A DNA stretch of 64,000 bases from Pyrinomonadaceae bacterium (GTDB lineage Bacteria; Acidobacteriota; Blastocatellia; Pyrinomonadales; Pyrinomonadaceae), in contig JAJQRF010000007.1 in NCBI GenBank assembly GCA_021228405.1, positions 186,794 to 250,793 of the forward strand, given 5' to 3'. Made by a program: the position numbers and the translations under genes. Shown here in pieces: positions 1 through 64,000 of the stretch. The notes under the pieces were generated by a model. That model was given only the letters and a program-made list of their open reading frames with translations. It had not been told where the DNA came from and made no database searches. Positions within the stretch are counted from its first letter, which is position 1; the number at the start of each line of letters is the position of its first letter.

Positions 1-610
1 AATAAAGCAAAACCAGACCGCCCAAAAGCAACAAGGGCGCAGACCACGATTCGAGATATTTGATGCCTTCGATGCCCTTCAAAATGATAAAAACCTGAAT
101 CGCCCAAAACGCCAGAAATGAAATCCAAAGATGCAGAGGATTTCCGCCGATTGAAGTGTCGAAATTCGCCCAACCCGACCAAACCGCCGACAAAAGCGCG
201 TCGATCGCCTGTCCGCCGATCCAGGTCTGAATCCCGAACCAGCCGCAAGCGACAATTGCGCGAAGAACCGCCGGAATATTCGCGCCTTTTGTCCCAAACG
301 AAGCGCGGCACAAAACGGGAAACGAAACGCCGTATTTCGTTCCGGCGTGTGCATTGAGAATCATCGGAATCAAAACGATACAGTTTCCCAGGAGAATCGT
401 AATCATCGCCTGCCACCAATTCATTCCCGCTTCGATGAATCCGCCCGCGAGCGTGTAAGTCGTGATGACGACGCTCATCCCGATCCACAGCGCAGCAATG
501 TTCCACGTAGACCAGGTGCGCTCTTTGATCGTCGTCGGCGCAAGATCGTGATTCCAAAGCGGCGAAGCGGAAACGTCTTCGGTCAGTTCGACAAAATCTT
601 GATTGTTCAT
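1..610 (-). CDS. NCS1-family nucleobase/hydantoin permease (partial, 3' end off the left edge)
   Basis: About 203 N-terminal residues are present; the rest lies beyond position 1. The translation begins MNNQDFVELTEDVSASPLWN and continues through several hydrophobic segments, with a TWSTWNIAALWIGMSV stretch and an amphipathic AGTKYGVSFPVLCRASFG region typical of NCS1 transporters (the CodB/PucI/Mhp1 type, which import uracil, cytosine, allantoin or hydantoins with a cation). The start ATG (608-610) overlaps the stop of the upstream RibA-like gene as ATGA, so the two are probably translationally coupled. With the hydantoinase further upstream, the natural reading is a transporter for pyrimidine bases or their dihydro/hydantoin forms. 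Substrate is inferred from context only. Confidence 0.85.
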   Translation of the reverse strand, partial: MNNQDFVELTEDVSASPLWNHDLAPTTIKERTWSTWNIAALWIGMSVVITTYTLAGGFIEAGMNWWQAMITILLGNCIVLIPMILNAHAGTKYGVSFPVLCRASFGTKGANIPAVLRAIVACGWFGIQTWIGGQAIDALLSAVWSGWANFDTSIGGNPLHLWISFLAFWAIQVFIILKGIEGIKYLESWSAPLLLLGGLVLLY

Positions 611-1119
611 ATTTTCAATTTTTTAATTTCTGAAACGCTGATCGAATATTGCCGTAAATCATCTGCTTTTTTGTCGTTGTCAGTCAGCAAAATAATCGAT
701 TCGACCTTCAAATCCCGTAAAATTTCGGCGGCAGGTCTGAAGTTTCTCGCATCCTTTTCAAAACCTGCCTTTTCGTAGGCTTCCGCTTGTTTTATTCCCG
801 CTTTTTTATACGGAATGCTTGCCATTAATGCCAGATGCCCGTTGCCTTTGCCCTCCTGTTCGAGATAGATTATCAAGCCTTTTCCCGCTTGCTCAATCGC
901 GCTCTGCGCCCCTTCCATTTCCGCTTGGCATTCGCATTCGACGCTGTTAAAAACGTGTCCGGAAACACAAGCCGAATGAATGCGGCAAATCACGTTTTTT
1001 TCATTTTCAATGTTTCCCATCACGAGCGCGATGGATTCTCTCTGCCCGTCGTAAAAAAGAATTTCACGAAACGTGCCGTATTTTGTTTGTAAATCTCTCT
1101 CCGTTAACCTGAAAATCAT
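607..1119 (-). CDS. GTP cyclohydrolase II (RibA)-like protein in a pyrimidine operon
   Basis: 170 residues with the RibA fold signature. Cys51, Cys62 and Cys64 match the zinc ligand spacing of E. coli RibA (C-x10-C-x-C), and Asp123-x-Arg125 matches its catalytic Asp-x-Arg pair. The family motif RCDCG is changed to ECECQ and the QEGR motif to QEGK, so substrate handling probably differs from true RibA. The protein ends soon after the core and lacks the usual RibA C-terminal stretch. It is the second original gene of the hydA operon: its start lies 1 nt after the stop of the hydA-derived tail and its stop overlaps the permease start. RibA homologues are known in the yeast URC uracil-degradation pathway (URC1), so a catabolic role is plausible. 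Riboflavin synthesis is less likely from this context. Confidence 0.75.
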   Translation of the reverse strand: MIFRLTERDLQTKYGTFREILFYDGQRESIALVMGNIENEKNVICRIHSACVSGHVFNSVECECQAEMEGAQSAIEQAGKGLIIYLEQEGKGNGHLALMASIPYKKAGIKQAEAYEKAGFEKDARNFRPAAEILRDLKVESIILLTDNDKKADDLRQYSISVSEIKKLKI

Positions 1120-1120
1120 C

Positions 1121-2485
1121 TTAAATCTTCACGCACTCGCCGCGTTTGACGAATTGACCGCTTCCTTTTTCGACCAGACATTCGCCGTTTTCGATGACGA
1201 CGCGACCGCGTGAAAGGACGGTTTCGATTTTGGTTTTGATTTTATGTAGTTTGGGCTCAAACTCTTTGTCGTTTGATTGTTCCGCATAAAATGTAAAATC
1301 AACAATTAAATTGTGATTATTGTCTTCCAGTTTTTCGTAGGTTTCGGAATGGTCAAAAAGTCCAGTTTGATTTGTCTTTTTTTCAACAAAATCACCAAGT
1401 GCCGAAACACCGTCAAGGAAACGATCAAATATTGTGTTGATAGCTTGATTGCTACAATCAATTCCGATCCATTTTCTATTTAACTCATTAGCAACTGCTA
1501 AAGTCGTTCCTGAACCTGCAAAACAATCCAAAATCAAATCGCCTTCATCTGAGGAGGCTTTGATGATTCGTCTTAAAATTTCAGGATTTTTTTCGGTTGG
1601 ATAGCCTGTGCCTTTAGTGTTTTGGTTGTTGATGTCTAAATAATCTAGCCAAATATCCTGAACGGGAATTCCTTTGCTGTTTTCGAGATAAACTTTGCGG
1701 CGCGGATTACCATTTGACGACCAATAAATCTCGCCTCGTTTGTCCATTTCTTCCAAAGTAGCGGGAATAAATTGCCAATGTTTTCCGGCGGGCGGCATCA
1801 TTCCGCGCCAAGGTTTTCCAGATTCTCCGTTTCTTACGCCGGGAGCATGAATTGGAACTTTTTTGTAGCGTCTACCTGTCGTTTCTTCGATAAACGGATA
1901 TTCTTTCAAAACTTTTTCATCTGTCCATTCATCGTAAGGACGATTCCAAATCGGTTTATCGGTTTTTGTGTAAAATAAAATGTAGTCTGAAATATTGCCG
2001 TAAGTCTTGCGGGTGTAATTTTTAGGTTTGCATTTTTTGCGGGTAATCATTCCTTGAAAATTATTGTTGCCAAAGATTTCATCAAGCATTATTTTGATGT
2101 GAAAAAGCATTTTGCTGTCCAAGTGAATGTAAAACGAACCTTTTTTAGAAAGTAATTTATGTAAAAGAATCAATCGTTTTTGTATAAATTCCAAATATTC
2201 GTTTCCTGCTAAAACGTCTGAATAAGCATCTTTTTGATTGCGAGTTTGAAAAACGCCGCCCGTGCTGTATGGCGGGTCAATGTAGATTAAATTTACCTTG
2301 CCGCAAATGCTTTCATCTGCTGCCAATTCTTGCAAAACATCTAAATTATCTCCGTAATACAAACGATTTTCGCCGTTGCTGAAGTAAGGTATGAACTCGA
2401 CATTTTCCTGCTTTGCATATTCGGAAAATCCGTTTATTTTACTTTTTGAAATACTTACTGCCATATTTTTTATGAAATCAGCCAT
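1121..2485 (-). CDS. Site-specific DNA methyltransferase (beta class) with a HydA-derived C-terminus
   Basis: 454 residues. Motif IV is DPPY (70-73) and the SAM-binding motif FAGSG (322-326) follows it, the beta-class order; DPPY suggests N6-adenine methylation. It is the modification half of an RM pair, overlapping the putative endonuclease gene by 16 bp. A second ATG at 2464, 5 nt after the endonuclease stop, is an equally good start. The last 34 residues, from about 421 on, are nearly identical to the C-terminus of hydantoinase (ETVLSRGRVVIENG), because the 3' end of this gene lies in a duplicated copy of the hydA 3' end. Its native C-terminus has therefore been replaced. The gene is AT-rich compared with its neighbours, consistent with transfer. 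Target sequence unknown. Confidence 0.9.
   Translation of the reverse strand: MADFIKNMAVSISKSKINGFSEYAKQENVEFIPYFSNGENRLYYGDNLDVLQELAADESICGKVNLIYIDPPYSTGGVFQTRNQKDAYSDVLAGNEYLEFIQKRLILLHKLLSKKGSFYIHLDSKMLFHIKIMLDEIFGNNNFQGMITRKKCKPKNYTRKTYGNISDYILFYTKTDKPIWNRPYDEWTDEKVLKEYPFIEETTGRRYKKVPIHAPGVRNGESGKPWRGMMPPAGKHWQFIPATLEEMDKRGEIYWSSNGNPRRKVYLENSKGIPVQDIWLDYLDINNQNTKGTGYPTEKNPEILRRIIKASSDEGDLILDCFAGSGTTLAVANELNRKWIGIDCSNQAINTIFDRFLDGVSALGDFVEKKTNQTGLFDHSETYEKLEDNNHNLIVDFTFYAEQSNDKEFEPKLHKIKTKIETVLSRGRVVIENGECLVEKGSGQFVKRGECVKI
1128..1227. repeat. Direct repeat copy A: duplicated hydA 3' end
   Basis: 100 bp that match 3334-3433 in the same orientation with three differences (positions 1172, 1183, 1193). 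The two copies bracket the RM pair. This copy forms the 3' end of the methyltransferase gene and keeps the spacing to the RibA-like gene that the original hydA stop would have had. Confidence 0.95.
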
Positions 2486-3330
2486 TCGAGAGTTAATCTT
2501 TCCGTGACCATCCGCAAAGTTAAAACCATAATTTTATTCTGCCAACTTTGTTCTAACTTTGCATAATCGTTCCACATCGACCCCAACAACAAACCGGGAC
2601 CATCATTGACGAAAATGATTTTTGTTTTGATGTCCTTGAAGTTTGCGTAACTCAAAAATTCATTCGCACAGTTTGAATAACCGCCTGTTCGATCATCTTC
2701 TTGTGCTCCTCCTCTGTCGCCGTCATATCGCGCAAGCCCGATAGCTAAAACGATTTCGCCAGTTTTTATAACAAAATCTATAGGACGGTTCGGGTTTGGA
2801 TAATCGGCAAAAACATTTTTCATCAAAATATCCCGACCTGCTCTCTCGGGACCGATTATTTCCAAATCGGAAAAGTTCAAGCGAAACAAATTGAAAAACT
2901 TTTCCGTTAAATCATAACCTTTTTTGCCCCTGTCTTTGTATTCCCAAAGTAGCACGCAAAGGGCTTCGTCGGGAATTGGGCGAGTGTCAAAAGATTTTTG
3001 GACTTCTTGAATTGGACGGAAACCTTGACCAAATTGTTTGCAAATTTCCTGTGCCTTCGTTTTCTTTTTCAACATTTCGACAGGCGTTTCCGGGCTAACA
3101 TATTTTCTAAAAACTCTCGCTAACTGAATCCGCATCCAACTATCTGTCACATCTGAAATGTTAAGAAAAAATTGTATAGAACTTTCAGAGGATTTCATCA
3201 GTTGACCAAATAAAACCAGCACGGGTTTATAAAGTTCACAAGCATCTTGCAAAATATCCGGATAATATTCGCCACCAGAAAGCGTTATCCACGTATGAGC
3301 ATCTACTTTATAATCAAGGAAATTTTTCAT
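2470..3330 (-). CDS. Putative type II restriction endonuclease
   Basis: 286 residues from the ATG at 3328-3330; a GTG at 3340-3342 is also possible. The chosen ATG overlaps the hydA TGA as ATGA. I do not recognise a named family with certainty. The region around PIDFVIKTGEIVLAIGLARY, followed by an acidic/basic DGDRGGAQEDDRTGG stretch, could be a divergent PD-(D/E)xK core: an Asp, then a beta-hairpin with Glu. The assignment rests mainly on tight coupling to a cognate-type methyltransferase and shared AT-rich composition. The two genes lie between direct repeats as one inserted unit. No membrane segment or signal peptide. Confidence 0.6.
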   Translation of the reverse strand: MKNFLDYKVDAHTWITLSGGEYYPDILQDACELYKPVLVLFGQLMKSSESSIQFFLNISDVTDSWMRIQLARVFRKYVSPETPVEMLKKKTKAQEICKQFGQGFRPIQEVQKSFDTRPIPDEALCVLLWEYKDRGKKGYDLTEKFFNLFRLNFSDLEIIGPERAGRDILMKNVFADYPNPNRPIDFVIKTGEIVLAIGLARYDGDRGGAQEDDRTGGYSNCANEFLSYANFKDIKTKIIFVNDGPGLLLGSMWNDYAKLEQSWQNKIMVLTLRMVTERLTLEWLIS

Positions 3331-4706
3331 ATTTTCACGCACTCGCCGCGTTTGACGAATTGACCGCTTCCTTTTTCAACCAGACATTTGCCGTTTTCAA
3401 TGACGACGCGACCGCGTGAAAGGACGGTTTCGACCTTTCCTTTAATCTTTTTGCCCTCGTAGGTGCAGTAATCGACGTTCATATGCTGATTTTCGAGCGT
3501 GAAAACGTGTTCTTTTTCGGTGTCGAAAATCACGATGTCGGCATCGCTTCCGACGGCAATCGTGCCTTTTTTCGGAAACATTCCGAACATTTTTGCGGCG
3601 GCGGTCGAGGTTAATTCCACGAAACGATTGAGCGAAATATTATTTTCCAAAACACCGCCGTTGTAGATGAGTTCCATCCGGTATTCAACGCCCGGCGCGC
3701 CGTTCGGGATGAGCGAAAAATCGTCTTTACCGAGTTCTTTCTGCTCTTTCATACAAAACGGGCAATGATCGGTCGAGATTACTTGCAGATCGTCCATTTT
3801 CAAACCTTTCCAGAGATCGGCGTGATTATGTTTTTCGCGCAGAGGCGGAGTCATCACATATTTCGCACCTTCAAAAGTTTCGCCATAATCGTCAATTGAT
3901 AAAAACAGATATTGCGGACAAGTTTCGGCAAACGCGGGAATTCCGCGATCACGCGCCTGACGGACTTGATTGAGTGCGTCCGAACACGACAGGTGAACGA
4001 TGTAAACTGGCGTTTCCGCCATTTCCGCCAGCGCGATCGCCCGGTGAACGCCTTCGGCTTCGGCGATGGTCGGACGCGTCAGCGCGTGATATTTGGGCGC
4101 GAGTCTGCCCTGAGCCTTGAAACGCTTGATGATCTCGTTAATAACGATGCCGTTTTCGGCGTGCATACAAACCAGACCGCCGCGTTCGCCCGCCGCTGAC
4201 ATTGCACGGAAAATCGTCGCGTCGTCCGACAGAAAAACGCCCGGATAAGCCATAAAAAGCTTGAAAGACGTGATGCCTTCGTCGATCAATTGAAACATCT
4301 CTGACTTATTTTTATCTTCAAAATCGGTCGTAATCAGATGAAAACCGTAATCGATCACAGCTTTCCCCTGCGCCTTCTGGTGCCACTTGTCTGCACCGAG
4401 CAACATCGATTCGCCTTTATTTTGCACGGCAAAATCAATGATTGTCGTCGTTCCGCCGAAAGCCGCCGCACGAGTTCCCGTGAAAAAATCATCCGACGAT
4501 TCGGTTCCGCCAAACGGTAATTCCATATGCGTGTGCGGATCGATGCCGCCCGGAATCACCAATTTTCCCGAAGCATCAATAACCTTATTGGCTTCCATTT
4601 CGAGCTTTTTGCCGATCAGCGAAATTTGTTCGTCTTCGATCAAAATATCTGCCGTGTAATCATCGACCGCCGTCACGATTCGTCCGTTTTTGATTAGTGT
4701 TTTCAT
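3327..4706 (-). CDS. hydA: Dihydropyrimidinase / D-hydantoinase
   Basis: 459 residues of the cyclic amidohydrolase family, cytoplasmic, opening the ring of dihydrouracil/dihydrothymine or 5-substituted hydantoins. The metal site is visible: His58-x-His60, a carboxylatable Lys149 in TSFKLFMAYPG, His182 in HAENG, His238 in VHLS and Asp313 in STDHCPF. Length is normal. It heads the operon hydA, RibA-like, NCS1 permease. A class III aminotransferase at 7457-8761 could act on the beta-amino acid product but is not in the operon. The gene's 3' end is one of two copies of a 100-bp duplication created by insertion of the RM pair. The gene itself remains intact and its TGA overlaps the endonuclease ATG. 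Confidence 0.93.
   Translation of the reverse strand: MKTLIKNGRIVTAVDDYTADILIEDEQISLIGKKLEMEANKVIDASGKLVIPGGIDPHTHMELPFGGTESSDDFFTGTRAAAFGGTTTIIDFAVQNKGESMLLGADKWHQKAQGKAVIDYGFHLITTDFEDKNKSEMFQLIDEGITSFKLFMAYPGVFLSDDATIFRAMSAAGERGGLVCMHAENGIVINEIIKRFKAQGRLAPKYHALTRPTIAEAEGVHRAIALAEMAETPVYIVHLSCSDALNQVRQARDRGIPAFAETCPQYLFLSIDDYGETFEGAKYVMTPPLREKHNHADLWKGLKMDDLQVISTDHCPFCMKEQKELGKDDFSLIPNGAPGVEYRMELIYNGGVLENNISLNRFVELTSTAAAKMFGMFPKKGTIAVGSDADIVIFDTEKEHVFTLENQHMNVDYCTYEGKKIKGKVETVLSRGRVVIENGKCLVEKGSGQFVKRGECVKI
3334..3433. repeat. Direct repeat copy B: hydA 3' end
   Basis: 100 bp matching 1128-1227 at 97 of 100 positions. It lies inside intact hydA and marks the right boundary of the inserted RM pair. 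Similarity fades immediately past 3433, with only scattered matches for about 20 bp. Confidence 0.95.
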
Positions 4707-4808
4707 AGTTTTTTAAATTGCCACTAGCTTCAGCTATTGGATTGCTTTTACAAGACACCTAGCCGGCTTTAGCGAACTTCAAAAAATATTATTCCTTCCG
4801 GCTTCAGC
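4707..4808. repeat. REP-like hairpins left of the RAYT transposase
   Basis: Three short palindromes sit between hydA and the transposase. CCACTAGCTTCAGCTATTGG at 4721-4740 is an imperfect hairpin; with the flanking AAATTG it is the inverse of the element at 5331-5357. GCCGGCTTTAGC lies near 4762-4773. CCGGCTTCAGCC at 4798-4809 runs into the transposase stop. This is the usual arrangement of REP sequences around a RAYT gene. Confidence 0.7.
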
Positions 4809-5252
4809 CTAATTTTCTTTATCCTTAAACTTTTCAAATCCTGCTCTTTTCAAAAACTCTTCAAATTCATCTTCAAAACTTTTTGTCCGGTGATGAATTT
4901 CTTGATTGGCAATATATTTTCTCGCATTTTCAAGCATTGATTCGCATACACCAACAACGAAATATTCATCTTGCCAACCGAACTTTGTTTTGCATAGGTT
5001 ATTTTTATTTATCCAAAATGCCGATTCGCCCTTTATCAACTGCATAACTTTACTTAAAGTATGGTCTGCGCCGAACGAAATCAAACAATGAACGTGATCG
5101 ACATAGCCGTTTATAAAATCAATGTGAATGTCTTTTTCCAGCGCATTTTCCCGAATGTGTCGGAAAACTTTCGGTCTGATTTCACCAGTTAAAAAAGGTT
5201 CACGATTTTTTGTTGACCAAACAAAATGGAGCCAAACTTTTATCCACGACAT
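4809..5252 (-). CDS. REP-associated tyrosine transposase (IS200/Y1 type)
   Basis: 147 residues. The HUH motif is His53-Val-His55 in DHVHCLI, and the catalytic tyrosine is Tyr113 in YIANQ (Y-x3-Q), the arrangement of single-tyrosine Y1 transposases that cut and join single-stranded DNA at hairpins. Length fits the short RAYT/IS200 class. REP-like hairpins lie on both sides and no accessory TnpB is present, so it is a RAYT rather than a full IS605. It sits directly upstream of hydA in the same orientation and separates it from any distal promoter. The reading frame looks intact. Confidence 0.88.
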   Translation of the reverse strand: MSWIKVWLHFVWSTKNREPFLTGEIRPKVFRHIRENALEKDIHIDFINGYVDHVHCLISFGADHTLSKVMQLIKGESAFWINKNNLCKTKFGWQDEYFVVGVCESMLENARKYIANQEIHHRTKSFEDEFEEFLKRAGFEKFKDKEN

Positions 5253-5357
5253 AAACTTTTGGTCAGGCTAAAGCCAAAAGGAAATTTATCTTCAGAATTT
5301 CGGCTAAAGCCTTTGCTTTTCTTACCTTGTCCACTAGCTGAAGCTAGTGGCAATTTA
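5253..5357. repeat. REP-like hairpins right of the RAYT transposase
   Basis: GGCTAAAGCC occurs at 5266-5275 and again at 5302-5311, each a 4-bp stem with a two-base loop. CCACTAGCTGAAGCTAGTGG at 5331-5350 is a 9-bp perfect stem with a GA loop; extended to 5357 it is the inverse of the left element at 4714-4740. The mirrored ends delimit a unit of about 640 bp that may be the mobile segment. Confidence 0.7.
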
Positions 5358-5389
5358 ATGTTGCCTTGCAGATAGCTCGTATCTTAACT

Positions 5390-5869
5390 TCATTTTCCGC
5401 ACGGTTTCATCGGTTCGAGCAATTGCGCGGCTCGGTGCGAGATCAATTGCCAGCGTTTTTTACGTTTCTCGAACAAATGTATAAAATTCAGCGCGTAGCA
5501 GATTTGTTCGGTTTCGTTGTTTTTCGCAATCGGTTGTCGGCGCACGTCGAGCCGTCCGAGAACCATTGCAAAATTGCCGTGAAGTTCGACCCTTTGCGCG
5601 GAAGTTTTGCGGTAAACATAGGGTTTAGTTTCGAGTTTCGCGGCGGCGAGAAAGTCTTTTTTCGTTTCGGTCGCACCCGAAAAAAAGCCGTGCGTAAAGA
5701 TCATATCGTCCGCGATAAAACGTTCGATCGTTTTCACATCGCCCGACGCGATCGCGTCCTGAATTTTACGGTCGAGCGCGGCAACTTCGTTTTCGGCGGC
5801 AGTCATCGTTTGCGCCGAAATATTTATTCCGCAGATTAAAAACAGCAAAATTATCGGAAAAATCTTCAT
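5390..5869 (-). CDS. Secreted SnoaL/NTF2-like protein (DUF4440 type)
   Basis: 159 residues with a typical signal peptide (MKIFPIILLFLICGINISAQ) and a single cone-shaped NTF2-like domain: an N-terminal helix ALDRKIQDAIASGD, then ERFIADDMIFTHGFFSG, then strands ending in WQLISHRAAQ. DUF4440 proteins of this kind are small exported domains with a ligand pocket and varied or unknown function. No catalytic motif can be named. It stands alone between the RAYT unit and a REPIN-like palindrome. Confidence 0.75.
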   Translation of the reverse strand: MKIFPIILLFLICGINISAQTMTAAENEVAALDRKIQDAIASGDVKTIERFIADDMIFTHGFFSGATETKKDFLAAAKLETKPYVYRKTSAQRVELHGNFAMVLGRLDVRRQPIAKNNETEQICYALNFIHLFEKRKKRWQLISHRAAQLLEPMKPCGK

Positions 5870-5978
5870 AGAATCTTTTCGGAAATTTACAAATTTTATT
5901 GAGTTCGGTAATTCAAATTCGGCTCATTATAACCTCTTTTCACAAAAAAGTTTAGATTTTTTTATTCGGAATTGCGTT

Positions 5979-6040
5979 CGGAGTTTCGCCTTCAGGCGGC
6001 TTTTCCTAAGCTAACCGTCTTCTAAAGAAGGGATACTGAA
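5979..6040. repeat. REPIN-like palindromic repeat, copy 1
   Basis: A hairpin CGCCTTCAGGCG, a short AT spacer, then TCTTCTAAAGAAGG, framed by GGAGTTT and GATACTG. It shares the core GCCTTCAGGCGGCTTT and the mirrored TTCTAAAGAAGG arm with copies at 15905-15968 and 28325-28384. It lies between the DUF4440 gene and the 3' end of the AI-2E-type permease gene. Confidence 0.8.
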
Positions 6041-7351
6041 CTATAATTTCTTTTCTTCTTCATCAGGTTCGAGAATTTCGTTCAATTCGGCTTCGGCTTG
6101 GTGCAATTCGATCTTTTCTTCCAAAACGTCCTGCGTAATCTGTTCGGCAAGGACGGTTTCGGCGGCATCGGCAAGCAGTTCTTCGATCTTTTCGCTCGGT
6201 GCCTGCGATTCGTGGATGTTGCCGTCGTGGTAAAAATACGAAGCCTGATAAAGCTCGCGGACAAATTTCAGGAAAACCTTGCCGATGGCGACCGCCGGAA
6301 TCGCCAGCACGATGCCGAGAAAACCGAACAGTTTTCCGCCGACCAATAATCCGAGAAAAACCGCCATCGGATGCAGATTCAGCCTTCCGCCTAGGATTTT
6401 CGGGGTTAGAACGTAGCCTTCAAAGGTTTGCACGGCGGCAAAGATTCCGAGCACGCCCGCAATGTCCCAAGCTCCGCCGCCTTCGGCAAGCGTGAACGAG
6501 CACGCCAGAATTATTCCCAGAATCGTCCCGACATACGGAATCGCGTTCAAAAGTCCCGCGATCAGCGCGATGCCCGCCCACGCCGGAACGCCCAAAGCCC
6601 AAAATCCGAGCGCGTAGCAAACCGCCATAATCAGACCGATCAAAAGCTGTCCGCGCACGTAGGATTCCAGAATCCGCCCCGATTCGTCGAACAAACGACT
6701 GAACGGATGACGAAAGCGCGGCGGAATCAGTTCTTCGAGCGAATCGCGCCACCGGTGGAAGTCGATCAGGATGTAGAAAACGAAAAACGGCACGAGCGCG
6801 AGGTCGAGCGACGACAAAACCGACAAAATTATCAGCGAACCGTTGCCCGTCACAACGACCTTGCCGTTGTCGTCGAGCGTCGTCGAAGTCGAAAGGTTTT
6901 CGTTGTAGAAATCGAGCGGATTGCTCAGAAATCTTTCGATCTTGTCACCCGCCACGCGTTCGAGCGCAGGCGAATAGCGTTTCAGAAAAGCGCGTTGGCG
7001 GGCGGCATTTTCGGGCGTAAAATTTTCGGCGATCTTCGTTCCCGCCTTCGCGCTTTCCGACCACATATCGGGCACGACGTAGGCGAGAAACGCCGCACTC
7101 ACCACACCGACGAGCAAAATTGCCAAAATCGCCGAAACCACTCGCGAAAGTCCGCGCTTTTCACCTTCATAGACGAGCGGATTGAGCAGATAAGCAAGAG
7201 CGAAAGAAGCCATTACAGGAATGATGACGACCTTGCCGACCGCATACAGAAAATAAACGGCAATCAGCGAAACGATCACTGTCGGCACCCAACGCATCCA
7301 CCAGAAGGGCGAAAATTCCTTCGGCGGTTTTAATCCTGACCCCTTGTTCAT
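6041..7351 (-). CDS. AI-2E family transporter (permease)
   Basis: 436 residues, polytopic membrane protein of the AI-2E/PerM family: hydrophobic segments near the N-terminus, a large extracytoplasmic segment after the third helix (roughly residues 95-165), then the conserved C-terminal helix bundle with NAIPYVGTILGIILA and a hydrophobic segment around GGKLFGFLGIVLAIPAVA. Members have been proposed to export autoinducer-2 or to act as cation/proton antiporters; the substrate cannot be told from sequence. The C-terminus carries an acidic, probably cytosolic tail of about 60 residues. It appears monocistronic. Confidence 0.88.
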   Translation of the reverse strand: MNKGSGLKPPKEFSPFWWMRWVPTVIVSLIAVYFLYAVGKVVIIPVMASFALAYLLNPLVYEGEKRGLSRVVSAILAILLVGVVSAAFLAYVVPDMWSESAKAGTKIAENFTPENAARQRAFLKRYSPALERVAGDKIERFLSNPLDFYNENLSTSTTLDDNGKVVVTGNGSLIILSVLSSLDLALVPFFVFYILIDFHRWRDSLEELIPPRFRHPFSRLFDESGRILESYVRGQLLIGLIMAVCYALGFWALGVPAWAGIALIAGLLNAIPYVGTILGIILACSFTLAEGGGAWDIAGVLGIFAAVQTFEGYVLTPKILGGRLNLHPMAVFLGLLVGGKLFGFLGIVLAIPAVAIGKVFLKFVRELYQASYFYHDGNIHESQAPSEKIEELLADAAETVLAEQITQDVLEEKIELHQAEAELNEILEPDEEEKKL

Positions 7352-7456
7352 AGCCTAAAAGTATAACAGTTTCGTGTCCGTTCAAAACTGAAATGCGGGC
7401 ATTTCTGCCCGCCGTAAGTTTTCAGCAACTTCTGCGCTCTGATTTAGTTGTTTAGA

Positions 7457-8761
7457 TTACGCCGCCGCGAAACCTTTATCGAGTGCGGCGACGAGTTCGT
7501 CAACGTTGTCTTTGGTCGAATTGAGCATCATTCCCGTGCGGATAACGTTGCCGTAAAGTCCGCCTTTGCCGATCAGCACGCCGTGTTTTTTCGTTTCTTC
7601 AAAGACTTTCAGAACGGCAGTCGGGTTCGGCTGTTTGCTTTGGCGGTCAACGACAAGTTCGATTCCCTGCATCAATCCAAGCCCGCGCACATCGCCGATA
7701 ATTTCGTATTTTTCCTGCAATTCTTCGAGCCGTTCGCGCAGATAATCGCCGACGATCTTGCAGTTTGCGCGTAAATCTTCGTCTTCGATCAATTTGATGA
7801 CGGCAAGCGCGGCGGCGGTCGAAACGGGATTTCCGCCGAAGGTCGCAAAGGTCAAGCCGGGAAATTTGTCGGCGATTTCGGGCGTGGCGATCGTCCAGCC
7901 GATCGGAACGCCGTTCGCCATTCCCTTTGCAGACGTGATGATGTCGGGTTCAACGTCCCAGTGTTCGATACCGAACCATTTTTCGCCCGTTCTGCCCCAA
8001 CCCGTCTGCACTTCGTCCGCGATGCAAACGCCGCCGTAATTTCGCGCGATTTCGTAAGCGCGTTTGAAATAATCCTTCGGCGGCGTGATAAATCCGCCGA
8101 CTCCGAGGATAGGTTCAGCCATAAACGCGGCGATTTCGCCCATTGTCGTCGTGCGGATCAGTTCCTCGATGTCGTTCGCACAAGCAAGTCCGCAATTTTC
8201 GGGCGTGGCATTGAATGGACAACGGTAACAGTAAGGCGCGTGGGCATGAACCATTCCCGCGACCTGCGAAGGTAAGGGCTTCCAGGTCGAATGCCCGACC
8301 GCCGATAAAGCCGTCGCGCTTCTCCCCGAATAACTGTGGCGCAAAACGACGACTTCGTGCCTGCCCGTCGCCAGTTTCGCCGCAAAGATCGCCGTGTCGT
8401 CGGCTTCCGTTCCCGATGATGTAAAAAAGGATTTCTTGAGATTTCCGGGCGTAATTTCGGCAAGCTTCTCTGCCAGATCGCCCTGATTTTTCGTAACATA
8501 CAAGCCCGAAGCGTGTTGCAGACTGTTCGTTTGTTCGATGATCGCCTCGTTAATCTTCGGATTCGCGTGTCCGACGCTGACCGTCAGAACGCCGCCGAAA
8601 CAATCGAGATATTTATTGCCGTCCTCGTCCCAGACATACTCGCCCGCGCCTTTGACGAGCGCGACGGGTTCCTGATAATACGGCACGACTGCCGGAAAAA
8701 GAAATTCCTTATGTTTGCGGATGGCTTCGGAAAGCGTTAATTTTTGTTCTGTCGGATTCAT
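7457..8761 (-). CDS. Class III PLP-dependent aminotransferase (AGXT2-like)
   Basis: 434 residues of the omega-aminotransferase fold. GTEADDTA lies in the cofactor region, DEVQTGWGRTG holds the PLP-pyridine Asp, and ITSAKGMANGVPIG holds the Schiff-base Lys. The pattern, including the Cys-rich segment CYRCPF, resembles alanine-glyoxylate aminotransferase 2, which also accepts beta-alanine and 3-aminoisobutyrate, the end products of reductive pyrimidine breakdown. That would link it to hydA 3 kb away, but it is a separate transcription unit. 4-aminobutyrate or ornithine-type substrates remain possible. Length and motifs are complete. Confidence 0.88.
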   Translation of the reverse strand: MNPTEQKLTLSEAIRKHKEFLFPAVVPYYQEPVALVKGAGEYVWDEDGNKYLDCFGGVLTVSVGHANPKINEAIIEQTNSLQHASGLYVTKNQGDLAEKLAEITPGNLKKSFFTSSGTEADDTAIFAAKLATGRHEVVVLRHSYSGRSATALSAVGHSTWKPLPSQVAGMVHAHAPYCYRCPFNATPENCGLACANDIEELIRTTTMGEIAAFMAEPILGVGGFITPPKDYFKRAYEIARNYGGVCIADEVQTGWGRTGEKWFGIEHWDVEPDIITSAKGMANGVPIGWTIATPEIADKFPGLTFATFGGNPVSTAAALAVIKLIEDEDLRANCKIVGDYLRERLEELQEKYEIIGDVRGLGLMQGIELVVDRQSKQPNPTAVLKVFEETKKHGVLIGKGGLYGNVIRTGMMLNSTKDNVDELVAALDKGFAAA

Positions 8762-8844
8762 ATTTTGCCTCGAAAATATCTTAAAATAGTGCCGTAAATA
8801 TATTTGAAAAAGAGCCGAATTGCAATGGAATCAGACTCTTTAAA

Positions 8845-10197
8845 CTATTTCGCCTCGATGCCGAGATGTTTCATCTTGCGGTAAAGATGACTGCGGTCAA
8901 CGCCCATCGAATCGGCGGCTTTTGAAACGTTTCCTTCAAATTCGGCGAGTTTGTGCAAAATAAATTCGCGCTGATAAGCGTCGGTCGCATCTTTGAAGGA
9001 CGGAAAGCGGAAACTCGACGAAGGCAGTTCGTCTACAATATTGAATTTCGGCAGATCGTCGGCGGCAACCTTCTGCTTTTCGACCATAATCACGACTCGT
9101 TCGATCGTGTTTTTGAGTTCGCGCACGTTGCCGAGCCAGGCGTAGTTTTGCAGTGCATCGACGGCTTCCGTTGAAAATTCCTTCGGCTTTTTGCCGTATG
9201 CGAGCGAGAATTTTTTGTTGAAGTGCTCGGTCAAAAGCGGAACGTCTTCGAGCCGTTCACGAAGCGGCGGAATCTGAAACGGAATCACGTTCAATCGGTA
9301 AAACAGGTCGGCACGAAATTCGCCGTTTTCGATCAAACCGGAAAGCGGTTTGTTGGTCGCTGAGATCACGCGCACGTCGACTTTTATCGGCGTGTTGCTG
9401 CCGATCGGCTCAAATCTTTGTTCCTCCAAAACGCGTAACATTTTCGCCTGAACTCGCGGTGACATATCGCCGATTTCGTCAAGAAAAAGCGTTGCGCCGT
9501 CGGCAATTTCAAATTTTCCCTTTTTCGCGACGCTCGCGCCCGAAAACGCGCCTTTCGTATGTCCGAAAAGCTCGGATTCGACCAAATCTTCGGGAATCGC
9601 GGCGGAATTTATCTCGACGAACGGCAGATTTTTGCGGCGCGATTGGTTGTGAATCGCTCTTGCAACCAATTCCTTGCCCGTCCCCGATTCGCCCGAGATC
9701 AAAACGCGCCCGTCGGTCGGCGCAACGATGGAAATCTGTTTGCGGAGCGCGCGCATCGCAATCGAATTGCCGATCATCGCATATTCTTCGGCGAAATCCT
9801 TTTGAAGCTGTTCGTTGACGAGCACCAGTTCGCGCTGGCGAATCGCGTTTTTGACCGTCACGATAGTGCGTTCGAGCGAAAGCGGTTTTTCGATAAAATC
9901 GAACGCGCCGAGCTTGGTCGATTTGACGGCGGTTTCGATGTTTCCGTGTCCCGAGATCATCACGACCGCCGCATCGTTGCCGTCTTCGCGCAATTTCTGC
10001 AAAGTTTCCAGCCCGTCAATGCCTTCGCCGAGCCAAATATCGAGCAAAATGCAGGAAAAATGCTGTTTTTTAACGATTTCCAGACACGCTTCGCCGCTTA
10101 CGACGGCTTCGACCTCAAAACCTTCGTCCTCTAAAACTCCGCGCAGAGTTTCACGAATCCCGCGCTCATCGTCAACAATTAAAATGGAATTGGACAT
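8845..10197 (-). CDS. ntrX: Sigma-54-dependent response regulator (NtrX-like)
   Basis: 450 residues: receiver domain with Asp53 as phosphoacceptor and Lys104; AAA+ domain with Walker A GESGTGKE (169-176) and a sigma-54 contact loop reading GAFSGA (216-221) instead of the usual GAFTGA; and a Fis-type helix-turn-helix at the C-terminus (NVSKAADSMGVDRSHLYRKM). Its likely partner, an NtrY-type kinase, is at 22661-24838, 12 kb away, unlike the usual adjacent ntrYX pair. The PIN-toxin gene ends 3 nt upstream of its start, so the two probably share a transcript. It would activate sigma-54 promoters, for example for nitrogen or envelope responses. Confidence 0.88.
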   Translation of the reverse strand: MSNSILIVDDERGIRETLRGVLEDEGFEVEAVVSGEACLEIVKKQHFSCILLDIWLGEGIDGLETLQKLREDGNDAAVVMISGHGNIETAVKSTKLGAFDFIEKPLSLERTIVTVKNAIRQRELVLVNEQLQKDFAEEYAMIGNSIAMRALRKQISIVAPTDGRVLISGESGTGKELVARAIHNQSRRKNLPFVEINSAAIPEDLVESELFGHTKGAFSGASVAKKGKFEIADGATLFLDEIGDMSPRVQAKMLRVLEEQRFEPIGSNTPIKVDVRVISATNKPLSGLIENGEFRADLFYRLNVIPFQIPPLRERLEDVPLLTEHFNKKFSLAYGKKPKEFSTEAVDALQNYAWLGNVRELKNTIERVVIMVEKQKVAADDLPKFNIVDELPSSSFRFPSFKDATDAYQREFILHKLAEFEGNVSKAADSMGVDRSHLYRKMKHLGIEAK

Positions 10198-10200
10198 AAT

Positions 10201-10596
10201 TTATGGAACGACAGTTATCGTTCCGAATTGGCGAAAATGTTTGTCTAATGAAAATGTGTGCGTAAGACCGAATTTTTCGCGAATGTATTTACTCGAACAA
10301 TCAGTAAAACTCCAATCTTCGTCTGAAAATTGTTTGAAAATATTCCAAGTTTCAAAAATATCTTCTTCGGTCAGATGATAAACCTCAGCCAACAAACCTT
10401 GAAAAAATAAATTGCCGATCTCGACGGCTTTTCGATTTTCCCCTCTTGCCCGAAGCAAGGTCAGTGTTTCATCTACAATATAATTCGTCGTAATTAACGG
10501 CTCAATATTTTCTTCAAACCGGATTTTTGCCGTTTCGTGGTCTTCATCATCCGTTACGACACTTGCAAACCAGCCGCCCGAATCGACAAAGATCAT
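10201..10596 (-). CDS. PIN-domain toxin (VapC-like ribonuclease)
   Basis: 131 residues. Acidic active-site residues Asp5, Glu43, Asp99 and Asp118 are in the expected PIN positions (VDSGGW, DETLTLL, FTDC, FSLDKHF), so the Mg-dependent RNase appears intact. Its ATG overlaps the TGA of the upstream antitoxin reading frame, the usual toxin-antitoxin coupling. The antitoxin gene is interrupted by a frameshift at a 7-T run, so toxin translation or control may be altered. ntrX follows 3 nt downstream. Confidence 0.88.
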   Translation of the reverse strand: MIFVDSGGWFASVVTDDEDHETAKIRFEENIEPLITTNYIVDETLTLLRARGENRKAVEIGNLFFQGLLAEVYHLTEEDIFETWNIFKQFSDEDWSFTDCSSKYIREKFGLTHTFSLDKHFRQFGTITVVP

Positions 10597-10827
10597 TTTT
10601 CGTTTACCGTCCCGTATAAAATCCGTTCGTGGTCGCGGTTTGAAAACTTTTCGCCTTTACCTTCACTCGGCAAAGCGGCGATGTCCGCCAAAAGTTCCGC
10701 CGGCGTTTTTTTCTTTTTTATCTTTCACAACGACGATTACTTCGACCTTTGAACCTTCCGAAACTGCTAAGGGCTTTTCCAAAATTAAAGTTTCGTTTTC
10801 ATAAATTGCTGAAATTGTTTGGCTCAT
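10593..10827 (-). pseudogene. DUF104-type antitoxin, frameshifted
   Basis: From the ATG at 10825-10827 the protein reads MSQTISAIYENETLILEKPL and VEVIVVVKDKKEKN, then leaves the expected frame at the T7 run 10706-10712 (A7 on the coding strand) and stops at 10663 after 54 residues. Removing one A restores TPAELLADIAALPSEGKGEK and a frame that ends exactly at the VapC ATG, giving a normal antitoxin of about 77 residues. The N-terminal part is a small beta-rich DUF104-like domain. The shift could be a real mutation, transcriptional slippage on A7 or a homopolymer error. Confidence 0.8.
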
Positions 10828-11156
10828 TATTTTATATTCCCTGTTTTATAATCATAATAATTTTCAGTCTTACCTACGCATATAAATAAATTCATTTGGA
10901 TTTTTTATATCTACAATTTATTTTGCAAAAATATTTCACTTATAAAGATTACAAGTAATTTTACAATAAATTTCGCGTTGCGTGGAAAAATATTTTCTTC
11001 ATTTTTCCGTATATGAAAATCACTTTTTACAAAATCTGAACTTTTTTCTTATTTCCCTGTTACCTTGCCGCGTCAGCCGACAACTTAATAATTGTAGATT
11101 AAAAATCTTTACAATTTTTTCAGAGTGGAAAAACCACAAACACCAGGAGGACTTTA
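10828..11156. other. AT-rich intergenic region between divergent vapBC and the M36 protease gene
   Basis: It must hold promoters in both directions; I cannot place them with confidence. An imperfect hairpin at 11090-11116 (AATTGTAGATT paired with AATCTTTACAATT), followed by T residues to 11120, lies about 37 nt before the protease start and resembles a weak terminator or attenuator. No further reading frame was seen. Confidence 0.5.
11145..11153 (+). promoter_or_regulatory. Strong Shine-Dalgarno of the M36 protease gene, complementary to a nearby sRNA loop
   Basis: AGGAGGACT precedes the ATG at 11157 with AGGAGG ending 6 nt before it. It fixes the start and is the strongest ribosome-binding site noticed in the window. 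All nine bases can pair with the loop AGTCCTCCT at 16108-16116. Confidence 0.8.
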
Positions 11157-14100
11157 ATGAAAAAGAGAGAAGTCGCGAATGCTCGCTTGAGCTTCGCACT
11201 TGTATTTTTGTTTTTAGGATTGGCAACGGCTTTCGTTTTGTTGCCGAACCGCTTCCGTTCGCAGGCTGTCAGTAAAACGGCGCAAACGGATAAAAACACA
11301 CACGAAGAATCAGATTATTTTGATATTAGAAACGATAAAAAATCGGTCGAAATCTTAGACGGATTTCGCACACAGCAAGGAAGATCGGCAGTTCAGGTTG
11401 CCGACCAGCGCGACGAATTCGTGCGCGGCGAAAATTCGCTCAAAGCAAAAATCCCGACCTTGAAGGTCGAATACAACAAAGAACTCGGAAATCCCGAAAT
11501 CATCGCCCCCGATGTTCTTCAAGGTCGCGCATTGATGACCTCGCCTTCGAGTGCAAAACGCGCGGAAATTTTGAGAAACTTCATCAAAGAAAATAACAAT
11601 TTGGTCGGACTCTCAGTCGAACAGATCGACAATTTGAAAGTTACGGCTGATTACACGAATCCGAACGGCGAGCTTTCGTTTGCACGGCTCGAACAGTTTG
11701 TCGGCGACATTCCCGTTTTCCGCGCTGAAATCCGCGCCGGATTCAACAAACAAAACGCGATGTTCCGCGTCGTCAACAACCTCGCTTCCAACGCCGATTA
11801 CAATTCGGTTTCGGAAAATTTCGGCAATCCGCTCACGGCGGTCGAAAAAGCGGCGGGTTACATCGATTATCAATTAAAAGATTCCGACAGACAGTTCGAT
11901 TCGGCAAAATCGACCGGATTGAAAGCAGTTTTCGGACAAGGCGATTGGGCAACCACCGCCGAAAAAATGTATTTTCCGATCGAAGGCGGCGTTCTGCGTC
12001 CGTCGTGGCGCGTGCTGAACTGGCAGAAAGGCGATGCTTATTACGTCATTGTCGATGCCGAAACGGGCACGATGCTTTATCGTGAAAACATCACTCACAG
12101 CCAGACTCAATCGGCAACTTACAACGTTTACGCGGCAAACAACAATCTTCTCAAAGCATTAGGAAATCCTGCGCCGCTTGCCGCTCCCGGACTTCTCAAC
12201 CCGACACTCGGAACACAGGGAACGCTTCAACCGCGCACGAGCGTAACCTTCGTCGGTAACGAAGCGCCTTACAGCTTCAACAACCTCGGCTGGATCAATG
12301 ACGGTGCAAACGGCACGAACGGTCACACCGACGGAAACAACACGGCGGCAGGTGTTGACCGCGACACGACCAACGGAATTGACGCGCTCGTTTCCGGCAC
12401 GAACCGCGTTTTCAACTTCACCTACACCGTTCCCGCAGGTGCGAACAACACGGGCGGCGACGATCCTTTAACGCCGGCTTACCAAAACGGCGCATCGACG
12501 AACCTTTTCTACGTCACCAACCGTTATCACGACGAAACTTACCTCCTCGGCTTCACCGAACAGGCGCGCAACTTCCAAAACGACAACTTCGGTCGCGGCG
12601 GCGCGGCGGCTGACCGCATTTCGGCGGAAGCACAAGACAATACCGCAGGAACTTCGGCTTGTCCGACTGCCCCTTGCTTTAACAATGCAAACTTCTCGAC
12701 CCCGGCAGACGGCGGTCGCGGACGTATGCAGATGTATCTCTGGAATCAACCGACACCCGACCGTGACGGCGATTTCGACGCGGAGATCATCGTTCACGAA
12801 TTAACTCACGGACTTTTCGGACGCTTACACAACGGTGTCGGCGGAACGCAGGCAGGACAGATGAACGAAGGAAACTCCGATTTCTTCGCACACGTTATGC
12901 TGACACCTTACGAAGACCCGATCAATGCCGTTTCGGTCACGGGCGGTTACGCGACGCTCTTGCTTCGCGGCGCGGGTTTTACTTCAAACTACTATTACGG
13001 CATTCGCCGTTTCCCGAAAGCGGTTCTTTCATTTACGGGCGGTCCGAACAATCGTCCGCACAACCCGCTCACCTTCAAAGACATCGATCCGGCACAAATG
13101 AGCCTGACGGACGGCGCATTTTCACCTGCCTTTACGGGTTCGGCAACGGCAGTTCACGACGGCGGCGAAATCTGGAGCAGTATGCTTTGGGAAGTTCGCG
13201 CGAAATTGGTTCAAAGATTGGGTGCGGAAGCCGGAAACAGAAAAGTTCTCCAGCTCGTGATGGACGGAATGAAAGTTTCGCCGGCAAACCCGACGATGAT
13301 CCAGGAACGCAACGCGATTCTTTCGGCGGCATTGGCTAACGGAAACAGCAACGACATCGCTGACGTTTGGGCTGGTTTTGCAGTTCGCGGACTCGGTTTC
13401 AGCGCGACCAACCCGACCGGAAATACTGTGACGGAAGGCAACGATCTGCCGAACGCAGTGCTTGCCGCAAACGGATTTGCAGTTTCGGATGCCGCTCCGG
13501 GCGGTGACGGCGACGGATTTCCCGAACCGGGCGAAACCGTTCAATTAAGCGTTCCGGTCGTTAACAACACCGGAAACACCGTTTCAAATGTGGTCGTTTC
13601 GGTCACGAACGGCGGTTCGGCAAACTACGGAAGCATCGCCAACGGCGCGACCGTCACACAGCCGATCTCTTACACGATTCCGAGCGGCGCGGCTTGCGGT
13701 TCACTGCACACGGTCAGCATTTCGATCTCAAGCAACGTCGGTTCACAAGCGGCGCAGACACGTTCGTTCCGTCTTGGAAAACAAACTTTCAGCGGCACGA
13801 CGCAAAACTTTGACGGCGTAACCGCCCCGGCACTTCCCGTCGGCTGGTCGCAGGAAAGCAGCGGCGCAAACACGGGTTGGGTAACGAGCATTGTTTTGGC
13901 AGGCAGTCTGCCGAACGCGGCATTCTCGCCTTCGCCCGCATTGCCTGGACAAGCTGACCTGACCACTTCGGCAAACATTTCTTCGTCATCGGCACAACTT
14001 TCGTTCAAGAATTTCTACAATTCGGAAAGCACCTGGGACGGAATGGTTCTCGAAATTCAGATCGGCAACGGTGCGTATCAGGACATTCTGGCGGCGGGCG

Positions 14101-15197
14101 GCAGCTTCGTGAGCGGCGGTTATAACGCGGCAATCGATGCGCAAGCCGGAACTGCAATCGCAGGTCGTCAAGCCTGGACGGGCAGTTCGGTCACATTTGT
14201 CGATACGGTCGTTAATCTGCCGGCTTCGGCAAACGGTCAGGTCGTCAACTTCCGCTTCAGAGAAGCGTCGGATACGAACACGACCGCAACCGGAACTCCG
14301 GGACACCGCATTGACGATATTTCGTTGACGGGCGGAACGATGCTTTCAGGTTATGAATGCGTCGTCACACCGACAGCACCTATCAAATCACGCGCCGATT
14401 TCGACGGCGACGGTAAAACCGATATGTCGGTTTTCCGTCCTGCCGATGGAAATTGGTATATGCTTCGCTCGACAGCAGGTTTCGGTACGTCGAATTGGGG
14501 AATTAACACCGATAAACTTGTTCCGGGCGATTACGATGCCGACAACAAAGCGGATAGCGCAGTTTTCCGCAATGGTGTTTGGTATATTCTGAAATCCGGC
14601 GATAACAGTTTGCAGACCATTTCTTTTGGTCTGGGAACAGATGCCCCCGTCGCCGGAGATTATGACGGCGACAGCAAAAATGACGCGGCTGTTTTCCGCG
14701 CTTCCAACAATACCTGGTATATCCTGCGTTCGAGCGACAACGGTTTTGTGAGCGTTGCCTTCGGACAGAGCGGCGATGTGCCCGTCAGAGGCGATTTTGA
14801 CGGCGACGGTAAATCCGACATCACGGTTTTCCGTAACGGTCAATGGATCACCCGCAAATCTTCGGATTCAAGCGTTTCGATCACCTCGTTCGGATTGGCG
14901 ACCGACAAACTCGTTCCCGCCGATTATGACGGCGACGGCAAAGACGATATGGCGGTCTGGAGAGCGACGGACGGCGTTTGGTATATCCTGCGCAGTTCAA
15001 ACGGCTCGATCGACTTCGTTTCCTTCGGAACCAACGGCGACGTTCCCGTCCCGGGAGATTTCGACGGCGACGGTCGTGACGATCAGGCAGTTTACCGTAA
15101 CGGCACGTGGTATATGAACCGCTCCACCGCAGGCTTTGCGGCGGCGGCTTTCGGAAACGCAACCGATACGGCGATTCCTGCCACTTACATTCCTTAA
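11157..15197 (+). CDS. Secreted M36 (fungalysin-like) metalloprotease with FG-GAP/VCBS repeats
   Basis: 1346 residues. A hydrophobic N-terminal segment (about 12-30) serves as signal or anchor. A propeptide region to about residue 320 resembles the FTP/PepSY inhibitor type. The catalytic domain has HELTH at 547-551 and the third zinc ligand Glu571 in NEGNSDFF, as in fungalysins. After about residue 780 come a CARDB-like beta domain (PGETVQLSVPVVNNTGN) and a further beta-sandwich. From about 1078 to the end there are six FG-GAP-type repeats with calcium-binding DxDGDGxxD loops, probably a beta-propeller. Expected role: extracellular protein degradation. It has its own strong RBS and a terminator just downstream. 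Confidence 0.93.
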   Translation: MKKREVANARLSFALVFLFLGLATAFVLLPNRFRSQAVSKTAQTDKNTHEESDYFDIRNDKKSVEILDGFRTQQGRSAVQVADQRDEFVRGENSLKAKIPTLKVEYNKELGNPEIIAPDVLQGRALMTSPSSAKRAEILRNFIKENNNLVGLSVEQIDNLKVTADYTNPNGELSFARLEQFVGDIPVFRAEIRAGFNKQNAMFRVVNNLASNADYNSVSENFGNPLTAVEKAAGYIDYQLKDSDRQFDSAKSTGLKAVFGQGDWATTAEKMYFPIEGGVLRPSWRVLNWQKGDAYYVIVDAETGTMLYRENITHSQTQSATYNVYAANNNLLKALGNPAPLAAPGLLNPTLGTQGTLQPRTSVTFVGNEAPYSFNNLGWINDGANGTNGHTDGNNTAAGVDRDTTNGIDALVSGTNRVFNFTYTVPAGANNTGGDDPLTPAYQNGASTNLFYVTNRYHDETYLLGFTEQARNFQNDNFGRGGAAADRISAEAQDNTAGTSACPTAPCFNNANFSTPADGGRGRMQMYLWNQPTPDRDGDFDAEIIVHELTHGLFGRLHNGVGGTQAGQMNEGNSDFFAHVMLTPYEDPINAVSVTGGYATLLLRGAGFTSNYYYGIRRFPKAVLSFTGGPNNRPHNPLTFKDIDPAQMSLTDGAFSPAFTGSATAVHDGGEIWSSMLWEVRAKLVQRLGAEAGNRKVLQLVMDGMKVSPANPTMIQERNAILSAALANGNSNDIADVWAGFAVRGLGFSATNPTGNTVTEGNDLPNAVLAANGFAVSDAAPGGDGDGFPEPGETVQLSVPVVNNTGNTVSNVVVSVTNGGSANYGSIANGATVTQPISYTIPSGAACGSLHTVSISISSNVGSQAAQTRSFRLGKQTFSGTTQNFDGVTAPALPVGWSQESSGANTGWVTSIVLAGSLPNAAFSPSPALPGQADLTTSANISSSSAQLSFKNFYNSESTWDGMVLEIQIGNGAYQDILAAGGSFVSGGYNAAIDAQAGTAIAGRQAWTGSSVTFVDTVVNLPASANGQVVNFRFREASDTNTTATGTPGHRIDDISLTGGTMLSGYECVVTPTAPIKSRADFDGDGKTDMSVFRPADGNWYMLRSTAGFGTSNWGINTDKLVPGDYDADNKADSAVFRNGVWYILKSGDNSLQTISFGLGTDAPVAGDYDGDSKNDAAVFRASNNTWYILRSSDNGFVSVAFGQSGDVPVRGDFDGDGKSDITVFRNGQWITRKSSDSSVSITSFGLATDKLVPADYDGDGKDDMAVWRATDGVWYILRSSNGSIDFVSFGTNGDVPVPGDFDGDGRDDQAVYRNGTWYMNRSTAGFAAAAFGNATDTAIPATYIP

Positions 15198-15239
15198 CTG
15201 CAAACTCTGTGAAGGATGATTTTTATCCTTCAATTTTCT

Positions 15240-15278
15240 CGGAAGTTCTTAGTCCAAGAACTTCCGATTTTTTTTTTG
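15240..15278 (+). terminator. Intrinsic terminator of the M36 protease gene
   Basis: Stem CGGAAGTTCTT / AAGAACTTCCG (15240-15250 and 15256-15266) with a 5-nt loop, followed by A and a run of ten T. It starts 43 nt after the stop codon. Confidence 0.92.
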
Positions 15279-15475
15279 CGGTTCATTACAGTGTTCGGAG
15301 TTCAAGATTTATCTTATATTCCGCTTAAATAATTCAAACCGAAGTTTGAACTGTAAGCGTGTTCAGAGTTCAAACTTCAGTTTGAATTTCGCTAAATAAC
15401 TTCAAACGCGAAACGCACTTTGAACTATAAACAAATTACACATTTTCATATTTTCGGCACAATTCTTCGGAAAAT

Positions 15476-15790
15476 GGTCTTTATTTTTTGAAAAGAAGTC
15501 TTTGTTTTTACTGAAGAAGTCTTTATTTTTGCGAAAGATGTCTTTATTTTTTGAAAAGAAGTCTTTATTTACGCCGAAGAAGTCTTTATTTTTGCGAAAG
15601 ATGTCTTTACTTTGGAAAAAATAAAGACTTCTTTGCTGAAAGTAAAGACTATTTGATTAAATTAAAAGACATCTTTCGCAAAAATAAAGACTATTCGATT
15701 AAATTAAAAGATTAAATCGGAAAAAATAAAGGCTTCTTTTTTAAAAGTAAGCTTTAATTTCGCCGAAATAAGCTTTAATTCGACACAATT
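15476..15790. repeat. 21-bp degenerate tandem array with inverted continuation
   Basis: Seven consecutive 21-bp units at 15476-15622 share the core GTCTTTATTTTT followed by a variable half ending in GAAAGA or GAAGA. From about 15620 to 15790 the same words appear in the opposite sense (AATAAAGACTTCTTT, AAAGACATCTTTCGC), so the region could fold back on itself. Being a multiple of three, the units stay open in several frames (K-K-S-L-F-x-x on the plus strand) but no start codon with an RBS was found. The rest of the 15279-16040 gap is AT-rich, with short inverted words (TTCAAACTTCAGTTTGAA near 15370) and a REPIN-like element. Confidence 0.85.
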
Positions 15791-15904
15791 TGGCACCTAT
15801 TTTTCCGCAATTGTCTTTTACTTTTCAGAATTTATCTCAAAAGCTGTTTAATCGCAGTTATAAATGTCAATTCTTTCGACGTATTGAAAACGGATATTAA
15901 GTTT

Positions 15905-15968
15905 TGAGTTCCGCCTTCAGGCGGCTTTACCCAAGCGGAAAGCCTTCTGAAGAAGCAACTCCGGACAC
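15905..15968. repeat. REPIN-like palindromic repeat, copy 2
   Basis: Begins GAGTTCCGCCTTCAGGCGG and ends GAAGAAGCAACTCCGGAC. The outer GAGTT and AACTC pair with each other, and the inner hairpins match the copies at 5979-6040 and 28325-28384. Confidence 0.82.
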
Positions 15969-16043
15969 GGCTCAGAAATTTTAATTTCGTTCGACTGCGT
16001 AAAATTATTTTTTTTCAATAAACCGATAAATTTATTGTTACCT

Positions 16044-16072
16044 TTGACTTGCTGACGGCGACTTTATATTAG
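16044..16072 (+). promoter_or_regulatory. Sigma-70-type promoter for a short RNA / leader
   Basis: -35 TTGACT at 16044-16049, a 17-bp spacer, and -10 TATTAG at 16067-16072 (TATATT overlaps it with a shorter spacer). Predicted start near 16079. It would transcribe the structured segment that ends at the terminator 16129-16200. Confidence 0.55.
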
Positions 16073-16078
16073 AGTCTG

Positions 16079-16200
16079 AAATTTTACAGCCTCTGACGAT
16101 CAAAATGAGTCCTCCTCGACTCTGATTACAACGACAAAAGATCAATGAAAAAGGTGATGCCTTTTCCGGTGATCTTTTGTTGCTGTTTTTAGTTTTTTTT
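16079..16200 (+). ncRNA. Candidate small RNA or attenuator leader with an anti-Shine-Dalgarno loop
   Basis: About 120 nt lie between a promoter-like sequence and an intrinsic terminator, with no credible reading frame. A hairpin GAGTC-CTCCTC-GACTC (16107-16122) exposes CCTCCT, the same sequence as the 16S rRNA anti-Shine-Dalgarno. The stretch 16108-16116 is perfectly complementary to the M36 protease RBS (11145-11153). An Hfq-like gene is present at 39708-39995. Known sRNAs with C-rich loops block ribosome binding this way. The alternative is an attenuated leader of the sigma-factor gene, which starts 40 nt past the terminator. Confidence 0.45.
16129..16200 (+). terminator. Intrinsic terminator / attenuator upstream of the sigma-factor fusion gene
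   Basis: Long stem: CAACGACAAAAGATCA (16129-16144) pairs with TGATCTTTTGTTGCTG (16170-16185) with two mismatches. An inner stem GAAAAAGG/CCTTTTCC lies inside it. T runs follow at 16186-16190 and 16193-16200. Since no upstream gene within 900 bp reads into it, it either ends a short RNA or controls read-through into 16241. Confidence 0.75.
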
Positions 16201-16240
16201 AAGAATAGTTGTTAATCTTTTTGAGTAAGTAAATATACCA

Positions 16241-19200
16241 ATGGAACTCAAAAATCACGAAGAGATTTTTATCGGCTCATATGCGCGCTTACGCGGTTGG
16301 GCAATTCAAATTGCTCAAAAAGATCAGGAATTGGCGGAAGATTTGCTTCACGACGCGTTTATTCAATTTACGCGTGCACAACCCGATCTGAACAACATCG
16401 GCAACACCGACGCTTATTTATACGGCGTGATTAAAAATCTTCATCTTTCGCATTTGCGCAAAAAAGTGCGCCGCGATAAATACGCGCCGACGATCATCGA
16501 CTTTGAAACCTTGCGGCTCGGTTTGCGAAACGCGCAGATGCTCGACAATTTTCAAACGCAGGAAGAATTGAAAAGAATTTGCTATTTCCTCTGTTTGCGA
16601 AAGGAAAGCTCAAAATCGGCAAGCGTGATGATCCTCCGATTTTTTCACGGTTATTTTCCGAGCGAGATCGCCGAAGTGATGCGGGCAACGCCGCAAGTCG
16701 TCAAAGTGCGGCTCAACTCGGCGCGCAACGAAGCCAAAACCGTGATCGAAAACAACGATCTGATCGAGGCGATCGAGAAAAAGCTTCCCCCCGAAATCAT
16801 CGTGAAAAACGAATTTCGCAGCAGTGCCGATCTCACCCGCGCACTTGCCGGAATGATCTTCAGTTCTACCTACGGGAGCTGTTTGAGCAGTGAAGAATTA
16901 AAAACGCTTTATTCCTCCGGAACGAAGGAAGCAATCGACACGAAAACGCTGGCGCATCTTGTCAGTTGTCGAAAATGTATTGATAACGTCAACGAATTAT
17001 TGGGTCTTTTACCTCTGTCCGAAAGATATTCGATTGATTTTATCGGGAAAGATGACGGCGGTTCGGGGAATCGCCCGGGAAATGGTGGCAGTATGAATGG
17101 AAATTTTGACGAAAAGGTTCTCCCGATTTGGCGGTGCAGTTCGCGGGAGATTTTTGAACACCAACCGCGCCAATTAATCGTTTCGGTCAACGGCGATAAT
17201 GAAAAATCGCAAACCATCGAAAGCCGCCTGACATCGATCAAACTCAGCATAAAACTCGCGGAATCGCCGCAGTTTATCGAAATTTTCAGCGAACAAATGG
17301 TTCGTTTCGCAACCTTTTATTTAGCCGACCTCGAAAATCTCGAAAGTCAAAAATTCTCCTGCGATTTCAGCGACGACCGAAAAATCTCGCTTAAGCTGAC
17401 CAAGGACACTTCCGAACTTCTGATCGAAACGATCTACGAAGACCCGAATTTTTCAACCCAAACGGAAACCATCAGCGAAGACAAAACTTTTGAAGAATTT
17501 CTCAACGAACTCAAACCCGAAACCGTCGAAAACGAAATCTTCGGCGGACTTCTGGAAAGCAAAACGAAACGAAACGATTCGTTTACCGCGAAACTCAAGA
17601 ATTCGTTTTTCCCGTCGTTCGCAGGTTTTAAAACCGCGTTTGCGGGCGGTTCGATCGCCGTTTTGCTCATCGCGGCGATCTTTTTCACACGAATGTTCGT
17701 GCTCGTGCCGACCATTTCCGCGACGGAAATAATCGAAAAAACCGCCGCCGCCGAACAATCGAACGAAAACGACACGGAAAGAATCATCCGCCGCACGTTC
17801 AATTTTGAAGAAAAGAACGCGAACGGCGAAGTCGTCAAAAAACGCAGGATCGAATTTTTCAGCGATGCCGTCAGAAAAATCTCCGTCCGCCGTTTGTTCG
17901 ACGAAAACGGCAAACTCATCGCCGGAGAATGGCGCAGAAAAGACGGCGTAAGCACGACTTACACGACCGGAAAAGTTTCCGAACTGCGGCTTTACAAAAC
18001 CGAAAACGAACTGCTTAACGGAAATCTGGAAAACATCTGGCAGCTTTCGGTGTCGGCAAAAGGTTTTGAATCGCTCGTCGGTTCGCCCGAAAACGTGACG
18101 GTCGAAGAATCGAACAGCGAATATCAAATAAATTTCGCGCCAAAAACGGAAAATCTCATCACGAAAGCCGTTCTGCACATCAACCGCGATCTGCGAACCG
18201 ATAAATTGATCCTGGTCGTCAACCAGAACAATTCCGCCCGCGAGTTTTCGTTTACCGAAACCGTTTTTGAACAGAAACCGCGCGCAACCGTCGAAAATTC
18301 GGCTTTTGAGCCGAATGCGGAATTTGTCAGAAACGCAAAAACCGTCGGAAAAACGATCGCGCCGAACGAAAAAGTCGAAACGAACGAAGCCGTGCCTGAA
18401 GAAGGCACAGTGAAAGAAAATGCGCCGAACGCGGCAACATTACCGAACGCCGCAACTTCGGAGCTGGAAGTAAAAGTTTTACAGCTTCTCAACAATGTCA
18501 ACGCGCTTTCGGGCGATCAGATCAACATTACAAAAACCGCCGACGGAAAAATTCAGATCAAAGGAATCGTCGATGCCAAAAACCGCAAGGACGAAATTAT
18601 CAATGCTTTGTCCGAAGTGCGCGGAAATCCGGCGGTTTCGATAAATCTTCAAACCGCCGAGGAAGCCGCCAAAAACAAACCGTCGAAAACGAACGGCGGG
18701 ACGCTCGAAAGTATTTCCGTCGAATCGAAAAATTCGATTCCGGCGGGCGAGATTCTGCGAAATTATTACTCGGCGCAAGGTTTGTCGGGCGAGCGGATCG
18801 AAGCGGAAATCCGCCGTTATTCGTCGAACGCGCTTTCAAAATCTTCGCAAGTCCGCCGTTCCGCACTGCAAATGAAGCAGATCGCCGAACGTTTTTCGAC
18901 TTCCGAACTCGAAAAAATGGATGAAGCGACACGCAACAACTGGCGCAAACTGATTAAACAAAACGCCGCGAATCTGGCACAAAGTTCCGAAAGTTTGCGC
19001 GGCGATCTGCGAAACGGTTTGAATGTCGAAGCAGGAAGCGGCGGCGGAAGCGTCAACGCGGCAAGCGATGCCGACCTGATCCGCGCCGCAAAAAGACTTT
19101 TCGAGCTTTCGATGGCGATCGACGGCGACGTTCGCGCTTCGTTCAGCAATTCAGGCGGAAGCCGCGGAAGTATTCCCGTGAAATCGGGCAGATTTTCGAG

Positions 19201-19243
19201 CAATCTTTCGGAAATTATCGGTCTGGCGCGACAGATCAGATAG
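16241..19243 (+). CDS. ECF sigma factor fused to an anti-sigma-like zinc motif, a membrane segment and an extracytoplasmic domain
   Basis: 1000 residues. Residues 1-165 are a sigma-70 family ECF factor: region 2 with ELAEDLLHDAFIQFTR and DAYLYGVIKNLHLSHLRKK, region 4 with FFHGYFPSEIAEVMRATPQVVKVRL. At about 238-246, HLVSCRKC fits the H-x3-C-x2-C zinc motif of anti-sigma factors. A hydrophobic segment at about 467-490 is a likely single membrane span. The remaining 500 residues would be outside: a beta-rich part, a Pro/Asn-rich linker, a BON-like segment at about 740-805, and a Gly/Ser-rich helical end. This is a one-protein sigma/anti-sigma/sensor arrangement. Release by proteolysis is the obvious model but is inferred. 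A TonB-dependent receptor gene follows at 148 bp. Confidence 0.85.
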   Translation: MELKNHEEIFIGSYARLRGWAIQIAQKDQELAEDLLHDAFIQFTRAQPDLNNIGNTDAYLYGVIKNLHLSHLRKKVRRDKYAPTIIDFETLRLGLRNAQMLDNFQTQEELKRICYFLCLRKESSKSASVMILRFFHGYFPSEIAEVMRATPQVVKVRLNSARNEAKTVIENNDLIEAIEKKLPPEIIVKNEFRSSADLTRALAGMIFSSTYGSCLSSEELKTLYSSGTKEAIDTKTLAHLVSCRKCIDNVNELLGLLPLSERYSIDFIGKDDGGSGNRPGNGGSMNGNFDEKVLPIWRCSSREIFEHQPRQLIVSVNGDNEKSQTIESRLTSIKLSIKLAESPQFIEIFSEQMVRFATFYLADLENLESQKFSCDFSDDRKISLKLTKDTSELLIETIYEDPNFSTQTETISEDKTFEEFLNELKPETVENEIFGGLLESKTKRNDSFTAKLKNSFFPSFAGFKTAFAGGSIAVLLIAAIFFTRMFVLVPTISATEIIEKTAAAEQSNENDTERIIRRTFNFEEKNANGEVVKKRRIEFFSDAVRKISVRRLFDENGKLIAGEWRRKDGVSTTYTTGKVSELRLYKTENELLNGNLENIWQLSVSAKGFESLVGSPENVTVEESNSEYQINFAPKTENLITKAVLHINRDLRTDKLILVVNQNNSAREFSFTETVFEQKPRATVENSAFEPNAEFVRNAKTVGKTIAPNEKVETNEAVPEEGTVKENAPNAATLPNAATSELEVKVLQLLNNVNALSGDQINITKTADGKIQIKGIVDAKNRKDEIINALSEVRGNPAVSINLQTAEEAAKNKPSKTNGGTLESISVESKNSIPAGEILRNYYSAQGLSGERIEAEIRRYSSNALSKSSQVRRSALQMKQIAERFSTSELEKMDEATRNNWRKLIKQNAANLAQSSESLRGDLRNGLNVEAGSGGGSVNAASDADLIRAAKRLFELSMAIDGDVRASFSNSGGSRGSIPVKSGRFSSNLSEIIGLARQIR

Positions 19244-19264
19244 TTACGGAAAGCGCAATTTTAG

Positions 19265-19314
19265 GAAATTCAGGGGAAAAGCGGTTTGATTTACAAAACT
19301 TTACCCTGAATTTC
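19265..19314. other. Hairpin between the sigma-fusion and receptor genes
   Basis: An 11-bp perfect inverted repeat GAAATTCAGGG / CCCTGAATTTC separated by 28 nt, without a clean T run. It may be a weak terminator or mRNA-stabilising stem in the 148-bp gap. Confidence 0.45.
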
Positions 19315-19391
19315 TCAAAAATTTGTCAGAAATTGCAGTTTTTCATTGCTCATTTCATCAATAAAAACTAAAATCCGATAATAAAAATTTA

Positions 19392-22300
19392 ATGTTGTCG
19401 GTCAAATCTTTCATAAAACTCGTATCTCTCGCGGCGTTGCTGGTAATTTCGGCAAACCAATCGTTATTTGCTCAAAATTCGACGCAGATCAGCGGAATCG
19501 TCGTTGACCAGAACGGCGACGTGATCCCGGCGGTCGAAATCACGATCCTGAACAACAGCGGAACGCTGGAAAGAAAGGTCGTGAGTGATGCCGAGGGATT
19601 TTTCACGTTTCCCTTTCTGCCCGCCGACGAATATTCGCTGAAGATCACCAAAGACGGTTTCGACCCCGCCGAAGTGCAGAATTTATTGCTTTCCGAAGAA
19701 AATTCGCGGCAGTTTAAGATCGAATTAAAGATCAATTCGCTTTCCGAAGTCATCAAAGTCGAAGATGAAGCGGTCAAAGTCGATGAAAAAATCTCGAATT
19801 CGACGAATTTCGACCGAACGGCAATCGAGAGATTTCCCGTCAATGGTCGCAATCATCAATCGTTGATAAATCTCGTTCCAGGCGTTGTTTTTACGCCGGT
19901 CGACAATAAAAATCTCGGTCAGTTCAGCTCGAACGGACAACGTACGAACGCCAATTATTTTTCGGTTGACGGTGTTTCGGCAAATTTCGGCACGACAAAT
20001 TACGATTTTCTCGGGCAAACCGGAAGCGGTTCGATTCCGGCGCGCAACATTCAAGGCGGACTCGACAATCTCGTTTCAACCGCAAGCTTACAGGAAGTTA
20101 CGATAAACACGCTCGATTTTTCGCCGTCGGGCGGAAAAATGCCCGGCGCAAATATTTCGTTCGTGACCAGATCGGGAACGGATAATTTCTCGTTTTCGGC
20201 TTTTGAAAATTTCCGCAACGGCGTTTTCAATGCCAAAGATTATTTCGACCTCGAAAAACCGCCGCACGTTTTCAATAATTTCGGCGGCTCGTTCGGCGGA
20301 CCGCTGTTCTTTACGAATAATAAGGATTCAAAAAACAAAGCCTTCTTTTTTCTGGCGTTTGAAGGAAAAAGTTTCACGTTGCCGCAACCGACCATCCTGA
20401 AGGAAGTTCCGTCGCTCGATGTCCGCCAAAATCCCGAAAACCGTGTTGCCGAAGCGATTTATAACGCGTTTCCGCTGCCGAATGTAGAAAAGGAAAAAGA
20501 CAGTCAAGCCACGCTGATTCCGCAAGCGGTTTCGGTCAGCGATAACGTTTTGAATACGTTTTTCCCGAAAACCGAATTGTTCCGGGCGACTTATTCCGAC
20601 CCGAACAGTTCGGAAACTTACAGTTTACGGCTCGATCAGATCATCAATTCAAAGTTTTCATTTTTCGCCAGATTCAACTATTCGCCGTCGTTTTCGGAAA
20701 ACCGAAATCCGGCGAATCTTTCGTCTTTCATTACCGGGAGGCAGATCACGCGCACCCTCACGTTCGGTGCGACACAGGCTTTTTCAAGCAATTTCGTCAA
20801 CGATTTCAGGTTTAATATCAGCACTCAAAAAGCCTCGACAAAACACGAATTCGACGGGCTTTACGGAGGGATTTTACCCGATAGATCAATCTTTATTCCG
20901 AACGCTTTCAAGGAAAACGATACACATCTGCGCTTTTCCTTGAACGGTTTTTCCGATTCGCTGAATTTTATTTACGGAAACTTTGCCGAAAACGAAATGC
21001 GCCAACTGAATTTTTCCGATAATCTGGCTTATTCCTTTTCAGATCACGAAGTAAAACTGGGTTTCGATTTTCGCCGTCTTTCACCGAAATTGCGCGTTTC
21101 GGGTTACGGGATAAACTACGATTTCAATTCGGCGGATGCCGTTTCGTTCGGCATTGCCGACCGCGTTTCCTTCTATAAAAATCCGCGTGTCGATACAAGG
21201 GTTTTGTCCGTTTCTTCGTATATTCAGGACAATTGGAAAGTAAATCGACGGCTGAATCTGGTTTACGGCGTGCGCTGGGAAATAAATCCCGCGCCTTCAA
21301 CCGCCGAAAAAGATGCGCTTTTCACTCTCGAAACCGCACCCGACCTGAGCCGCGCCGACCAGACAAGGTTACAGCTTGCGGCATCGGGAACACCTTATTA
21401 TCAAACGAATTTCCGCAATTTTGCGCCGCGTTTCGGGGCGGCATACGAGGTTTTCGAGAAGAACGGTAAGAGTTTGGTCTTACGCGGCGGCATCGGAACT
21501 TTTTACGATCTCGGGCAATCGCAGTTTAACGAAATCGCTTCGCCTTACGAACATTCAAATTTTCTTGCGGAAAATCTGATTTTGCCGATCAACAATTTCC
21601 CACTCAGTTTTCTAACAAACGAAGCCGATCCGAATCGGCGTTTAGCGGTAGTTTCCGCCACGCCCGATTATCAATCGCCCCGCACTTATTTCTGGAGCAC
21701 GACCGCGCAGTTAAAACTCGGAAAAGAGATTTTTTCAGCCTCATATGTCGGCGGCGCAGGACGCAATCTGCAACGAACGCTGACGCTCAATCTAAGTGAA
21801 CAGAACGGCATTTCAAACGTATATTTCAGCAATAAATTTTCAAAAATAATTTATATCGACAATGCCTATTCGTCCGATTATCACGCTTTTCAGTTTCAAT
21901 ATTCGAGAAGTTTGGCGCAGGGCTTGAACGCTTTTGCAAACTATAGTTGGGCACATTCGATCGACAATAATTCTTCGGACAGCAATCTTTCCGTACCTTT
22001 CAATTACGCCGTTTCAAACGACCGCGGAAGCTCGGATTTCGACGTTCGGCATACTTTAAATATCGGATTTTCCTATGATGTTCCGCGTCTGAAAGCGAAT
22101 AATTTCGTCGGCAAGTTAATGAATGACTGGACTCTCGGCGGAATGTTCTTTGCGCGAACGGGCTTGCCTTTCGATGTAAAAACCACCGAGTTCGACGCGC
22201 TGACAAACAGCTACATAACCCGCCGCGCCAATGTCAAAAGCGGTGTGCCTTTAACCATTAAAACGGCGGAAAGTCCGACGGGAATCAAATTGAATGCGGA

Positions 22301-22658
22301 TGCTTTTTACAAACCGCTGAATCAATCCGCGCAAGGAAATCTCGGCAGAAACGCCTTTACGGGACCTGCGGTTTGGCAGTTTGATTCGTCGCTCGGCAGA
22401 AAATTTAATCTGACCGAAAAGCTCAAATTGAATCTACGCGTCGAAGTTTACAACGTCTTTAATCGTCCGAATTTCAGCAATCCTTACGCGCAGATTTCAT
22501 ATCAGGGAAAAGACCGAATCGTTCCCGAAAATTTCGGGATTCCGACCCGAACGATGGCTCGCGGCTATGCCGGAGCGGAACCGACGGGCGGAGTTTCGCC
22601 GATCTTTCAGCTTGGCGGCGCACGGCAGATTCAATTCAACGCCCAACTCAAATTTTAA
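19392..22658 (+). CDS. TonB-dependent receptor with N-terminal carboxypeptidase-regulatory domain
   Basis: 1088 residues. A signal peptide to about residue 28 (ends SLFAQ) is followed by a CarboxypepD_reg/Cna-B-like beta domain to about 115 (GIVVDQNGDVIPAVEITI), a plug domain (NGRNHQSLINLVPG), and a long outer-membrane beta-barrel ending in phenylalanine (FNAQLKF), the signal for barrel assembly. This Oar-like architecture is abundant in Acidobacteriota and takes up large substrates, often peptides or glycans. No TonB box is obvious. It follows the membrane-tethered sigma factor at 148 bp, which suggests a regulatory pair similar in logic to FecIRA. The stop lies 2 nt from the end of the convergent ntrY gene. 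Confidence 0.9.
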   Translation: MLSVKSFIKLVSLAALLVISANQSLFAQNSTQISGIVVDQNGDVIPAVEITILNNSGTLERKVVSDAEGFFTFPFLPADEYSLKITKDGFDPAEVQNLLLSEENSRQFKIELKINSLSEVIKVEDEAVKVDEKISNSTNFDRTAIERFPVNGRNHQSLINLVPGVVFTPVDNKNLGQFSSNGQRTNANYFSVDGVSANFGTTNYDFLGQTGSGSIPARNIQGGLDNLVSTASLQEVTINTLDFSPSGGKMPGANISFVTRSGTDNFSFSAFENFRNGVFNAKDYFDLEKPPHVFNNFGGSFGGPLFFTNNKDSKNKAFFFLAFEGKSFTLPQPTILKEVPSLDVRQNPENRVAEAIYNAFPLPNVEKEKDSQATLIPQAVSVSDNVLNTFFPKTELFRATYSDPNSSETYSLRLDQIINSKFSFFARFNYSPSFSENRNPANLSSFITGRQITRTLTFGATQAFSSNFVNDFRFNISTQKASTKHEFDGLYGGILPDRSIFIPNAFKENDTHLRFSLNGFSDSLNFIYGNFAENEMRQLNFSDNLAYSFSDHEVKLGFDFRRLSPKLRVSGYGINYDFNSADAVSFGIADRVSFYKNPRVDTRVLSVSSYIQDNWKVNRRLNLVYGVRWEINPAPSTAEKDALFTLETAPDLSRADQTRLQLAASGTPYYQTNFRNFAPRFGAAYEVFEKNGKSLVLRGGIGTFYDLGQSQFNEIASPYEHSNFLAENLILPINNFPLSFLTNEADPNRRLAVVSATPDYQSPRTYFWSTTAQLKLGKEIFSASYVGGAGRNLQRTLTLNLSEQNGISNVYFSNKFSKIIYIDNAYSSDYHAFQFQYSRSLAQGLNAFANYSWAHSIDNNSSDSNLSVPFNYAVSNDRGSSDFDVRHTLNIGFSYDVPRLKANNFVGKLMNDWTLGGMFFARTGLPFDVKTTEFDALTNSYITRRANVKSGVPLTIKTAESPTGIKLNADAFYKPLNQSAQGNLGRNAFTGPAVWQFDSSLGRKFNLTEKLKLNLRVEVYNVFNRPNFSNPYAQISYQGKDRIVPENFGIPTRTMARGYAGAEPTGGVSPIFQLGGARQIQFNAQLKF

Positions 22659-22660
22659 CC

Positions 22661-24838
22661 TTAAATTACCACGGGAAGTTCGACGATAAATTTCGCGCCT
22701 TTCGGTGTGTTATTGACAGCTTTTATCCTTCCGTGATGGTCGGAAATGATTCTTTGCACGATCGCCAGACCCAAACCCGTTCCGCGTCCTTTGGTCGAAA
22801 AATACGGCTGAAAAAGTTTCTGAAAATCCGAAGGCGGAATGCCGTTTCCATTGTCGGAAACTTCGGCGACGATCAGATCGCGTGCCGAATCGTGAAAGGT
22901 TTTTACAAAAATTCGCTTATCTGATTGCGTTTCGCTAAAAGCCTCGACCGCATTTTCGATCAGGTTAACGAAAACACGTTTCAGTTGTTCCTCGTCAACC
23001 ATCGTATTCGGCAGATTTTCGGCTAAACTCAGTTCGATCTTCGCCTCGCGGTCTTCGTATAAAACGGCGGATTGTTCGATCAGATCGTTCAAATTTCCGC
23101 TTTCGAGCTTTGCGTTCGGAAGCCGCGCAAAACGCGAAAACTCGTCAACCATCGATTTTAACGACGAAACCTCGCGCAGGATCGTTTCCGTTCCGTCCTT
23201 GATGACTTTTTTCGTCTGTTCAAGATTCAATGAATTATCGGTCGAACCGTTGACGGACGCGCCTGAAACCTGACAGCGTTTGGCGATGCGTTCTGCCGAA
23301 AGCTGAATCGGCGTAAGCGGATTTTTGATCTCGTGCGCCATTCTCCGCGCAACTTCCTGCCAAGCCGAAGCGCGTTGCGCGGTGATAAGTTCAGATAAAT
23401 CTTCAATTACGAGCACCACGCCGCTCGTTTCGCCGAAGCTTCGCGGCAAAGCCGTCGCTGTCAGCGCAACCGGCAAAGTTATTTGATTTTCCGCGTTTCC
23501 GTCGGTAAATTCGCGTTGCAGAACGGTTTGTTCGGTCGCCTGTCCGATGCGTTTGGCGCGATTTAGAAGACGTTCGAGAATGAGCCGGTTTTCTTCATTT
23601 ACGAGTTGTGAAAGTTCAAAATCTGCAAAACTCGCGTCTTCCAACTTTAAAATCTGAATCGCGGCTTTATTGATCGTCGTCACGCGATTTTGCGCGTCAA
23701 ATGAGATTACGCCTGTCGAAAGCGACTGCAAAACGGTTTCGATGTAACGCTGGCGTTCGTTCAGTTCCGCCGAATTTTCTTCGAGTTTAGCGGACATCTG
23801 ATTGAACGAAGCGACCAGCAAAGCGAGTTCGTCTTCCGCCAGAACCTCGACGCGATGACCTAATTTTCCCTGTGCGATTTCGTCCGCGCCTTCCGCCAAA
23901 GCCTTGATCGGAACGGTCAAACCGCGTGCGATGTAAAATGCCGTCCAGCTCGAAGCGAAGATCAGCAAAAACGTCAAAACGCCGAGCGTCAAAAGCCCGA
24001 TCTGGCGAATGTCGATCTGCTTATCCTTCAAACGGTCGAATTCTCTGAGCGAATCATCGACCAGACTGCTGATATTTTCTTCGTCGAAAAGATTTGAAAC
24101 GATCAGGAGTTTTCTGCCGTCGGAGAAATCGGCAATCGCCGCATCAAAGCCTCTGCCGTCCTGCAAAGTCGGTTCGTTCCAATTTCCGCGTTTCGCCATC
24201 GCAAGAATTTGATCGAGTTCCTGTTTGCGATTTTCGTCGAAAGTGCGGTCGAAAACCGAGATCGTTGCATTATTTTTTGAAAGAATTTCGATGTGATTAA
24301 GATTTCCCGCATCGGCGATCTTTTTCAGGTCATCATTTGTAAATTCGCGGTTGTCCAAACTCATCGCGAGCATTGTCGCCGTTTCGCGAAACTTTTCCGC
24401 CTGCATCGTGATCGCTTTGTTTTGCACTTTCTGCGCTTCACGGGCGACATTTTCGGGAATCTGCGTGAACCAGCGTTCGATTGCGCGATTCATAAAAAGA
24501 TACGAAAATCCCGCCATTGCAACGATCGGCAGAATACTGACCGCGAAAAAATAAAGCCACAGCCGCGTTTTGAACTTTGCCCCGAGCGCAAGCGCACGGC
24601 GTTCGCGGGCGAGTTTGATAAGATTTCTGAGCAGGATAAAGCCGAAAATTACGAACGCGAAAAAGTTGAGCGACGAGAGCGCGTAGAGCAAAAGCGTGTC
24701 GTTTGCCGATTCGACCGACAAGGTTTTCCAGAGATTCGAGGTTTGCAGAATAATGAGAAACGTCAGCGAAAGCAGGACAAAAAGCCCGATGATCCAGGGC
24801 GAAGAACGTCGTTTCGGCGGTTTGGTCGTATTTTCCAC
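22661..24838 (-). CDS. ntrY: NtrY-type membrane sensor histidine kinase
   Basis: 725 residues. Two to three N-terminal transmembrane helices lead into an extracytoplasmic region, a further helix, a HAMP domain (RGLTVPIKALAEGADEIAQG), a PAS domain, an H box MAHEIKNPLTP with the phosphorylated His near 503, and a C-terminal ATPase domain with FSTKGRGTGLGLAIV. The PIQLSAERIAKR sequence after the H box is typical of NtrY. It should phosphorylate the NtrX-like regulator encoded at 8845-10197; the two genes are unusually far apart. It is convergent with the TonB-receptor gene with only 2 nt between stops. Confidence 0.9.
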   Translation of the reverse strand: MENTTKPPKRRSSPWIIGLFVLLSLTFLIILQTSNLWKTLSVESANDTLLLYALSSLNFFAFVIFGFILLRNLIKLARERRALALGAKFKTRLWLYFFAVSILPIVAMAGFSYLFMNRAIERWFTQIPENVAREAQKVQNKAITMQAEKFRETATMLAMSLDNREFTNDDLKKIADAGNLNHIEILSKNNATISVFDRTFDENRKQELDQILAMAKRGNWNEPTLQDGRGFDAAIADFSDGRKLLIVSNLFDEENISSLVDDSLREFDRLKDKQIDIRQIGLLTLGVLTFLLIFASSWTAFYIARGLTVPIKALAEGADEIAQGKLGHRVEVLAEDELALLVASFNQMSAKLEENSAELNERQRYIETVLQSLSTGVISFDAQNRVTTINKAAIQILKLEDASFADFELSQLVNEENRLILERLLNRAKRIGQATEQTVLQREFTDGNAENQITLPVALTATALPRSFGETSGVVLVIEDLSELITAQRASAWQEVARRMAHEIKNPLTPIQLSAERIAKRCQVSGASVNGSTDNSLNLEQTKKVIKDGTETILREVSSLKSMVDEFSRFARLPNAKLESGNLNDLIEQSAVLYEDREAKIELSLAENLPNTMVDEEQLKRVFVNLIENAVEAFSETQSDKRIFVKTFHDSARDLIVAEVSDNGNGIPPSDFQKLFQPYFSTKGRGTGLGLAIVQRIISDHHGRIKAVNNTPKGAKFIVELPVVI

Positions 24839-24918
24839 GAATGCAATTTTATCATAAATATTTTTCGCGCCCGTTTTCTTTGCTTCAAATCGCTTTTCGG
24901 CTAAACTCGAATAAATTT

Positions 24919-25860
24919 ATGGATTTCAAAGCAATCTTTTTCAACGAAAACAATCGCCTCCGCAGCGGTTTGCGGTTTCTCATCTTTTTGCTCTCTTATT
25001 TTATTTTATCGCTCGTCGCGGTCGGCGTGATCGGTGCGGTTCTGATGAGTTTGCCCGTCGGTTTTTCGGAGAAAAGCCTGGGCGGATTCGTCGTGCCTTT
25101 CCTGATCGGTTCGGTCGTAGCGATTTTTCTCGGCTGGCTTTACGGGAAGATTTTTGAAGATTTGCCGTTTCGCGCACTCGGCGCGTGGTTTACGAAAAAC
25201 TGGTTGAAAGATTTGTTTTTCGGCTTGATATTTGGCGCGTTTTCGATAGTTTTGGCGGCTTTGATCGGGTATCTTTTCGGCGGAATGACTTTCGAGAAAA
25301 ATCAGAACGCGGGATTTATGCCGCTCGCACTGACACTCGGTTCGACGCTTTTGATATTTACGTTCGGGGCGATTGCCGAAGAAGTCTTGTTCCGCGGCTA
25401 TATGCTGCAAACGCTTTCCCGCGCCAAGATTTTCCGGGTCGGGATGATTCTGACATCTTTCCTTTTCGCATCGGCGCACAACGCCAATCCGGGCGCAAAC
25501 GTTTTTACGTGGATAAATACATTTCTGGCAGGAATCTGGCTTGCAATCGCCTATTATAAAACCAGAAATTTATGGTTTCCGTTCGGTGTTCATTTTGCGT
25601 GGAACTGGGTGCAGGGCGCATTTCTGGGAATTAACGTCAGCGGTTTGAGCGAACTGGCTTCCGCTCCGCTTCTGCGTGTGACGGGAACGGGAAATTCATT
25701 CGTGAGCGGCGGCGATTACGGCGTTGAAGGCGGAATTTCCTGCACGATCGCGCTCATCGTTTCGACAGTTTTGATATATTTCTCGCCGTTTCTGAAACCG
25801 ACCGCAGAAATGCTTGCTTTGACGAGCGAAGAAATCCCGAAAAAAGAGATTTCAGCCTAA
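24919..25860 (+). CDS. CPBP-family intramembrane glutamic protease
   Basis: 313 residues from the ATG at 24919; an upstream in-frame ATG at 24841 would add 26 residues that do not look like part of the domain. About eight hydrophobic segments. The family motifs are EEVLFRGYML (diagnostic Glu-Glu and Arg), then FASAH and HFAWNW near the C-terminus. These enzymes (Abi/CAAX type) cleave within membranes or process prenylated or bacteriocin-like substrates; the substrate is unknown. The 3' end overlaps the convergent Uma2-type gene by 9 bp. Confidence 0.87.
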   Translation: MDFKAIFFNENNRLRSGLRFLIFLLSYFILSLVAVGVIGAVLMSLPVGFSEKSLGGFVVPFLIGSVVAIFLGWLYGKIFEDLPFRALGAWFTKNWLKDLFFGLIFGAFSIVLAALIGYLFGGMTFEKNQNAGFMPLALTLGSTLLIFTFGAIAEEVLFRGYMLQTLSRAKIFRVGMILTSFLFASAHNANPGANVFTWINTFLAGIWLAIAYYKTRNLWFPFGVHFAWNWVQGAFLGINVSGLSELASAPLLRVTGTGNSFVSGGDYGVEGGISCTIALIVSTVLIYFSPFLKPTAEMLALTSEEIPKKEISA

Positions 25861-26412
25861 AATATCTGCTACTTTTATCTTCAAATCGGGTAAGAATTTC
25901 GGTGAAAGCGTCTGTGTTTTATTAAATTTTCCGACGATCTTATATTTTCCGTTTTCCGCTTGCGTGTAAACTTCAACAAGCTGACGCGGCAGATTTATGA
26001 GCCAAACTTCCGCAACTTCGGCTTCCGCATATAGGCGAACTTTTACATCACGGTCGTATTTGACGGTCGAATCGGAAACTTCGATCAATAATAAAACATC
26101 TTCCGCCCTTGCCTTGCCCGAAGCGTAAAAATCTTCACGGAATTTCAAAAGCGCGACATCGGGTTCGGGTTCGGAAATGTCGCTGATGACAACCGCGTTT
26201 TGAATGCTGACAATGGCTTGCTCCGCAAGACGCGGCGCAAAAAACATATTCAGCCGATTGATACAGGCAATGTGCAAATCTCCTTGAGTCATTTTCTTGA
26301 CGATTTCTCCTTCGATGAGTTCATAATCCGAATTGCCGACAAAAACGCCGGCATCGATCATTTTGTGATACTCATTAACGGTAAAAATTTTACGTTTCGG
26401 TAAAGCTGTCAT
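25852..26412 (-). CDS. Uma2-family (DUF820) PD-(D/E)xK nuclease-like protein
   Basis: 186 residues. Typical Uma2 features are YHKMIDAGVF, YELIEGEIVKKM, the EPEPDVALLK motif with the acidic pair, LLIEVSDSTVKYDRDVK with the Glu of the nuclease-like core, and AEVWLINL. The family is very common in cyanobacteria and Acidobacteriota; DNA cleavage is predicted from fold, not shown for most members. Stand-alone gene, overlapping the convergent CPBP gene at its 3' end. Its mobility role is unclear. Confidence 0.85.
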   Translation of the reverse strand: MTALPKRKIFTVNEYHKMIDAGVFVGNSDYELIEGEIVKKMTQGDLHIACINRLNMFFAPRLAEQAIVSIQNAVVISDISEPEPDVALLKFREDFYASGKARAEDVLLLIEVSDSTVKYDRDVKVRLYAEAEVAEVWLINLPRQLVEVYTQAENGKYKIVGKFNKTQTLSPKFLPDLKIKVADILG

Positions 26413-26452
26413 AATTCAAGTTTAGCACTCGTGTCAATCTTTTTTCGTTCGC

Positions 26453-26896
26453 TTATTTCGCGCCGAACTTTTCGTCCAGAGCGGCGAGAAGCTGTAAAAC
26501 GTGACGGCGGTTTTCGCCGAGATCGCTCTTGCCGACGCGCGAATTTGAACGAATATTGACGACGATTTCGCCTTTTCCGGCATCGTTTTCGGCTTTTATT
26601 TCGAGATCGTCCGTAAACAGAACGACGGGAATTTCGGCTTTGAGCGTTGCCGTTTTTTCGTCCGCCGTCGTTGAAATAAACCGCCAATTCTGCCCGTATT
26701 TGGTGAGCGTCGGGATAATTTTCTCGGCTTCGGCAACGAATTTTTCCAAATCGGTTTTATAACGGCGCGTTCTTAACGCTTCTTCCTTCGGAGTGCCGGA
26801 AGTTTCCGCGACATTTCCCGGATTCAGCACCGCCAAACCTGCCAGACCTGCGATTGCGGCACCCGCCGCGATTCCGATAATTTTGATAATGCTCAT
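26453..26896 (-). CDS. DUF1499 domain protein
   Basis: 147 residues. An N-terminal hydrophobic stretch (IIGIAAGAAIAGLAGLAVL) acts as a membrane anchor or uncleaved signal. The rest is a DUF1499 domain: GTPKEEALRTRRYKTD, WRFISTTADEKTATLKAEI, LFTDDLEIK, and the diagnostic VVNIRSNSRVGKSDLGENRRHV. Function of the family is unknown. It lies between the Uma2 gene and nadC, with a heptamer repeat array immediately upstream of its start. Confidence 0.82.
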   Translation of the reverse strand: MSIIKIIGIAAGAAIAGLAGLAVLNPGNVAETSGTPKEEALRTRRYKTDLEKFVAEAEKIIPTLTKYGQNWRFISTTADEKTATLKAEIPVVLFTDDLEIKAENDAGKGEIVVNIRSNSRVGKSDLGENRRHVLQLLAALDEKFGAK

Positions 26897-26904
26897 AGTT
26901 TTAT

Positions 26905-26939
26905 GATTTCAAATTTCAAACTTCAAATTCCGAATCCGG
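26905..26939. repeat. Heptamer array (GATTTCA-type), five units
   Basis: GATTTCA, AATTTCA, AACTTCA, AATTCCG, AATCCGG in direct succession (35 bp), followed at 26949-26976 by words of similar type in inverted sense (CAATCCG, GAATATG, GAATCTG, AAATTGA). It lies in the nadC/DUF1499 gap. Confidence 0.75.
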
Positions 26940-26977
26940 TTTATTTTCTCAATCCGGAATATGGAATCTGAAATTGA

Positions 26978-27835
26978 TTAAATCGTTTGAATTTTGAATG
27001 AAATATCGACCGCTTTGGCTGAATGCGTGATTCTGCCGACGGAAATCAGATCGACCCCGGCTTCGGCAAACGAGCGGACTCGGTCCAAATCCATTCCGCC
27101 CGATGCTTCCAATAAAACGGCGGGATTTATCTGGCGCGCCATTTCGACCAGTTTTCTGGCTTCTTCGGGCGTTTGATTGTCAAGCATCACGATGTCCGCG
27201 CCGGCTTCGAGGGCTTCGCGCAGTTGCGCCCAATTCGAGATTTCGACCTCGATCTTGTGCAGATGCCCGACCTTTTGTTTCGCCATCACGACGGCTTCGG
27301 TGATGCCGCCCGCGAGCGCGATGTGATTGTCTTTAATCAAAACGCCGTCGTCCAAACCCATCCGGTGATTCTTGCCGCCGCCGACCGTGACCGCGTATTT
27401 TTCAAGCATCCGCAAGCCCGGCGTGGTCTTGCGCGTGTCCACGATCTGCGCGTTCGTGCCTTCGACGGCTTTGACATAAGCCCGCGTCAGCGTTGCCACG
27501 CCCGACATTCTTTGCAATAGATTGAGCGCAACGCGTTCGCCCGTTAGAAGCACGTCGGCAAAGCCTTTGAGCGTCGCAAAAACGGTTCCCGCCGTGACTT
27601 CATCGCCTTCGTTGACGAAGGTTTCGATCTCGGGACTGTCTTCGTCGAGATGCAGAAAGACGGCTTCGGCGACGGCGATGCCGCACACCACGAGGTCTTC
27701 TTTTGCGAGAAATTTCCCGATCCCGCTGATGTCGTCATTAACGCAAGCCTGCGTCGTAATATCGCCGCGTCCGATGTCTTCGGCTAAAAATTCGCCGATC
27801 TGCAAGACTAATTCACTGTTGTCCAACCAATTCAT
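26978..27835 (-). CDS. nadC: Nicotinate-nucleotide pyrophosphorylase (carboxylating)
   Basis: 285 residues, the quinolinate phosphoribosyltransferase of NAD synthesis, converting quinolinate and PRPP to nicotinate mononucleotide. Recognised by DIGRGDITT near the N-terminus, the active-site stretch DTRKTTPGLRMLEKYAV, GGGKNHRMGL, and the C-terminal barrel strands IVMLDNQ, EASGG and SVGRITHSA. Length is normal. nadA and nadB are not in the window. It is monocistronic as far as can be seen. Confidence 0.96.
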   Translation of the reverse strand: MNWLDNSELVLQIGEFLAEDIGRGDITTQACVNDDISGIGKFLAKEDLVVCGIAVAEAVFLHLDEDSPEIETFVNEGDEVTAGTVFATLKGFADVLLTGERVALNLLQRMSGVATLTRAYVKAVEGTNAQIVDTRKTTPGLRMLEKYAVTVGGGKNHRMGLDDGVLIKDNHIALAGGITEAVVMAKQKVGHLHKIEVEISNWAQLREALEAGADIVMLDNQTPEEARKLVEMARQINPAVLLEASGGMDLDRVRSFAEAGVDLISVGRITHSAKAVDISFKIQTI

Positions 27836-28043
27836 AAAAATTAGTTTAACGCATAAACCGAATTAAAACTAAGTTTCCCGCTTCACAATATCGCCCGCCG
27901 CCCCGCAAAGCCTTATATTGTAAACGCCAAAGCACATACAAACGCACACCAAAGCCATCGATAACCCGGGCAGGAAAATTGTATTAATCAGTCATTGATT
28001 TCGTAACAGTATGGCTTGATAGAACTATTTCAGACAAATTTTA

Positions 28044-28274
28044 TTTTCTCCGACACGTCCATTATTTTCTCCAACACACGTGTTTTTTTCTCCAATACGT
28101 TTATTGTTTTCTCCAACACACGTATTATTTTCTCCAATACACGCATTATTTTCTCCAATACATCTATTATTTTCTCCGACACGCGTATTATTGTTTCCAA
28201 TACGCTCAATATTTTCTCCAACACGTTCGATTTTATTTCCGATACGTTCGATTTTATTTCCGACCAGCGTGTTT
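28044..28274. repeat. 21-bp degenerate tandem array, eleven units
   Basis: Eleven exact-length 21-bp units, typical form TTTTCTCCAACACACGTATT plus A, with constant TTTCTCC and variable end. Because the unit is seven codons, both strands stay open: the plus strand reads I-I-F-S-N-T-R repeats and the minus strand reads V-L-E-K-I-I-R repeats resembling a coiled coil from a TTG at 28284. Neither has a clear RBS. The preceding part of the gap (27836-28043) holds nothing I can name. Confidence 0.88.
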
Positions 28275-28324
28275 TTAGAATCAATACGAAAATTTCAAAG
28301 TCCCGCGCTCAGAGTCCCGCGTTT

Positions 28325-28384
28325 AGAGTCCCGCCTTCAGGCGGCTTTTCGCTAAACAGAAGCCTTCTAAAGAAGGGACTCTGA
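28325..28384. repeat. REPIN-like palindromic repeat, copy 3
   Basis: The clearest copy: outer AGAGTCCC and GGGACTCT arms, inner hairpins CCGCCTTCAGGCGG and CCTTCTAAAGAAGG. Reverse-complementing one half aligns it with the other (about 19 of 25 positions), as expected for two REP units in inverted order. It is preceded by AGAGTCCCGCG-type tandem words at 28299-28324. Confidence 0.85.
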
Positions 28385-28429
28385 ACGCGCTCTGAACGCG
28401 GATTCTTGTTTTTTAATTTAATTGAAAGA

Positions 28430-29161
28430 TTATCTGCGACCGATCCTGACAAATTCAAAATCTTTTATTTGCTTCCATTCCGCGCTGTTTCTGCCGAAGG
28501 ATTCGACGTAGCGTTTGAACAGGTTGCCGACGGCGACGATGCCTGTTCCGGGCGTGTAGAAAAGCGCGTCGCGTTCGGCGCGTTTGTTTGAAAGCGTGAT
28601 AAAAGTATCCTGCACGGCTTCGTTTTTTTGCCTCAATTCGGTTAGAAATTCTCTTAAGGTTATGATCTTGAGATCGTCTTCGTTCGGCTTGTAAGCCGCT
28701 TGTGCTTCGAGCGCGGAGATGACGGCTTCAAAATTTTCAATCCGGTTGGCGCGGCTCATCTGCGCCGCCGAATTTGCCTTTTCCGATTCGTCGAAATCGG
28801 GCGAATTCGGGTCGTCCTTCGGCTTTTTCGTTTTGCGCTGTCCGCTTATCTTGCGCGTGTAGGTTTTCGTGTCCTCGATCACGGAAGCCTCGATGCCCGC
28901 GCCTTTCATCGCATTGATGATGCGCGGCATCAGCGGTCCGAGCCTTTCAAAAGCATCCTGCGCGGCGGCGGTCGCATTGCGGTAAGGCGTGCGCGATGCA
29001 ATGATCTCCGACAGAATATTTTCGCCCGCCGTGATCTGCGCCAGCATCGCGTTCAGTGCCAAAAGTTCGTTCGTCGGTGCATATTTCGCGCCCCAACTGA
29101 CGGCAAAATGATGTTCTTTTTTGAATAGTTCCAGATTTTTTGCATGTCCTTGTTCACTCAT
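28430..29161 (-). CDS. Hypothetical helical protein
   Basis: 243 residues from the ATG at 29159-29161 (MSEQGHAKNLELFKKEHHFA). No family recognised. The sequence is mostly predicted helix, with a charged, Lys/Asp/Pro-rich linker in the middle (KTKKPKDDPNSPDFDESEK) and Gly-rich TPGTGIVAVGNLFKRYV near the C-terminus. No signal peptide, membrane segment or cysteine motif. It borders the RM island and has composition closer to the host than to the AT-rich RM genes. An in-frame upstream extension exists but is Arg-rich and not credible. Confidence 0.6.
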   Translation of the reverse strand: MSEQGHAKNLELFKKEHHFAVSWGAKYAPTNELLALNAMLAQITAGENILSEIIASRTPYRNATAAAQDAFERLGPLMPRIINAMKGAGIEASVIEDTKTYTRKISGQRKTKKPKDDPNSPDFDESEKANSAAQMSRANRIENFEAVISALEAQAAYKPNEDDLKIITLREFLTELRQKNEAVQDTFITLSNKRAERDALFYTPGTGIVAVGNLFKRYVESFGRNSAEWKQIKDFEFVRIGRR

Positions 29162-29541
29162 AACAGTTTCGTAGGAAGTTTTCGACAGGAAAGTTAGGGG
29201 AAAGTTCCCGTGAAACCGAAGGCAGTGAAAAAGAAAGAGGCGGTGCAAAAGGAGAAAAAGAAAAGAGTTTTCCGAGCGAAAAACCCGCCGCAGACAGCCG
29301 AAAAATCTCCGCAAACCGCCGTCCGCTTTCCGCCGCCGCAAGACTTACCGCCCGTCGGTTAAACGAGTTCGTCAGGCACGAGCAAAGCGAAAACTTATAG
29401 GGGAAACCGATGCCCGCCCCGACAATTTTCCGGCAAATCCGGCTACACGAAAACACTAAAAGTCTGCGACAAAAGAAATTTAATTTATTTAATGGAAAAT
29501 TGTCAAGATTTTTTCGGAGTTTTTCTTCAAATACAATTATC
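29162..29541. other. Gap between the hypothetical gene and the methyltransferase remnant
   Basis: 380 bp without a supported gene. A GTG-started plus-strand frame at 29210-29362 would give a 50-residue Lys/Pro-rich peptide (VKPKAVKKKEAVQKEKKK); it has no clear RBS. The left part is purine-rich on the plus strand, the right part AT-rich. Confidence 0.5.
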
Positions 29542-31278
29542 TCACCGCTCTGACAGAGTAACCCGATCATTAACCGCAGAAGAAAGGATTTGATAAAGAG
29601 CCGACAAAATTGCTTCATCAACTCCAAATGCCCGCAAAACAACCGTGTCGAAATTTATTCTGTCAGCTCTTTGAATTTCTTCAATGATCGGCTGAATATC
29701 TCTTTCTTTAATTGGCTGAAATGCGTTCAAAATATCCCGTTTGGATTCTGCTGACAATAGATTAGGATTTAGCACCCGCAGGGTTTTAAAGTAATTCGCG
29801 TTCAAATCTAATACCCCTAAATTCCTCGATGTGCCGCGCATTTCAATTGTCAAAAACGTAATGACTGAATTGAGCAGAGCCGCCATCAATTCAACATCCT
29901 GACCTGCATTTACTGTCATAGCTATTAACCTTTGGTCAATCGTGAACGGTTCCTCTGCAAAGCTAAAGAAAAATCTTTCGTAAGGATTTACTGCCGTAAC
30001 GATATTAGCTTTTTTCGGGCGTAACGAATACCAAAAAGGTCGATGCCCTGCACAAGCATCTTGAATTGTTTTTGAGCCATTTTTGTTGGTGGCGTTTTCA
30101 AATCTTTTTATCCAACGATATGCACCCGGAAACTCTCTTCTCAAATCGGCTTCGGGCAAATTGCACACAAATAAAAAGTAATTGTAATTACCGTCAAATT
30201 CTAAGGTTTCTAATTCGGTCGGGCTTTTAACATATGGAATTAAAAACCTTTCCTCAATTCCCGTATTTGCAACTTGATTGGCTGGAATTACAAACATTTC
30301 ATTCCAACCTGTTCTTTCACCGCGAAATGAATCAATGAAATCAGGATAAAATGGAACTAAATACTCATCGAATTGTTCAAATAAATTGGCGGAAATAAAA
30401 AACGTATCCCAATTTTCCTGTGATGCTAATGAATTATTCAACTGTTCATTTGAAATAATGCTGACGCTTACTGAGCCCTCTGTTTTGTGGTAAAGATTTT
30501 TAAATGATTCATCTTTTCGCCAACTTGCATTTCGCGGATTGTCGCAATTATCTATGTCGGCATAAAAGTCTTCGATTTGTCGTAGTTGATAGTTAATATC
30601 TTCCTGATTAAAAAATTCTTCGAGTTTGAAATTGATTGTTACAAACTTTGTCGGTTCGTCGCGTTGTCCGCGTTGGAGAACAGAATAAATAGTTGAAACC
30701 TGTGATTCCGTAAACCAATGTTCGGCATTACTGCGAACAACGTATTTAATGTGAAAATTTTCGAGCAGAAATTGTTTGAACTGAAAGCCGTATTCCTTAC
30801 CGAGCCAAGCATTTGAAGTTATCGCGGATAAAAAACCGTCTTCCTTCAAAAAGCGAATCGAATTGTAAATGCAGTAAGTAAAATAATCGGAACGCTCATT
30901 GATACGAAATGTATTATTTCGCAGAAAGGCTTGCTGTTGTTTCTCGAATCTTTCTCTGAAATATTCGGTTAAAACATCATTCGGAATATCTTCTTGCTGA
31001 ACGAAAGGAAAATTACTGGCGATTGCATCAAAAACAGGTATTTCCTGCTCGATCTTGTTTTCATAATTTGCCGAATCGGGAAATACAACTGTCGCGCCGG
31101 ATTCCAAATTGAAAAAATCATCTCGCATAACACGCGGAAAATTATCCGTCTGCCCGACTTTTTGTTTGTAAAGATTGATAACCGAAAGAATCGCGGGAAA
31201 ATGCGAAACATCATTTCCCCAAATTTGATTGAGTAATTGCGAATGATTATTATTGCCGAAAAAATTTAGAATCTGATT
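29542..31278 (-). pseudogene. 5'-truncated N6-adenine DNA methyltransferase (Eco57I-like)
   Basis: The open frame continues from the codon after the zinc-ribbon gene's TAA down to 29542 (578 codons); the first ATG is at 31128. The region before that ATG (LLNQIWGNDVSHFPAILSVI, NLYKQ) is a recognisable part of the SAM-binding domain, but motif I (Asp-Pro-x-Cys-Gly-x-Gly) is gone. The catalytic motif appears as SNFPFV where NPPY/F is expected. The C-terminal two thirds resemble the target-recognition half of large type I/IIG methylases. The 5' end has been replaced by the three-gene RM operon. A shortened product from 31128 would lack SAM binding. Confidence 0.75.
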
Positions 31279-31515
31279 TTAGTTTAGTTGAATTTCTGCT
31301 AATTGCACTTCGTCAATATCTGATAAATAATCGTCGGTTTTACATTTTGGGCAAGCCTTGAAAAGTTGTTCGTCATCTTCATCCCAAATATAAACTAAAG
31401 TATTGTCATTTCTTGGATCTATAATTTCTTCATAATAATAAGTCCAACAATTATTACAGCGAACAATTTCGTAACCTTCTGCCACTTTGTTTATATTTCT
31501 TATGCCGTAAATCAT
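31279..31515 (-). CDS. Small zinc-ribbon protein of the RM operon
   Basis: 78 residues with two CxxC pairs (CNNCWTYYYEE near residue 20 and CPKCKTDDYL near residue 55), a probable zinc ribbon, and an acidic middle part. Its ATG overlaps the stop of the HARE-Mrr-RAMA gene as ATGA, so it belongs to that operon. No named family. Possible roles are a specificity or control subunit of the RM system. It sits exactly at the junction with the truncated methyltransferase, in the same frame. Confidence 0.65.
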   Translation of the reverse strand: MIYGIRNINKVAEGYEIVRCNNCWTYYYEEIIDPRNDNTLVYIWDEDDEQLFKACPKCKTDDYLSDIDEVQLAEIQLN

Positions 31516-32504
31516 TTTTTCCTCAATCGTTCAATCGGATGAACTTTTCCGCTATTTTCATCTGTATATTTCCAAAATTTCCAACCGTTTACAGGCATTC
31601 CGTTTTGAACCTTTGTTCCAGCAGCAGAAGGCGATTTATAAACTTCATTTTCATAAACGATTTTCGTTGGAGAAAAATAAACTGCGAAGTGCTTATGATT
31701 TTTGTAATTGGCAAAAATCTCTATTCCCATTGATTCGTCAATTTCCTCTGATTCAGGGAAATCGAAAGCTAATTCATCACTGTCAATATCGTAAATAGTA
31801 ACTCTTTCGGAAATCACACCTATTCCAAATTCACATAATAAATCAACAAGCTGAATTCCATTCATCATAGAAATCGGATTTTTATAAGGGTCGTTAGCTT
31901 CTTCGATTGCTGGACGCGAAAAATCTGATGTTGTGATAAATAGACCTGTTTGATGCGGTCGTAAACTTCCTCGTAATTCAGAAATTTCTTTTCTTTGTAT
32001 ATTATTTCGCCATCTTTTTACTTGAACACTGATACTATTTTTGATTACACCTGCAACTACTAATTCGCCAACAACATCAATTCCACCATCTCCTGTTTTA
32101 CCTCTTACTTCAACATTCTCAAAATTCAAATTTCTCAAAACTTCGCCGATTAATTCCTCAAACTTTGTCGGGTGCATTGCGTGTAAGGCTTCAAGTAAAT
32201 GCTTCTTAACTTCTTGATTTTTATTTCTTATGTCAGCAAATATGCCTTTCGGTTCGTTTGCGGCTAATCCGAACCAGCCTTTTCCGAAAGAGATAAATGT
32301 CGGTTCAGTTCCTTGCGATTTTGATTTTCTGATGTCGCTATTGATTGCAGACGAAATGTTTCCGGCAACTATCAAATCGTCGCTTTCGATAAAACCTAAA
32401 TCAAAAGCCTTATTTGCCAAATCTCGATAATGAATTTGTTTTAACTTTGGTTCTTCGCTCAAAATTTTGTGAGCTATTTCAAGGTAGGTTAAATTTTCTG
32501 CCAT
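31512..32504 (-). CDS. HARE-HTH / Mrr-type restriction endonuclease with C-terminal RAMA-like domain
   Basis: 330 residues in three parts. Residues 5-80 are a HARE winged helix (YLEIAHKILSEEPKLKQIHY, GKGWFGL). Residues 110-230 are an Mrr-type PD-(D/E)xK nuclease with Glu117, Asp143 in GDGGIDVVG and Gln161-x-Lys163 in ISVQVKRW, the usual Mrr variant. The C-terminal 50 residues resemble a RAMA domain (YENEVYKSPSAAG, GWKFWKY). It starts 3 nt after the methyltransferase stop. Mrr enzymes often cleave modified DNA, but here the gene is paired with a methylase, so it may be a conventional restriction enzyme. Confidence 0.85.
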   Translation of the reverse strand: MAENLTYLEIAHKILSEEPKLKQIHYRDLANKAFDLGFIESDDLIVAGNISSAINSDIRKSKSQGTEPTFISFGKGWFGLAANEPKGIFADIRNKNQEVKKHLLEALHAMHPTKFEELIGEVLRNLNFENVEVRGKTGDGGIDVVGELVVAGVIKNSISVQVKRWRNNIQRKEISELRGSLRPHQTGLFITTSDFSRPAIEEANDPYKNPISMMNGIQLVDLLCEFGIGVISERVTIYDIDSDELAFDFPESEEIDESMGIEIFANYKNHKHFAVYFSPTKIVYENEVYKSPSAAGTKVQNGMPVNGWKFWKYTDENSGKVHPIERLRKK

Positions 32505-32507
32505 AAT

Positions 32508-33302
32508 TCATTTTGCTAAAGCCATTTCTTTTTTGCCAATAAAATATCTCTGTTCGAGAGTCGCTGCAACAAGAAAACTCCCGCTCCCGCAAGCATTATC
32601 GAGAACAATGTCGCCTTTGTTCGTATAAGTTCTGATTAACCATTGGGCTAATTTAACGGGTTTTTGCGTCGGATGATGTACTTTACCTTCGCTTTCGGCG
32701 GTTTTGAAATAAATGGCTTCGGTGACGGAATCCATCTGCAATTCGTAATCGTCTTTTTTGTAATAGAAATTATCGTAATCCCATTTATTCAAATCCATTT
32801 CAATAATATCTGTCGGGTAACGTCCGCCCTCGCTTTTAACGTGTCGCGGTTTGAAATCGCCATAACTGCCAGTGTATTGGTCTTTTCGCACACCTTTATC
32901 ATAAGGTTCGCCTTCGGTCATTTGCGGATTGTAAACGGGTTGTTTTTTGTAAAATATACAAATGTCCTCGTGTTTGCGTAACGGTTGTTTTTTTGCATTG
33001 AGAAAATTGGTCGGCTTGGATTTTATCCAAACGATTTTATATTTGAATAATTTTTCATTGCTCAAAATAAGTTTCGCGGTGAAAAGTCCTTGCGCCGTCA
33101 AAGCAATGCAACCGTTCAGCTTAGTAATTCGCTCGTATTGTTCCCAAAGTTTTTCAAGATCGATTACTGAATCCCATTTGTTTTGGGTTGTTCCATAAGG
33201 TAAATCACAAAGAACCATATCAACAGACGCATCAGGTATATGCTTCATCACTTCCAGACAGTCGCCTTGAATCACTTTATTTTTGAAATCAGCTATATTC
33301 AT
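32508..33302 (-). CDS. DNA adenine methyltransferase (beta class)
   Basis: 264 residues. Catalytic motif DLPY at 33-36 (CDLPYGTTQNKWDS), SAM motif CGSGSF at 238-243, and the family HPTQKP at 210-215. The order is that of beta-class N6-adenine methylases. First gene of an operon with the HARE-Mrr-RAMA nuclease and the zinc-ribbon protein, all tightly spaced. The C-terminus ends abruptly after FIG (usually followed by about 10-20 more residues), so it may be slightly truncated. The composition is AT-rich compared with valS next door. Confidence 0.9.
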   Translation of the reverse strand: MNIADFKNKVIQGDCLEVMKHIPDASVDMVLCDLPYGTTQNKWDSVIDLEKLWEQYERITKLNGCIALTAQGLFTAKLILSNEKLFKYKIVWIKSKPTNFLNAKKQPLRKHEDICIFYKKQPVYNPQMTEGEPYDKGVRKDQYTGSYGDFKPRHVKSEGGRYPTDIIEMDLNKWDYDNFYYKKDDYELQMDSVTEAIYFKTAESEGKVHHPTQKPVKLAQWLIRTYTNKGDIVLDNACGSGSFLVAATLEQRYFIGKKEMALAK

Positions 33303-33318
33303 AAATTAATTTGAAAAG

Positions 33319-33356
33319 TTGCCTAAAAAATTAAGTCATTTCAACTTTTTAGGCAA
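33319..33356. terminator. Bidirectional hairpin between valS and the RM operon
   Basis: Perfect 11-bp inverted repeat TTGCCTAAAAA (33319-33329) and TTTTTAGGCAA (33346-33356) with a 16-nt loop. It could end valS transcription (18 nt after its stop) or serve as operator for the methyltransferase start 17 nt further on. Confidence 0.55.
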
Positions 33357-33373
33357 GCAAGTTTTGTCTTGTT

Positions 33374-36118
33374 TTATTTCAAAGCCTCTAAATTTTGCTT
33401 CAAGGTCTGTGTCTGATTTTCAATTTCGGCAACACGGTCGCGGAGTTCCTGCACTTTTTCGGCGGGTGCACGGTCAACGAAATTGGCGTTCGACAGTTGT
33501 TTGTTAAGCTGTTCGCTTTCCTTTTCGAGTTTGGCGACCTGATTTTCGAGCCGGGCGGTTTCTTTTTCAAAATCGATCAAACCTTCGAGCGGAACGGCAA
33601 TCTCGGCGACGCTCGTGACGGCTTTTGCCGAAGCCTTCGGCACGTCGAGCGTTTCCGCGAGCACCAGTTTTTCGGCGCGGGCGAGCTTTAAAATCTGCGC
33701 TTCGTTTGCCGTGAAAATCTTTTGCGCTTCCGCGTCGGCGGCGATGTGAATCGGGAATCTGTCCGACGGTTTGATCTGCATTTCCGCACGAATGTTGCGG
33801 ATTTTCGAGATCACGTCGATGACGGCTTGCATTTCCGCTCCGGCGCGTTCGTCAATTAATTTCTCATCGCCGAGCGGAAAATCGGCGAGCATCACCGTCT
33901 GCGCGGCGTTCTTGTATGCCGCGTTGTGCAGGTCGCTCGAAACATTCGGCAATTTCTGCCAGAGTTCCTCGGTCAGATACGGCATAAACGGGTGAAGCAG
34001 ACGCAAAGCCTGTTCGAGAATCGTCAAAATGCGCGAACGTGCTTCCAGTTGGTCTTTGGTCTTTGGTCTTCGGTCTTCGGCTTCTTCCGTCGGCTCACCG
34101 CTCACGGCTGACTGCTCGCTGATCGAATCTTTAACGAGTTCGATATACCAATCGCAGAAATCGTTCCAGAAAAATTGATACAGCAGGCGCACGGCTTCGT
34201 GAAATTGATAAGTATCGATCGCTTTGTTGACGGCTTGCGCGGTTTTGTTCAAACGCGAAATTATCCATTTATCGGCAATCGTCGCGTTTTCGTCTAATTT
34301 CAATAATGAAATATCAACGCTTGCACCCTCGCTGTTCATCAGGCAAAAACGCGCCGCGTTCCAAATCTTGTTGGCAAAATTGCGGTAGGTTTCGATCAAA
34401 AGATCGTTCCATTTGATGTCCGCACCGGTTGCGATGCTTGCCAGATAAATGCGCGTCGCGTCAACGCCGAACTTGTCGAACATTTCGATCGGGTCAACGC
34501 CGTTGCCGCGCGATTTCGACATCGGTTTGCCATCTTTGCCCAAAACCGTTCCCGTCACGAGCACGTCGTTAAAGGCAATTTTATTCACGAATTTCTTCGT
34601 CATCATCATCATCCGCGAAACCCAGAGGAAAATAATGTCGCGTCCCGTTACCAAAACATCAGTTGGTGCAAATGTGTTCAAATCTTCAGTTTCAGTAATT
34701 TCTCCATTCCACCCAAAGGTTGAAAACGCCCACAAGCCCGACGAAAACCACGTATCGAGAACGTCGTTTTCCTGTTTCAGATTTTCCGTTCCCGCTTGCG
34801 CTTTTGCTTCTTCAAAAGTCCGCGCAACGAAAACGTTTCCCTGTTCGTCATACCACGCCGGAATCTGATGCCCCCACCAAAGCTGGCGCGAGATCGTCCA
34901 ATCCTTCAGATTTTCGAGCCACGCCGTATAAACCTTTGCGTGCGGAACTTCGGGGAAAAAACGCGGCGCGTTTTCGTTTTTTACCAGTTCGAGCGCAATA
35001 TCGCGCATTTCGTCCATTTTCACGAACCATTGCTCGGAAAGAATCGGCTCGACAATGGTTTTACAGCGTTCGCAAACGGGCAAACTGATCTCGTAATCGT
35101 CTTGTTTTTCAAGCAAACCCAACTCTTCAAATTTTTCGACGACCTTTTCACGTGCTTTGAACCTGTCCAAACCGACAAATTCCTCACCCGCATTTTCGTT
35201 CATCGTCGCATCGTCGTTCATCACGAGAATCTGCGGCAAATTGTGACGTTCGCCGACTTGATAATCGTTCGGATCGTGCGCGGGCGTAATTTTCACCGCG
35301 CCCGTTCCGAATTCGCTGTCAACGTATTCGTCGGCAATGATCGGGATTTCACGATCAGTCAACGGAAGCTCGATCATTTGTCCGATCAAATCCTTGTAGC
35401 GTTCGTCTTTCGGATTGACGGCAACCGCCGTGTCGCCGAGCATCGTTTCGGGACGCGTCGTCGCAACCGTGATCTTACGGTCGGAATTTTTCACGGGATA
35501 TTGTAAATAGGTGAGTTTACCGTCTTTTTTCGTTTCCTCTTTTACTTCGAGATCGGACAGAACGGTTTTGTCCTTCGGGCACCAGTTGACGATGCGAAGC
35601 CCGCGATAAATCCAGCCTTCTTCGTAAAGCGTGCAGAAAACCTCACGCACTGCGCGCGACAAACTTTCGTCCATCGTGAAACGATGGCGCGACCAATCGA
35701 CCGACGCGCCTTCGCGCCGCATCTGTTCGGTGATCGTGTTGCCGTATTCTTCCTTCCATTTCCACGCACGGCGGATAAATTCCTCGCGCCCGATGTCGAG
35801 CGGCGATTTGTTTTCGTCTTTGCGAAGCTGTTCGACGACTTTGCGCTGAACCGAAATTCCCGCGTGATCCGTGCCCGGAAGCCATAAGGTTTTAAAACCC
35901 TGCATCCGTTTGCGGCGCGTCAAAACGTCCATCAGAGTGTGCTGAAGCGCGTGTCCCATATGAAGCGAACCCGTCACGTTCGGCGGCGGAATGACGATCG
36001 AATATTTTTCCGCATTCGGATTTTCGTTGAGTTCGGGCTTAAAACAGCCCGCCGCTTCCCATTTTTGATAATGACTTTCTTCGGCTTCCTTCGGGTTATA
36101 TGCTTTTGCGATTTCCAT
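33374..36118 (-). CDS. valS: Valyl-tRNA synthetase
   Basis: 914 residues, class Ia synthetase charging tRNA-Val. PPPNVTGSLHMGHAL carries the HIGH signature and GKPMSKSRGNGVDP the KMSKS loop. The editing domain and the C-terminal coiled-coil tRNA arm (LEGLIDFEKETARLENQVAK onward) are present. Unusual: residues about 666-689 (SEQSAVSGEPTEEAEDRRPK) are encoded by two adjacent heptamer arrays inserted in frame in the anticodon-binding helical domain, just before the conserved RSRILTILEQALRLLHPFMP. Otherwise intact. Confidence 0.97.
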   Translation of the reverse strand: MEIAKAYNPKEAEESHYQKWEAAGCFKPELNENPNAEKYSIVIPPPNVTGSLHMGHALQHTLMDVLTRRKRMQGFKTLWLPGTDHAGISVQRKVVEQLRKDENKSPLDIGREEFIRRAWKWKEEYGNTITEQMRREGASVDWSRHRFTMDESLSRAVREVFCTLYEEGWIYRGLRIVNWCPKDKTVLSDLEVKEETKKDGKLTYLQYPVKNSDRKITVATTRPETMLGDTAVAVNPKDERYKDLIGQMIELPLTDREIPIIADEYVDSEFGTGAVKITPAHDPNDYQVGERHNLPQILVMNDDATMNENAGEEFVGLDRFKAREKVVEKFEELGLLEKQDDYEISLPVCERCKTIVEPILSEQWFVKMDEMRDIALELVKNENAPRFFPEVPHAKVYTAWLENLKDWTISRQLWWGHQIPAWYDEQGNVFVARTFEEAKAQAGTENLKQENDVLDTWFSSGLWAFSTFGWNGEITETEDLNTFAPTDVLVTGRDIIFLWVSRMMMMTKKFVNKIAFNDVLVTGTVLGKDGKPMSKSRGNGVDPIEMFDKFGVDATRIYLASIATGADIKWNDLLIETYRNFANKIWNAARFCLMNSEGASVDISLLKLDENATIADKWIISRLNKTAQAVNKAIDTYQFHEAVRLLYQFFWNDFCDWYIELVKDSISEQSAVSGEPTEEAEDRRPKTKDQLEARSRILTILEQALRLLHPFMPYLTEELWQKLPNVSSDLHNAAYKNAAQTVMLADFPLGDEKLIDERAGAEMQAVIDVISKIRNIRAEMQIKPSDRFPIHIAADAEAQKIFTANEAQILKLARAEKLVLAETLDVPKASAKAVTSVAEIAVPLEGLIDFEKETARLENQVAKLEKESEQLNKQLSNANFVDRAPAEKVQELRDRVAEIENQTQTLKQNLEALK
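34051..34120. repeat. Two heptamer arrays inside valS
   Basis: 34051-34078 is GGTCTTT, GGTCTTT, GGTCTTC, GGTCTTC. 34093-34120 is GCTCACC, GCTCACG, GCTGACT, GCTCGCT. They lie in a loop of the synthetase gene, keep the frame, and look like the intergenic arrays elsewhere in the window. Confidence 0.85.
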
Positions 36119-36131
36119 AAAATTCGTTAGT

Positions 36132-36228
36132 TGTTCGTGGTTCGTCGTTCGTTGTTAGTTGCAGGTTGAGTAAATCTGCGCACCTAAAATTAAATTCAAC
36201 CAACAACGAACGACGAACCACGAACAAA
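36132..36228. repeat. Heptamer array with inverted copy upstream of valS
   Basis: Left arm 36132-36162 (words TTCGTGG, TTCGTCG, TTCGTTG, TTAGTTG) and right arm 36198-36228 are reverse complements over 31 bp with one mismatch, around a 35-nt loop. It would make a very stable hairpin in the gap before valS. Confidence 0.88.
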
Positions 36229-36245
36229 TTTTTAATTCTAAAACA

Positions 36246-36287
36246 AAAGAGGCTGATTTTCATCTTGAAAGAAAAATCAGCCTCTTT
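36246..36287 (-). terminator. Intrinsic terminator after the receiver/acidic-tail gene
   Basis: Stem AAAGAGGCTGATTTT (36246-36260) with AAAATCAGCCTCTTT (36273-36287), 12-nt loop, T-rich on both strands. It lies 22 nt beyond the stop of the gene ending at 36310 and separates it from valS. Confidence 0.85.
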
Positions 36288-36309
36288 TTTACTTTGTATT
36301 TTTTACTTA

Positions 36310-38085
36310 CTACTTTTTGCTTTCATTTTCTTCAGCCATTTTTTTGATGATTAGTTCGGTCATCTGCGGCACGACTTCCCACGCGATCTCGCGGATAGCG
36401 CGGTCGGAAAGTTTTTCGGCTACTTTTTGAGCAATGGCTTCGATCATTTCAGGCGTAATATTGGTTGAACCCGTCGCTTCGACAATCTGCTCTTTAATTA
36501 TCGATTCGGTTGTCGGTTCGGTGTGTGTCGCCGGTTCGACCGTTTCAGCAGTCGTTTCCGTCGTGTCCGTCGTTGGTTCAGCAACTTGTTCGGCTTCCTG
36601 CGTCGTTTCTTCCTCAACTTGACTGCCCGGTTCCGAAACGAACGAAACCTGCGGCGCGGTTGCGGCAACCGAAACGGGTTTGACAAGCGGCGGAAGTTCG
36701 AGAAGATTATCGTCCGCATCAAAGATCGGCGAGGCTTTCGACTCCGTAACTTCTTCTTTTACCGGCGCGGTTTGTTCGGTTTCAGCCGTTTCAGTTTCCC
36801 GGTCTTCGGTCGTGTCCGCCGTTTCTGCGGTTTCCGTTTCCGCAGGTTCTTCGGCGGTTTCCGAAACCGTTTCTTCCGTTGAATCGGCATCCGACGGTTC
36901 CGCTTCTTCAGATGTTTCTTCCGAAACTTCACTGACAGGCGATTCCTCGGTTTCTTCCGCAGGTTTTTCGACGGTTTCAGACTCGGGAGTTTCGTCCGGT
37001 TCGGGTTCGCTCGCATCCGTTTCGTCCGGTTCGGAAATCTCATCTGAAATTTCGTAGATCGGCGAATCTCCGCTTTCCGACGTTTGGGTTTCTCCGGCGG
37101 TTTCGGGAGCTTCCGAGGCTTCTTCCGTATCTAAGGTGCGTTCCGTGTCGGCAAATTCATAAACCGTTTCGCTTGTTTCAGGCGTTTCGTGCAGTGCCGA
37201 TTCAGCCGTTTCAGACGTTTCGGCGTAAAGCGGTTTTTCCTCCTCGTCCGGGAAATGATCGCTTTCGCTGTAAATCGGCGATTCCTGCGTTTCTTCGGTT
37301 TCGTCCAAAACGGGCAATTCCTTTTGAAATTCGTCTTCCGTTTCTTCGTCCGAAACGATGGCAAAAGCGGTTTCCTTTACTTCTTCGGGTGGTGCTTCCG
37401 TTTCTTCGCTTTCGGGCTGGAAAGTTTCTGCCGTTTCATCGACAGGCGCGTAGACAACTTTCTCCTGACTGCCTGTTTCCGCGATGTTTTCGATATATGA
37501 AGCCGGAAGTTCCTGTGTTTTGGCGTTTTGCGGTTCGGTTTCGGCTTGCGGCTCCGCGCCGAAATGTTCGGCATCGATCATCTCGTCGTCCATCGCCGCA
37601 TCGCCGAGATTTGCCGCTTGCAGTTCTTCCTGCGGCATTTCGCGCGTGTCGGCATATTGCCACGAATCGTCGCCGTCCGTTTCCGCATCCGCAGTTTCGG
37701 ACGCTTTCGCCCTGGCTTCGAGCAATTCCGTAACTTTATTGACGAGCTGGCGAATCGATTGAAAAGGCTTGGTCAGATAATCGTTCGCACCGATGCTTTC
37801 GGCGCGCGCTTCGTCAAAGGGCTCGAACGAACCGACCAGCAAAATGACGGGAATTTCTTTCGTTTCGGCGTTTTGTTTGATCTGCTCGCAAATCTCGTAA
37901 CCGCTCAGACCCGGCATATTGACATCAGCCAAAATCAGATCGGGCAAGGATTCATTGATCTTTTGCATCGCCGAATCGCCATCGCCGACGGCGATCACTT
38001 CGATTCCTTCGTCGGCAAAAGTCAGATTGACAACTTTCTGAATCGTTATCGAATCGTCTGCCAATAACAGCTTACGTTTAGACAC
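36310..38085 (-). CDS. Response regulator with very long acidic linker and conserved C-terminal helix
   Basis: 591 residues from a GTG start with GGAG upstream. Residues 1-130 are a receiver domain (LLLADDS, ILADVNMPGLSGYE with the phosphoacceptor Asp, NDYLTKPF). Residues 150-535 are a Glu/Thr/Ser/Pro-rich, strongly acidic low-complexity stretch, probably disordered. The last 55 residues form a conserved amphipathic part (VAEKLSDRAIREIAWEVVPQ). No DNA-binding or enzymatic output domain is visible, so it probably works by protein contact. Similar REC proteins occur beside chemosensory or motility genes in other phyla, but here the neighbours are another receiver and valS. Confidence 0.8.
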   Translation of the reverse strand: MSKRKLLLADDSITIQKVVNLTFADEGIEVIAVGDGDSAMQKINESLPDLILADVNMPGLSGYEICEQIKQNAETKEIPVILLVGSFEPFDEARAESIGANDYLTKPFQSIRQLVNKVTELLEARAKASETADAETDGDDSWQYADTREMPQEELQAANLGDAAMDDEMIDAEHFGAEPQAETEPQNAKTQELPASYIENIAETGSQEKVVYAPVDETAETFQPESEETEAPPEEVKETAFAIVSDEETEDEFQKELPVLDETEETQESPIYSESDHFPDEEEKPLYAETSETAESALHETPETSETVYEFADTERTLDTEEASEAPETAGETQTSESGDSPIYEISDEISEPDETDASEPEPDETPESETVEKPAEETEESPVSEVSEETSEEAEPSDADSTEETVSETAEEPAETETAETADTTEDRETETAETEQTAPVKEEVTESKASPIFDADDNLLELPPLVKPVSVAATAPQVSFVSEPGSQVEEETTQEAEQVAEPTTDTTETTAETVEPATHTEPTTESIIKEQIVEATGSTNITPEMIEAIAQKVAEKLSDRAIREIAWEVVPQMTELIIKKMAEENESKK

Positions 38086-38216
38086 AGGTGATTTCGCTCC
38101 TTAATCGAACTACCGAAAATTTAATCAGGTGATTACTTTTCCTACGCGTTTTAAAAACTATCAGAAAACTATCATTCGTTTGTCTTTACGTCAAGAAAAG
38201 TTTTGTTTATTTAACT

Positions 38217-38618
38217 TTATTCAGTCCTTTTTTTCGTGAACATCCGCAACATCGTCTGCAACTGCGAACTCGTAAAAGGCTTGGGCAAAAAGGCAATCGC
38301 GCCGGCTGAAAAGCTCTCCGAAGAAAGACGCGGATTTTGCTCCGCCGTCATCATTATCACGGGAATTTTCATCAGACGTTTTTCCGACTGCATATAACGG
38401 ACAAGCTCGGTTCCCTGTATATAAGGCATTACCACGTCGAAAATCGCCGCCGCCAGCGGTTCGCCCGATTGCAGAAGTTTGTAGGCTTCCTTGCCGTCAC
38501 GCGCCGCCAAAACAGTGAAACCTTCCTTTTCGACGATTGCCTTGACAAGCCGCAGAATTGCGGGATCGTCGTCAGCCACCAAAACTTGCCGGTTTTCTTC
38601 CTGCTGAATTTCGCTCAT
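38217..38618 (-). CDS. Single-domain response regulator (CheY-like)
   Basis: 133 residues, one receiver domain with acidic pair DDDP near the N-terminus, phosphoacceptor Asp in AAIFDVVMPYIQGTELV, and Lys in FLPKPF. No output domain. Likely a phosphate shuttle or protein-interaction switch; the partner kinase is not in the vicinity. The gene lies in line with pdxA, 52 nt downstream, and may be read with the receiver/acidic-tail gene that follows. Confidence 0.88.
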   Translation of the reverse strand: MSEIQQEENRQVLVADDDPAILRLVKAIVEKEGFTVLAARDGKEAYKLLQSGEPLAAAIFDVVMPYIQGTELVRYMQSEKRLMKIPVIMMTAEQNPRLSSESFSAGAIAFLPKPFTSSQLQTMLRMFTKKRTE

Positions 38619-38670
38619 TAATCAAATTTCCCCTTGTTGCGGTTTTATCTTAACAAATTTTTATTCCGTT

Positions 38671-39693
38671 TTACGAATTTTCGACCAACTTTGCCGCTAA
38701 TTTTATCGCCGCTTTCATACTCGAAGCATCGGCGATGTTTTTTCCCGCAATATCGAACGCCGTGCCGTGATCGACCGACGTGCGGATCAGCGGCAAACCG
38801 AGCGTGACATTGACCGACGCGCCGAATGACAGACATTTGACGGCAATCGTCGCCTGATCGTGATAACACGCCACGACCGCATCGAACTCGCCCCTGAAGC
38901 CGCGTAAAAAGATCGTATCGGGCGAAAATGCGCCGTGAACGTCGATGCCGAATTCGTTGCGGCATTCTTCGATGGCGGGAAGAATTTCTTTTTCCTCTTC
39001 GCCGCCGAACATTCCGCCTTCGGACGCGTGCGGATTAAGTCCCGCAACGGCAATTTTCACTTTTCTTTTCAAAAGTTTCGACAAAGACTTGTCGGTAAAA
39101 CGAATCAGTTCGACGAGTTTTTCCTTTTTAATAAGTTCGATCGCGTCGCGCAAACTGACGTGCGTCGAAAGCAGGACGACGCGCAAGTCTTCGGCAAAAA
39201 AGCTCATCGCAAACTCTTTCGTCTGCGTCAGTTCGGCTAAAAATTCCGTGTGACCGGGAAAATCGTAGCCGCCCAGAAAGATCGCTTTTTTGCTGATCGG
39301 CGCGGTCGCTATCGCGTCGATCTTTTTTTCCCGCCACAGCCGAACTGCCGTTTCGATACATTCGGCGGCGGCTTTTCCGGTCACGCCGGATTCCGCGCCT
39401 GCAACAATCTCACCCTTGAGATTATCCAAGTCAAAAACGCCAACTTGTTCGGGATTGTTCGGAAAAGAATTTTCTGCGACCTCGACAAATGAAAAATCCA
39501 AGCCGAACTCATCAGCGGCTTTTTCCAGATATTTAAGATCACCGATTATCAAAGGCTGACAAATCTTTCGCAGATCGCTGTCAGCGAGGGCTTTGAGCGT
39601 AATCTCCGCACCGATTCCGGCGGCATCGCCCATCGTTATTCCAATGACGGGCAAATGCGCCGATTCGGTCTTTTTAATTACTTCTTCATTCAC
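38671..39693 (-). CDS. pdxA: 4-hydroxythreonine-4-phosphate dehydrogenase
   Basis: 340 residues, oxidising 4-phosphohydroxy-threonine in the DXP-dependent pyridoxal phosphate pathway. Signature segments are GITMGDAAGIGAEI, LLSTHVSLRDAI with a metal-binding His, GLNPHASEGGMFGGEE, and ACYHDQATIAVKCL. The usual GDPAGIGPE is GDAAGIGAE here. It begins 14 nt after the hfq-like gene, suggesting cotranscription with hfq and ftsZ. Confidence 0.94.
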   Translation of the reverse strand: MNEEVIKKTESAHLPVIGITMGDAAGIGAEITLKALADSDLRKICQPLIIGDLKYLEKAADEFGLDFSFVEVAENSFPNNPEQVGVFDLDNLKGEIVAGAESGVTGKAAAECIETAVRLWREKKIDAIATAPISKKAIFLGGYDFPGHTEFLAELTQTKEFAMSFFAEDLRVVLLSTHVSLRDAIELIKKEKLVELIRFTDKSLSKLLKRKVKIAVAGLNPHASEGGMFGGEEEKEILPAIEECRNEFGIDVHGAFSPDTIFLRGFRGEFDAVVACYHDQATIAVKCLSFGASVNVTLGLPLIRTSVDHGTAFDIAGKNIADASSMKAAIKLAAKLVENS

Positions 39694-39707
39694 TTAAAGT
39701 TAAAAAA

Positions 39708-39995
39708 CTATTTTTTCGAGGGTTTCGGACGGTCTTCCGCTTTATACATATATTTGATGTTATGTTTCGGCAAAAGAATATTCGGGGCATCCTGACGATT
39801 GATCTTCAGAGCGTCCAGATCATACCATTCGATCGTTCCTTCGATTTCGTCACCGTCGGTCAGCACGATAACCATCAATGTCCGGGCATCGATCTGCTTT
39901 TTATAATAATAAGTTTCCGCATTTGTTTCGACAGGCGGTGTTTTTTTCTTCTCTTGAAATTCAGCCTGCCGTGAAAAGTTTCTCATTTTAATCAC
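39708..39995 (-). CDS. hfq: Hfq-like RNA chaperone
   Basis: 95 residues. The Sm fold is visible: [20 protein letters not shown] corresponds to Sm1 and [14 protein letters not shown] to Sm2, with the Lys-His pair of the canonical YKHAIS retained. About 30 extra N-terminal residues are basic and probably disordered, and the C-terminus is short and Lys-rich. This divergent form would bind sRNA and mRNA as a hexamer. It lies 59 nt downstream of ftsZ and 14 nt upstream of pdxA, an unusual location; hfq commonly sits by miaA. Confidence 0.8.
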
Positions 39996-40054
39996 TCTCC
40001 GTAAAATTTATATCGGCGAGGGGAATAATATTATAAACCTTGAATTAACACAAG

Positions 40055-41194
40055 TTAGTCTGCCTGACGGCGAATAAATGTCGGCACGTCCATATCTTCC
40101 TTGCGCGTATCGGTCGGCGGATACGTCTGCGGAACATACGGATTCACCGGCGGATGCGAAGTAGTTTCCGCACCTTTCGGATGCGGCATCGACATCTGTT
40201 GCGCCGTATCGAAACCCGTCGCGATCACGGTTACTTTGATCTCGTCATCCATTCCTTCGCGGATAACGTTGCCCCAGATGATGTCCGCATCGTCGTCGGC
40301 TTCTTCTTCGATCAGACCGATCGCGTCTTCGATTTCTCCGAGCGGCATATTTTCTCCGCCCGTGACGTTAATCAATGCACCTTTCGCGCCTTTGATCGAA
40401 TTTTCTTCCAAAAGTTTGTAGTCGAGTGCGGCACGCATCGCTTTGGTCGCCGCATCTTCGCCTTTTGCCGCGCCGATTCCCATCAGCGCAACGCCTTTGC
40501 CTTTCATCACGGTCGTCACGTCGGCAAAGTCGAGATTGATGATTCCGGGCGTGGTGATGAGATCGGTAATGCCCTGGACGGCTTGCAGAAGAATCTCGTC
40601 GGCACGGCGGAAAGCGTCCATAATCGTGATTCTTTCCTGAACTTCGCGGAGTTTTGAATTCGGAATCGTGATGATCGTGTCGACACAGCCGCGCAATTCG
40701 GCTAAACCGCGTTCGGCTTGTGCCATCCGTTTTTTGCCTTCGACGGTAAAAGGCTTGGTGACAACTCCGACGGTCAATGCACCGAGTTCGATGGCAAGCG
40801 AGGCAACAACGGGTGCCGCGCCGGTTCCCGTTCCGCCGCCGAGTCCGGTCGTGACGAAAACCATATCCGAACCTTCGAGAACGTCAAGCAGTTTTTCGTG
40901 GTCTTCCAACGCCGCCGCGCGTCCGACTTCGGGATTTGCGCCCGCGCCGAGTCCGCGTGTCGATTTACTGCCGAGCTGGATTTTGATCGGGGCTTTTGAA
41001 GTATTGAGAGCCTGCACATCGGTGTTTGCGACAATGAATTCCACGCCTTTGATTCCCGCATCGATCATTCGATTGACCGCATTTCCGCCGCCGCCGCCGA
41101 CACCAATCACTTTTATCCTTGCTCCCGTGATTGGAGGCTCGTCCATAAATATTTTTATTCCGCTATTTTTCATTTGAAGACCGTCCGTTGTCAT
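40055..41194 (-). CDS. ftsZ: Cell-division GTPase FtsZ
   Basis: 379 residues. The tubulin-like nucleotide site is present ([16 protein letters not shown], signature [10 protein letters not shown]) and the catalytic T7 loop NLDFADV is intact. A variable linker of about 45 residues leads to a typical C-terminal peptide [11 protein letters not shown] for FtsA/ZipA-like partners. The ATG at 41192-41194 gives an extra 7-17 N-terminal residues compared with an internal ATG; either is possible. Last division gene of the cluster, followed by hfq and pdxA. Confidence 0.97.
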
Positions 41195-41352
41195 TTATTT
41201 GATTGCCTGCCGAATTCCCTTTATAAGATTTAAAGCTTTAATTCTATTTTGTGACGCTTTTTCGGGAGCTTTACTCTTGCAACAAGATATTGTGCTTACG
41301 GCGAAAAAGCATACAATGATTTGGGGTAAAAAATCCAGTCAAGAAGTTAAAT

Positions 41353-42597
41353 TTATCTGAATTTTTCCCGAAAATTTTCAAACCACTCCGCAACTTTCCT
41401 TCCGGGCGATTTTCCGCCCATATTGTGTTCACGAATCTGTGAACGCATCGACGACAACGCCAAACCGCACGCCGTCGCCCATTCGGGGCTTTGCACTTCT
41501 TCGGCAAGCCCGCCGAAATGAGCAGGTTCGAGAAATCCGATTCGCGTCGGAGCGTCGAAAACCTGTTCGCCGATCTCGATAATGCCGCGTGTTAACGCGC
41601 CGCCGCCCGTCAAAACCACGCCGCTCGAAATTTGTCCGCCCGCGCTCACGATCTCGTGTGCGATGTGCTGTAAAAGTTCGATCGCGCGCGGCTGCATAAT
41701 GTCGCACAAAATTTCCTTTGAAAGTCCGCGCGTTTCGGTTCTGCCGACGGGCATAATCTCGATGATTTCCTGTTTCTCGCGTTCGTCCATCAAAAACGAA
41801 GCGACACAACCGTAAAGATGTTTGATCTTGTTCGCTTCGGCGATCGAAACGCGCAGACCGACGGCAATATCCTTCGTAAAGTGCATACTGCCGAACGGAA
41901 AAACCGCCGTATGCTGAACCGCCCCGCGCCCGAAGATCATCAGGCTCGTGATCTCCGCGCCCATATTGACGACCGCGCAACCGTATTCCTTGTCGTCGTC
42001 CGTCAGAGTGCTTTCGGCGGCGGCAAGCGGTTCAAGGATCATTCTTTCGACTTCGTGACCCGAACGATTGACCGCTTTCACAAGATTTTGTCTGCCCGCG
42101 CTCGGGCTGATGACGATATGCACGAGCGATTCGAGCCGTGCACCGCTCATTCCGACGGGTTCGATGATTCCGTCCTGCCCGTCGATGATAAATTCCTGCG
42201 GCAGACGATTGACGATTTCCCAACCGGCGGGCAATTGCATCGCGCTCGCGGATTCGATGGCGCGTTCGACATCTTCTTCGCTGATCTCGCGTCCGGCTCC
42301 GGCGACGGCAACCACGCCCGATTTGTTTTCGCCGCGAAAATGTTCGCCCGAAAGATTGACGGTCGCCATTTGAACTTCCAGCCCGCTGACGCGTTCGGCT
42401 TCGCTGACGGCTTTTCTGATCGAATCTGCAACCGAATCCGTCGCCGTCACAATGCCGCGCCGCAGACCGCGCGATTCGGCTTCACCGATGCCGATGATGT
42501 TCATTTTTCCGTCATCCGACGGCTCGCCGATGACACAACGAACCTTGCTCGTTCCGACATCCAAACCGACCGCATGAATTTCACGATTAATTACCAT
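41353..42597 (-). CDS. ftsA: Cell-division actin-like protein FtsA
   Basis: 414 residues, actin-like ATPase that anchors FtsZ to the membrane. HAVGLDVGTSKVRCVIG is the first phosphate loop, VLTGGGALTRGI the C-terminal nucleotide segment, and GRKVAEWFENFREKFR at the end is the amphipathic membrane-targeting helix. It lies between ftsQ and ftsZ in the conserved order. The 158-bp gap before ftsZ may hold a separate ftsZ promoter. Confidence 0.95.
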   Translation of the reverse strand: MVINREIHAVGLDVGTSKVRCVIGEPSDDGKMNIIGIGEAESRGLRRGIVTATDSVADSIRKAVSEAERVSGLEVQMATVNLSGEHFRGENKSGVVAVAGAGREISEEDVERAIESASAMQLPAGWEIVNRLPQEFIIDGQDGIIEPVGMSGARLESLVHIVISPSAGRQNLVKAVNRSGHEVERMILEPLAAAESTLTDDDKEYGCAVVNMGAEITSLMIFGRGAVQHTAVFPFGSMHFTKDIAVGLRVSIAEANKIKHLYGCVASFLMDEREKQEIIEIMPVGRTETRGLSKEILCDIMQPRAIELLQHIAHEIVSAGGQISSGVVLTGGGALTRGIIEIGEQVFDAPTRIGFLEPAHFGGLAEEVQSPEWATACGLALSSMRSQIREHNMGGKSPGRKVAEWFENFREKFR

Positions 42598-42660
42598 TTA
42601 GAAAGTTTCCGCTTATCTTTGAAAATTAATTTTTCCTTCCCTTTTGCGCCCTCAGATTTC

Positions 42661-43500
42661 TTAATTCGGAATCAATCGCGGCGACGTTTCGCTCACATCG
42701 ACCCCGGCAAAATCTTTTTCTCTGCCCGCCAGATGTTCCAAAGCCAGTTGCAGTTTTTTGCCGAAATTATCCTTCGGAAGAAACACTTTTTTCGCGATTC
42801 CATCCGACACGGCAATGACTTGCGGATTCTTAACATCTGACAAATCGACCGACTGGACGCGGTTTGCCAAGTCGAAACTGCGCCATTCTTCGAGCATTTT
42901 CTGATAAACCCTGACCCGCGCCTGATTGTCTTTGTTCGCTTCGTCGGTTTTCATTTCATCCCAGCCGCGCATCACGAACGGCAAACGTTCCTCATTTTTT
43001 CCGACGGGCGCAAGCACCGTTCCCTCATCGTCAGCCCAAAAATCGCCGCCGTTGATGCGCACGATCGCTTTCGGGACACGCTCGATCAAATTGACGCGAA
43101 CACCGTCGGGCAACACACGCGAAACCGCCGCAGATTTGACGAACGCAAGCTTTTCGACCTTTTCCTTGATAATGTTCAAATCCGCATTCCACGCACCCGA
43201 TTTTTCGGTCTGACTAGCGACGATCGCTTCGACATCGGATTTTGAAGCCCGACTCAAACCGCGCACGTCGATTTTTTTAACGTCGAAAAATTCGGAAGCC
43301 GTCACGGTTCGATAGCCCATAAAACTCAGGAAACCAAGACAGAACAAAATACACAAAATAAAGAAGAATGGGACGAAGAAATTAGCAAAATTACCCGCGC
43401 TTTTCTTTGTCCGACGCACTGCCGGAGCCTTCCGTCGCCGTTTTGCCGCCGTCGGTGCCGTTTTGTTTTTAACCACTCTTTTTCGTGTTGTCGTTGCCAT
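42661..43500 (-). CDS. ftsQ: Cell-division protein FtsQ/DivIB
   Basis: 279 residues: a basic cytosolic N-terminus, one transmembrane helix (FFVPFFFILCILFCLGFLSF), a POTRA domain starting at FFDVKKIDVRGLSRASKSDV, and a beta domain of the FtsQ type. It belongs to the divisome subcomplex with FtsB and FtsL. Position between murC and ftsA is as expected, although murB and ddl, often in this place, are missing. Confidence 0.92.
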   Translation of the reverse strand: MATTTRKRVVKNKTAPTAAKRRRKAPAVRRTKKSAGNFANFFVPFFFILCILFCLGFLSFMGYRTVTASEFFDVKKIDVRGLSRASKSDVEAIVASQTEKSGAWNADLNIIKEKVEKLAFVKSAAVSRVLPDGVRVNLIERVPKAIVRINGGDFWADDEGTVLAPVGKNEERLPFVMRGWDEMKTDEANKDNQARVRVYQKMLEEWRSFDLANRVQSVDLSDVKNPQVIAVSDGIAKKVFLPKDNFGKKLQLALEHLAGREKDFAGVDVSETSPRLIPN

Positions 43501-43577
43501 AATTTTTCGGGAACAACGATTTGGACGGTTTTCACGGATTAATTAAAAATCCGCTTACATCTGCGTCAATCGTTGTT

Positions 43578-44963
43578 TCAATTTCCTTTCAACTTTTCCA
43601 AAAGTTCATCCGAAAGCCGCGTGATCGTTCCCGCGCCCAACGTGATGACCAGATCGCCGGACTGCAAATTTCCGACAACCTTATCGGCGGCAGTTTCGAC
43701 ATCGCCGATATAATTTGCGTTCTTATGCCCGTATTTCTTAATGTTTTCGACCAAAGTTTCCGCCGTGATCCCTTCAAGCGGCTTTTCGCTCGCGGCGTAA
43801 ATGTCCGTTACGTAAAGCACGTCGGCGTTGTTGAAACAGAGCGCAAACTCCGCCATCAATTCCTTTGTGCGCGAATAGCGGTGCGGTTGGAAAATGACGA
43901 CCGTGCGGCGACCGTTCGAGCCGTTTTTCGCGGCGGAAAGCGTCGCCGTGATCTCGGTCGGATGATGCCCGTAATCGTCCACGACCGAAATCCCGTTGAC
44001 TTCTCCTTTGAACTGAAAACGGCGATTCGCGTTTTTGAAATTTGCGAAGGATTCGGCGATCTTTTCAAACGGAACTTCTAATTCCAGAGCGACCGCAGTT
44101 GCCGCTAAAGCATTATAAATATTATGTTGACCGGGAACGGGCATCGAGATTTCGCCCAAGATTTCGTTGCCTTTCGTGACGGTAAAAGTCGAGCCGAAAT
44201 TGTCCGTATATCGGATGTCGCTTGCCGAAATATCGGCTTGTGCGGTCATTCCGTAAGTCACCCGGCGGCGTTTGATGCGCGGAATAATTAACTGCACGTT
44301 CGGATCGTCAAGACACAAAACACACGCGCCGTAAAAAGGAACTTTGTTGACGAAATCGGTAAAGCATTGAACGACATCGTCCATTCCTTTGTAAGATTCC
44401 ATATGTTCTTTATCGATGTTCGTGACAATCGCGATCGTCGGGTAAAGCATCAGAAACGAACGGTCCGATTCGTCGGCTTCGGTCACGAACCAATCGCTTT
44501 TTCCGAGTCTGGCATTTGAGCCGAGCGTATCGACCACTCCGCCGACAACCGTGGTCGGATCGACTCCGGCGTGTCCGAGAATTGTCGCCACCATCGATGT
44601 CGTCGATGTTTTTCCATGCGTTCCGGCAACCGCGACCGCATAAGGCTTGAGCGTCATCAATTCGGCAAGCATTTCGGCACGCGGAATCACGGGAATCGCT
44701 TTTTCCTTCGCCAGAATGACTTCGGGATTGTCTTCCTTGACCGCCGACGAATAAACGACAACCTGCGCGTCGCCGATATTTTCCGCCGCGTGACCTTCGT
44801 AAATCTTTACTTTAAAAAGCGTTTCAAGACGGTCGGTATTTTTCGATCTTTTCAGATCGGAACCCGAAACCGTAAAGCCGAGATTGCACAAAACTTCCGC
44901 GATACCGCTCATTCCGATACCGCCGATGCCGATGAAATGGATATTTTTTACGTGTCTAAACAT
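43578..44963 (-). CDS. murC: UDP-N-acetylmuramate--L-alanine ligase
   Basis: 461 residues, first ligase of the muropeptide stem. [17 protein letters not shown] is the N-terminal nucleotide-fold loop, [11 protein letters not shown] the ATP P-loop, and [12 protein letters not shown] the C-terminal signature. Full length. The start lies 4 nt before a heptamer array that fills the gap to murG. Confidence 0.96.
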
Positions 44964-44966
44964 TCT

Positions 44967-45001
44967 GTCAGTAGTCAGTAGTCAGTGGTCAGTGGTCAGT
45001 T
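44967..45001. repeat. Heptamer array (GTCAGTA-type), five units
   Basis: GTCAGTA, GTCAGTA, GTCAGTG, GTCAGTG, GTCAGTT. The following 45012-45042 holds AACTAAC- and CAACTGAC-type words of opposite sense. Located in the murG/murC gap. Confidence 0.88.
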
Positions 45002-45023
45002 GCTTTTATAAAACAACGAACAA

Positions 45024-46097
45024 CTAACTACGAACAACTGACAAATCTTTTATCAAATTCACCGTCGCTTCCGCCGCGTCTTTTCTTGCCAAACCTTTTG
45101 CGGCGGTTTCCATTGCGCCGACTTTTCCGGGTGAATTTATCAAACTTAAAATTTCGTTCGCCAAAGATTCGCCATTCAAATCTCTCTGCAAGATCATTCG
45201 CGCCGCACCCGCTTTTTCCAGTGCTTCGGCGTTTTTGCGCTGATGATCGTCGGCGGCGGTCGGAAGAGGAATCATCAATCCGGCTTTTCCGGCGGCGGCG
45301 AGCTCGGCGCAAGTCGTCGCTCCGGCGCGGCAAATAACGAGATCGGCTTTGGAAAATTCCGTCATCATATCCGAAATATACGGACGCACGTCCGCCGTTT
45401 CCCAATCTGCGCGCGCATAAAGCTCTTTTATTTTTTCAAAATCGGCTTCGCCCGTCTGGTGCGTCACCTCGATTCTATCTTCCGGCAGTTTATCGAGCGC
45501 GTCGGTCATCGCGTTATTGATCGCTCTTGCTCCCTGCGAACCGCCGAAGATCAAAAGGTGAAACTTTTCCGTTCTTTGCTTCGGCACGAGCTCGAAAAAC
45601 TCTTTTCTCACGGGATTTCCCGTCACAATTCCCTTTTTGCCGAAATACGGCAACGCTTCGTCAAAAGTCAGCGCGGCTTTCGTGACGAACGGCGCGAGTC
45701 GGCGATTCGTAAAGCCGGGAAGCGCATTTGAGTCCATCACGAGCGTCGGAACACGCATCAGGCTTGCCATTAAAAGAACGGGACCCGAAACATAACCGCC
45801 CGCGCCGACGACGACATCGGGTTTGAACTCCTTGATGATCGTCCGCGCTTCGAGAAAACTTTTCGGCAGGATCATCAAACCTTTCAGTTTTCCGGCGAAT
45901 CCGACGTTTTTCAGTCCCGCGCTGTTTATCAAAGAAAGCTGGAAACCGTTGGCGGGCACGATCTTCGTTTCCAATCCGCGCGCCGTTCCGACGAATAAAA
46001 CTTCCGAGTTTTCATCGCGCCGCAAAATCTCTTTTGCGACCGCAATTCCCGGATAAATATGTCCGCCCGTTCCGCCGGCGGCGATCAAAACCTTCAT
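45024..46097 (-). CDS. murG: UDP-N-acetylglucosamine transferase MurG
   Basis: 357 residues, GT28 glycosyltransferase making lipid II at the inner membrane. AAGGTGGHIYPGIAVAKEIL is the N-terminal loop, FGGSQGARAINNAM the nucleotide-binding loop, and CRAGATTCAELAAAGKAGLM the donor site. Full length. Ends near a GTCAGTA heptamer array. Confidence 0.96.
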   Translation of the reverse strand: MKVLIAAGGTGGHIYPGIAVAKEILRRDENSEVLFVGTARGLETKIVPANGFQLSLINSAGLKNVGFAGKLKGLMILPKSFLEARTIIKEFKPDVVVGAGGYVSGPVLLMASLMRVPTLVMDSNALPGFTNRRLAPFVTKAALTFDEALPYFGKKGIVTGNPVRKEFFELVPKQRTEKFHLLIFGGSQGARAINNAMTDALDKLPEDRIEVTHQTGEADFEKIKELYARADWETADVRPYISDMMTEFSKADLVICRAGATTCAELAAAGKAGLMIPLPTAADDHQRKNAEALEKAGAARMILQRDLNGESLANEILSLINSPGKVGAMETAAKGLARKDAAEATVNLIKDLSVVRS

Positions 46098-46109
46098 TAT
46101 TCTAAAAGT

Positions 46110-46270
46110 TTAGAGAGTTGACAGGAAGTTTGCAGAGTGACAGAGTTAAAGCAAATACTCTATTTGAACTCTCAAAAACTGTTCTTCAACTCAGTCCACT
46201 CTGCAAACTTCCTGCAAACTTCCTGTCAACTCTCTGCAACTACCTGTAACTTCCCGCAACTTCCCGCGAA
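46110..46270. repeat. Short-word repeats with inverted copies between ftsW and murG
   Basis: GAGAGTTGACAGGAAGTTTG on the left is mirrored by CTGCAAACTTC, CTGCAAACTTC, CTGTCAACTCT and related 10-11-bp words at 46201-46265. The right part runs through the ftsW stop (46240) and codes its last residues (REVAGSYR). Confidence 0.75.
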
Positions 46271-47430
46271 CCCTTTTTCTTGCGCCGTTTCACCGTTGTC
46301 GAAGTTTCTTCCTTTTCGACCGATGCAAAGCCCGTATACTGCGAAATATTAAGCAAAATCCCGACTGCCACGAGCGTTAAAACTATCGAAGAACCGCCGT
46401 ATGAAATGAACGGAAGCGGAATTCCTTTTGCGGGCAGAATCGAAATTACGACCGAAATATTGAACAACGCCTGCACGATCAAACCCGTGATAATCCCGAT
46501 TCCGAGAAGTTTTCCGAAACGGTCGGGCGCGTTCAAAGCGGCGCGCGCACCGCGCCACAAAAGCAGTCCGAAGGCGATCACGACGGCAAACGTGCCGAAA
46601 AGTCCGAGTTCTTCGCCGACCACCGCGAAAATAAAATCGGAATGCGGATACGGCAAGTAGAAAAGTTTCTGCTGTCCTTTCGCAAAACCTTCGCCCAACA
46701 ATCCGCCCGAACCAATCGCGTAAAGCGATTGGCAAACCTGATAACCCGCGCCCGCGCCGTTTTCGGCACTGCACGGATCGAGAAACGCGATCAGACGCGC
46801 CACGCGCCACGGCGCAAAGATCAGCAAACTAACGCCGACAAGGAGCATCGCCCCCGCGACCGCCGCGAAATGAATTATCTTCGCTCCGGCGGCAAAATAA
46901 ACGGTAACGAAGATCGCCGAAAGCACGATCGTCGTGCCGAGATCGGGTTCGGCAACGACCAGACCGCATAGGACGATCATCACCAAAACACACGGAAGCA
47001 CCGTTTCCTTCAAATCGGTCACGTTTCTTTCCTTTTCGCTCAAAAAATAGGCGAGAAACATCGGCAAAACTATCTTCGCCACTTCCGAAGGCTGAAAGGA
47101 CATTCCCGGAAAACGAATCCAACGCCGTGCGCCGTTGATGCGTCCGAATCCGAAAACCGCCATCAGCAAGACGACCGTAATTATCAAAAGCCCGAAAACG
47201 ACGTATTTATTTTGATAGATTTTGTAATCTATCTTTGAAACGGCATACATCGCCATAAGTCCGAAAACGGTAAAACCGAGCTGTTTGTAGAAATAAGTAA
47301 ACTGGCTTAAGCCCTCGGTTTCCTTGAGCGAGATCATCGCCGACGCGGAATAAACCATCACCGCGCCGAACAACGCGAGCGTTGCGGCAATCGCAAACAA
47401 AAACCAATCTATGCGTAATTTCTTAGCCAT
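46240..47430 (-). CDS. ftsW: SEDS-family peptidoglycan polymerase FtsW
   Basis: 396 residues with about ten membrane helices. SEDS signatures include GARRWIRFPGMSFQPSEVAK, FAVVGEELGLFG and KGIPLPFISYGGSSIV. It works with the transpeptidase encoded at 51956-54019. The C-terminus after the last helix is Lys/Arg-rich, and its last residues are encoded by repeat words, suggesting tail exchange. Confidence 0.95.
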   Translation of the reverse strand: MAKKLRIDWFLFAIAATLALFGAVMVYSASAMISLKETEGLSQFTYFYKQLGFTVFGLMAMYAVSKIDYKIYQNKYVVFGLLIITVVLLMAVFGFGRINGARRWIRFPGMSFQPSEVAKIVLPMFLAYFLSEKERNVTDLKETVLPCVLVMIVLCGLVVAEPDLGTTIVLSAIFVTVYFAAGAKIIHFAAVAGAMLLVGVSLLIFAPWRVARLIAFLDPCSAENGAGAGYQVCQSLYAIGSGGLLGEGFAKGQQKLFYLPYPHSDFIFAVVGEELGLFGTFAVVIAFGLLLWRGARAALNAPDRFGKLLGIGIITGLIVQALFNISVVISILPAKGIPLPFISYGGSSIVLTLVAVGILLNISQYTGFASVEKEETSTTVKRRKKKGSREVAGSYR

Positions 47431-47443
47431 TAATTATCAGTCC

Positions 47444-47471
47444 AGAGTTCAAAGCCCAAAGTCTAAAGTCA
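47444..47471. repeat. Heptamer array left of the IVP gene
   Basis: AGAGTTC, AAAGCCC, AAAGTCT, AAAGTCA. The segment 47460-47470 is the exact reverse complement of 47869-47879 on the other side of the four-helix-bundle gene. Confidence 0.85.
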
Positions 47472-47845
47472 TTTAAATTTACTTCCACGCATTTCAGACT
47501 GTTGTAAATATTTCATTAAACCGCCGATTATTCGCCCGGCTTCTTCCAAATCATTTGCAATTTCCTTGAACTGCATTTCGTTTATATATTCTTGATTCAA
47601 AGCTACATAAAGTTGCGCGTAAACTTCTGCACAAGAGGCTTTTACGATTGAAAGAAATTGCAAAATTCCTTGTTTCCATTTCTTTCAAATCCTTCGGCAA
47701 TGTTTGAAATTATCGAAATCGAAGCCCGACGAATTTGATTGCAAAGAGCAAAATCTCGACTGAATTTATCTTGCTTGGAAAGATCATAAATCTTCTTCGT
47801 AATTTTCCAAGACTCTAAATCTTGAAATTTTTCAATCTTCGCCAC
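47469..47845 (-). pseudogene. Four-helix-bundle protein (23S rRNA intervening-sequence type), frameshifted
   Basis: The GTG-started first part (MAKIEKFQDLESWKITKKIY, SNIAEGFERNGNKEF) and the second part (LQFLSIVKASCAEVYAQLYV) are consecutive pieces of one IVP/S23-like protein of about 125 residues. A one-base loss in a T run near 47660 breaks the frame. This family is found in rRNA insertions and as stand-alone genes of unknown function. Here it interrupts the dcw cluster between murD and ftsW and is bracketed by inverted heptamer arrays. Confidence 0.82.
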
Positions 47846-47849
47846 GCAA

Positions 47850-49229
47850 CTAAACTCTTTTGACTTCGGACTTTAGACTATGGACTCCGGACTTAAAAAT
47901 TTTTCCGCGATGCTCGAAAGTATTGAACATATCAAAACTCGCACAAGCGGGCGCAAGTAAGACCGAATCGCCTGTTTTCGCCGCTTCAAAACATTTTTTC
48001 ACCGCGTCTTGCATCGTATCGGCGCGAACGATTTCCGCCGCGCCTTTCAACTGAGTTTCAATGTTGTCCGCATCTTCGCCGATCAAAACCAGTGCGCGAA
48101 CTTTTTTTTCGATCAACGCAATCAACGGTGCATACGGCGCATTTTTTCCGCGACCGCCGAGAATCAAAACGATTTTGCCTTCTTCTTCGCTCAAAGCTTC
48201 CAATGCCTTCAAAGTCGCGTCAACGCTCGTGGCTTTTGAATCGTTGTAAAATTTTACGCCTTCGATTTCTTCAACAAACTCGATGCGATGCTCGACACCT
48301 TTGAAATTCCGCACCGTTTCGCGCATCGATTCAGGCGAAGCACCGCAAGCAAGTCCCGCGGCAAAACCCGCGAGCACGTTTTCGACATTGTGCAGACCGC
48401 GCACGAAAATCTCGTCGCGTGTCGTCAAAATCTTTTCCTTGCCGTTTGCGCGGCAAACAAGGTCGCGGTTTCGCAAAAACAAGCCTTCGTCCAATTCCGT
48501 TTTGACCGAAAACATCACGACATTCGCTTTTAAACCGCTTGCCCAACTCGCCGTCGTTGCGTCATCGGCGTTTAAAATTGCCACGTCGTCCGCCGTCTGA
48601 TTCATAAAAAGGCGATGCTTGGCGGCGGCGTAATCGCTGAAAAAATCATAACGATCCATATGGTTCGGCGTAACGTTCGTGGCGATCGCCACGTTCGGAC
48701 GAAAATCCTTGATGGTTTCAAGCTGAAAACTCGAAAGCTCCGCCACCGTCCAAGTGTTTTCCGTCGCTTTCGCCGTCAGATCGAGCAAAGGCGTTCCGAT
48801 ATTTCCGCCGACGAGCGTTTCGATTCCCGTATCTTTTAGTAATTCACCGACCAAAGTCGTTGTGGTCGTTTTTCCGTTACTGCCTGTAATGCCGACGATT
48901 CTGCCCTTCAAAAACCGGTAAGCAAGCTCGACTTCGCCGATAACTTCGCCGTCCTTGCGGTCAACGTAACGCGCGGGAATCGAATTCGTCGGCACGCCGG
49001 GCGAAATTACGACCAGATCGATCTGATCCAAAAGCCACGACGGAAGATTGCCGTCAACCAATCCGACATTATATTTTTCTTTCAAAGAACGCGCTTCGTC
49101 CGACCATTTAGCGATCTCTTTCTTATCGTGCAAAGCAACGATCGCACCGCGTTCCGCTAAAAATTTCGCCGAAGCAATGCCCGATTTTCCCGCACCGAGA
49201 ACTAAAGATTTTCTGCCTTCTAAATTCAT
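47850..49229 (-). CDS. murD: UDP-N-acetylmuramoylalanine--D-glutamate ligase
   Basis: 459 residues from the ATG at 49227-49229 (MNLEGRKSLVLGAGKSGIAS); an upstream ATG at 49283 would add residues coded by repeat sequence and is less likely. ATP loop GSNGKTTTTTLV, and KFYNDSKATSVDATLKAL as the MurD-type Mg/substrate motif. The last 14 residues (KSGVHSLKSEVKRV) are encoded by the heptamer array 47861-47895, so the original C-terminus has been altered. Confidence 0.95.
   Translation of the reverse strand: MNLEGRKSLVLGAGKSGIASAKFLAERGAIVALHDKKEIAKWSDEARSLKEKYNVGLVDGNLPSWLLDQIDLVVISPGVPTNSIPARYVDRKDGEVIGEVELAYRFLKGRIVGITGSNGKTTTTTLVGELLKDTGIETLVGGNIGTPLLDLTAKATENTWTVAELSSFQLETIKDFRPNVAIATNVTPNHMDRYDFFSDYAAAKHRLFMNQTADDVAILNADDATTASWASGLKANVVMFSVKTELDEGLFLRNRDLVCRANGKEKILTTRDEIFVRGLHNVENVLAGFAAGLACGASPESMRETVRNFKGVEHRIEFVEEIEGVKFYNDSKATSVDATLKALEALSEEEGKIVLILGGRGKNAPYAPLIALIEKKVRALVLIGEDADNIETQLKGAAEIVRADTMQDAVKKCFEAAKTGDSVLLAPACASFDMFNTFEHRGKIFKSGVHSLKSEVKRV
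47861..47895. repeat. Heptamer array forming the murD 3' end
   Basis: TGACTTC, GGACTTT, AGACTAT, GGACTCC, GGACTTA. Inverse of the words at 47444-47471. It lies inside murD just before its stop codon. Confidence 0.85.
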
Positions 49230-49304
49230 TGTATGTAGTTCGTCGTTAGTATTCGTCGTTAGTTGAATAAATCCAACGAACAACTAACCATTAACAACGA
49301 ACAA
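49230..49304. repeat. TCGTTAG-type words with inverted copy, murD/mraY gap
   Basis: TAGTTCG, TCGTTAG, TATTCG, TCGTTAG followed by AACGAACAACTAAC and AACAACGAAC in opposite sense, able to pair. Fills the whole 75-bp gap. Confidence 0.75.
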
Positions 49305-50444
49305 TTATCTAAGTTTCAACGTCGAAAGACTCAAAAGCGCAAAAAGTATCGCCACGATCACAAACCTGAAAACTATCTTCGGCTCTTTCAAACCGCCCAT
49401 CTGAAAATGATGATGAAGCGGTGCTTGCAGAAAAATACGCTTGCCCGTTCCGGTCGTTTTGCGCGTAAATTTGAAATAGCCGACCTGCAAAATCACCGAA
49501 AGTGCTTCGATAATGAAAATCCCGCCGATGAACGGCAAAAGAAATTCCTGTTTTGTCAAAATCGCGACCGTGCCGAGCGCACCGCCGATCGCAAGGCTTC
49601 CGACATCGCCCATAAAAACCTGCGCGGGCGGCGCGTTATACCAGAGAAATCCAAGACTTGCGCCGACCATTGCACCGCAGAAAACCGTCAACTCCGCCGC
49701 TTCGGGTTTGTGCGTAATGTCGAGATAAGCCGACCAGCGACCGTCGCTCGAAACATACGTCAGCGCGGTTAGCGCAGACATTGCGATAAACGTTACGCTT
49801 GCCGCCAGTCCGTCCATCCCGTCGGTCAAATTCACTGCGTTTGACGAACCGAGCAGGACAAAAATGATAAAGAACAGATAAATGAACGCGCCGACGTTGG
49901 TAACATTGGTGATCGCCGTTTCCTTGAAAAACGGAATACTCAAATTCCAGGGATAATTTGCCAGCCAGTAAAGTGCGCCCCAAACTACAAATGCCGTAAT
50001 TAATTGCCCTAAAAGTTTCTGTCTTTCGGTCAGTCCTAAACTGCGTTTTTTAACGATCTTGATGTAATCGTCAATAAATCCGATCGTGCCGAAAGCCGTC
50101 GTCGCGCCCAAAGCGAGCCATAAATATAAACTATCGAGCCGCGCCCAGAGAATCGTCGAAAGAAACACCGAAATCAGAATCAAAACTCCGCCCATCGTCG
50201 GCGTGCCTTTTTTTGCCTGATGTTCCGCCGAAAGTTCTTCGCGGATTTCCTGCCCGATCTTTAACGCCTGTAATTTTTCAATGACCTTTCCGCCGAAAAG
50301 AAGCGAAATCAAAAGTGCCGTGATCGTGGCAAAAGTGGTGCGGAAAGTGACGTATTGAAAAACGTTCAAGCCTTTGTAAAAGATCGACTCGCCCGCGCCG
50401 CCATACTGTTTAAAAATCAGTTGATATAAAAAGTAATAAAGCAT
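49305..50444 (-). CDS. mraY: Phospho-N-acetylmuramoyl-pentapeptide transferase
   Basis: 379 residues, ten membrane helices, making lipid I from UDP-MurNAc-pentapeptide and undecaprenyl phosphate. Signatures: [33 protein letters not shown] with the catalytic Asp pair, [13 protein letters not shown], and the C-terminal APLHHHFQ loop. Complete. Confidence 0.97.
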
Positions 50445-50448
50445 CTTC

Positions 50449-50483
50449 GGATTTCGGATTTCGGATTTTGGATTGCGGATTTT
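50449..50483. repeat. Heptamer array (GGATTTC-type), five units
   Basis: GGATTTC, GGATTTC, GGATTTT, GGATTGC, GGATTTT. Located between the mraY start and the murF end. Confidence 0.88.
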
Positions 50484-50504
50484 CCGTCATCCAAAGTATG
50501 CCGT

Positions 50505-51959
50505 TTATTTTTCCGTTTCAAATTTCTCCAGTAATTTTTCAATAACCTTTTCGGTTTTCACACCACGCGACCCTTTGACCAAAATTAAATCTCCCGCTTG
50601 CACTTCATCGATAAATTTTTCGGCGGCAATGTTTGAATCTTCGTAAAACTCAACTCCGCTCAAGCCCGATTCCTTCGCGCCTTTGAGCAGATTTGCGGAA
50701 AAACCTTCGACCCCGAAAAGTTTGTCGATGCCGATCTGCGCGATTTTCCTGCCCGTTTCAAAGTGAATCTGTTCCGAATCGCCGCCTAATTCACGCATCT
50801 CCCCCGCCACAACGAGCTTTCTTTTTGCCGAACCTGCACCGTCAACCAACGTTTCAACCATCGAAAGCAGTGCGTCGGGATTTGAATTGTAGGTATCGTT
50901 AATGACGGTAAATCCTTCGACAAAATGGATAATTTCACCGCGTTGCGGCGGCGGTGCGACGGTTTTCAAACTTTCGGCGATTTCCGCAACGCTCATTCCG
51001 AAAACGTGACCGACCGCCGAAGCCGCGAGCGCGTTCAGGATATTGTGATTGCCGTTCAAAGGAAATAGAACTTCGGCTTCGCCGTTCGGCGTTCTGAGCG
51101 TAAAATGCGTTTCGCCGAAACGGTCAAAGCGAATGTCCTTTGCCATTACGTCCGATTCGACTTTGATTCCGTAAGTCACGTTTTGCCCGTCGTGCAGATC
51201 GCGCATCGCAAAAACGCGGAAATCGTCGGCGTTCAAAATCGCCGTTCCGTGCGGTTTCATTCCTTCGACGAGTTCGGCTTTTGCGCGCCCGACATTTTCG
51301 ATCGAACCGAGATGCTCGACGTGAACGGGCAAAACATTAAGTTCGACCGCGACATCCGGGGGCGTGATCTTGCACAAACGCGCGATTTCGTTGTTCGGCG
51401 TGGACATTCCCATTTCGAGAACGGCAATGTCGTAAGATGAATCCTTCGCCAGATTCAAAACCGTGATCGGAAGTCCGAGTCCGTTATTGTAATTTTTGAT
51501 ATTGCGCAGAACTTTTCTGCCCGAACTTTCCAAAACGTGCGCCGTCAATTCTTTGGCAGTCGTTTTTCCCGCGCTTCCCGTGACGGCAACGACGGGTTTG
51601 TTCCATTCGAGATAAACGCCGTGCGCGAGTTTTTGAAACGCAACGATCACGTCGTCAACGAAAATTAATTTGTCCTGAAATTTTTCGAGTTCGGATTTGT
51701 GTTCTTCAAAACGGTCGGGACGAACGACGGCGGCAACCGCGCCGTTTTCCAATGCTTTTGCGGCAAAGGCGGTCGAATCGGCAAAATCGCCGTTGAAACA
51801 GTTGTTTTTATATTCGGGTTGCGAAAGCGCAAAAAAGCAATCGCCCGCCTTAACCTCGCGCGAATCGATCACAAATGAATCGACCTCTGCGCCAAGTAAA
51901 GCGGGGTTTAGGCGGGAAGCGTCGGCTTCCATATATTTTATGACTGTTTCAAGTTTCAA
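50505..51959 (-). CDS. murF: UDP-MurNAc-tripeptide--D-Ala-D-Ala ligase
   Basis: 484 residues. ATP loop GSAGKTTAKELTAH (Ser-Ala in place of the common Thr-Asn), NYNNGLGLPI, and the MurF signature VINDTYNSNPDALLSM. It adds D-Ala-D-Ala to the muropeptide. Its start overlaps the stop of the upstream transpeptidase gene by 4 bp, leaving no room for murE, which normally lies here. Confidence 0.95.
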   Translation of the reverse strand: MKLETVIKYMEADASRLNPALLGAEVDSFVIDSREVKAGDCFFALSQPEYKNNCFNGDFADSTAFAAKALENGAVAAVVRPDRFEEHKSELEKFQDKLIFVDDVIVAFQKLAHGVYLEWNKPVVAVTGSAGKTTAKELTAHVLESSGRKVLRNIKNYNNGLGLPITVLNLAKDSSYDIAVLEMGMSTPNNEIARLCKITPPDVAVELNVLPVHVEHLGSIENVGRAKAELVEGMKPHGTAILNADDFRVFAMRDLHDGQNVTYGIKVESDVMAKDIRFDRFGETHFTLRTPNGEAEVLFPLNGNHNILNALAASAVGHVFGMSVAEIAESLKTVAPPPQRGEIIHFVEGFTVINDTYNSNPDALLSMVETLVDGAGSAKRKLVVAGEMRELGGDSEQIHFETGRKIAQIGIDKLFGVEGFSANLLKGAKESGLSGVEFYEDSNIAAEKFIDEVQAGDLILVKGSRGVKTEKVIEKLLEKFETEK

Positions 51960-54019
51960 GTTTTCTGTTTCGTCCTTTCACCTGAAGATTTGTTCTTCGC
52001 TTCATTTTTCGGCTTTTCCGTCAGAACCGCAGTTTTCGTTTTACTTCCTTTTTTCTCGTTCGGCGCAGGTTTTTCTTTGGTTTTCTGCGATTTTTCATTT
52101 ACTGCGGATTTCTTATCGTCTTTACCCGCCTTTTTTGTTTCCTTCGCTTTGTCCGATCTTTCCGTTTTGTCGGAATCTTCGTCATTGATCGATTTCGTAT
52201 CGCTCGGAACCTCGACGGCTTCGGTCGGAAGCTGTTCAGCCGTCAAAGTTTCCTGTCTGACCGCGCCATCGGGAACGATGTTCATTTCCGGCAAAATCTG
52301 TTCGGCGATCTGCCGGAAGATCGGTGCGGAAACCTGTCCGCCGTCACGCGCTCCGCCTTGCGGTTCGTCCAAAACGACCGCGATCACGATTTCGGGATTG
52401 TCCGCCGGAGCCATCCCGATAAATGATGAAACGTATTTACTCGAATCGATCTTTTTCAATTTCGGGTTATATTTCCAAGCCGTTCCGGTTTTTCCGGCTG
52501 ACGTATAACCGTTTAATTGCGCGCGTTTTCCCGTTCCGGTCAGCACGACCTGACGCAGCATTTTACGCAAACCACGCGCAGTTTCAGCCGTTACGATCTG
52601 CGTTTTTTGCGCTTCGGTCGCACTGAAAATCTTCCCGTCTGCTTGGCGTATTTCCTTGATGACGTGGGGCTGAACTCTAATTCCGTCATTCGCTATAGTC
52701 GCAAAAGCCGTTGCCATTTGCAAAGCCGAAACGCCAATTTCATAACCGATCGACATCGATGCCAGAGAGCTTCCGCTCCACGATGCGGGCGAACGAAATA
52801 TTCCGTTTGCTTCCGCCGGCAATTCGATGCCGACAGGCTGTCCGAAGCCAAACTTTTGAGCATAACCATAAAATTTGTCTTTGCCAAGCGAAGTTGCCGT
52901 TTTGATCGCCGCGACATTACTCGAAACCGCCATCGCTTCGCCGTAAGACATAATTTTCGTCGCGTGCGGATCGTTGAAACGATGTCCGCCGACTTCGATA
53001 AATCCGGCACGGCAATCGATCTCGCCGTTCGGATTTATCAAATTATCGTTGATCGCCGCGCCGTATGTAACCAACTTAAAGACCGAACCGGGCGAATACA
53101 CGTCGTGAACGGCACGATTCGTAAAGTTTTCGAGTTTGAAATCGTTATATTTGTTCGGGTCGAAGGTCGGATAATTTGCCATCGCCAGAATTTCGCCTGT
53201 TTTCGGATTCAAAACGATCGCCATTCCCGATTTCGCATTAGAGTTTTTCACGCCCTGTTCGAGTGCCTGTTCGACTTTATATTGAATCGAATTGCTGATT
53301 GTCAGAACGACATCCTTCGGCGGTTCGCGTTCTTCCAAATCTTCTTCGTAAACGCGTCCCAAGCGGTCGCGATCCTGCCAGCCTTTAGTTACGGCTCCGT
53401 GCAACACTTCTTCCTGCGATTGTTCGATTCCCGCGCTCCCGACATCTTCCGAATTGCTGAAGCCGATGACCTGCGCCGCCAGAGTATTATACGGATAACT
53501 GCGTTTTTGCTCTTCGCGCCAGTGCAAGCCGCTGAATTTCGGATAATCGGCTTTGCTTAAATCTTTGACTTCAAGCGTTTTATTTATCGAATCGACGACG
53601 TTTTCATCCAGTTTTCGCGCCAGCCAGACAAATCTCTTGCCGTTTGTTTTGGCTTCGCTGAGAGTTTTTAAAACTTCCTGCGGTTTGAGTTTCAATGCTT
53701 TGGAAATGTCTTTTGCCGCCGCTTCGACATTTTCGATCTCCGCGGGGTCGGCATAAAGCGATTTGGCGTTGACGCTCATTGCCAGAGCGCGTTCACTGCG
53801 GTCGTAGATCGTGCCGCGAAGCTGTTTTTCCTTAACGTTATCGCGTCTTTGATTTAACGCCTTGCCGAGCAAAACTTCGTGCTGGCTGATCTGCAAATGA
53901 ACGAGTCGAACGCCGATGCCGCCGATCCAAAAAACAAAAAATGCAACGACGAGCATAAAACGCGTGAAAAGCGTCTGCATCGGATTATTTTTCTTTATCT
54001 TTTTTCTTTTCTTCGGCAT
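51956..54019 (-). CDS. ftsI: Division-specific transpeptidase (PBP3/FtsI)
   Basis: 687 residues: a basic N-terminus, one transmembrane helix (LFTRFMLVVAFFVFWIGGIG), a pedestal domain, and a penicillin-binding domain with SPGSVFKLV (active Ser about 311), SSN, and GKTGTAW (about 510). The last 90 residues are Lys/Glu-rich and disordered, longer than in most FtsI; no PASTA domains. Forms the septal synthase with FtsW. Confidence 0.94.
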   Translation of the reverse strand: MPKKRKKIKKNNPMQTLFTRFMLVVAFFVFWIGGIGVRLVHLQISQHEVLLGKALNQRRDNVKEKQLRGTIYDRSERALAMSVNAKSLYADPAEIENVEAAAKDISKALKLKPQEVLKTLSEAKTNGKRFVWLARKLDENVVDSINKTLEVKDLSKADYPKFSGLHWREEQKRSYPYNTLAAQVIGFSNSEDVGSAGIEQSQEEVLHGAVTKGWQDRDRLGRVYEEDLEEREPPKDVVLTISNSIQYKVEQALEQGVKNSNAKSGMAIVLNPKTGEILAMANYPTFDPNKYNDFKLENFTNRAVHDVYSPGSVFKLVTYGAAINDNLINPNGEIDCRAGFIEVGGHRFNDPHATKIMSYGEAMAVSSNVAAIKTATSLGKDKFYGYAQKFGFGQPVGIELPAEANGIFRSPASWSGSSLASMSIGYEIGVSALQMATAFATIANDGIRVQPHVIKEIRQADGKIFSATEAQKTQIVTAETARGLRKMLRQVVLTGTGKRAQLNGYTSAGKTGTAWKYNPKLKKIDSSKYVSSFIGMAPADNPEIVIAVVLDEPQGGARDGGQVSAPIFRQIAEQILPEMNIVPDGAVRQETLTAEQLPTEAVEVPSDTKSINDEDSDKTERSDKAKETKKAGKDDKKSAVNEKSQKTKEKPAPNEKKGSKTKTAVLTEKPKNEAKNKSSGERTKQKT

Positions 54020-54039
54020 CTCGGTTTCAGCTAAAATCT

Positions 54040-54540
54040 TTATTTAATTGTTTTATTTTCCTTCCTTGCGGCTTTCGATTCGTCGGAATTTTTGCCGTTT
54101 TTCGTATCTTTAACGTCGCCCGTCTTACCTAAAAAAGTTTGCACCGGCGCAGACTCGACCGTTTTATGAACCAATTCTTTTGCGGGTTTCGGCGTTGCAT
54201 TATTCTGAACGGGCGGCGCGGAGGTCGTGATGTTTGCCGCCGTCATCTCGGTCAAACCGATCTTTTTCGCGGCTTTCTTGATCTCGTCCGGCGTTAGGGC
54301 GATTTCCTTACTCAAAATCAGGCGGCGTTTTTCCGATTCGAGTTCGTCGAGTTGTTTTTTCAACTGCGAGTTTTTAATGCTGTAATCGATCGAAGAAAAA
54401 TGTTGTCGGGCGGCGAGAAAAAATCCGCCGACGAGCAAAAATCCGCAGAAAAGCGTCATTAAACAATACCGCCACGGAATCGGGTCGCGTTCGCGTTTGA
54501 TTTTTTGAGTTGTGTTTTGGGGCAGGCTTCTTTTCCTCAT
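54040..54540 (-). CDS. ftsL: Divisome protein FtsL
   Basis: 166 residues: a basic N-terminus, one membrane helix (YCLMTLFCGFLLVGGFFLAA), then a coiled coil (YSIKNSQLKKQLDELESEKR) and a Pro/Lys-rich tail of about 75 residues that is longer than usual. Assigned by topology and its place between rsmH and ftsI, since FtsL sequences are poorly conserved. FtsB has not been located in the window. Confidence 0.82.
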   Translation of the reverse strand: MRKRSLPQNTTQKIKRERDPIPWRYCLMTLFCGFLLVGGFFLAARQHFSSIDYSIKNSQLKKQLDELESEKRRLILSKEIALTPDEIKKAAKKIGLTEMTAANITTSAPPVQNNATPKPAKELVHKTVESAPVQTFLGKTGDVKDTKNGKNSDESKAARKENKTIK

Positions 54541-54581
54541 AAATTTCTCCGAAAATGAATCAAAGAATTGATTCTAAAAAG

Positions 54582-55529
54582 TTAATCCAATTTCAAGCAA
54601 GCGCGGAGTTTCGCACTGCGAGCGCGAGGATTTTCCTCGGTTTCCCTTACGTTCGGCGCAATTGGCTTGCGCGTCAAAATTTCAATCTTTTTTTCGGCTC
54701 CGCAAACGCATTGGGGGATGCGCGGCGGGCAGAAACACTTTCCCGAGAGCTTTTGGAAAGTTTGCTTAACTATGCGGTCTTCGAGAGAGTGAAACGTGAT
54801 GACCGCTAATCTTCCGTCTTTTTTCAAAACATCTACCGCATCGCGGATAAAATCTTCTAAAATATCGAGTTCGCGGTTGACCGCGATTCGTAAAGCCTGA
54901 AACGTGCGCGTCGCCGGATGAATTTTGTCTTTTTTCCCGCGACCGATGGCTCTTTCGATCAGATCGGCAAGCTGTTTCGTCGTTCTGACGGGCTCGCCGC
55001 GTTTTCTTTTATCAACTATCCAGCGTGCGATCTTTCTGGAAGCTCTTTCTTCGCCGTAGTTGTAAATTATGTCGGCGATCTCTTCTTCCTTTAGATTTTC
55101 GAGCAGTTCGGCGGCGGTTTCCGTTTCGTCATCCGCGTTCATCCGCATATCGAGCGGCGCATCGAAGCGGAAACTGAATCCGCGTTCCGCACTGTCAAAC
55201 TGTAGCGACGAAACGCCCAGATCGGCTAAAATTCCGTCTACTTTTTCAATCCCGGCTTCCCGCAAAACTTCTTTTATCTCGGAAAAATTTGCGTGATAAA
55301 CCCGAAATCTTTCGCCGAATCTCTCTAAACGTTGCTTTGCATAACCGATCGCTTCAAGGTCCTGATCGATCCCGATCACCTGCACATTCTCTCCCGCTTC
55401 GAGAATCGCCTGAGTGTGCCCGCCCATTCCAAGCGTTGCGTCCGTAAACACTTCATTTTTTTTCGGTTGCAGAACTTGTAAAGTTTCTTCGAGCAACACG
55501 GATTGATGCAGATTTTCGGCTTTTTTCAT
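54582..55529 (-). CDS. rsmH: 16S rRNA (cytosine-1402-N4)-methyltransferase
   Basis: 315 residues. HQSVLLEETLQVL at the N-terminus, SAM loop TLGMGGHTQAILEAG, catalytic-region DGILADLGVSSLQFD, and the C-terminal VITFHSLEDRIVKQTF and RARSAKLRACLKLD are all RsmH hallmarks. First gene of the dcw cluster here; mraZ, which usually precedes it, is absent. Confidence 0.97.
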   Translation of the reverse strand: MKKAENLHQSVLLEETLQVLQPKKNEVFTDATLGMGGHTQAILEAGENVQVIGIDQDLEAIGYAKQRLERFGERFRVYHANFSEIKEVLREAGIEKVDGILADLGVSSLQFDSAERGFSFRFDAPLDMRMNADDETETAAELLENLKEEEIADIIYNYGEERASRKIARWIVDKRKRGEPVRTTKQLADLIERAIGRGKKDKIHPATRTFQALRIAVNRELDILEDFIRDAVDVLKKDGRLAVITFHSLEDRIVKQTFQKLSGKCFCPPRIPQCVCGAEKKIEILTRKPIAPNVRETEENPRARSAKLRACLKLD

Positions 55530-55816
55530 TTCAAATCTTCAAAGAACCCTATTTTCTTTCGAGTGAAGAGATTCAAAACACACAGCTACCCTGAAGTTTT
55601 TGACAAGTGTTTTGCTAAATTCCTTTAATTTTGATAGATTTAACGCGTAATTTTGAAGTGGCAAACCGTACTGCTGAATATATTTTGACAACTGTTTCTA
55701 CCTAATCTGACCGACGATCTGCGACTTGGGGAAGTGCTTAAGCTTTTAAACACTTATTTTAACTCTTTCCTGCTTGCTCGAATCATTTATCAAACGATTA
55801 TCAAAGACTTGCAAGC

Positions 55817-55846
55817 ATATTACGATTATTTTTTATCCTCTGTCAA
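55817..55846 (-). promoter_or_regulatory. Probable promoter of the dcw cluster
   Basis: On the minus strand: -35 TTGACA (55841-55846), 18-bp spacer, -10 TAATAT (55817-55822). It would start transcription near 55810, giving a 280-nt leader before rsmH. I see no riboswitch or MraZ-type repeat in the leader. The rest of the 55530-55988 gap is AT-rich and must also hold the divergent ZIP-gene promoter. Confidence 0.6.
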
Positions 55847-55988
55847 GATAAATTTTAAGTTTTTTGATTAATCAACTGCTTAATCTTTTCAGCCTAATCT
55901 TTTACCCTCTATCAGCATTTTTAATAACTGTAATTCGGCAATTTCTTTTTCGCCTCTTTTTGAGTTAAAGTGGAGAATTCGCTTTTTT

Positions 55989-56789
55989 ATGGACGCGTCC
56001 CTTATCCAACTTTTAGCATTCGGTCTTGCCGCGGCATTTGCCAATATTTTCGGCGGATTGATTCTTTTCCCGGCAAAATTTCACACGAATTATAAAAAAC
56101 TCATCAATTATTTACTGGCATTGGGTGCCGGATTTATGCTTTCCGTCACGTTTTTCGAGATCATTCCGAAAACGATCCTGATCTGGCAAAAGATCAACCC
56201 GCAAAACAGTGAAGAACTGGCAATCCCGATGATGCTTTTACTTGCCGGGTATTTGCTGACGCAATTTTTCGAGCATACGATTGCCCCGCATTTTCACCTC
56301 GGCGAAGAAGTTCACAGCGATCATCTGATCTCGCCGCGCTCGGCTTACACGGCAATCGGCGGACTTTTAATTCATACGTTTTTCGACGGGGTTTCGATTG
56401 CCGCCGCATCGCAGATCGATGTAAAGGTCGGTTTTCTGGTGTTTATCGCGATTTTTCTGCATAAATTTCCCGAAGGTTTTACGATCTCATCGATGATTCT
56501 GGCGGCGGGAAAAGGAAAAAAGGAAGTTCTGGCGGCAACTTCGCTGGTCGGATTGACGACCTTTATCGGCGTTCTGATCTTTTATTTCATCGGTCAGAAT
56601 CTTGAGTTTACGGTCGCCTACGCACTTCCGCTCGCCAGCGGCGTGACGCTTTACGTTGCCGCCAGCGATCTCATTCCCGAAGTAAACCATCACGGAGGCA
56701 AACGTCCGCTCGTTTCATTTGCCGTTTTTGCCGGAGTCGCACTGTTTTTCGGGCTTCATTCCCTGCTCCATTCGCTTTTGGAAAATTAA
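55989..56789 (+). CDS. ZIP-family metal transporter
   Basis: 266 residues, about eight membrane helices. Helix 4 carries HTFFDGVSIAAA and helix 5 HKFPEGFTISSM, the paired ZIP metal-binding motifs. A cytosolic His-bearing segment (HTIAPHFHLGEEVHSDH) lies between helices 3 and 4. Likely imports zinc or other divalent metals. The start has GGAG 14 nt upstream. Divergent from rsmH. Confidence 0.92.
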   Translation: MDASLIQLLAFGLAAAFANIFGGLILFPAKFHTNYKKLINYLLALGAGFMLSVTFFEIIPKTILIWQKINPQNSEELAIPMMLLLAGYLLTQFFEHTIAPHFHLGEEVHSDHLISPRSAYTAIGGLLIHTFFDGVSIAAASQIDVKVGFLVFIAIFLHKFPEGFTISSMILAAGKGKKEVLAATSLVGLTTFIGVLIFYFIGQNLEFTVAYALPLASGVTLYVAASDLIPEVNHHGGKRPLVSFAVFAGVALFFGLHSLLHSLLEN

Positions 56790-56863
56790 TCGCCCACGCT
56801 TTGAAACGGAACCGAATCAGGCAAACTTTCGTATTTCTAAAAGATTTGGCACAATTGAATCAA

Positions 56864-57757
56864 ATGAAAACGAAATCGGCGACGGCAAAAATCAAACTTC
56901 TTTTCGCAGGACTGATTTATCTTTTCGCGGCAAACGCCGCTTTTTCTCAAGGTTTTTCCATCAATGAATCGCCGCTCGACGCGCCGACGGGTTTCGTCAA
57001 CGATTATGCGGGCGTGATCGACGCAACTACCAAACAACAACTCGAACAAAAAATCACCGATTTCAAAAATAAAACGAATCCGCCGGTCGAACTCGCCGTG
57101 GCGATCGTCAAAACGACGGGCGAACGTCCGATCTTTGAATATTCGCTTGCCGTTGCGCGCGGTTGGAAGATCGGCTCGAAACAGGACGACAATCCTTCGG
57201 CTTTGCTTTTTATCGCCATCGACGACCGCAAATATTTTACGCAGGTCAGCAAAGATTTAGAGGACGAATTGCCCGACGGCACGGTCGGAAGCCTTCAGCG
57301 TCAATATCTCGTTCCGGCTTTCAAACAAGGAAATTATTCAAAAGGAGTTGCCGACACGATCGACGCATATATTAAAACGATCGAAGCCAAACAAAACGGA
57401 ACCGAACCGCCGCCCGTTTCAAGCGGACAAACTGAGCCGGCACAAAAATCGCAGAAAAGAAGCGGTTTTTCGATTGGCGGAGTCATCTGCTGTATCGGCA
57501 TAGTTTTGCTTCTTTTGATGATTTTCGGCAGTTTCGGCAGAAGGAAAAGCCGTAATGACCGTGATCGTTGGGGCGGCGGCGGCGGTTTCGGCGGCGGCGG
57601 CGCGTTGCCGTGGATTATCGGCTCGATCATTGCCAATTCGGGTAGCAGTTCGGGCGGCGGAAGCGATTGGGGCGGCAGTTCGGGCGGTGGAAGCGATTGG
57701 GGCGGTTTCGGCGGCGGCGGCGATTTCGGCGGCGGCGGCGCAGGCGGAGATTGGTAA
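56864..57757 (+). CDS. TPM-domain secreted/membrane protein (YgcG type)
   Basis: 297 residues from the ATG at 56864; an upstream in-frame ATG at 56801 gives an N-terminus less like a signal peptide. Signal peptide ending AAFSQG, a TPM domain (VNDYAGVIDATTKQQLEQKI, RGWKIGSKQDDNPSALLFIA), a membrane helix (GGVICCIGIVLLLLMIFGSF), and a Gly/Ser-rich tail made of GGG(S/F)DWGG repeats. TPM proteins often pair with LemA, whose gene lies 0.8 kb downstream. Function is uncertain; roles in photosystem repair or as phosphatases are known for some relatives. Confidence 0.88.
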   Translation: MKTKSATAKIKLLFAGLIYLFAANAAFSQGFSINESPLDAPTGFVNDYAGVIDATTKQQLEQKITDFKNKTNPPVELAVAIVKTTGERPIFEYSLAVARGWKIGSKQDDNPSALLFIAIDDRKYFTQVSKDLEDELPDGTVGSLQRQYLVPAFKQGNYSKGVADTIDAYIKTIEAKQNGTEPPPVSSGQTEPAQKSQKRSGFSIGGVICCIGIVLLLLMIFGSFGRRKSRNDRDRWGGGGGFGGGGALPWIIGSIIANSGSSSGGGSDWGGSSGGGSDWGGFGGGGDFGGGGAGGDW

Positions 57758-57761
57758 AAAC

Positions 57762-57782
57762 ATTTATCATTTATCATTTATA
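57762..57782. repeat. Three heptamers (ATTTATC-type) before the nucleotidyltransferase-like gene
   Basis: ATTTATC, ATTTATC, ATTTATA. The last base is the A of the ATG at 57782. This replaces any Shine-Dalgarno sequence. Confidence 0.65.
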
Positions 57783-58501
57783 TGAATAATCAATTTGCGG
57801 CATTTATTGACGATTTGAAAGGAACGCACGGCAAAAATCTTGCTTCGGTGATTCTTTACGGCTCGGCGGCGGCGGGTGATTTTGTGCCGAAACAGTCCGA
57901 TTACAATTTACTGATCGCTTTGCACGAAATTACGCCTAAGGATTTGCGAAACGCCCATTCGTGTCTGCGTGAGTGGGCAAAAATGGGACATCCCGTGCCG
58001 ATCTATTTTACCGTCAACGAACTGCAAACGGCGGCTGACGTTTTCCCGATCGAGTTTCATCAGATGGAACGCGCCCGCAAGGTTCTTTACGGAACGGATG
58101 TTCTGGCTGGTCTGAACATTTCCGATAATTTTCTGCGTCATCAAACCGAATACGAACTTCGCAGTAAACTGATACAGCTTCGCCGCGCATATATTCCGGC
58201 TTCGGCTTCGGTCGAAGGCTTGAAAAATCTGATGTCGCAGAGTTTTTCGAGTTTTGCGTCGCTGTTTCGCGCCGTTCTTCTGCTTCATAATGTCGAACCG
58301 CCGCGCACGAAACGCGAAGTCGTCGCGCTGACGGCGCAGACTTTAGAAATTGACGGTAAAATATTTGAAAAAATAATCAATATTCGTGAAAATAATTTTA
58401 TGCCCGCGCTCGACGAAGTTTCCGCCAATCAGCTTTTCGCTGACTATATGGCGCAGATCGAAGCCGTTATCGGCGCGGTGGACAAGGTTGGAAAATCGTA
58501 A
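57782..58501 (+). CDS. Nucleotidyltransferase-fold protein, probably degenerate
   Basis: 239 residues. The N-terminal NTase fold is recognised by VILYGSAAAGDFVPKQSDYN. The usual Asp-x-Asp/Glu metal pair after the GS motif reads Asp-Tyr-Asn, so catalysis may be lost or changed. The C-terminal half is helical (RSKLIQLRRAYIPASASVEG), like HEPN-type or substrate domains of aminoglycoside nucleotidyltransferases. It lies between TPM and LemA on the same strand with no recognisable RBS. Confidence 0.7.
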   Translation: MNNQFAAFIDDLKGTHGKNLASVILYGSAAAGDFVPKQSDYNLLIALHEITPKDLRNAHSCLREWAKMGHPVPIYFTVNELQTAADVFPIEFHQMERARKVLYGTDVLAGLNISDNFLRHQTEYELRSKLIQLRRAYIPASASVEGLKNLMSQSFSSFASLFRAVLLLHNVEPPRTKREVVALTAQTLEIDGKIFEKIINIRENNFMPALDEVSANQLFADYMAQIEAVIGAVDKVGKS

Positions 58502-58510
58502 ATTGTGATT

Positions 58511-58559
58511 GTTAATGGTTAATCGTCCGAAATGTTTGAAAACACGATTAACAATTAAC
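58511..58559. repeat. GTTAATG-type words with inverted copy
   Basis: GTTAATGGTTAATCGT (58511-58526) and ACGATTAACAATTAAC (58544-58559) pair with one mismatch. Further ATTAAC words continue to 58580, just before the LemA gene. Confidence 0.78.
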
Positions 58560-58600
58560 GATTAACAGCTAACAATTAACTTTTTATGAGGGAAAAAACT

Positions 58601-59242
58601 ATGAAAAAAGCATTATTATTAACCGTCGCGTTATTTTTCGCATTCGGTTTGAGCGGTTGCAGTTACAACGATCTGACCGCGAAACAGCAAGGTGTCAAAG
58701 GAAAATGGGCAAACGTCGAAAGCGCGATGCAAAGACGCGCCGATCTGATTCCGAATCTGGTTGAAACGGCGAAAATGTCGGCGATTCAGGAACAGGAAGT
58801 TTTCGGACAGATCGCCGATGCGCGTTCGCGTCTTTTGAACGCACAGCAAGCCGCTCCTGCGGGCGCGGACGGCGACAAATCGCCCGAGCAAAAACAAGCG
58901 ATCATCGAAGCAAACAACAGTTTCGGCGGAACGATCGGCAGACTTTTGAGCTTGCAGGAAAATTACCCGCAACTCCGTTCAAACGAGGCTTTTATGAAAG
59001 TCCAGGACGAGCTTTCGGGAACGGAAAACCGAATCAACACGGCGCGGCTCGATTTTAACGAAGCCGTGACGAATTACAACACGACGCGCAATCAGTTTCC
59101 GGCAGTTTTGACCGCGAGTTTGCTCGGCTTTAAGGAAGAGCCTTATTTCCAGGCACAGGAAGGCGCAAAAACGGCTCCGAGCGTCGGAAACGCCGAATCG
59201 TTGCGTAAAAACAACACGACGACCGCGCCGGCAAATAAGTAA
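58601..59242 (+). CDS. LemA-family lipoprotein
   Basis: 213 residues from the ATG at 58601, with GAGGGA about 8 nt upstream; the in-frame ATG at 58586 is inside that RBS. Lipobox LSGC near residue 21, then a LemA four-helix domain (MQRRADLIPNLVETAKMSA, FMKVQDELSGTENRINTARL, FNEAVTNYNT). Probably an outer- or inner-membrane lipoprotein of unknown function. LemA and TPM genes are frequent neighbours, as here. Confidence 0.9.
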   Translation: MKKALLLTVALFFAFGLSGCSYNDLTAKQQGVKGKWANVESAMQRRADLIPNLVETAKMSAIQEQEVFGQIADARSRLLNAQQAAPAGADGDKSPEQKQAIIEANNSFGGTIGRLLSLQENYPQLRSNEAFMKVQDELSGTENRINTARLDFNEAVTNYNTTRNQFPAVLTASLLGFKEEPYFQAQEGAKTAPSVGNAESLRKNNTTTAPANK

Positions 59243-59284
59243 GTATGATTTGATTCAAACTTTGAATTTTCAGGTCTGAACTTT

Positions 59285-59600
59285 ACTAAACAGAATCAAT
59301 TTACCCTTCGGATACGTTGCAAAACGTATCCGATACGTTTTTATACTCGCATTTATACGTCAATTCATCCTTCGGATACGTCGTCAAACGTATAAATATA
59401 CGTTGGCAGACCTATAAATATACGTTCCGAACGCCAAAGTATACGTCCAATAACGTATCGGGACACGTTTCGGACGTATAAATATACGTTGGCGGACGTA
59501 TCCGAACACGTTTCGGACATATAAATATACGTCTGCCGACGTGTCCGACGAATGATTTAACGTATAAATGTGAGTATAAAAACGTATCTGACGAACCTTT
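59285..59600. repeat. 21-22-bp degenerate array rich in ACGTATAAATATACGT words
   Basis: Units of 21 or 22 bp such as ACGTATAAATATACGTTGGC, alternating with ACGTATCC(G)-type units, many self-complementary at TATACGT/ACGTATA. CG dinucleotides are frequent despite the AT-rich background. No constant-repeat/variable-spacer pattern, so not CRISPR. It fills the gap between LemA and the BMC locus. Confidence 0.82.
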
Positions 59601-59658
59601 TCATTTGTCCGATGGAATTTTGGCGGGAAAAATTTTGCCTTTGCCGATGCCGTGTCGG

Positions 59659-59988
59659 TTAAAATCCACGCGAATTGCACATCGAACAATTATCGCAAGG
59701 TTTGCCCGTCGGTTCATACGGACAGGCTTTTTCATTTTGGAGAGAATCGATAATTTCGTCGGCAAGTTCTTCAAGACTCAGAAATTTTTCCTGACTCGGA
59801 TGAAATAATCCGGGATTTGGGATTGCGGATTGCGGATTTGGCTGAATAATACTTGATTCGATCTTATCTAATCTTTGATTGATTTTTTCGAGGCTCGAAC
59901 GGAGAAAATCCTCGTCGCTTCCCTTTGCATTTTCCTGCAAAAGCAAAGCAATCTGTTCGGCTAATTTTTGAGTGTTTGCGTTTTCCAT
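59659..59988 (-). CDS. Small BMC-locus protein with C-terminal cysteine cluster
   Basis: 109 residues: a helical N-terminal half (KLAEQIALLLQENAKGSDED), a linker coded by four heptamers at 59812-59839 (residues NPQSAIPNPGL), a helix SLEELADEIIDSLQNEK, and a Cys-rich end CPYEPTGKPCDNCSMCNSRG. The C-x9-C-x2-C-x2-C pattern could bind zinc or an iron-sulfur cluster. No family recognised. It ends the BMC gene series, 15 nt after a BMC-P gene, so a microcompartment role (for example an electron carrier or signature protein) is possible but unproven. Confidence 0.65.
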   Translation of the reverse strand: MENANTQKLAEQIALLLQENAKGSDEDFLRSSLEKINQRLDKIESSIIQPNPQSAIPNPGLFHPSQEKFLSLEELADEIIDSLQNEKACPYEPTGKPCDNCSMCNSRGF

Positions 59989-60003
59989 ATCTGGAATCTG
60001 AAA

Positions 60004-60288
60004 TTAATTTTCTTTCGGCAATAGATCAACGTAATCGACCACGCCGACAATTGCCGAATCGATCGCCGCGCCCTGTTTTCCGGTCGAAGCGGTCGATGCG
60101 CCCCAACCTTCCTGCACTATCAACACCAGATCGCCTTCGCCCGCCGAAACCGAATCGAGTGCAAGCAGCGTTTCGGGGGTATCTTCGAGTTCGGCGGTCA
60201 ATTTGCGGCAAAGCATTATCCGCGCGCCCTCATAACGCTGGTTTTTCTGGGTCGCGACGACATTTCCGATAACTCTGGCTAAAAGCAT
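60004..60288 (-). CDS. EutN/CcmL-type microcompartment vertex protein (BMC-P)
   Basis: 94 residues, pentameric shell vertex. LARVIGNVVATQKNQRYEG at the N-terminus, ALDSVSAGEGDLVLIVQEGW in the middle and IDSAIVGVVDYVDLL at the end are the family landmarks. First of three BMC-P genes counting from the left. A hairpin made of GTGAGAA-type words lies upstream (60302-60360). Confidence 0.93.
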   Translation of the reverse strand: MLLARVIGNVVATQKNQRYEGARIMLCRKLTAELEDTPETLLALDSVSAGEGDLVLIVQEGWGASTASTGKQGAAIDSAIVGVVDYVDLLPKEN

Positions 60289-60301
60289 TTTGAACTGACA
60301 G

Positions 60302-60360
60302 GTGAGAATTGAGAGGTGAGAACCATTTTTACATTTCAGTTCTCAACTCTTAGTTCTCAC
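60302..60360. repeat. Inverted heptamer words between two BMC-P genes
   Basis: GTGAGAATTGAGAGGTGAG (60302-60320) begins the left arm and GTTCTCAACTCTTAGTTCTC the right arm (60339-60360). The arms pair at 18 of 22 positions around a 15-nt loop. The right arm overlaps the end of the upstream BMC-P gene. Confidence 0.8.
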
Positions 60361-60632
60361 TTTTTGTAAACGTGTGAATCCGAATCGACGATGCCGACAA
60401 TCGTGCAATCGGTCGGCGTGTCGTCGCGTTTGAAAGGAAAACTCGCTTCCTTTCCGCGGCACCAGAAAACTAGTTCGCCGACACCTGCGCCGACCGCGTC
60501 GAGCGCGACGAGCGGTTTTCCCGTCGCTTCTAAATTTTCGTTCAAAGTTTGGACGATCATAAATTTGCGCCCTTCGAGGGATTCATTTTTGATCGTCGAA
60601 ACTAAATTTCCGATAACCCGTGCAAGCTGCAT
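60357..60632 (-). CDS. EutN/CcmL-type microcompartment vertex protein (BMC-P)
   Basis: 91 residues. QLARVIGNLVSTIKNESLEG, ALDAVGAGVGELVFWCRGKE and CTIVGIVDSDSHVY are the family segments. The loop after the fourth strand is Lys/Arg-rich and differs from the other two vertex proteins, so the three may occupy distinct vertices. It starts 3 nt after the DUF2059 stop. Confidence 0.93.
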   Translation of the reverse strand: MQLARVIGNLVSTIKNESLEGRKFMIVQTLNENLEATGKPLVALDAVGAGVGELVFWCRGKEASFPFKRDDTPTDCTIVGIVDSDSHVYKK

Positions 60633-60635
60633 AAA

Positions 60636-61241
60636 TTATTTATTCGGCTTTTTGCCCGGCGGCGGCGGCGCACTTGATTTTTGATCGTTCAGTTCGGGAA
60701 ACTCTTCTTTTATGATCTCATCGACCAAACTCAAAATCTGCGGCAAAAGCTTTGTTTCGGTAATTTTATTGGATTCCGCAACCAGCTCCGGCGTGACCGA
60801 AATAAATTTTTGCCCGGTTTCCGATTTATAAAAAGTTACCAGTTCGCCCAGTTCTTTCTCAGTAAAATATTTGTCGTAGATCGGATACATCAATTCTTCG
60901 ACATATTTTTTGCTGTCGATCCGCTGGGGCAGTTTTTCACGAAATTTACGGCTGAACGATTTGAATCGTGCATCAACCAATTCTCTCAGTTTCGTCTTTG
61001 CTTCCGCTGAAAGTGTTTCGTTATTATCAACCGACTGTGAAATGATGATCGGAAACATTTTTTCCATCGATTCGAGCATTTTGCCCGTTATTTCGAGAAA
61101 TTGCTGATCGGCTTTCGTTACCTGAATCATCTCGGCTATTAACTTTCGTTTTTCTTCCGAAATAGTATTTTGTGAGTAAGCCGACGACGAAACGCTCAGA
61201 AAGAGCACTGATAAAAAACAAATTCTGATGAGATTTTTCAT
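60636..61241 (-). CDS. Secreted DUF2059 protein
   Basis: 201 residues: signal peptide ending SSAYSQ, then a helical DUF2059 domain (KRKLIAEMIQVTKADQQFLE, YDKYFTEKELGELVTFYKSE, TGQKFISVTPELVAES) and a Pro/Lys tail. Function unknown. Being exported, it has no obvious role in a cytosolic microcompartment, yet it lies 3 nt upstream of a BMC-P gene in the same operon. Confidence 0.85.
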   Translation of the reverse strand: MKNLIRICFLSVLFLSVSSSAYSQNTISEEKRKLIAEMIQVTKADQQFLEITGKMLESMEKMFPIIISQSVDNNETLSAEAKTKLRELVDARFKSFSRKFREKLPQRIDSKKYVEELMYPIYDKYFTEKELGELVTFYKSETGQKFISVTPELVAESNKITETKLLPQILSLVDEIIKEEFPELNDQKSSAPPPPGKKPNK

Positions 61242-61260
61242 AATGTATTTCTAATGTAAA

Positions 61261-62253
61261 TTACTGTTTGGACTGTTTTTTGAGTTCCCCGATGGTGGAT
61301 TTTATCTTTTCGACATCTCCCGCTTTCGGTGCAAGCTCGACATATTTCTCCAATTCCGCGATGGCTTTGTCATTCAGTTTTTTCTCGACGTAGATTCCGC
61401 CTAAATAACGATGTGCCGCCGCCAACGAATCGCCGCCTTTGAGCGAGATCGCTTTGAGCAAGGTGGTTTCCGCTTCGTCGATCTGTTTCATCCCGACCAA
61501 CGCCATTCCGAGATACAAATACGTCAAAGGAACGTCATCTTTTTGTGCTATCAGATCACGCATCACTTTTTCGGAATCTTTGAAATCCTTCATCGAAAGC
61601 AAGGTAAAACCGTAATTTACTTTCGCGTCGAAGTAATCGTTCTGAATGGCGATCGCATTTGAAAACGCTCCCAGAGCACGGTCGAAATCGTTCATTTTCA
61701 CGAAGGTTTCTCCGGCAAGATTATAAGCCGCCGCAAATTCGGGATATTTTGCTATCGCTTCCTGAAGCAAAGGAAAAACGGTTTTGTATTCGCCTTTTTT
61801 GAAATAATCCAGAGCTTCCTCGAATTTTCCCATTGCATCCTTCGGAACCTTTGCGAATAACGGATTGGCTTTCGACGATTTACTGTTTGCGATCAGATTT
61901 ATGAGCAGATTATATGATTGTCCGGGGGTCGTATCGCGGGCAATCGTGACGCTTTCGTTGACGGGTGAAAATTCCTGAACTTCGGCGACCTGAACGTTGT
62001 AATTTCCGGCGGGAATACTGTCGAAAACGAACTTTCCTTCCTTATCGGTCACTGCCGAACTGTTGGTGAAATCCGCGCCTCGCAATAAAACCTTGATGCC
62101 GATAGCGGGCTGTCCGCTCGGAAGCACGACCTTCCCGTTGATTCTGTATCGCCCATCTCCGGCTTTATTTCTGTCCCCATATCCTTGTCCAAAAGCCTGA
62201 CCAAACAAACAAATCGTAAACAGAACAATAAATAAAACCAGTTTATATCTCAT
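61261..62253 (-). CDS. Secreted protein with carboxypeptidase-regulatory-like and TPR domains
   Basis: 330 residues: signal peptide ending FGQAFG, a beta-sandwich CarboxypepD_reg-like domain about 35-130 (GKVVLPSGQPAIGIKVLLRG, GKFVFDSIPAGNYNVQV), then about four to five TPR units (YKTVFPLLQEAIAKYPEFAA, ALGAFSNAIAIQNDYFDAKV). Periplasmic or surface scaffold, partner unknown. Same strand and spacing as the BMC genes, upstream of the DUF2059 gene. Confidence 0.83.
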   Translation of the reverse strand: MRYKLVLFIVLFTICLFGQAFGQGYGDRNKAGDGRYRINGKVVLPSGQPAIGIKVLLRGADFTNSSAVTDKEGKFVFDSIPAGNYNVQVAEVQEFSPVNESVTIARDTTPGQSYNLLINLIANSKSSKANPLFAKVPKDAMGKFEEALDYFKKGEYKTVFPLLQEAIAKYPEFAAAYNLAGETFVKMNDFDRALGAFSNAIAIQNDYFDAKVNYGFTLLSMKDFKDSEKVMRDLIAQKDDVPLTYLYLGMALVGMKQIDEAETTLLKAISLKGGDSLAAAHRYLGGIYVEKKLNDKAIAELEKYVELAPKAGDVEKIKSTIGELKKQSKQ

Positions 62254-62264
62254 CGAAATTTCTC

Positions 62265-62531
62265 CTAAATAAAATCGATCGTATCGATCACTCCGATAAT
62301 TGCCGAATCAACCGGACAATCCTTATTTCCCTCCGCCAAACGCGCCGACGAACCGGCGACAACGAGAACTTTCTCGTGAAAGCCTGCGCCGACCGTATCG
62401 ACTGCGACCGTGTAGCCGCTCTGGTCTGTCCCATCGAGATTTAAAGGTTTGACAATGAGTAGTTTCTTACCTTGCAAACGCTCGTCTTTCTGCGAAGCGA
62501 CAACCGTTCCTAAAATTCTTGCTATTAACAT
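62265..62531 (-). CDS. EutN/CcmL-type microcompartment vertex protein (BMC-P)
   Basis: 88 residues from the ATG at 62529-62531; an upstream in-frame start at 62585 would add repeat-encoded residues. LIARILGTVVASQKDERLQG, VDTVGAGFHEKVLVVAGSSA and VDSAIIGVIDTIDFI are diagnostic. Third BMC-P of the locus, next to the BMC-H gene. Confidence 0.93.
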   Translation of the reverse strand: MLIARILGTVVASQKDERLQGKKLLIVKPLNLDGTDQSGYTVAVDTVGAGFHEKVLVVAGSSARLAEGNKDCPVDSAIIGVIDTIDFI

Positions 62532-62535
62532 TTTG

Positions 62536-62604
62536 TTCGTAGTTAGTTGTTCGTAGTTAGTTGTTTCCGTTTTTGCAAAGACCAACCAACCACTAACAAC
62601 GAAC
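62536..62604. repeat. Heptamer array with inverted copy between BMC-P and BMC-H genes
   Basis: TTCGTAG, TTAGTTG, TTCGTAG, TTAGTTG (62536-62563), then ACCAACCAACCACTAACAAC (62581 onward) in opposite sense. The array begins 5 nt before the BMC-P start, so it forms its leader. Confidence 0.85.
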
Positions 62605-62609
62605 TATCC

Positions 62610-62888
62610 TTACTTCATAACGACCGGCAAAGTTTCATCGATGCTCGTATGCGGGCGCGGAATAACGTGAACCGAAACGAGTTCACCGACCCGCCGCGCC
62701 GCTGCCGCACCTGCATCCGTCGCCGCTTTGACTGCCGCGACATCGCCGCGCACGATCGCCGTAACGAAACCCGCGCCGATTTTTTCGTAACCGACGAGCG
62801 TGACATTCGCCGCTTTTACCATTGCGTCCGCCGCTTCGATCGTCGCGACAAGACCTTTCGTTTCAACCATTCCCAATGCTTCTTGCAT
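62610..62888 (-). CDS. Microcompartment hexameric shell protein (BMC-H)
   Basis: 92 residues, single BMC domain: [20 protein letters not shown], pore loop YEKIGAGFV, then [20 protein letters not shown] and HVIPRPH. The pore residues Gly-Ala-Gly suggest a small uncharged opening. It is the only BMC-H seen and would form the facets. It follows the class II aldolase gene at 49 nt. Confidence 0.96.
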
Positions 62889-62937
62889 TTAGTTTCTCCT
62901 AAAAATTTACTGTTAAGATTGCGTAAGAAAAATAAGT

Positions 62938-63720
62938 TTAACCTACATTTGCGGCTTGTGCCAAAAGTTCGATCAATTCTTCGCGCGAAAGTGAAATTTT
63001 CCCGTTCTCCGAATGCCCGTTCGCATCGCACGAAATCCCCGCGTCGTCCAAATATCCGCAAGCCTGACATCGTGCTTTCTCGGTCAAATATCCCGCTTTT
63101 TCGCGAATATTGATAAGTTTCGAGATCGCATCCTTCGGCAGATCGTTGGCACCTCCGAGTGCGCGTGACAGAATCGCGATTTTTGCGGTGTGTTCCAAAG
63201 TTTCAAGCCTGTCGAATGCTTGCCATAAATCCGTCCCGTAGGCGACCGCGCCGTGATTTGCCATCAAAAGTGCGTTGTGATGCTCGACAAAAGGCTTCAT
63301 TGCGTCGGTCAGTTCGTTTGTCGAAGGCGTTCCGTAACCCGTTAGCGGAACACATCCCAAAGTCAGAATAACTTCGGAAAGAATCGGTGCATCGATGGCT
63401 AAACCCGCGACCGCAAAAGCAGTTCCGTGCGGCGGGTGCGCGTGGCAGACGGCTTTGATGTCGGGACGCATTTTGTAGATCAAAAGGTGCATCGCCAGTT
63501 CCGACGAAGCCTTTTTGTCATTCAAAGCCTTGCCGTCCATATCCGTGATCGCCACACAATCTTCGGTCATCCGACCTTTACAGGTCATCGTCGGCGTGGC
63601 AAGCACACAGTTTTCGTCCAGACGAATGCTCACGTTGCCGTCCGACGAAACGACGTAGCTTCTTTCATAAAGCAATTTACCGACTTCGACAATTAATTTT
63701 CGCGCCTGTGATTCTTCCAT
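62938..63720 (-). CDS. Class II (zinc) aldolase, BMC-associated, with Cys motif and probable encapsulation tail
   Basis: 260 residues from the ATG at 63718-63720; an in-frame start at 63735 is less likely. Glu74, His93, His95 and His156 match the zinc site and catalytic Glu of L-fuculose-1-phosphate aldolase almost residue for residue. Beyond the domain (about 215) come CQACGYLDDAGISC, a three-Cys motif, and a terminal amphipathic helix SREELIELLAQAAN, typical of microcompartment targeting peptides. The enzyme probably splits a deoxysugar phosphate into lactaldehyde inside the shell, as in planctomycete-type BMCs for fucose/rhamnose. Confidence 0.88.
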   Translation of the reverse strand: MEESQARKLIVEVGKLLYERSYVVSSDGNVSIRLDENCVLATPTMTCKGRMTEDCVAITDMDGKALNDKKASSELAMHLLIYKMRPDIKAVCHAHPPHGTAFAVAGLAIDAPILSEVILTLGCVPLTGYGTPSTNELTDAMKPFVEHHNALLMANHGAVAYGTDLWQAFDRLETLEHTAKIAILSRALGGANDLPKDAISKLINIREKAGYLTEKARCQACGYLDDAGISCDANGHSENGKISLSREELIELLAQAANVG

Positions 63721-63728
63721 AAAACAAT

Positions 63729-63781
63729 AAACCACAGATTAGCACAATGAAAGAAAATCTTCACCGGTTAATCTGTGGTTT
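63729..63781. repeat. 13-bp inverted repeat upstream of the aldolase gene
   Basis: AAACCACAGATTA (63729-63741) and TAATCTGTGGTTT (63769-63781) pair perfectly around 27 nt. It lies between the partial gene at the right edge and the aldolase, possibly an attenuator or mRNA-stabilising stem. Confidence 0.75.
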
Positions 63782-63803
63782 GAAATCGTTCGTTTCGATT
63801 TTT

Positions 63804-64000
63804 TTAACGGGTATAATTCGGCGCGACCGGAGCCTTGGGCGGCATCGGCGGCATCGGCGGCGGCGGAACTTCCAGTTTTTCAAAGTTCGGCTCGATGCGG
63901 AGCGTCATTCTTTCGTATTCAGCATTGCGTCTTTCAAGATACGCATTTCTTTCGCGCAAACGCTCAATTTCCTCCCTGTATTGTCTTTTATTCCATCTGT
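63804..64000 (-). CDS. Partial hypothetical protein, coiled-coil with Pro/Met-rich C-terminus
   Basis: Only the last 65 codons are in the window. A charged helix (RWNKRQYREEIERLRERNAY, LERRNAEYERM) is followed by a tail of PPPPMPPMPP type ending APVAPNYTR. No family recognised. Upstream of the aldolase on the same strand, so it may belong to the BMC operon or precede it. The 5' part is missing. Confidence 0.7.
   Translation of the reverse strand, partial: RWNKRQYREEIERLRERNAYLERRNAEYERMTLRIEPNFEKLEVPPPPMPPMPPKAPVAPNYTR

Follow-up and report, generated by a model that had tools for sequence, protein, structure and literature searches.

A one-piece ECF sigma factor with a zinc anti-sigma motif, membrane helix and outer module beside a TonB-dependent receptor gene in Acidobacteriota

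Introduction

IutY from Pseudomonas putida (ECF243, receptor IutA) is, according to PMC8999054, the one experimentally characterised hybrid sigma/anti-sigma case, described as a sigma factor with one membrane helix and an outer regulatory part, and its gene adjoins that of a TonB-dependent receptor. In ECF52, ECF48 and ECF53 (SCO4117), described as actinobacterial, the sigma factor continues into an extension that resembles a zinc-finger anti-sigma factor and into a membrane helix; ECF52 is reported to carry an outer part as well, and has a carbohydrate-binding module and a proline-rich stretch. In the RpoE-RseA-RseB and AlgU-MucA-MucB systems a sigma factor, a membrane anti-sigma factor and a periplasmic LolA-like regulator form one circuit, built from separate proteins.

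The gene described here lies in the window (the whole stretch of DNA that was analysed, 64,000 nucleotides), and its product, the window protein, shares all of the features listed for IutY and the sigma–zinc–membrane build, with an outer part, of ECF52. It differs from IutY in several respects: IutY has 374 residues, its sigma part stands directly ahead of the membrane helix, its outer part is FecR-like, and the passages describing it mention neither a zinc brake nor a beta domain, whereas the window protein has a class I zinc motif and a beta domain, together with an outer part of LolA/RseB-fold and BON-like type and a receptor without an STN match. The window protein does not come from an actinobacterium, and a Pfam search at E ≤ 1 found in it no carbohydrate-binding module such as that of ECF52. 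FecR was not matched at the same threshold, with which a divergent FecR domain stays compatible. The parts that make up the circuit of RpoE, RseA and RseB are here found in one chain, and RseA is described as independent of a zinc motif, unlike the window protein.

Given IutY and ECF52 as one-piece precedents, the fused family looks new only as a variant of one-piece switches. Among the papers listed by literature searches, none dealt with the regulation of such receptors in Acidobacteriota. The family couples a single sensor module to a single type of receptor within one operon, its relatives—fused, separate, membrane-less and sensor-less—amount to natural dissections, and it raises the question of how a brake is removed from a sigma factor that is covalently joined to it.

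Results and Discussion

Gene and protein architecture

An ECF sigma factor, an anti-sigma motif, a membrane helix and an outer part are indeed present in one piece: positions 16241–19243 of the + strand form a single open reading frame of 1000 aa, free of internal stops. The features of the locus are as follows.

16241–19243 (+): one-piece sigma/anti-sigma/sensor gene, 1000 aa
16256–16474 (+): sigma region 2, residues 6–78 (PF04542, model helices, profile hits to ECF sigma factors of solved structure)
16550–16750 (+): sigma region 4, residues 104–170 (within the TIGR02937 match; PF08281 below cut-off here; model)
16823–17026 (+): class I zinc anti-sigma helices, residues 195–262 (motif, model)
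16880–16882, 16955–16957, 16967–16969 and 16976–16978 (+): codons of the presumed zinc ligands C214, H239, C243 and C246
17105–17455 (+): conserved cytoplasmic beta domain, residues 289–405 (model, conservation)
17651–17707 (+): single membrane helix, residues 471–489 (hydropathy)
17723–18358 (+): outer domain 1, predicted LolA/LolB/RseB/MucB fold, residues 495–706 (Foldseek and VIA-align, AF2 model)
18458–18655 (+): BON-like a-b-b-a-b segment (weak), residues 740–805 (model, PF04972 below cut-off)
18746–19237 (+): C-terminal long helices, residues 836–999 (model)
19392–22658 (+): TonB-dependent receptor (CarboxypepD_reg and OMP_b-brl_4, with a weak Plug match), presumed to be a target and possibly the signal input

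The one-chain build given in a preliminary description of the locus holds over 27 homologous rows. A search for the same architecture, which that description had proposed, found the build in 24 uninterrupted genes, spread over 20 genomes that belong to the same phylum (Acidobacteriota, as assigned by one named relative). Full-length relatives match the window protein with E-values down to 7.5e-169 at 32–36% identity. Compared with a 63%-identical relative, dN lies well below dS in every module, with dS near saturation, and is lowest in the sigma part among the modules compared (0.115). The outer module of about 510 residues is likewise conserved and constrained among relatives.

The sigma part

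Region 2 is recognised in the window protein by PF04542 (E 6.8e-8, over cut-off), and a profile search pairs it with ECF sigma factors of solved structure (best E 2.4e-10). PF08281, which models region 4 alone, falls below cut-off in the window protein and matches 11 of the 27 members at E ≤ 0.1 (best 1.8e-7), and the call of region 4 here rests on the whole-domain model TIGR02937 (NCBIfam), which scores 46.4 bits across residues 14–166 (cut-off 42.9). Loss of region 2 or 4 residues had been named beforehand as the sign of a non-sigma role; both regions are recognisable by profile and model. A Foldseek search with the whole N-terminal model gave nothing at E ≤ 0.001, the top row being an unrelated type VI complex and sigma/anti-sigma complexes ranking next (E 0.2–0.4), and in the fold comparison of this model the sigma matches reached Z values of at most 6.7, where the tool advises caution below 8. 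Judged by its sequence, the N-terminal part is very probably a working sigma factor.

Zinc site, beta domain and membrane helix

The H-x3-C-x2-C motif, noted previously, is present as H239, C243 and C246 and is complete in 26 of 27 aligned rows, the His and the last Cys being found in all 27 and C243 in 26 (L037 is the row that lacks it). The site is fuller than had been claimed, since every one of the 27 rows has a fourth presumed ligand, a Cys in 25 and a His in two; in the window protein this is C214, 25 residues ahead of H239. H-x3-C-x2-C is given as the class I zinc anti-sigma signature (PMC7406223), which the window protein carries; binding and inhibition of the sigma part are predicted. 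The motif and the predicted fold together make it a strong likelihood that the zinc helices brake the sigma part in cis.

A structure model of the region past the sigma part, suggested earlier as a check, places the zinc helices at residues 195–262, followed by a beta domain (residues 289–405) that had not been claimed. Pfam gave no match at E ≤ 0.1 for this cytoplasmic beta domain of the window protein, and no fold was assigned to it, as the comparison returned various beta sandwiches with Z values of at most 3.5. A hydropathy scan finds a single hydrophobic helix in the window protein (residues 471–489), a second hydrophobic stretch beside the main helix in L035, L098, L100 and L107, and no membrane helix above threshold in L108. 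An RseA-like exposed tail or degron in the membrane helix was considered and dropped, with [ILVF]AA found in only 11 of 27 rows.

The outer module

The outer part comprises residues 490–1000 and opens with a domain, absent from the preliminary description, that is predicted to adopt a LolA/RseB fold. In VIA-align its model matches LolA (4mxt, Z 14.8), RseB (2v43, Z 12.1) and MucB (6in8, Z 11.4), and Foldseek reports a LolA/RseB-type fold at E 1.8e-7. At the sequence level no LolA or RseB match was found, and a profile of the domain searched against solved structures gave nothing at E ≤ 1. The same fold occurs in VioE and in ependymin-related proteins, which have other roles. Going by the model, binding of a lipid or an acyl chain by this domain is possible but rather doubtful.

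The BON-like segment that had been proposed at about residues 740–805 is weakly supported: the a-b-b-a-b order is seen in the model, whereas PF04972 reaches only 15.2 bits against a required 27 (E 0.027). How the outer domains are arranged with respect to one another is modelled with low confidence (pTM of the outer model 0.56).

Linkage to the receptor

The next gene encodes a TonB-dependent receptor, as previously stated, with CarboxypepD_reg and OMP_b-brl_4 over cut-off and Plug below it. The reading of this receptor as a plausible sensor or target is supported by its position beside the gene in 26/26 testable fused loci, where it is next in 23 and next but one in three, with a 4-nt overlap in three loci (L035, L105 and L106). 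It also adjoins all nine separate anti-sigma-like proteins that share the outer module. Outer module and receptor thus occur together in 35/35 testable loci, fused and separate, and the receptor neighbours none of the four relatives without the outer module; the Fisher test on this linkage ignores kinship of the loci. The receptor counts leave out L103 and L087, which lie at contig ends, and the sensor-less group leaves out L090, a lone sigma gene with no receptor next to it. The window's own genome has about 32 loci for receptors of this neighbour type, and none of its 24 other region-2 genes has such a receptor as the next gene (judged by distance).

An STN domain was not among the seven Pfam families found at E ≤ 1 for the window receptor, nor, in four other receptors, among those found at E ≤ 0.01. 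Known transducers are described as docking via STN (PMC11637429), and for a receptor without STN this docking is not applicable as such. That the receptor is a target of the sigma factor is highly probable; that it also supplies the signal is an evenly balanced proposition.

A promoter-like motif in one subclade

GTGGGTT-N14-GCGTCT is found, in exact form, ahead of the gene in 7/7 loci of one subclade, to which the window gene does not belong. The best 5+5 word pair occurs in 7 of 26 leaders and in three or fewer in each of 200 shuffles. The seven subclade genomes hold seven further matches to the motif, of which five precede called starts, two of them placed inside the motif, and three stand ahead of related exported proteins; the reversed control pattern gives two matches in the same genomes. 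By its sequence the motif is promoter-like, and it offers a concrete sequence of this kind for the one subclade. Ahead of the window gene it is not there (best 8/13 positions), and word-pair counts in the other groups (nine f16, three of genus g10, seven others), taken raw and without shuffles, gave nothing prominent. A sigma-70 type promoter scan of 15190–19420 returned one site, which lies on the opposite strand; shuffled sequences gave more. A known RNA in the leader was discarded as a candidate, the sole matches being microRNA or snoRNA models below threshold.

Proposed mechanism and alternatives

The protein is probably a latent, membrane-tethered ECF sigma factor that is inhibited in cis, freed by an outer signal and runs the receptor operon. 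Judging from motif and predicted fold, the zinc anti-sigma helices would keep the preceding sigma part inactive, and the LolA/RseB-fold and BON-like module may sense either the partner receptor's state or a ligand bound by the module. By analogy with IutY, the signal would expose the outer part to proteolysis, upon which a site-1 protease and then RseP would cut at the membrane. The freed sigma factor would then transcribe the operon to which it belongs, with the adjacent receptor gene, and in addition the genes of a few exported proteins, as the subclade motif suggests. Activation by proteolysis is, on this analogy, somewhat favoured; cleavage by Prc and RseP is a feature of IutY and FecIRA, and an RseP homologue is encoded in the window's own genome.

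A cut at the membrane would leave the brake on the fragment, and a 20-kDa product would therefore need a second step. The freed fragment would keep its zinc brake until a further event disengages or degrades it, the candidates being processive degradation that halts once it reaches the sigma domain, and a switch that the beta domain holds. An RpoE-RseA-RseB-like circuit in one chain, hard-wired to one receptor and with a new second step that removes the brake, is a tentative reading that falls short of being probable. If true, the one-chain circuit implies a new kind of step to activate a brake-bearing sigma factor.

An alternative of limited likelihood is that the protein senses envelope lipids, the LolA/RseB-like domain binding lipid, mislocalised lipoprotein or lipid A and the receptor being a target only. 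The model matches to LolA, RseB and MucB agree with it, as does the report that MucB, on binding lipid, frees the anti-sigma factor MucA (PMC7400510), but at the sequence level the domain matches neither LolA nor RseB, its fold is common to proteins of other roles, and the 35/35 linkage of module and receptor is not predicted for a general envelope-stress sensor. Less likely still is a conformational switch without proteolysis, in which a redox, metal or domain-movement signal opens the brake and the sigma factor stays tethered as it works. The four-ligand site of class I type would suit such a switch, a covalently joined brake is unable to simply diffuse off, and two short relatives (L038, whose contig ends 1.4 kb past the gene, and L102) retain sigma part and brake without a membrane helix. 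Against this, the constrained and receptor-linked outer module points to an outer signal, and IutY, the sole experimentally characterised case according to PMC8999054, works by proteolysis.

It is very improbable that the N-terminal part has lost its role in transcription and acts as a scaffold: region 4 lies under the Pfam cut-off in the window protein, the branch to ordinary ECF factors is long (1.29) and the subclade motif is missing ahead of the window gene, but dN is smaller in the sigma part than in any other module compared, and the promoter-like motif is conserved in one subclade; on both grounds we judge loss of sigma function unlikely. An artefact of assembly or gene calling that fused two genes, of which the frame-broken relatives L042 and L100 in draft assemblies might be a hint, is ruled out for practical purposes by the same joint in 24 uninterrupted genes from 20 genomes.

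Relatives and phylogeny

Separate ECF and zinc anti-sigma pairs with the outer module occur in the same phylum (L039, L040, L041, L091, L093 and L115); they share a homologous membrane and outer part and the same receptor type with the fused proteins and differ in being two genes. In L039–L041 the zinc motif leads straight to the membrane helix with no room for a beta domain, unlike in the fused proteins. In the ORF calls, an ECF gene immediately precedes six of the nine separate anti-sigma-like proteins and neither L113 nor L114, and L092 is cut by a contig end; H-x3-C-x2-C is lacking in L091 and L092. Alignments A3 and A4 exclude L103 and L042, and A5 excludes L103; A3 holds six of the nine separate anti-sigma-like proteins (not L041, L092 and L115). 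A 447-aa frame, G142:C45, stands outside the relatives analysed.

The sigma tree (midpoint root) splits 31 rows from 22 others with a support of 100/100, and leaves out L100 and L042 (broken frames) and three of the 19 background ECF loci. The 31 rows are 25 fused proteins, two f8 members, L038, L102, L087 and L090, and the sigma factors of the split pairs group apart from the fused ones, among the 22 other rows. With a long branch in this tree, the f8 arrangement (L088 and L089) may be either a fission or ancestral.

Architecture of the sigma-fusion protein

The sigma-fusion gene is one ORF encoding a single protein of 1000 residues, in which sigma regions 2 and 4, zinc anti-sigma helices, a conserved beta domain, a membrane helix and an outer part of ~510 residues follow one another from the N- to the C-terminus. 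The features concerned are:

11157–15197, upstream gene, M36 fungalysin-type metallopeptidase with FG-GAP repeats at the C-terminus
16241–19243 (+), sigma-fusion gene
residues 471–489 of its product, membrane helix
19392–22658 (+), TonB-dependent receptor

That sigma factor, anti-sigma motif, membrane span and outer part form one chain, as the preliminary description held, is borne out by an alignment of 27 fused rows (26 extracted relatives and the window protein), 24 of them uninterrupted. Among the 25 Sigma70_r2 matches of its own genome, the window gene is the sole one in a frame of more than 600 residues.

H239 and C246 are invariant (27/27) and C243 is present in 26/27 rows, which upholds the earlier reading of an H-x3-C-x2-C zinc motif, the signature of zinc-binding class I anti-sigma domains (PMC7406223, excerpt). 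Position 214, 25 residues N-terminal of H239 in the window protein, is Cys in 25 of the 27 rows and His in two; separate anti-sigma-like proteins with the zinc motif carry His at the same 25-residue distance in 7/7 cases. RsrA and ChrR have this spacing too.

Predicted structures

The cytoplasmic part (residues 1–455) was modelled from 27 sequences with a mean pLDDT of 83.5 and a pTM of 0.81. Besides the sigma domains, the model shows zinc-region helices (195–262) and a beta domain (289–400), both of them inside the stretch 170–460 proposed earlier for structure prediction. Searched with the multi-domain model, Foldseek returned nothing at E ≤ 0.001, and VIA-align placed sigma factors at Z ≤ 6.7, below the caution line of the tool, with large rmsd across both domains and 2.4–3.8 Å for region 2 alone; the sigma assignment therefore rests on the sequence profiles, and the model is consistent with them. 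Eight columns of the beta domain are invariant over the 27 rows; for the window protein, Pfam gave no match to this domain and fold comparison no confident one.

The outer part (residues 495–1000) was modelled from 31 sequences (pLDDT 87.3, pTM 0.56). Its first predicted domain matched LolA (VIA-align Z 14.8; Foldseek E 1.8e-7), RseB (Z 12.1) and MucB (Z 11.4). RseA and MucA have RseB and MucB as their partners in the periplasm, and lipid frees MucA from MucB (PMC7400510, excerpt). The BON-like segment proposed previously found weak support: residues 740–805 have the helix and strand order of BON, but score under the Pfam cut-off. The YscD Bon-like domain was matched by 4 of 25 members (best E 4.9e-4).

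Distribution and phylogeny

Among 60 relatives searched, full-length matches were found at eight places in seven genomes, including that of the window, and some match in 45, mostly to the sigma part alone. Profile searches gave matches in 27/162 genomes of the class and in 13/396 drawn evenly across the phylum, counts that take in partial and split forms and come from overlapping samples. The same architecture recurs within the phylum, the search across Acidobacteriota being a check that the preliminary description had proposed: the 24 uninterrupted genes lie in 20 genomes, 14 in the class of the window and six in one family outside it (f16), while three further rows are broken or cut (loci L100, L042 and L103). 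A scan of genome contigs with short peptide patterns, an insensitive method, returned L042 as the sole match (63% identical to the window protein); the distribution given here is that within the one phylum.

In the sigma tree, the fused forms cluster with short forms and with those of family f8 (31 rows, support 100/100). Sigma factors of separate pairs fall outside this cluster, yet their outer modules are homologous. Outer module and receptor hence recur with two sigma lineages, which provides independent support for a link between sensor and receptor.

At locus L116 (7678–14439), a beta-domain-like fragment is found close to a receptor-sized gene and to a separate protein of 407 residues whose start resembles the zinc motif; this may be a decayed or rearranged copy.

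Linkage to a TonB-dependent receptor

The TonB-dependent receptor neighbour noted earlier proved constant: a relative of the window's receptor (by BLAST) lies downstream in 26/26 testable fused loci, as the next gene in 23 and the next but one in three (L031–L033, with a small gene between), although in two of the 26 (L096, L042) it was read as a contig-end fragment only. The barrel domain was found in both scanned loci of the three, L031 and L033, and Pfam confirmed the receptor type (CarboxypepD_reg and OMP_b-brl_4) in 4/4 loci checked (L036, L037, L105, L112). Since sigma-fusion and receptor genes share 4 nt in three loci and are 12–17 nt apart in five more, they are very likely co-transcribed in these eight; in the window, 148 nt separate them.

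A receptor also lies beside 9/9 separate anti-sigma-like proteins that carry this outer module, and beside 0/4 relatives that lack it. Of these four, L038 (1426–2460, 344 residues) and L102 (1508–2347, 279 residues) encode short fusions of sigma factor and zinc brake that have neither membrane helix nor sensor nor a receptor gene beside them, and no trace of the other parts was found nearby. The other two, L088 (7739–12727) and L089 (6759–11719), come from two genomes in a different family of the class (f8); there, an anti-sigma gene with zinc motif, membrane helix and a match to the beta domain precedes a separate sigma gene, with a CHAT-TPR gene downstream.

The window's own genome has ~32 loci of the same receptor type. 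Judged by distance, none of its other 24 region-2 genes has an adjoining same-strand receptor; in the nearest case three genes, an anti-sigma gene among them, intervene. At L117 (3460–10059, same genome), an ECF sigma/zinc-motif pair lies two genes ahead of another receptor of this type.

A promoter-like motif in one subclade

Leaders were searched openly for spaced word pairs, with shuffled leaders as control. The top pair occurred in 8 of 25 leaders (≤6 in 60 shuffles), and the top 5+5 pair in 7 of 26 (≤3 in 200 shuffles). GTGGGTT-N14-GCGTCT is exact in seven leaders, which are all seven rows of one subclade (support 99/99), and sits shortly upstream of the start, the intervening bases not being conserved. 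The 162 class genomes hold 26 exact matches, of which the seven subclade genomes account for 14 and the remaining 155 for 12; with the pattern reversed as a control, the counts were 2 and 11. Seven of the 14 lie at the sigma-fusion gene and seven further ones in six of the genomes: two fall within ORFs, and five lie outside them and have a called start no more than 400 nt away. For two of these five, the start as called overlaps the motif, and translation probably begins further on. Related exported proteins of ~515 residues follow three of the five, in three genomes of one genus (G146, G034 and G147; DUF4214 in both scanned); one match precedes an exported protein with an FecR match under cut-off, and one an ORF that may not be real and is itself followed by an exported protein. 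Outside the subclade genomes, nine of the 12 matches lie within ORFs and one is no more than 400 nt from a called start.

Because the motif precedes both sigma-fusion and exported-protein genes, it is very likely, on this sequence pattern, that the subclade sigma factors switch on a few exported-protein genes together with the operon to which they belong. The motif was not found in the leader of the window gene, and operon activation by the window protein is therefore inferred from its relatives.

Proposed mechanism and known systems

Computation showed the architecture, conservation, gene linkage and subclade motif; the protein is most likely a latent, membrane-tethered sigma factor. We infer that the sigma factor would be inhibited in cis, that an outer signal would lead to proteolysis at the membrane, and that the released sigma factor would switch on its receptor operon. 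According to PMC8999054 (excerpt), IutY is the sole such case characterised by experiment; Prc and RseP process it to a ~23 kDa sigma fragment (PMC5411451 and PMC9249621, excerpts). An RseP homologue is encoded in the window's genome. Unlike in IutY, a cut at the membrane helix of the window protein would leave zinc brake and beta domain attached, so that a second release step would be required; the interest of the family lies in this step.

Regulatory extensions fused to the sigma factor are listed for ECF243 (IutY), ECF48, ECF52, ECF53 and ECF36, among other groups; those of ECF48, 52 and 53 comprise a zinc finger and membrane helices (PMC8999054, excerpt), and ECF52, which has a carbohydrate-binding module, is described as occurring in Actinobacteria alone (PMC5826349, excerpt). 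None of the open-licence papers listed in literature searches dealt with the fused family, whose sigma factors may be numbered already as a group in the Casas-Pastor 2021 classification. The family is real, conserved and coherent, and one-piece sigma/anti-sigma proteins as such are already known; this one combines a predicted LolA/RseB-type outer domain, a putative zinc brake in cis, a steady receptor partner and, in the subclade, the promoter-like motif.

Surroundings in the window

A hairpin at 16128–16186, 54 nt upstream of the sigma-fusion start codon, has arms of 27 nt (81% complementary) with T-runs after it and looks terminator- or attenuator-like by eye; a terminator scan did not list it on that strand. 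Dense imperfect inverted repeats on AGTCTTTATTT...GCGAAAGA occupy 15473–15731, in the gap of 1 kb that precedes the sigma-fusion gene, where Rfam returned sub-threshold microRNA models only. A 119-nt direct repeat (1125–1243 and 3331–3449, 91% identical) forms the 3' ends of a dihydropyrimidinase-like gene and a neighbouring methyltransferase-like gene (both named by inspection of the sequence). It looks as though the tail of a target gene had been picked up or duplicated by a restriction-modification-like insert.
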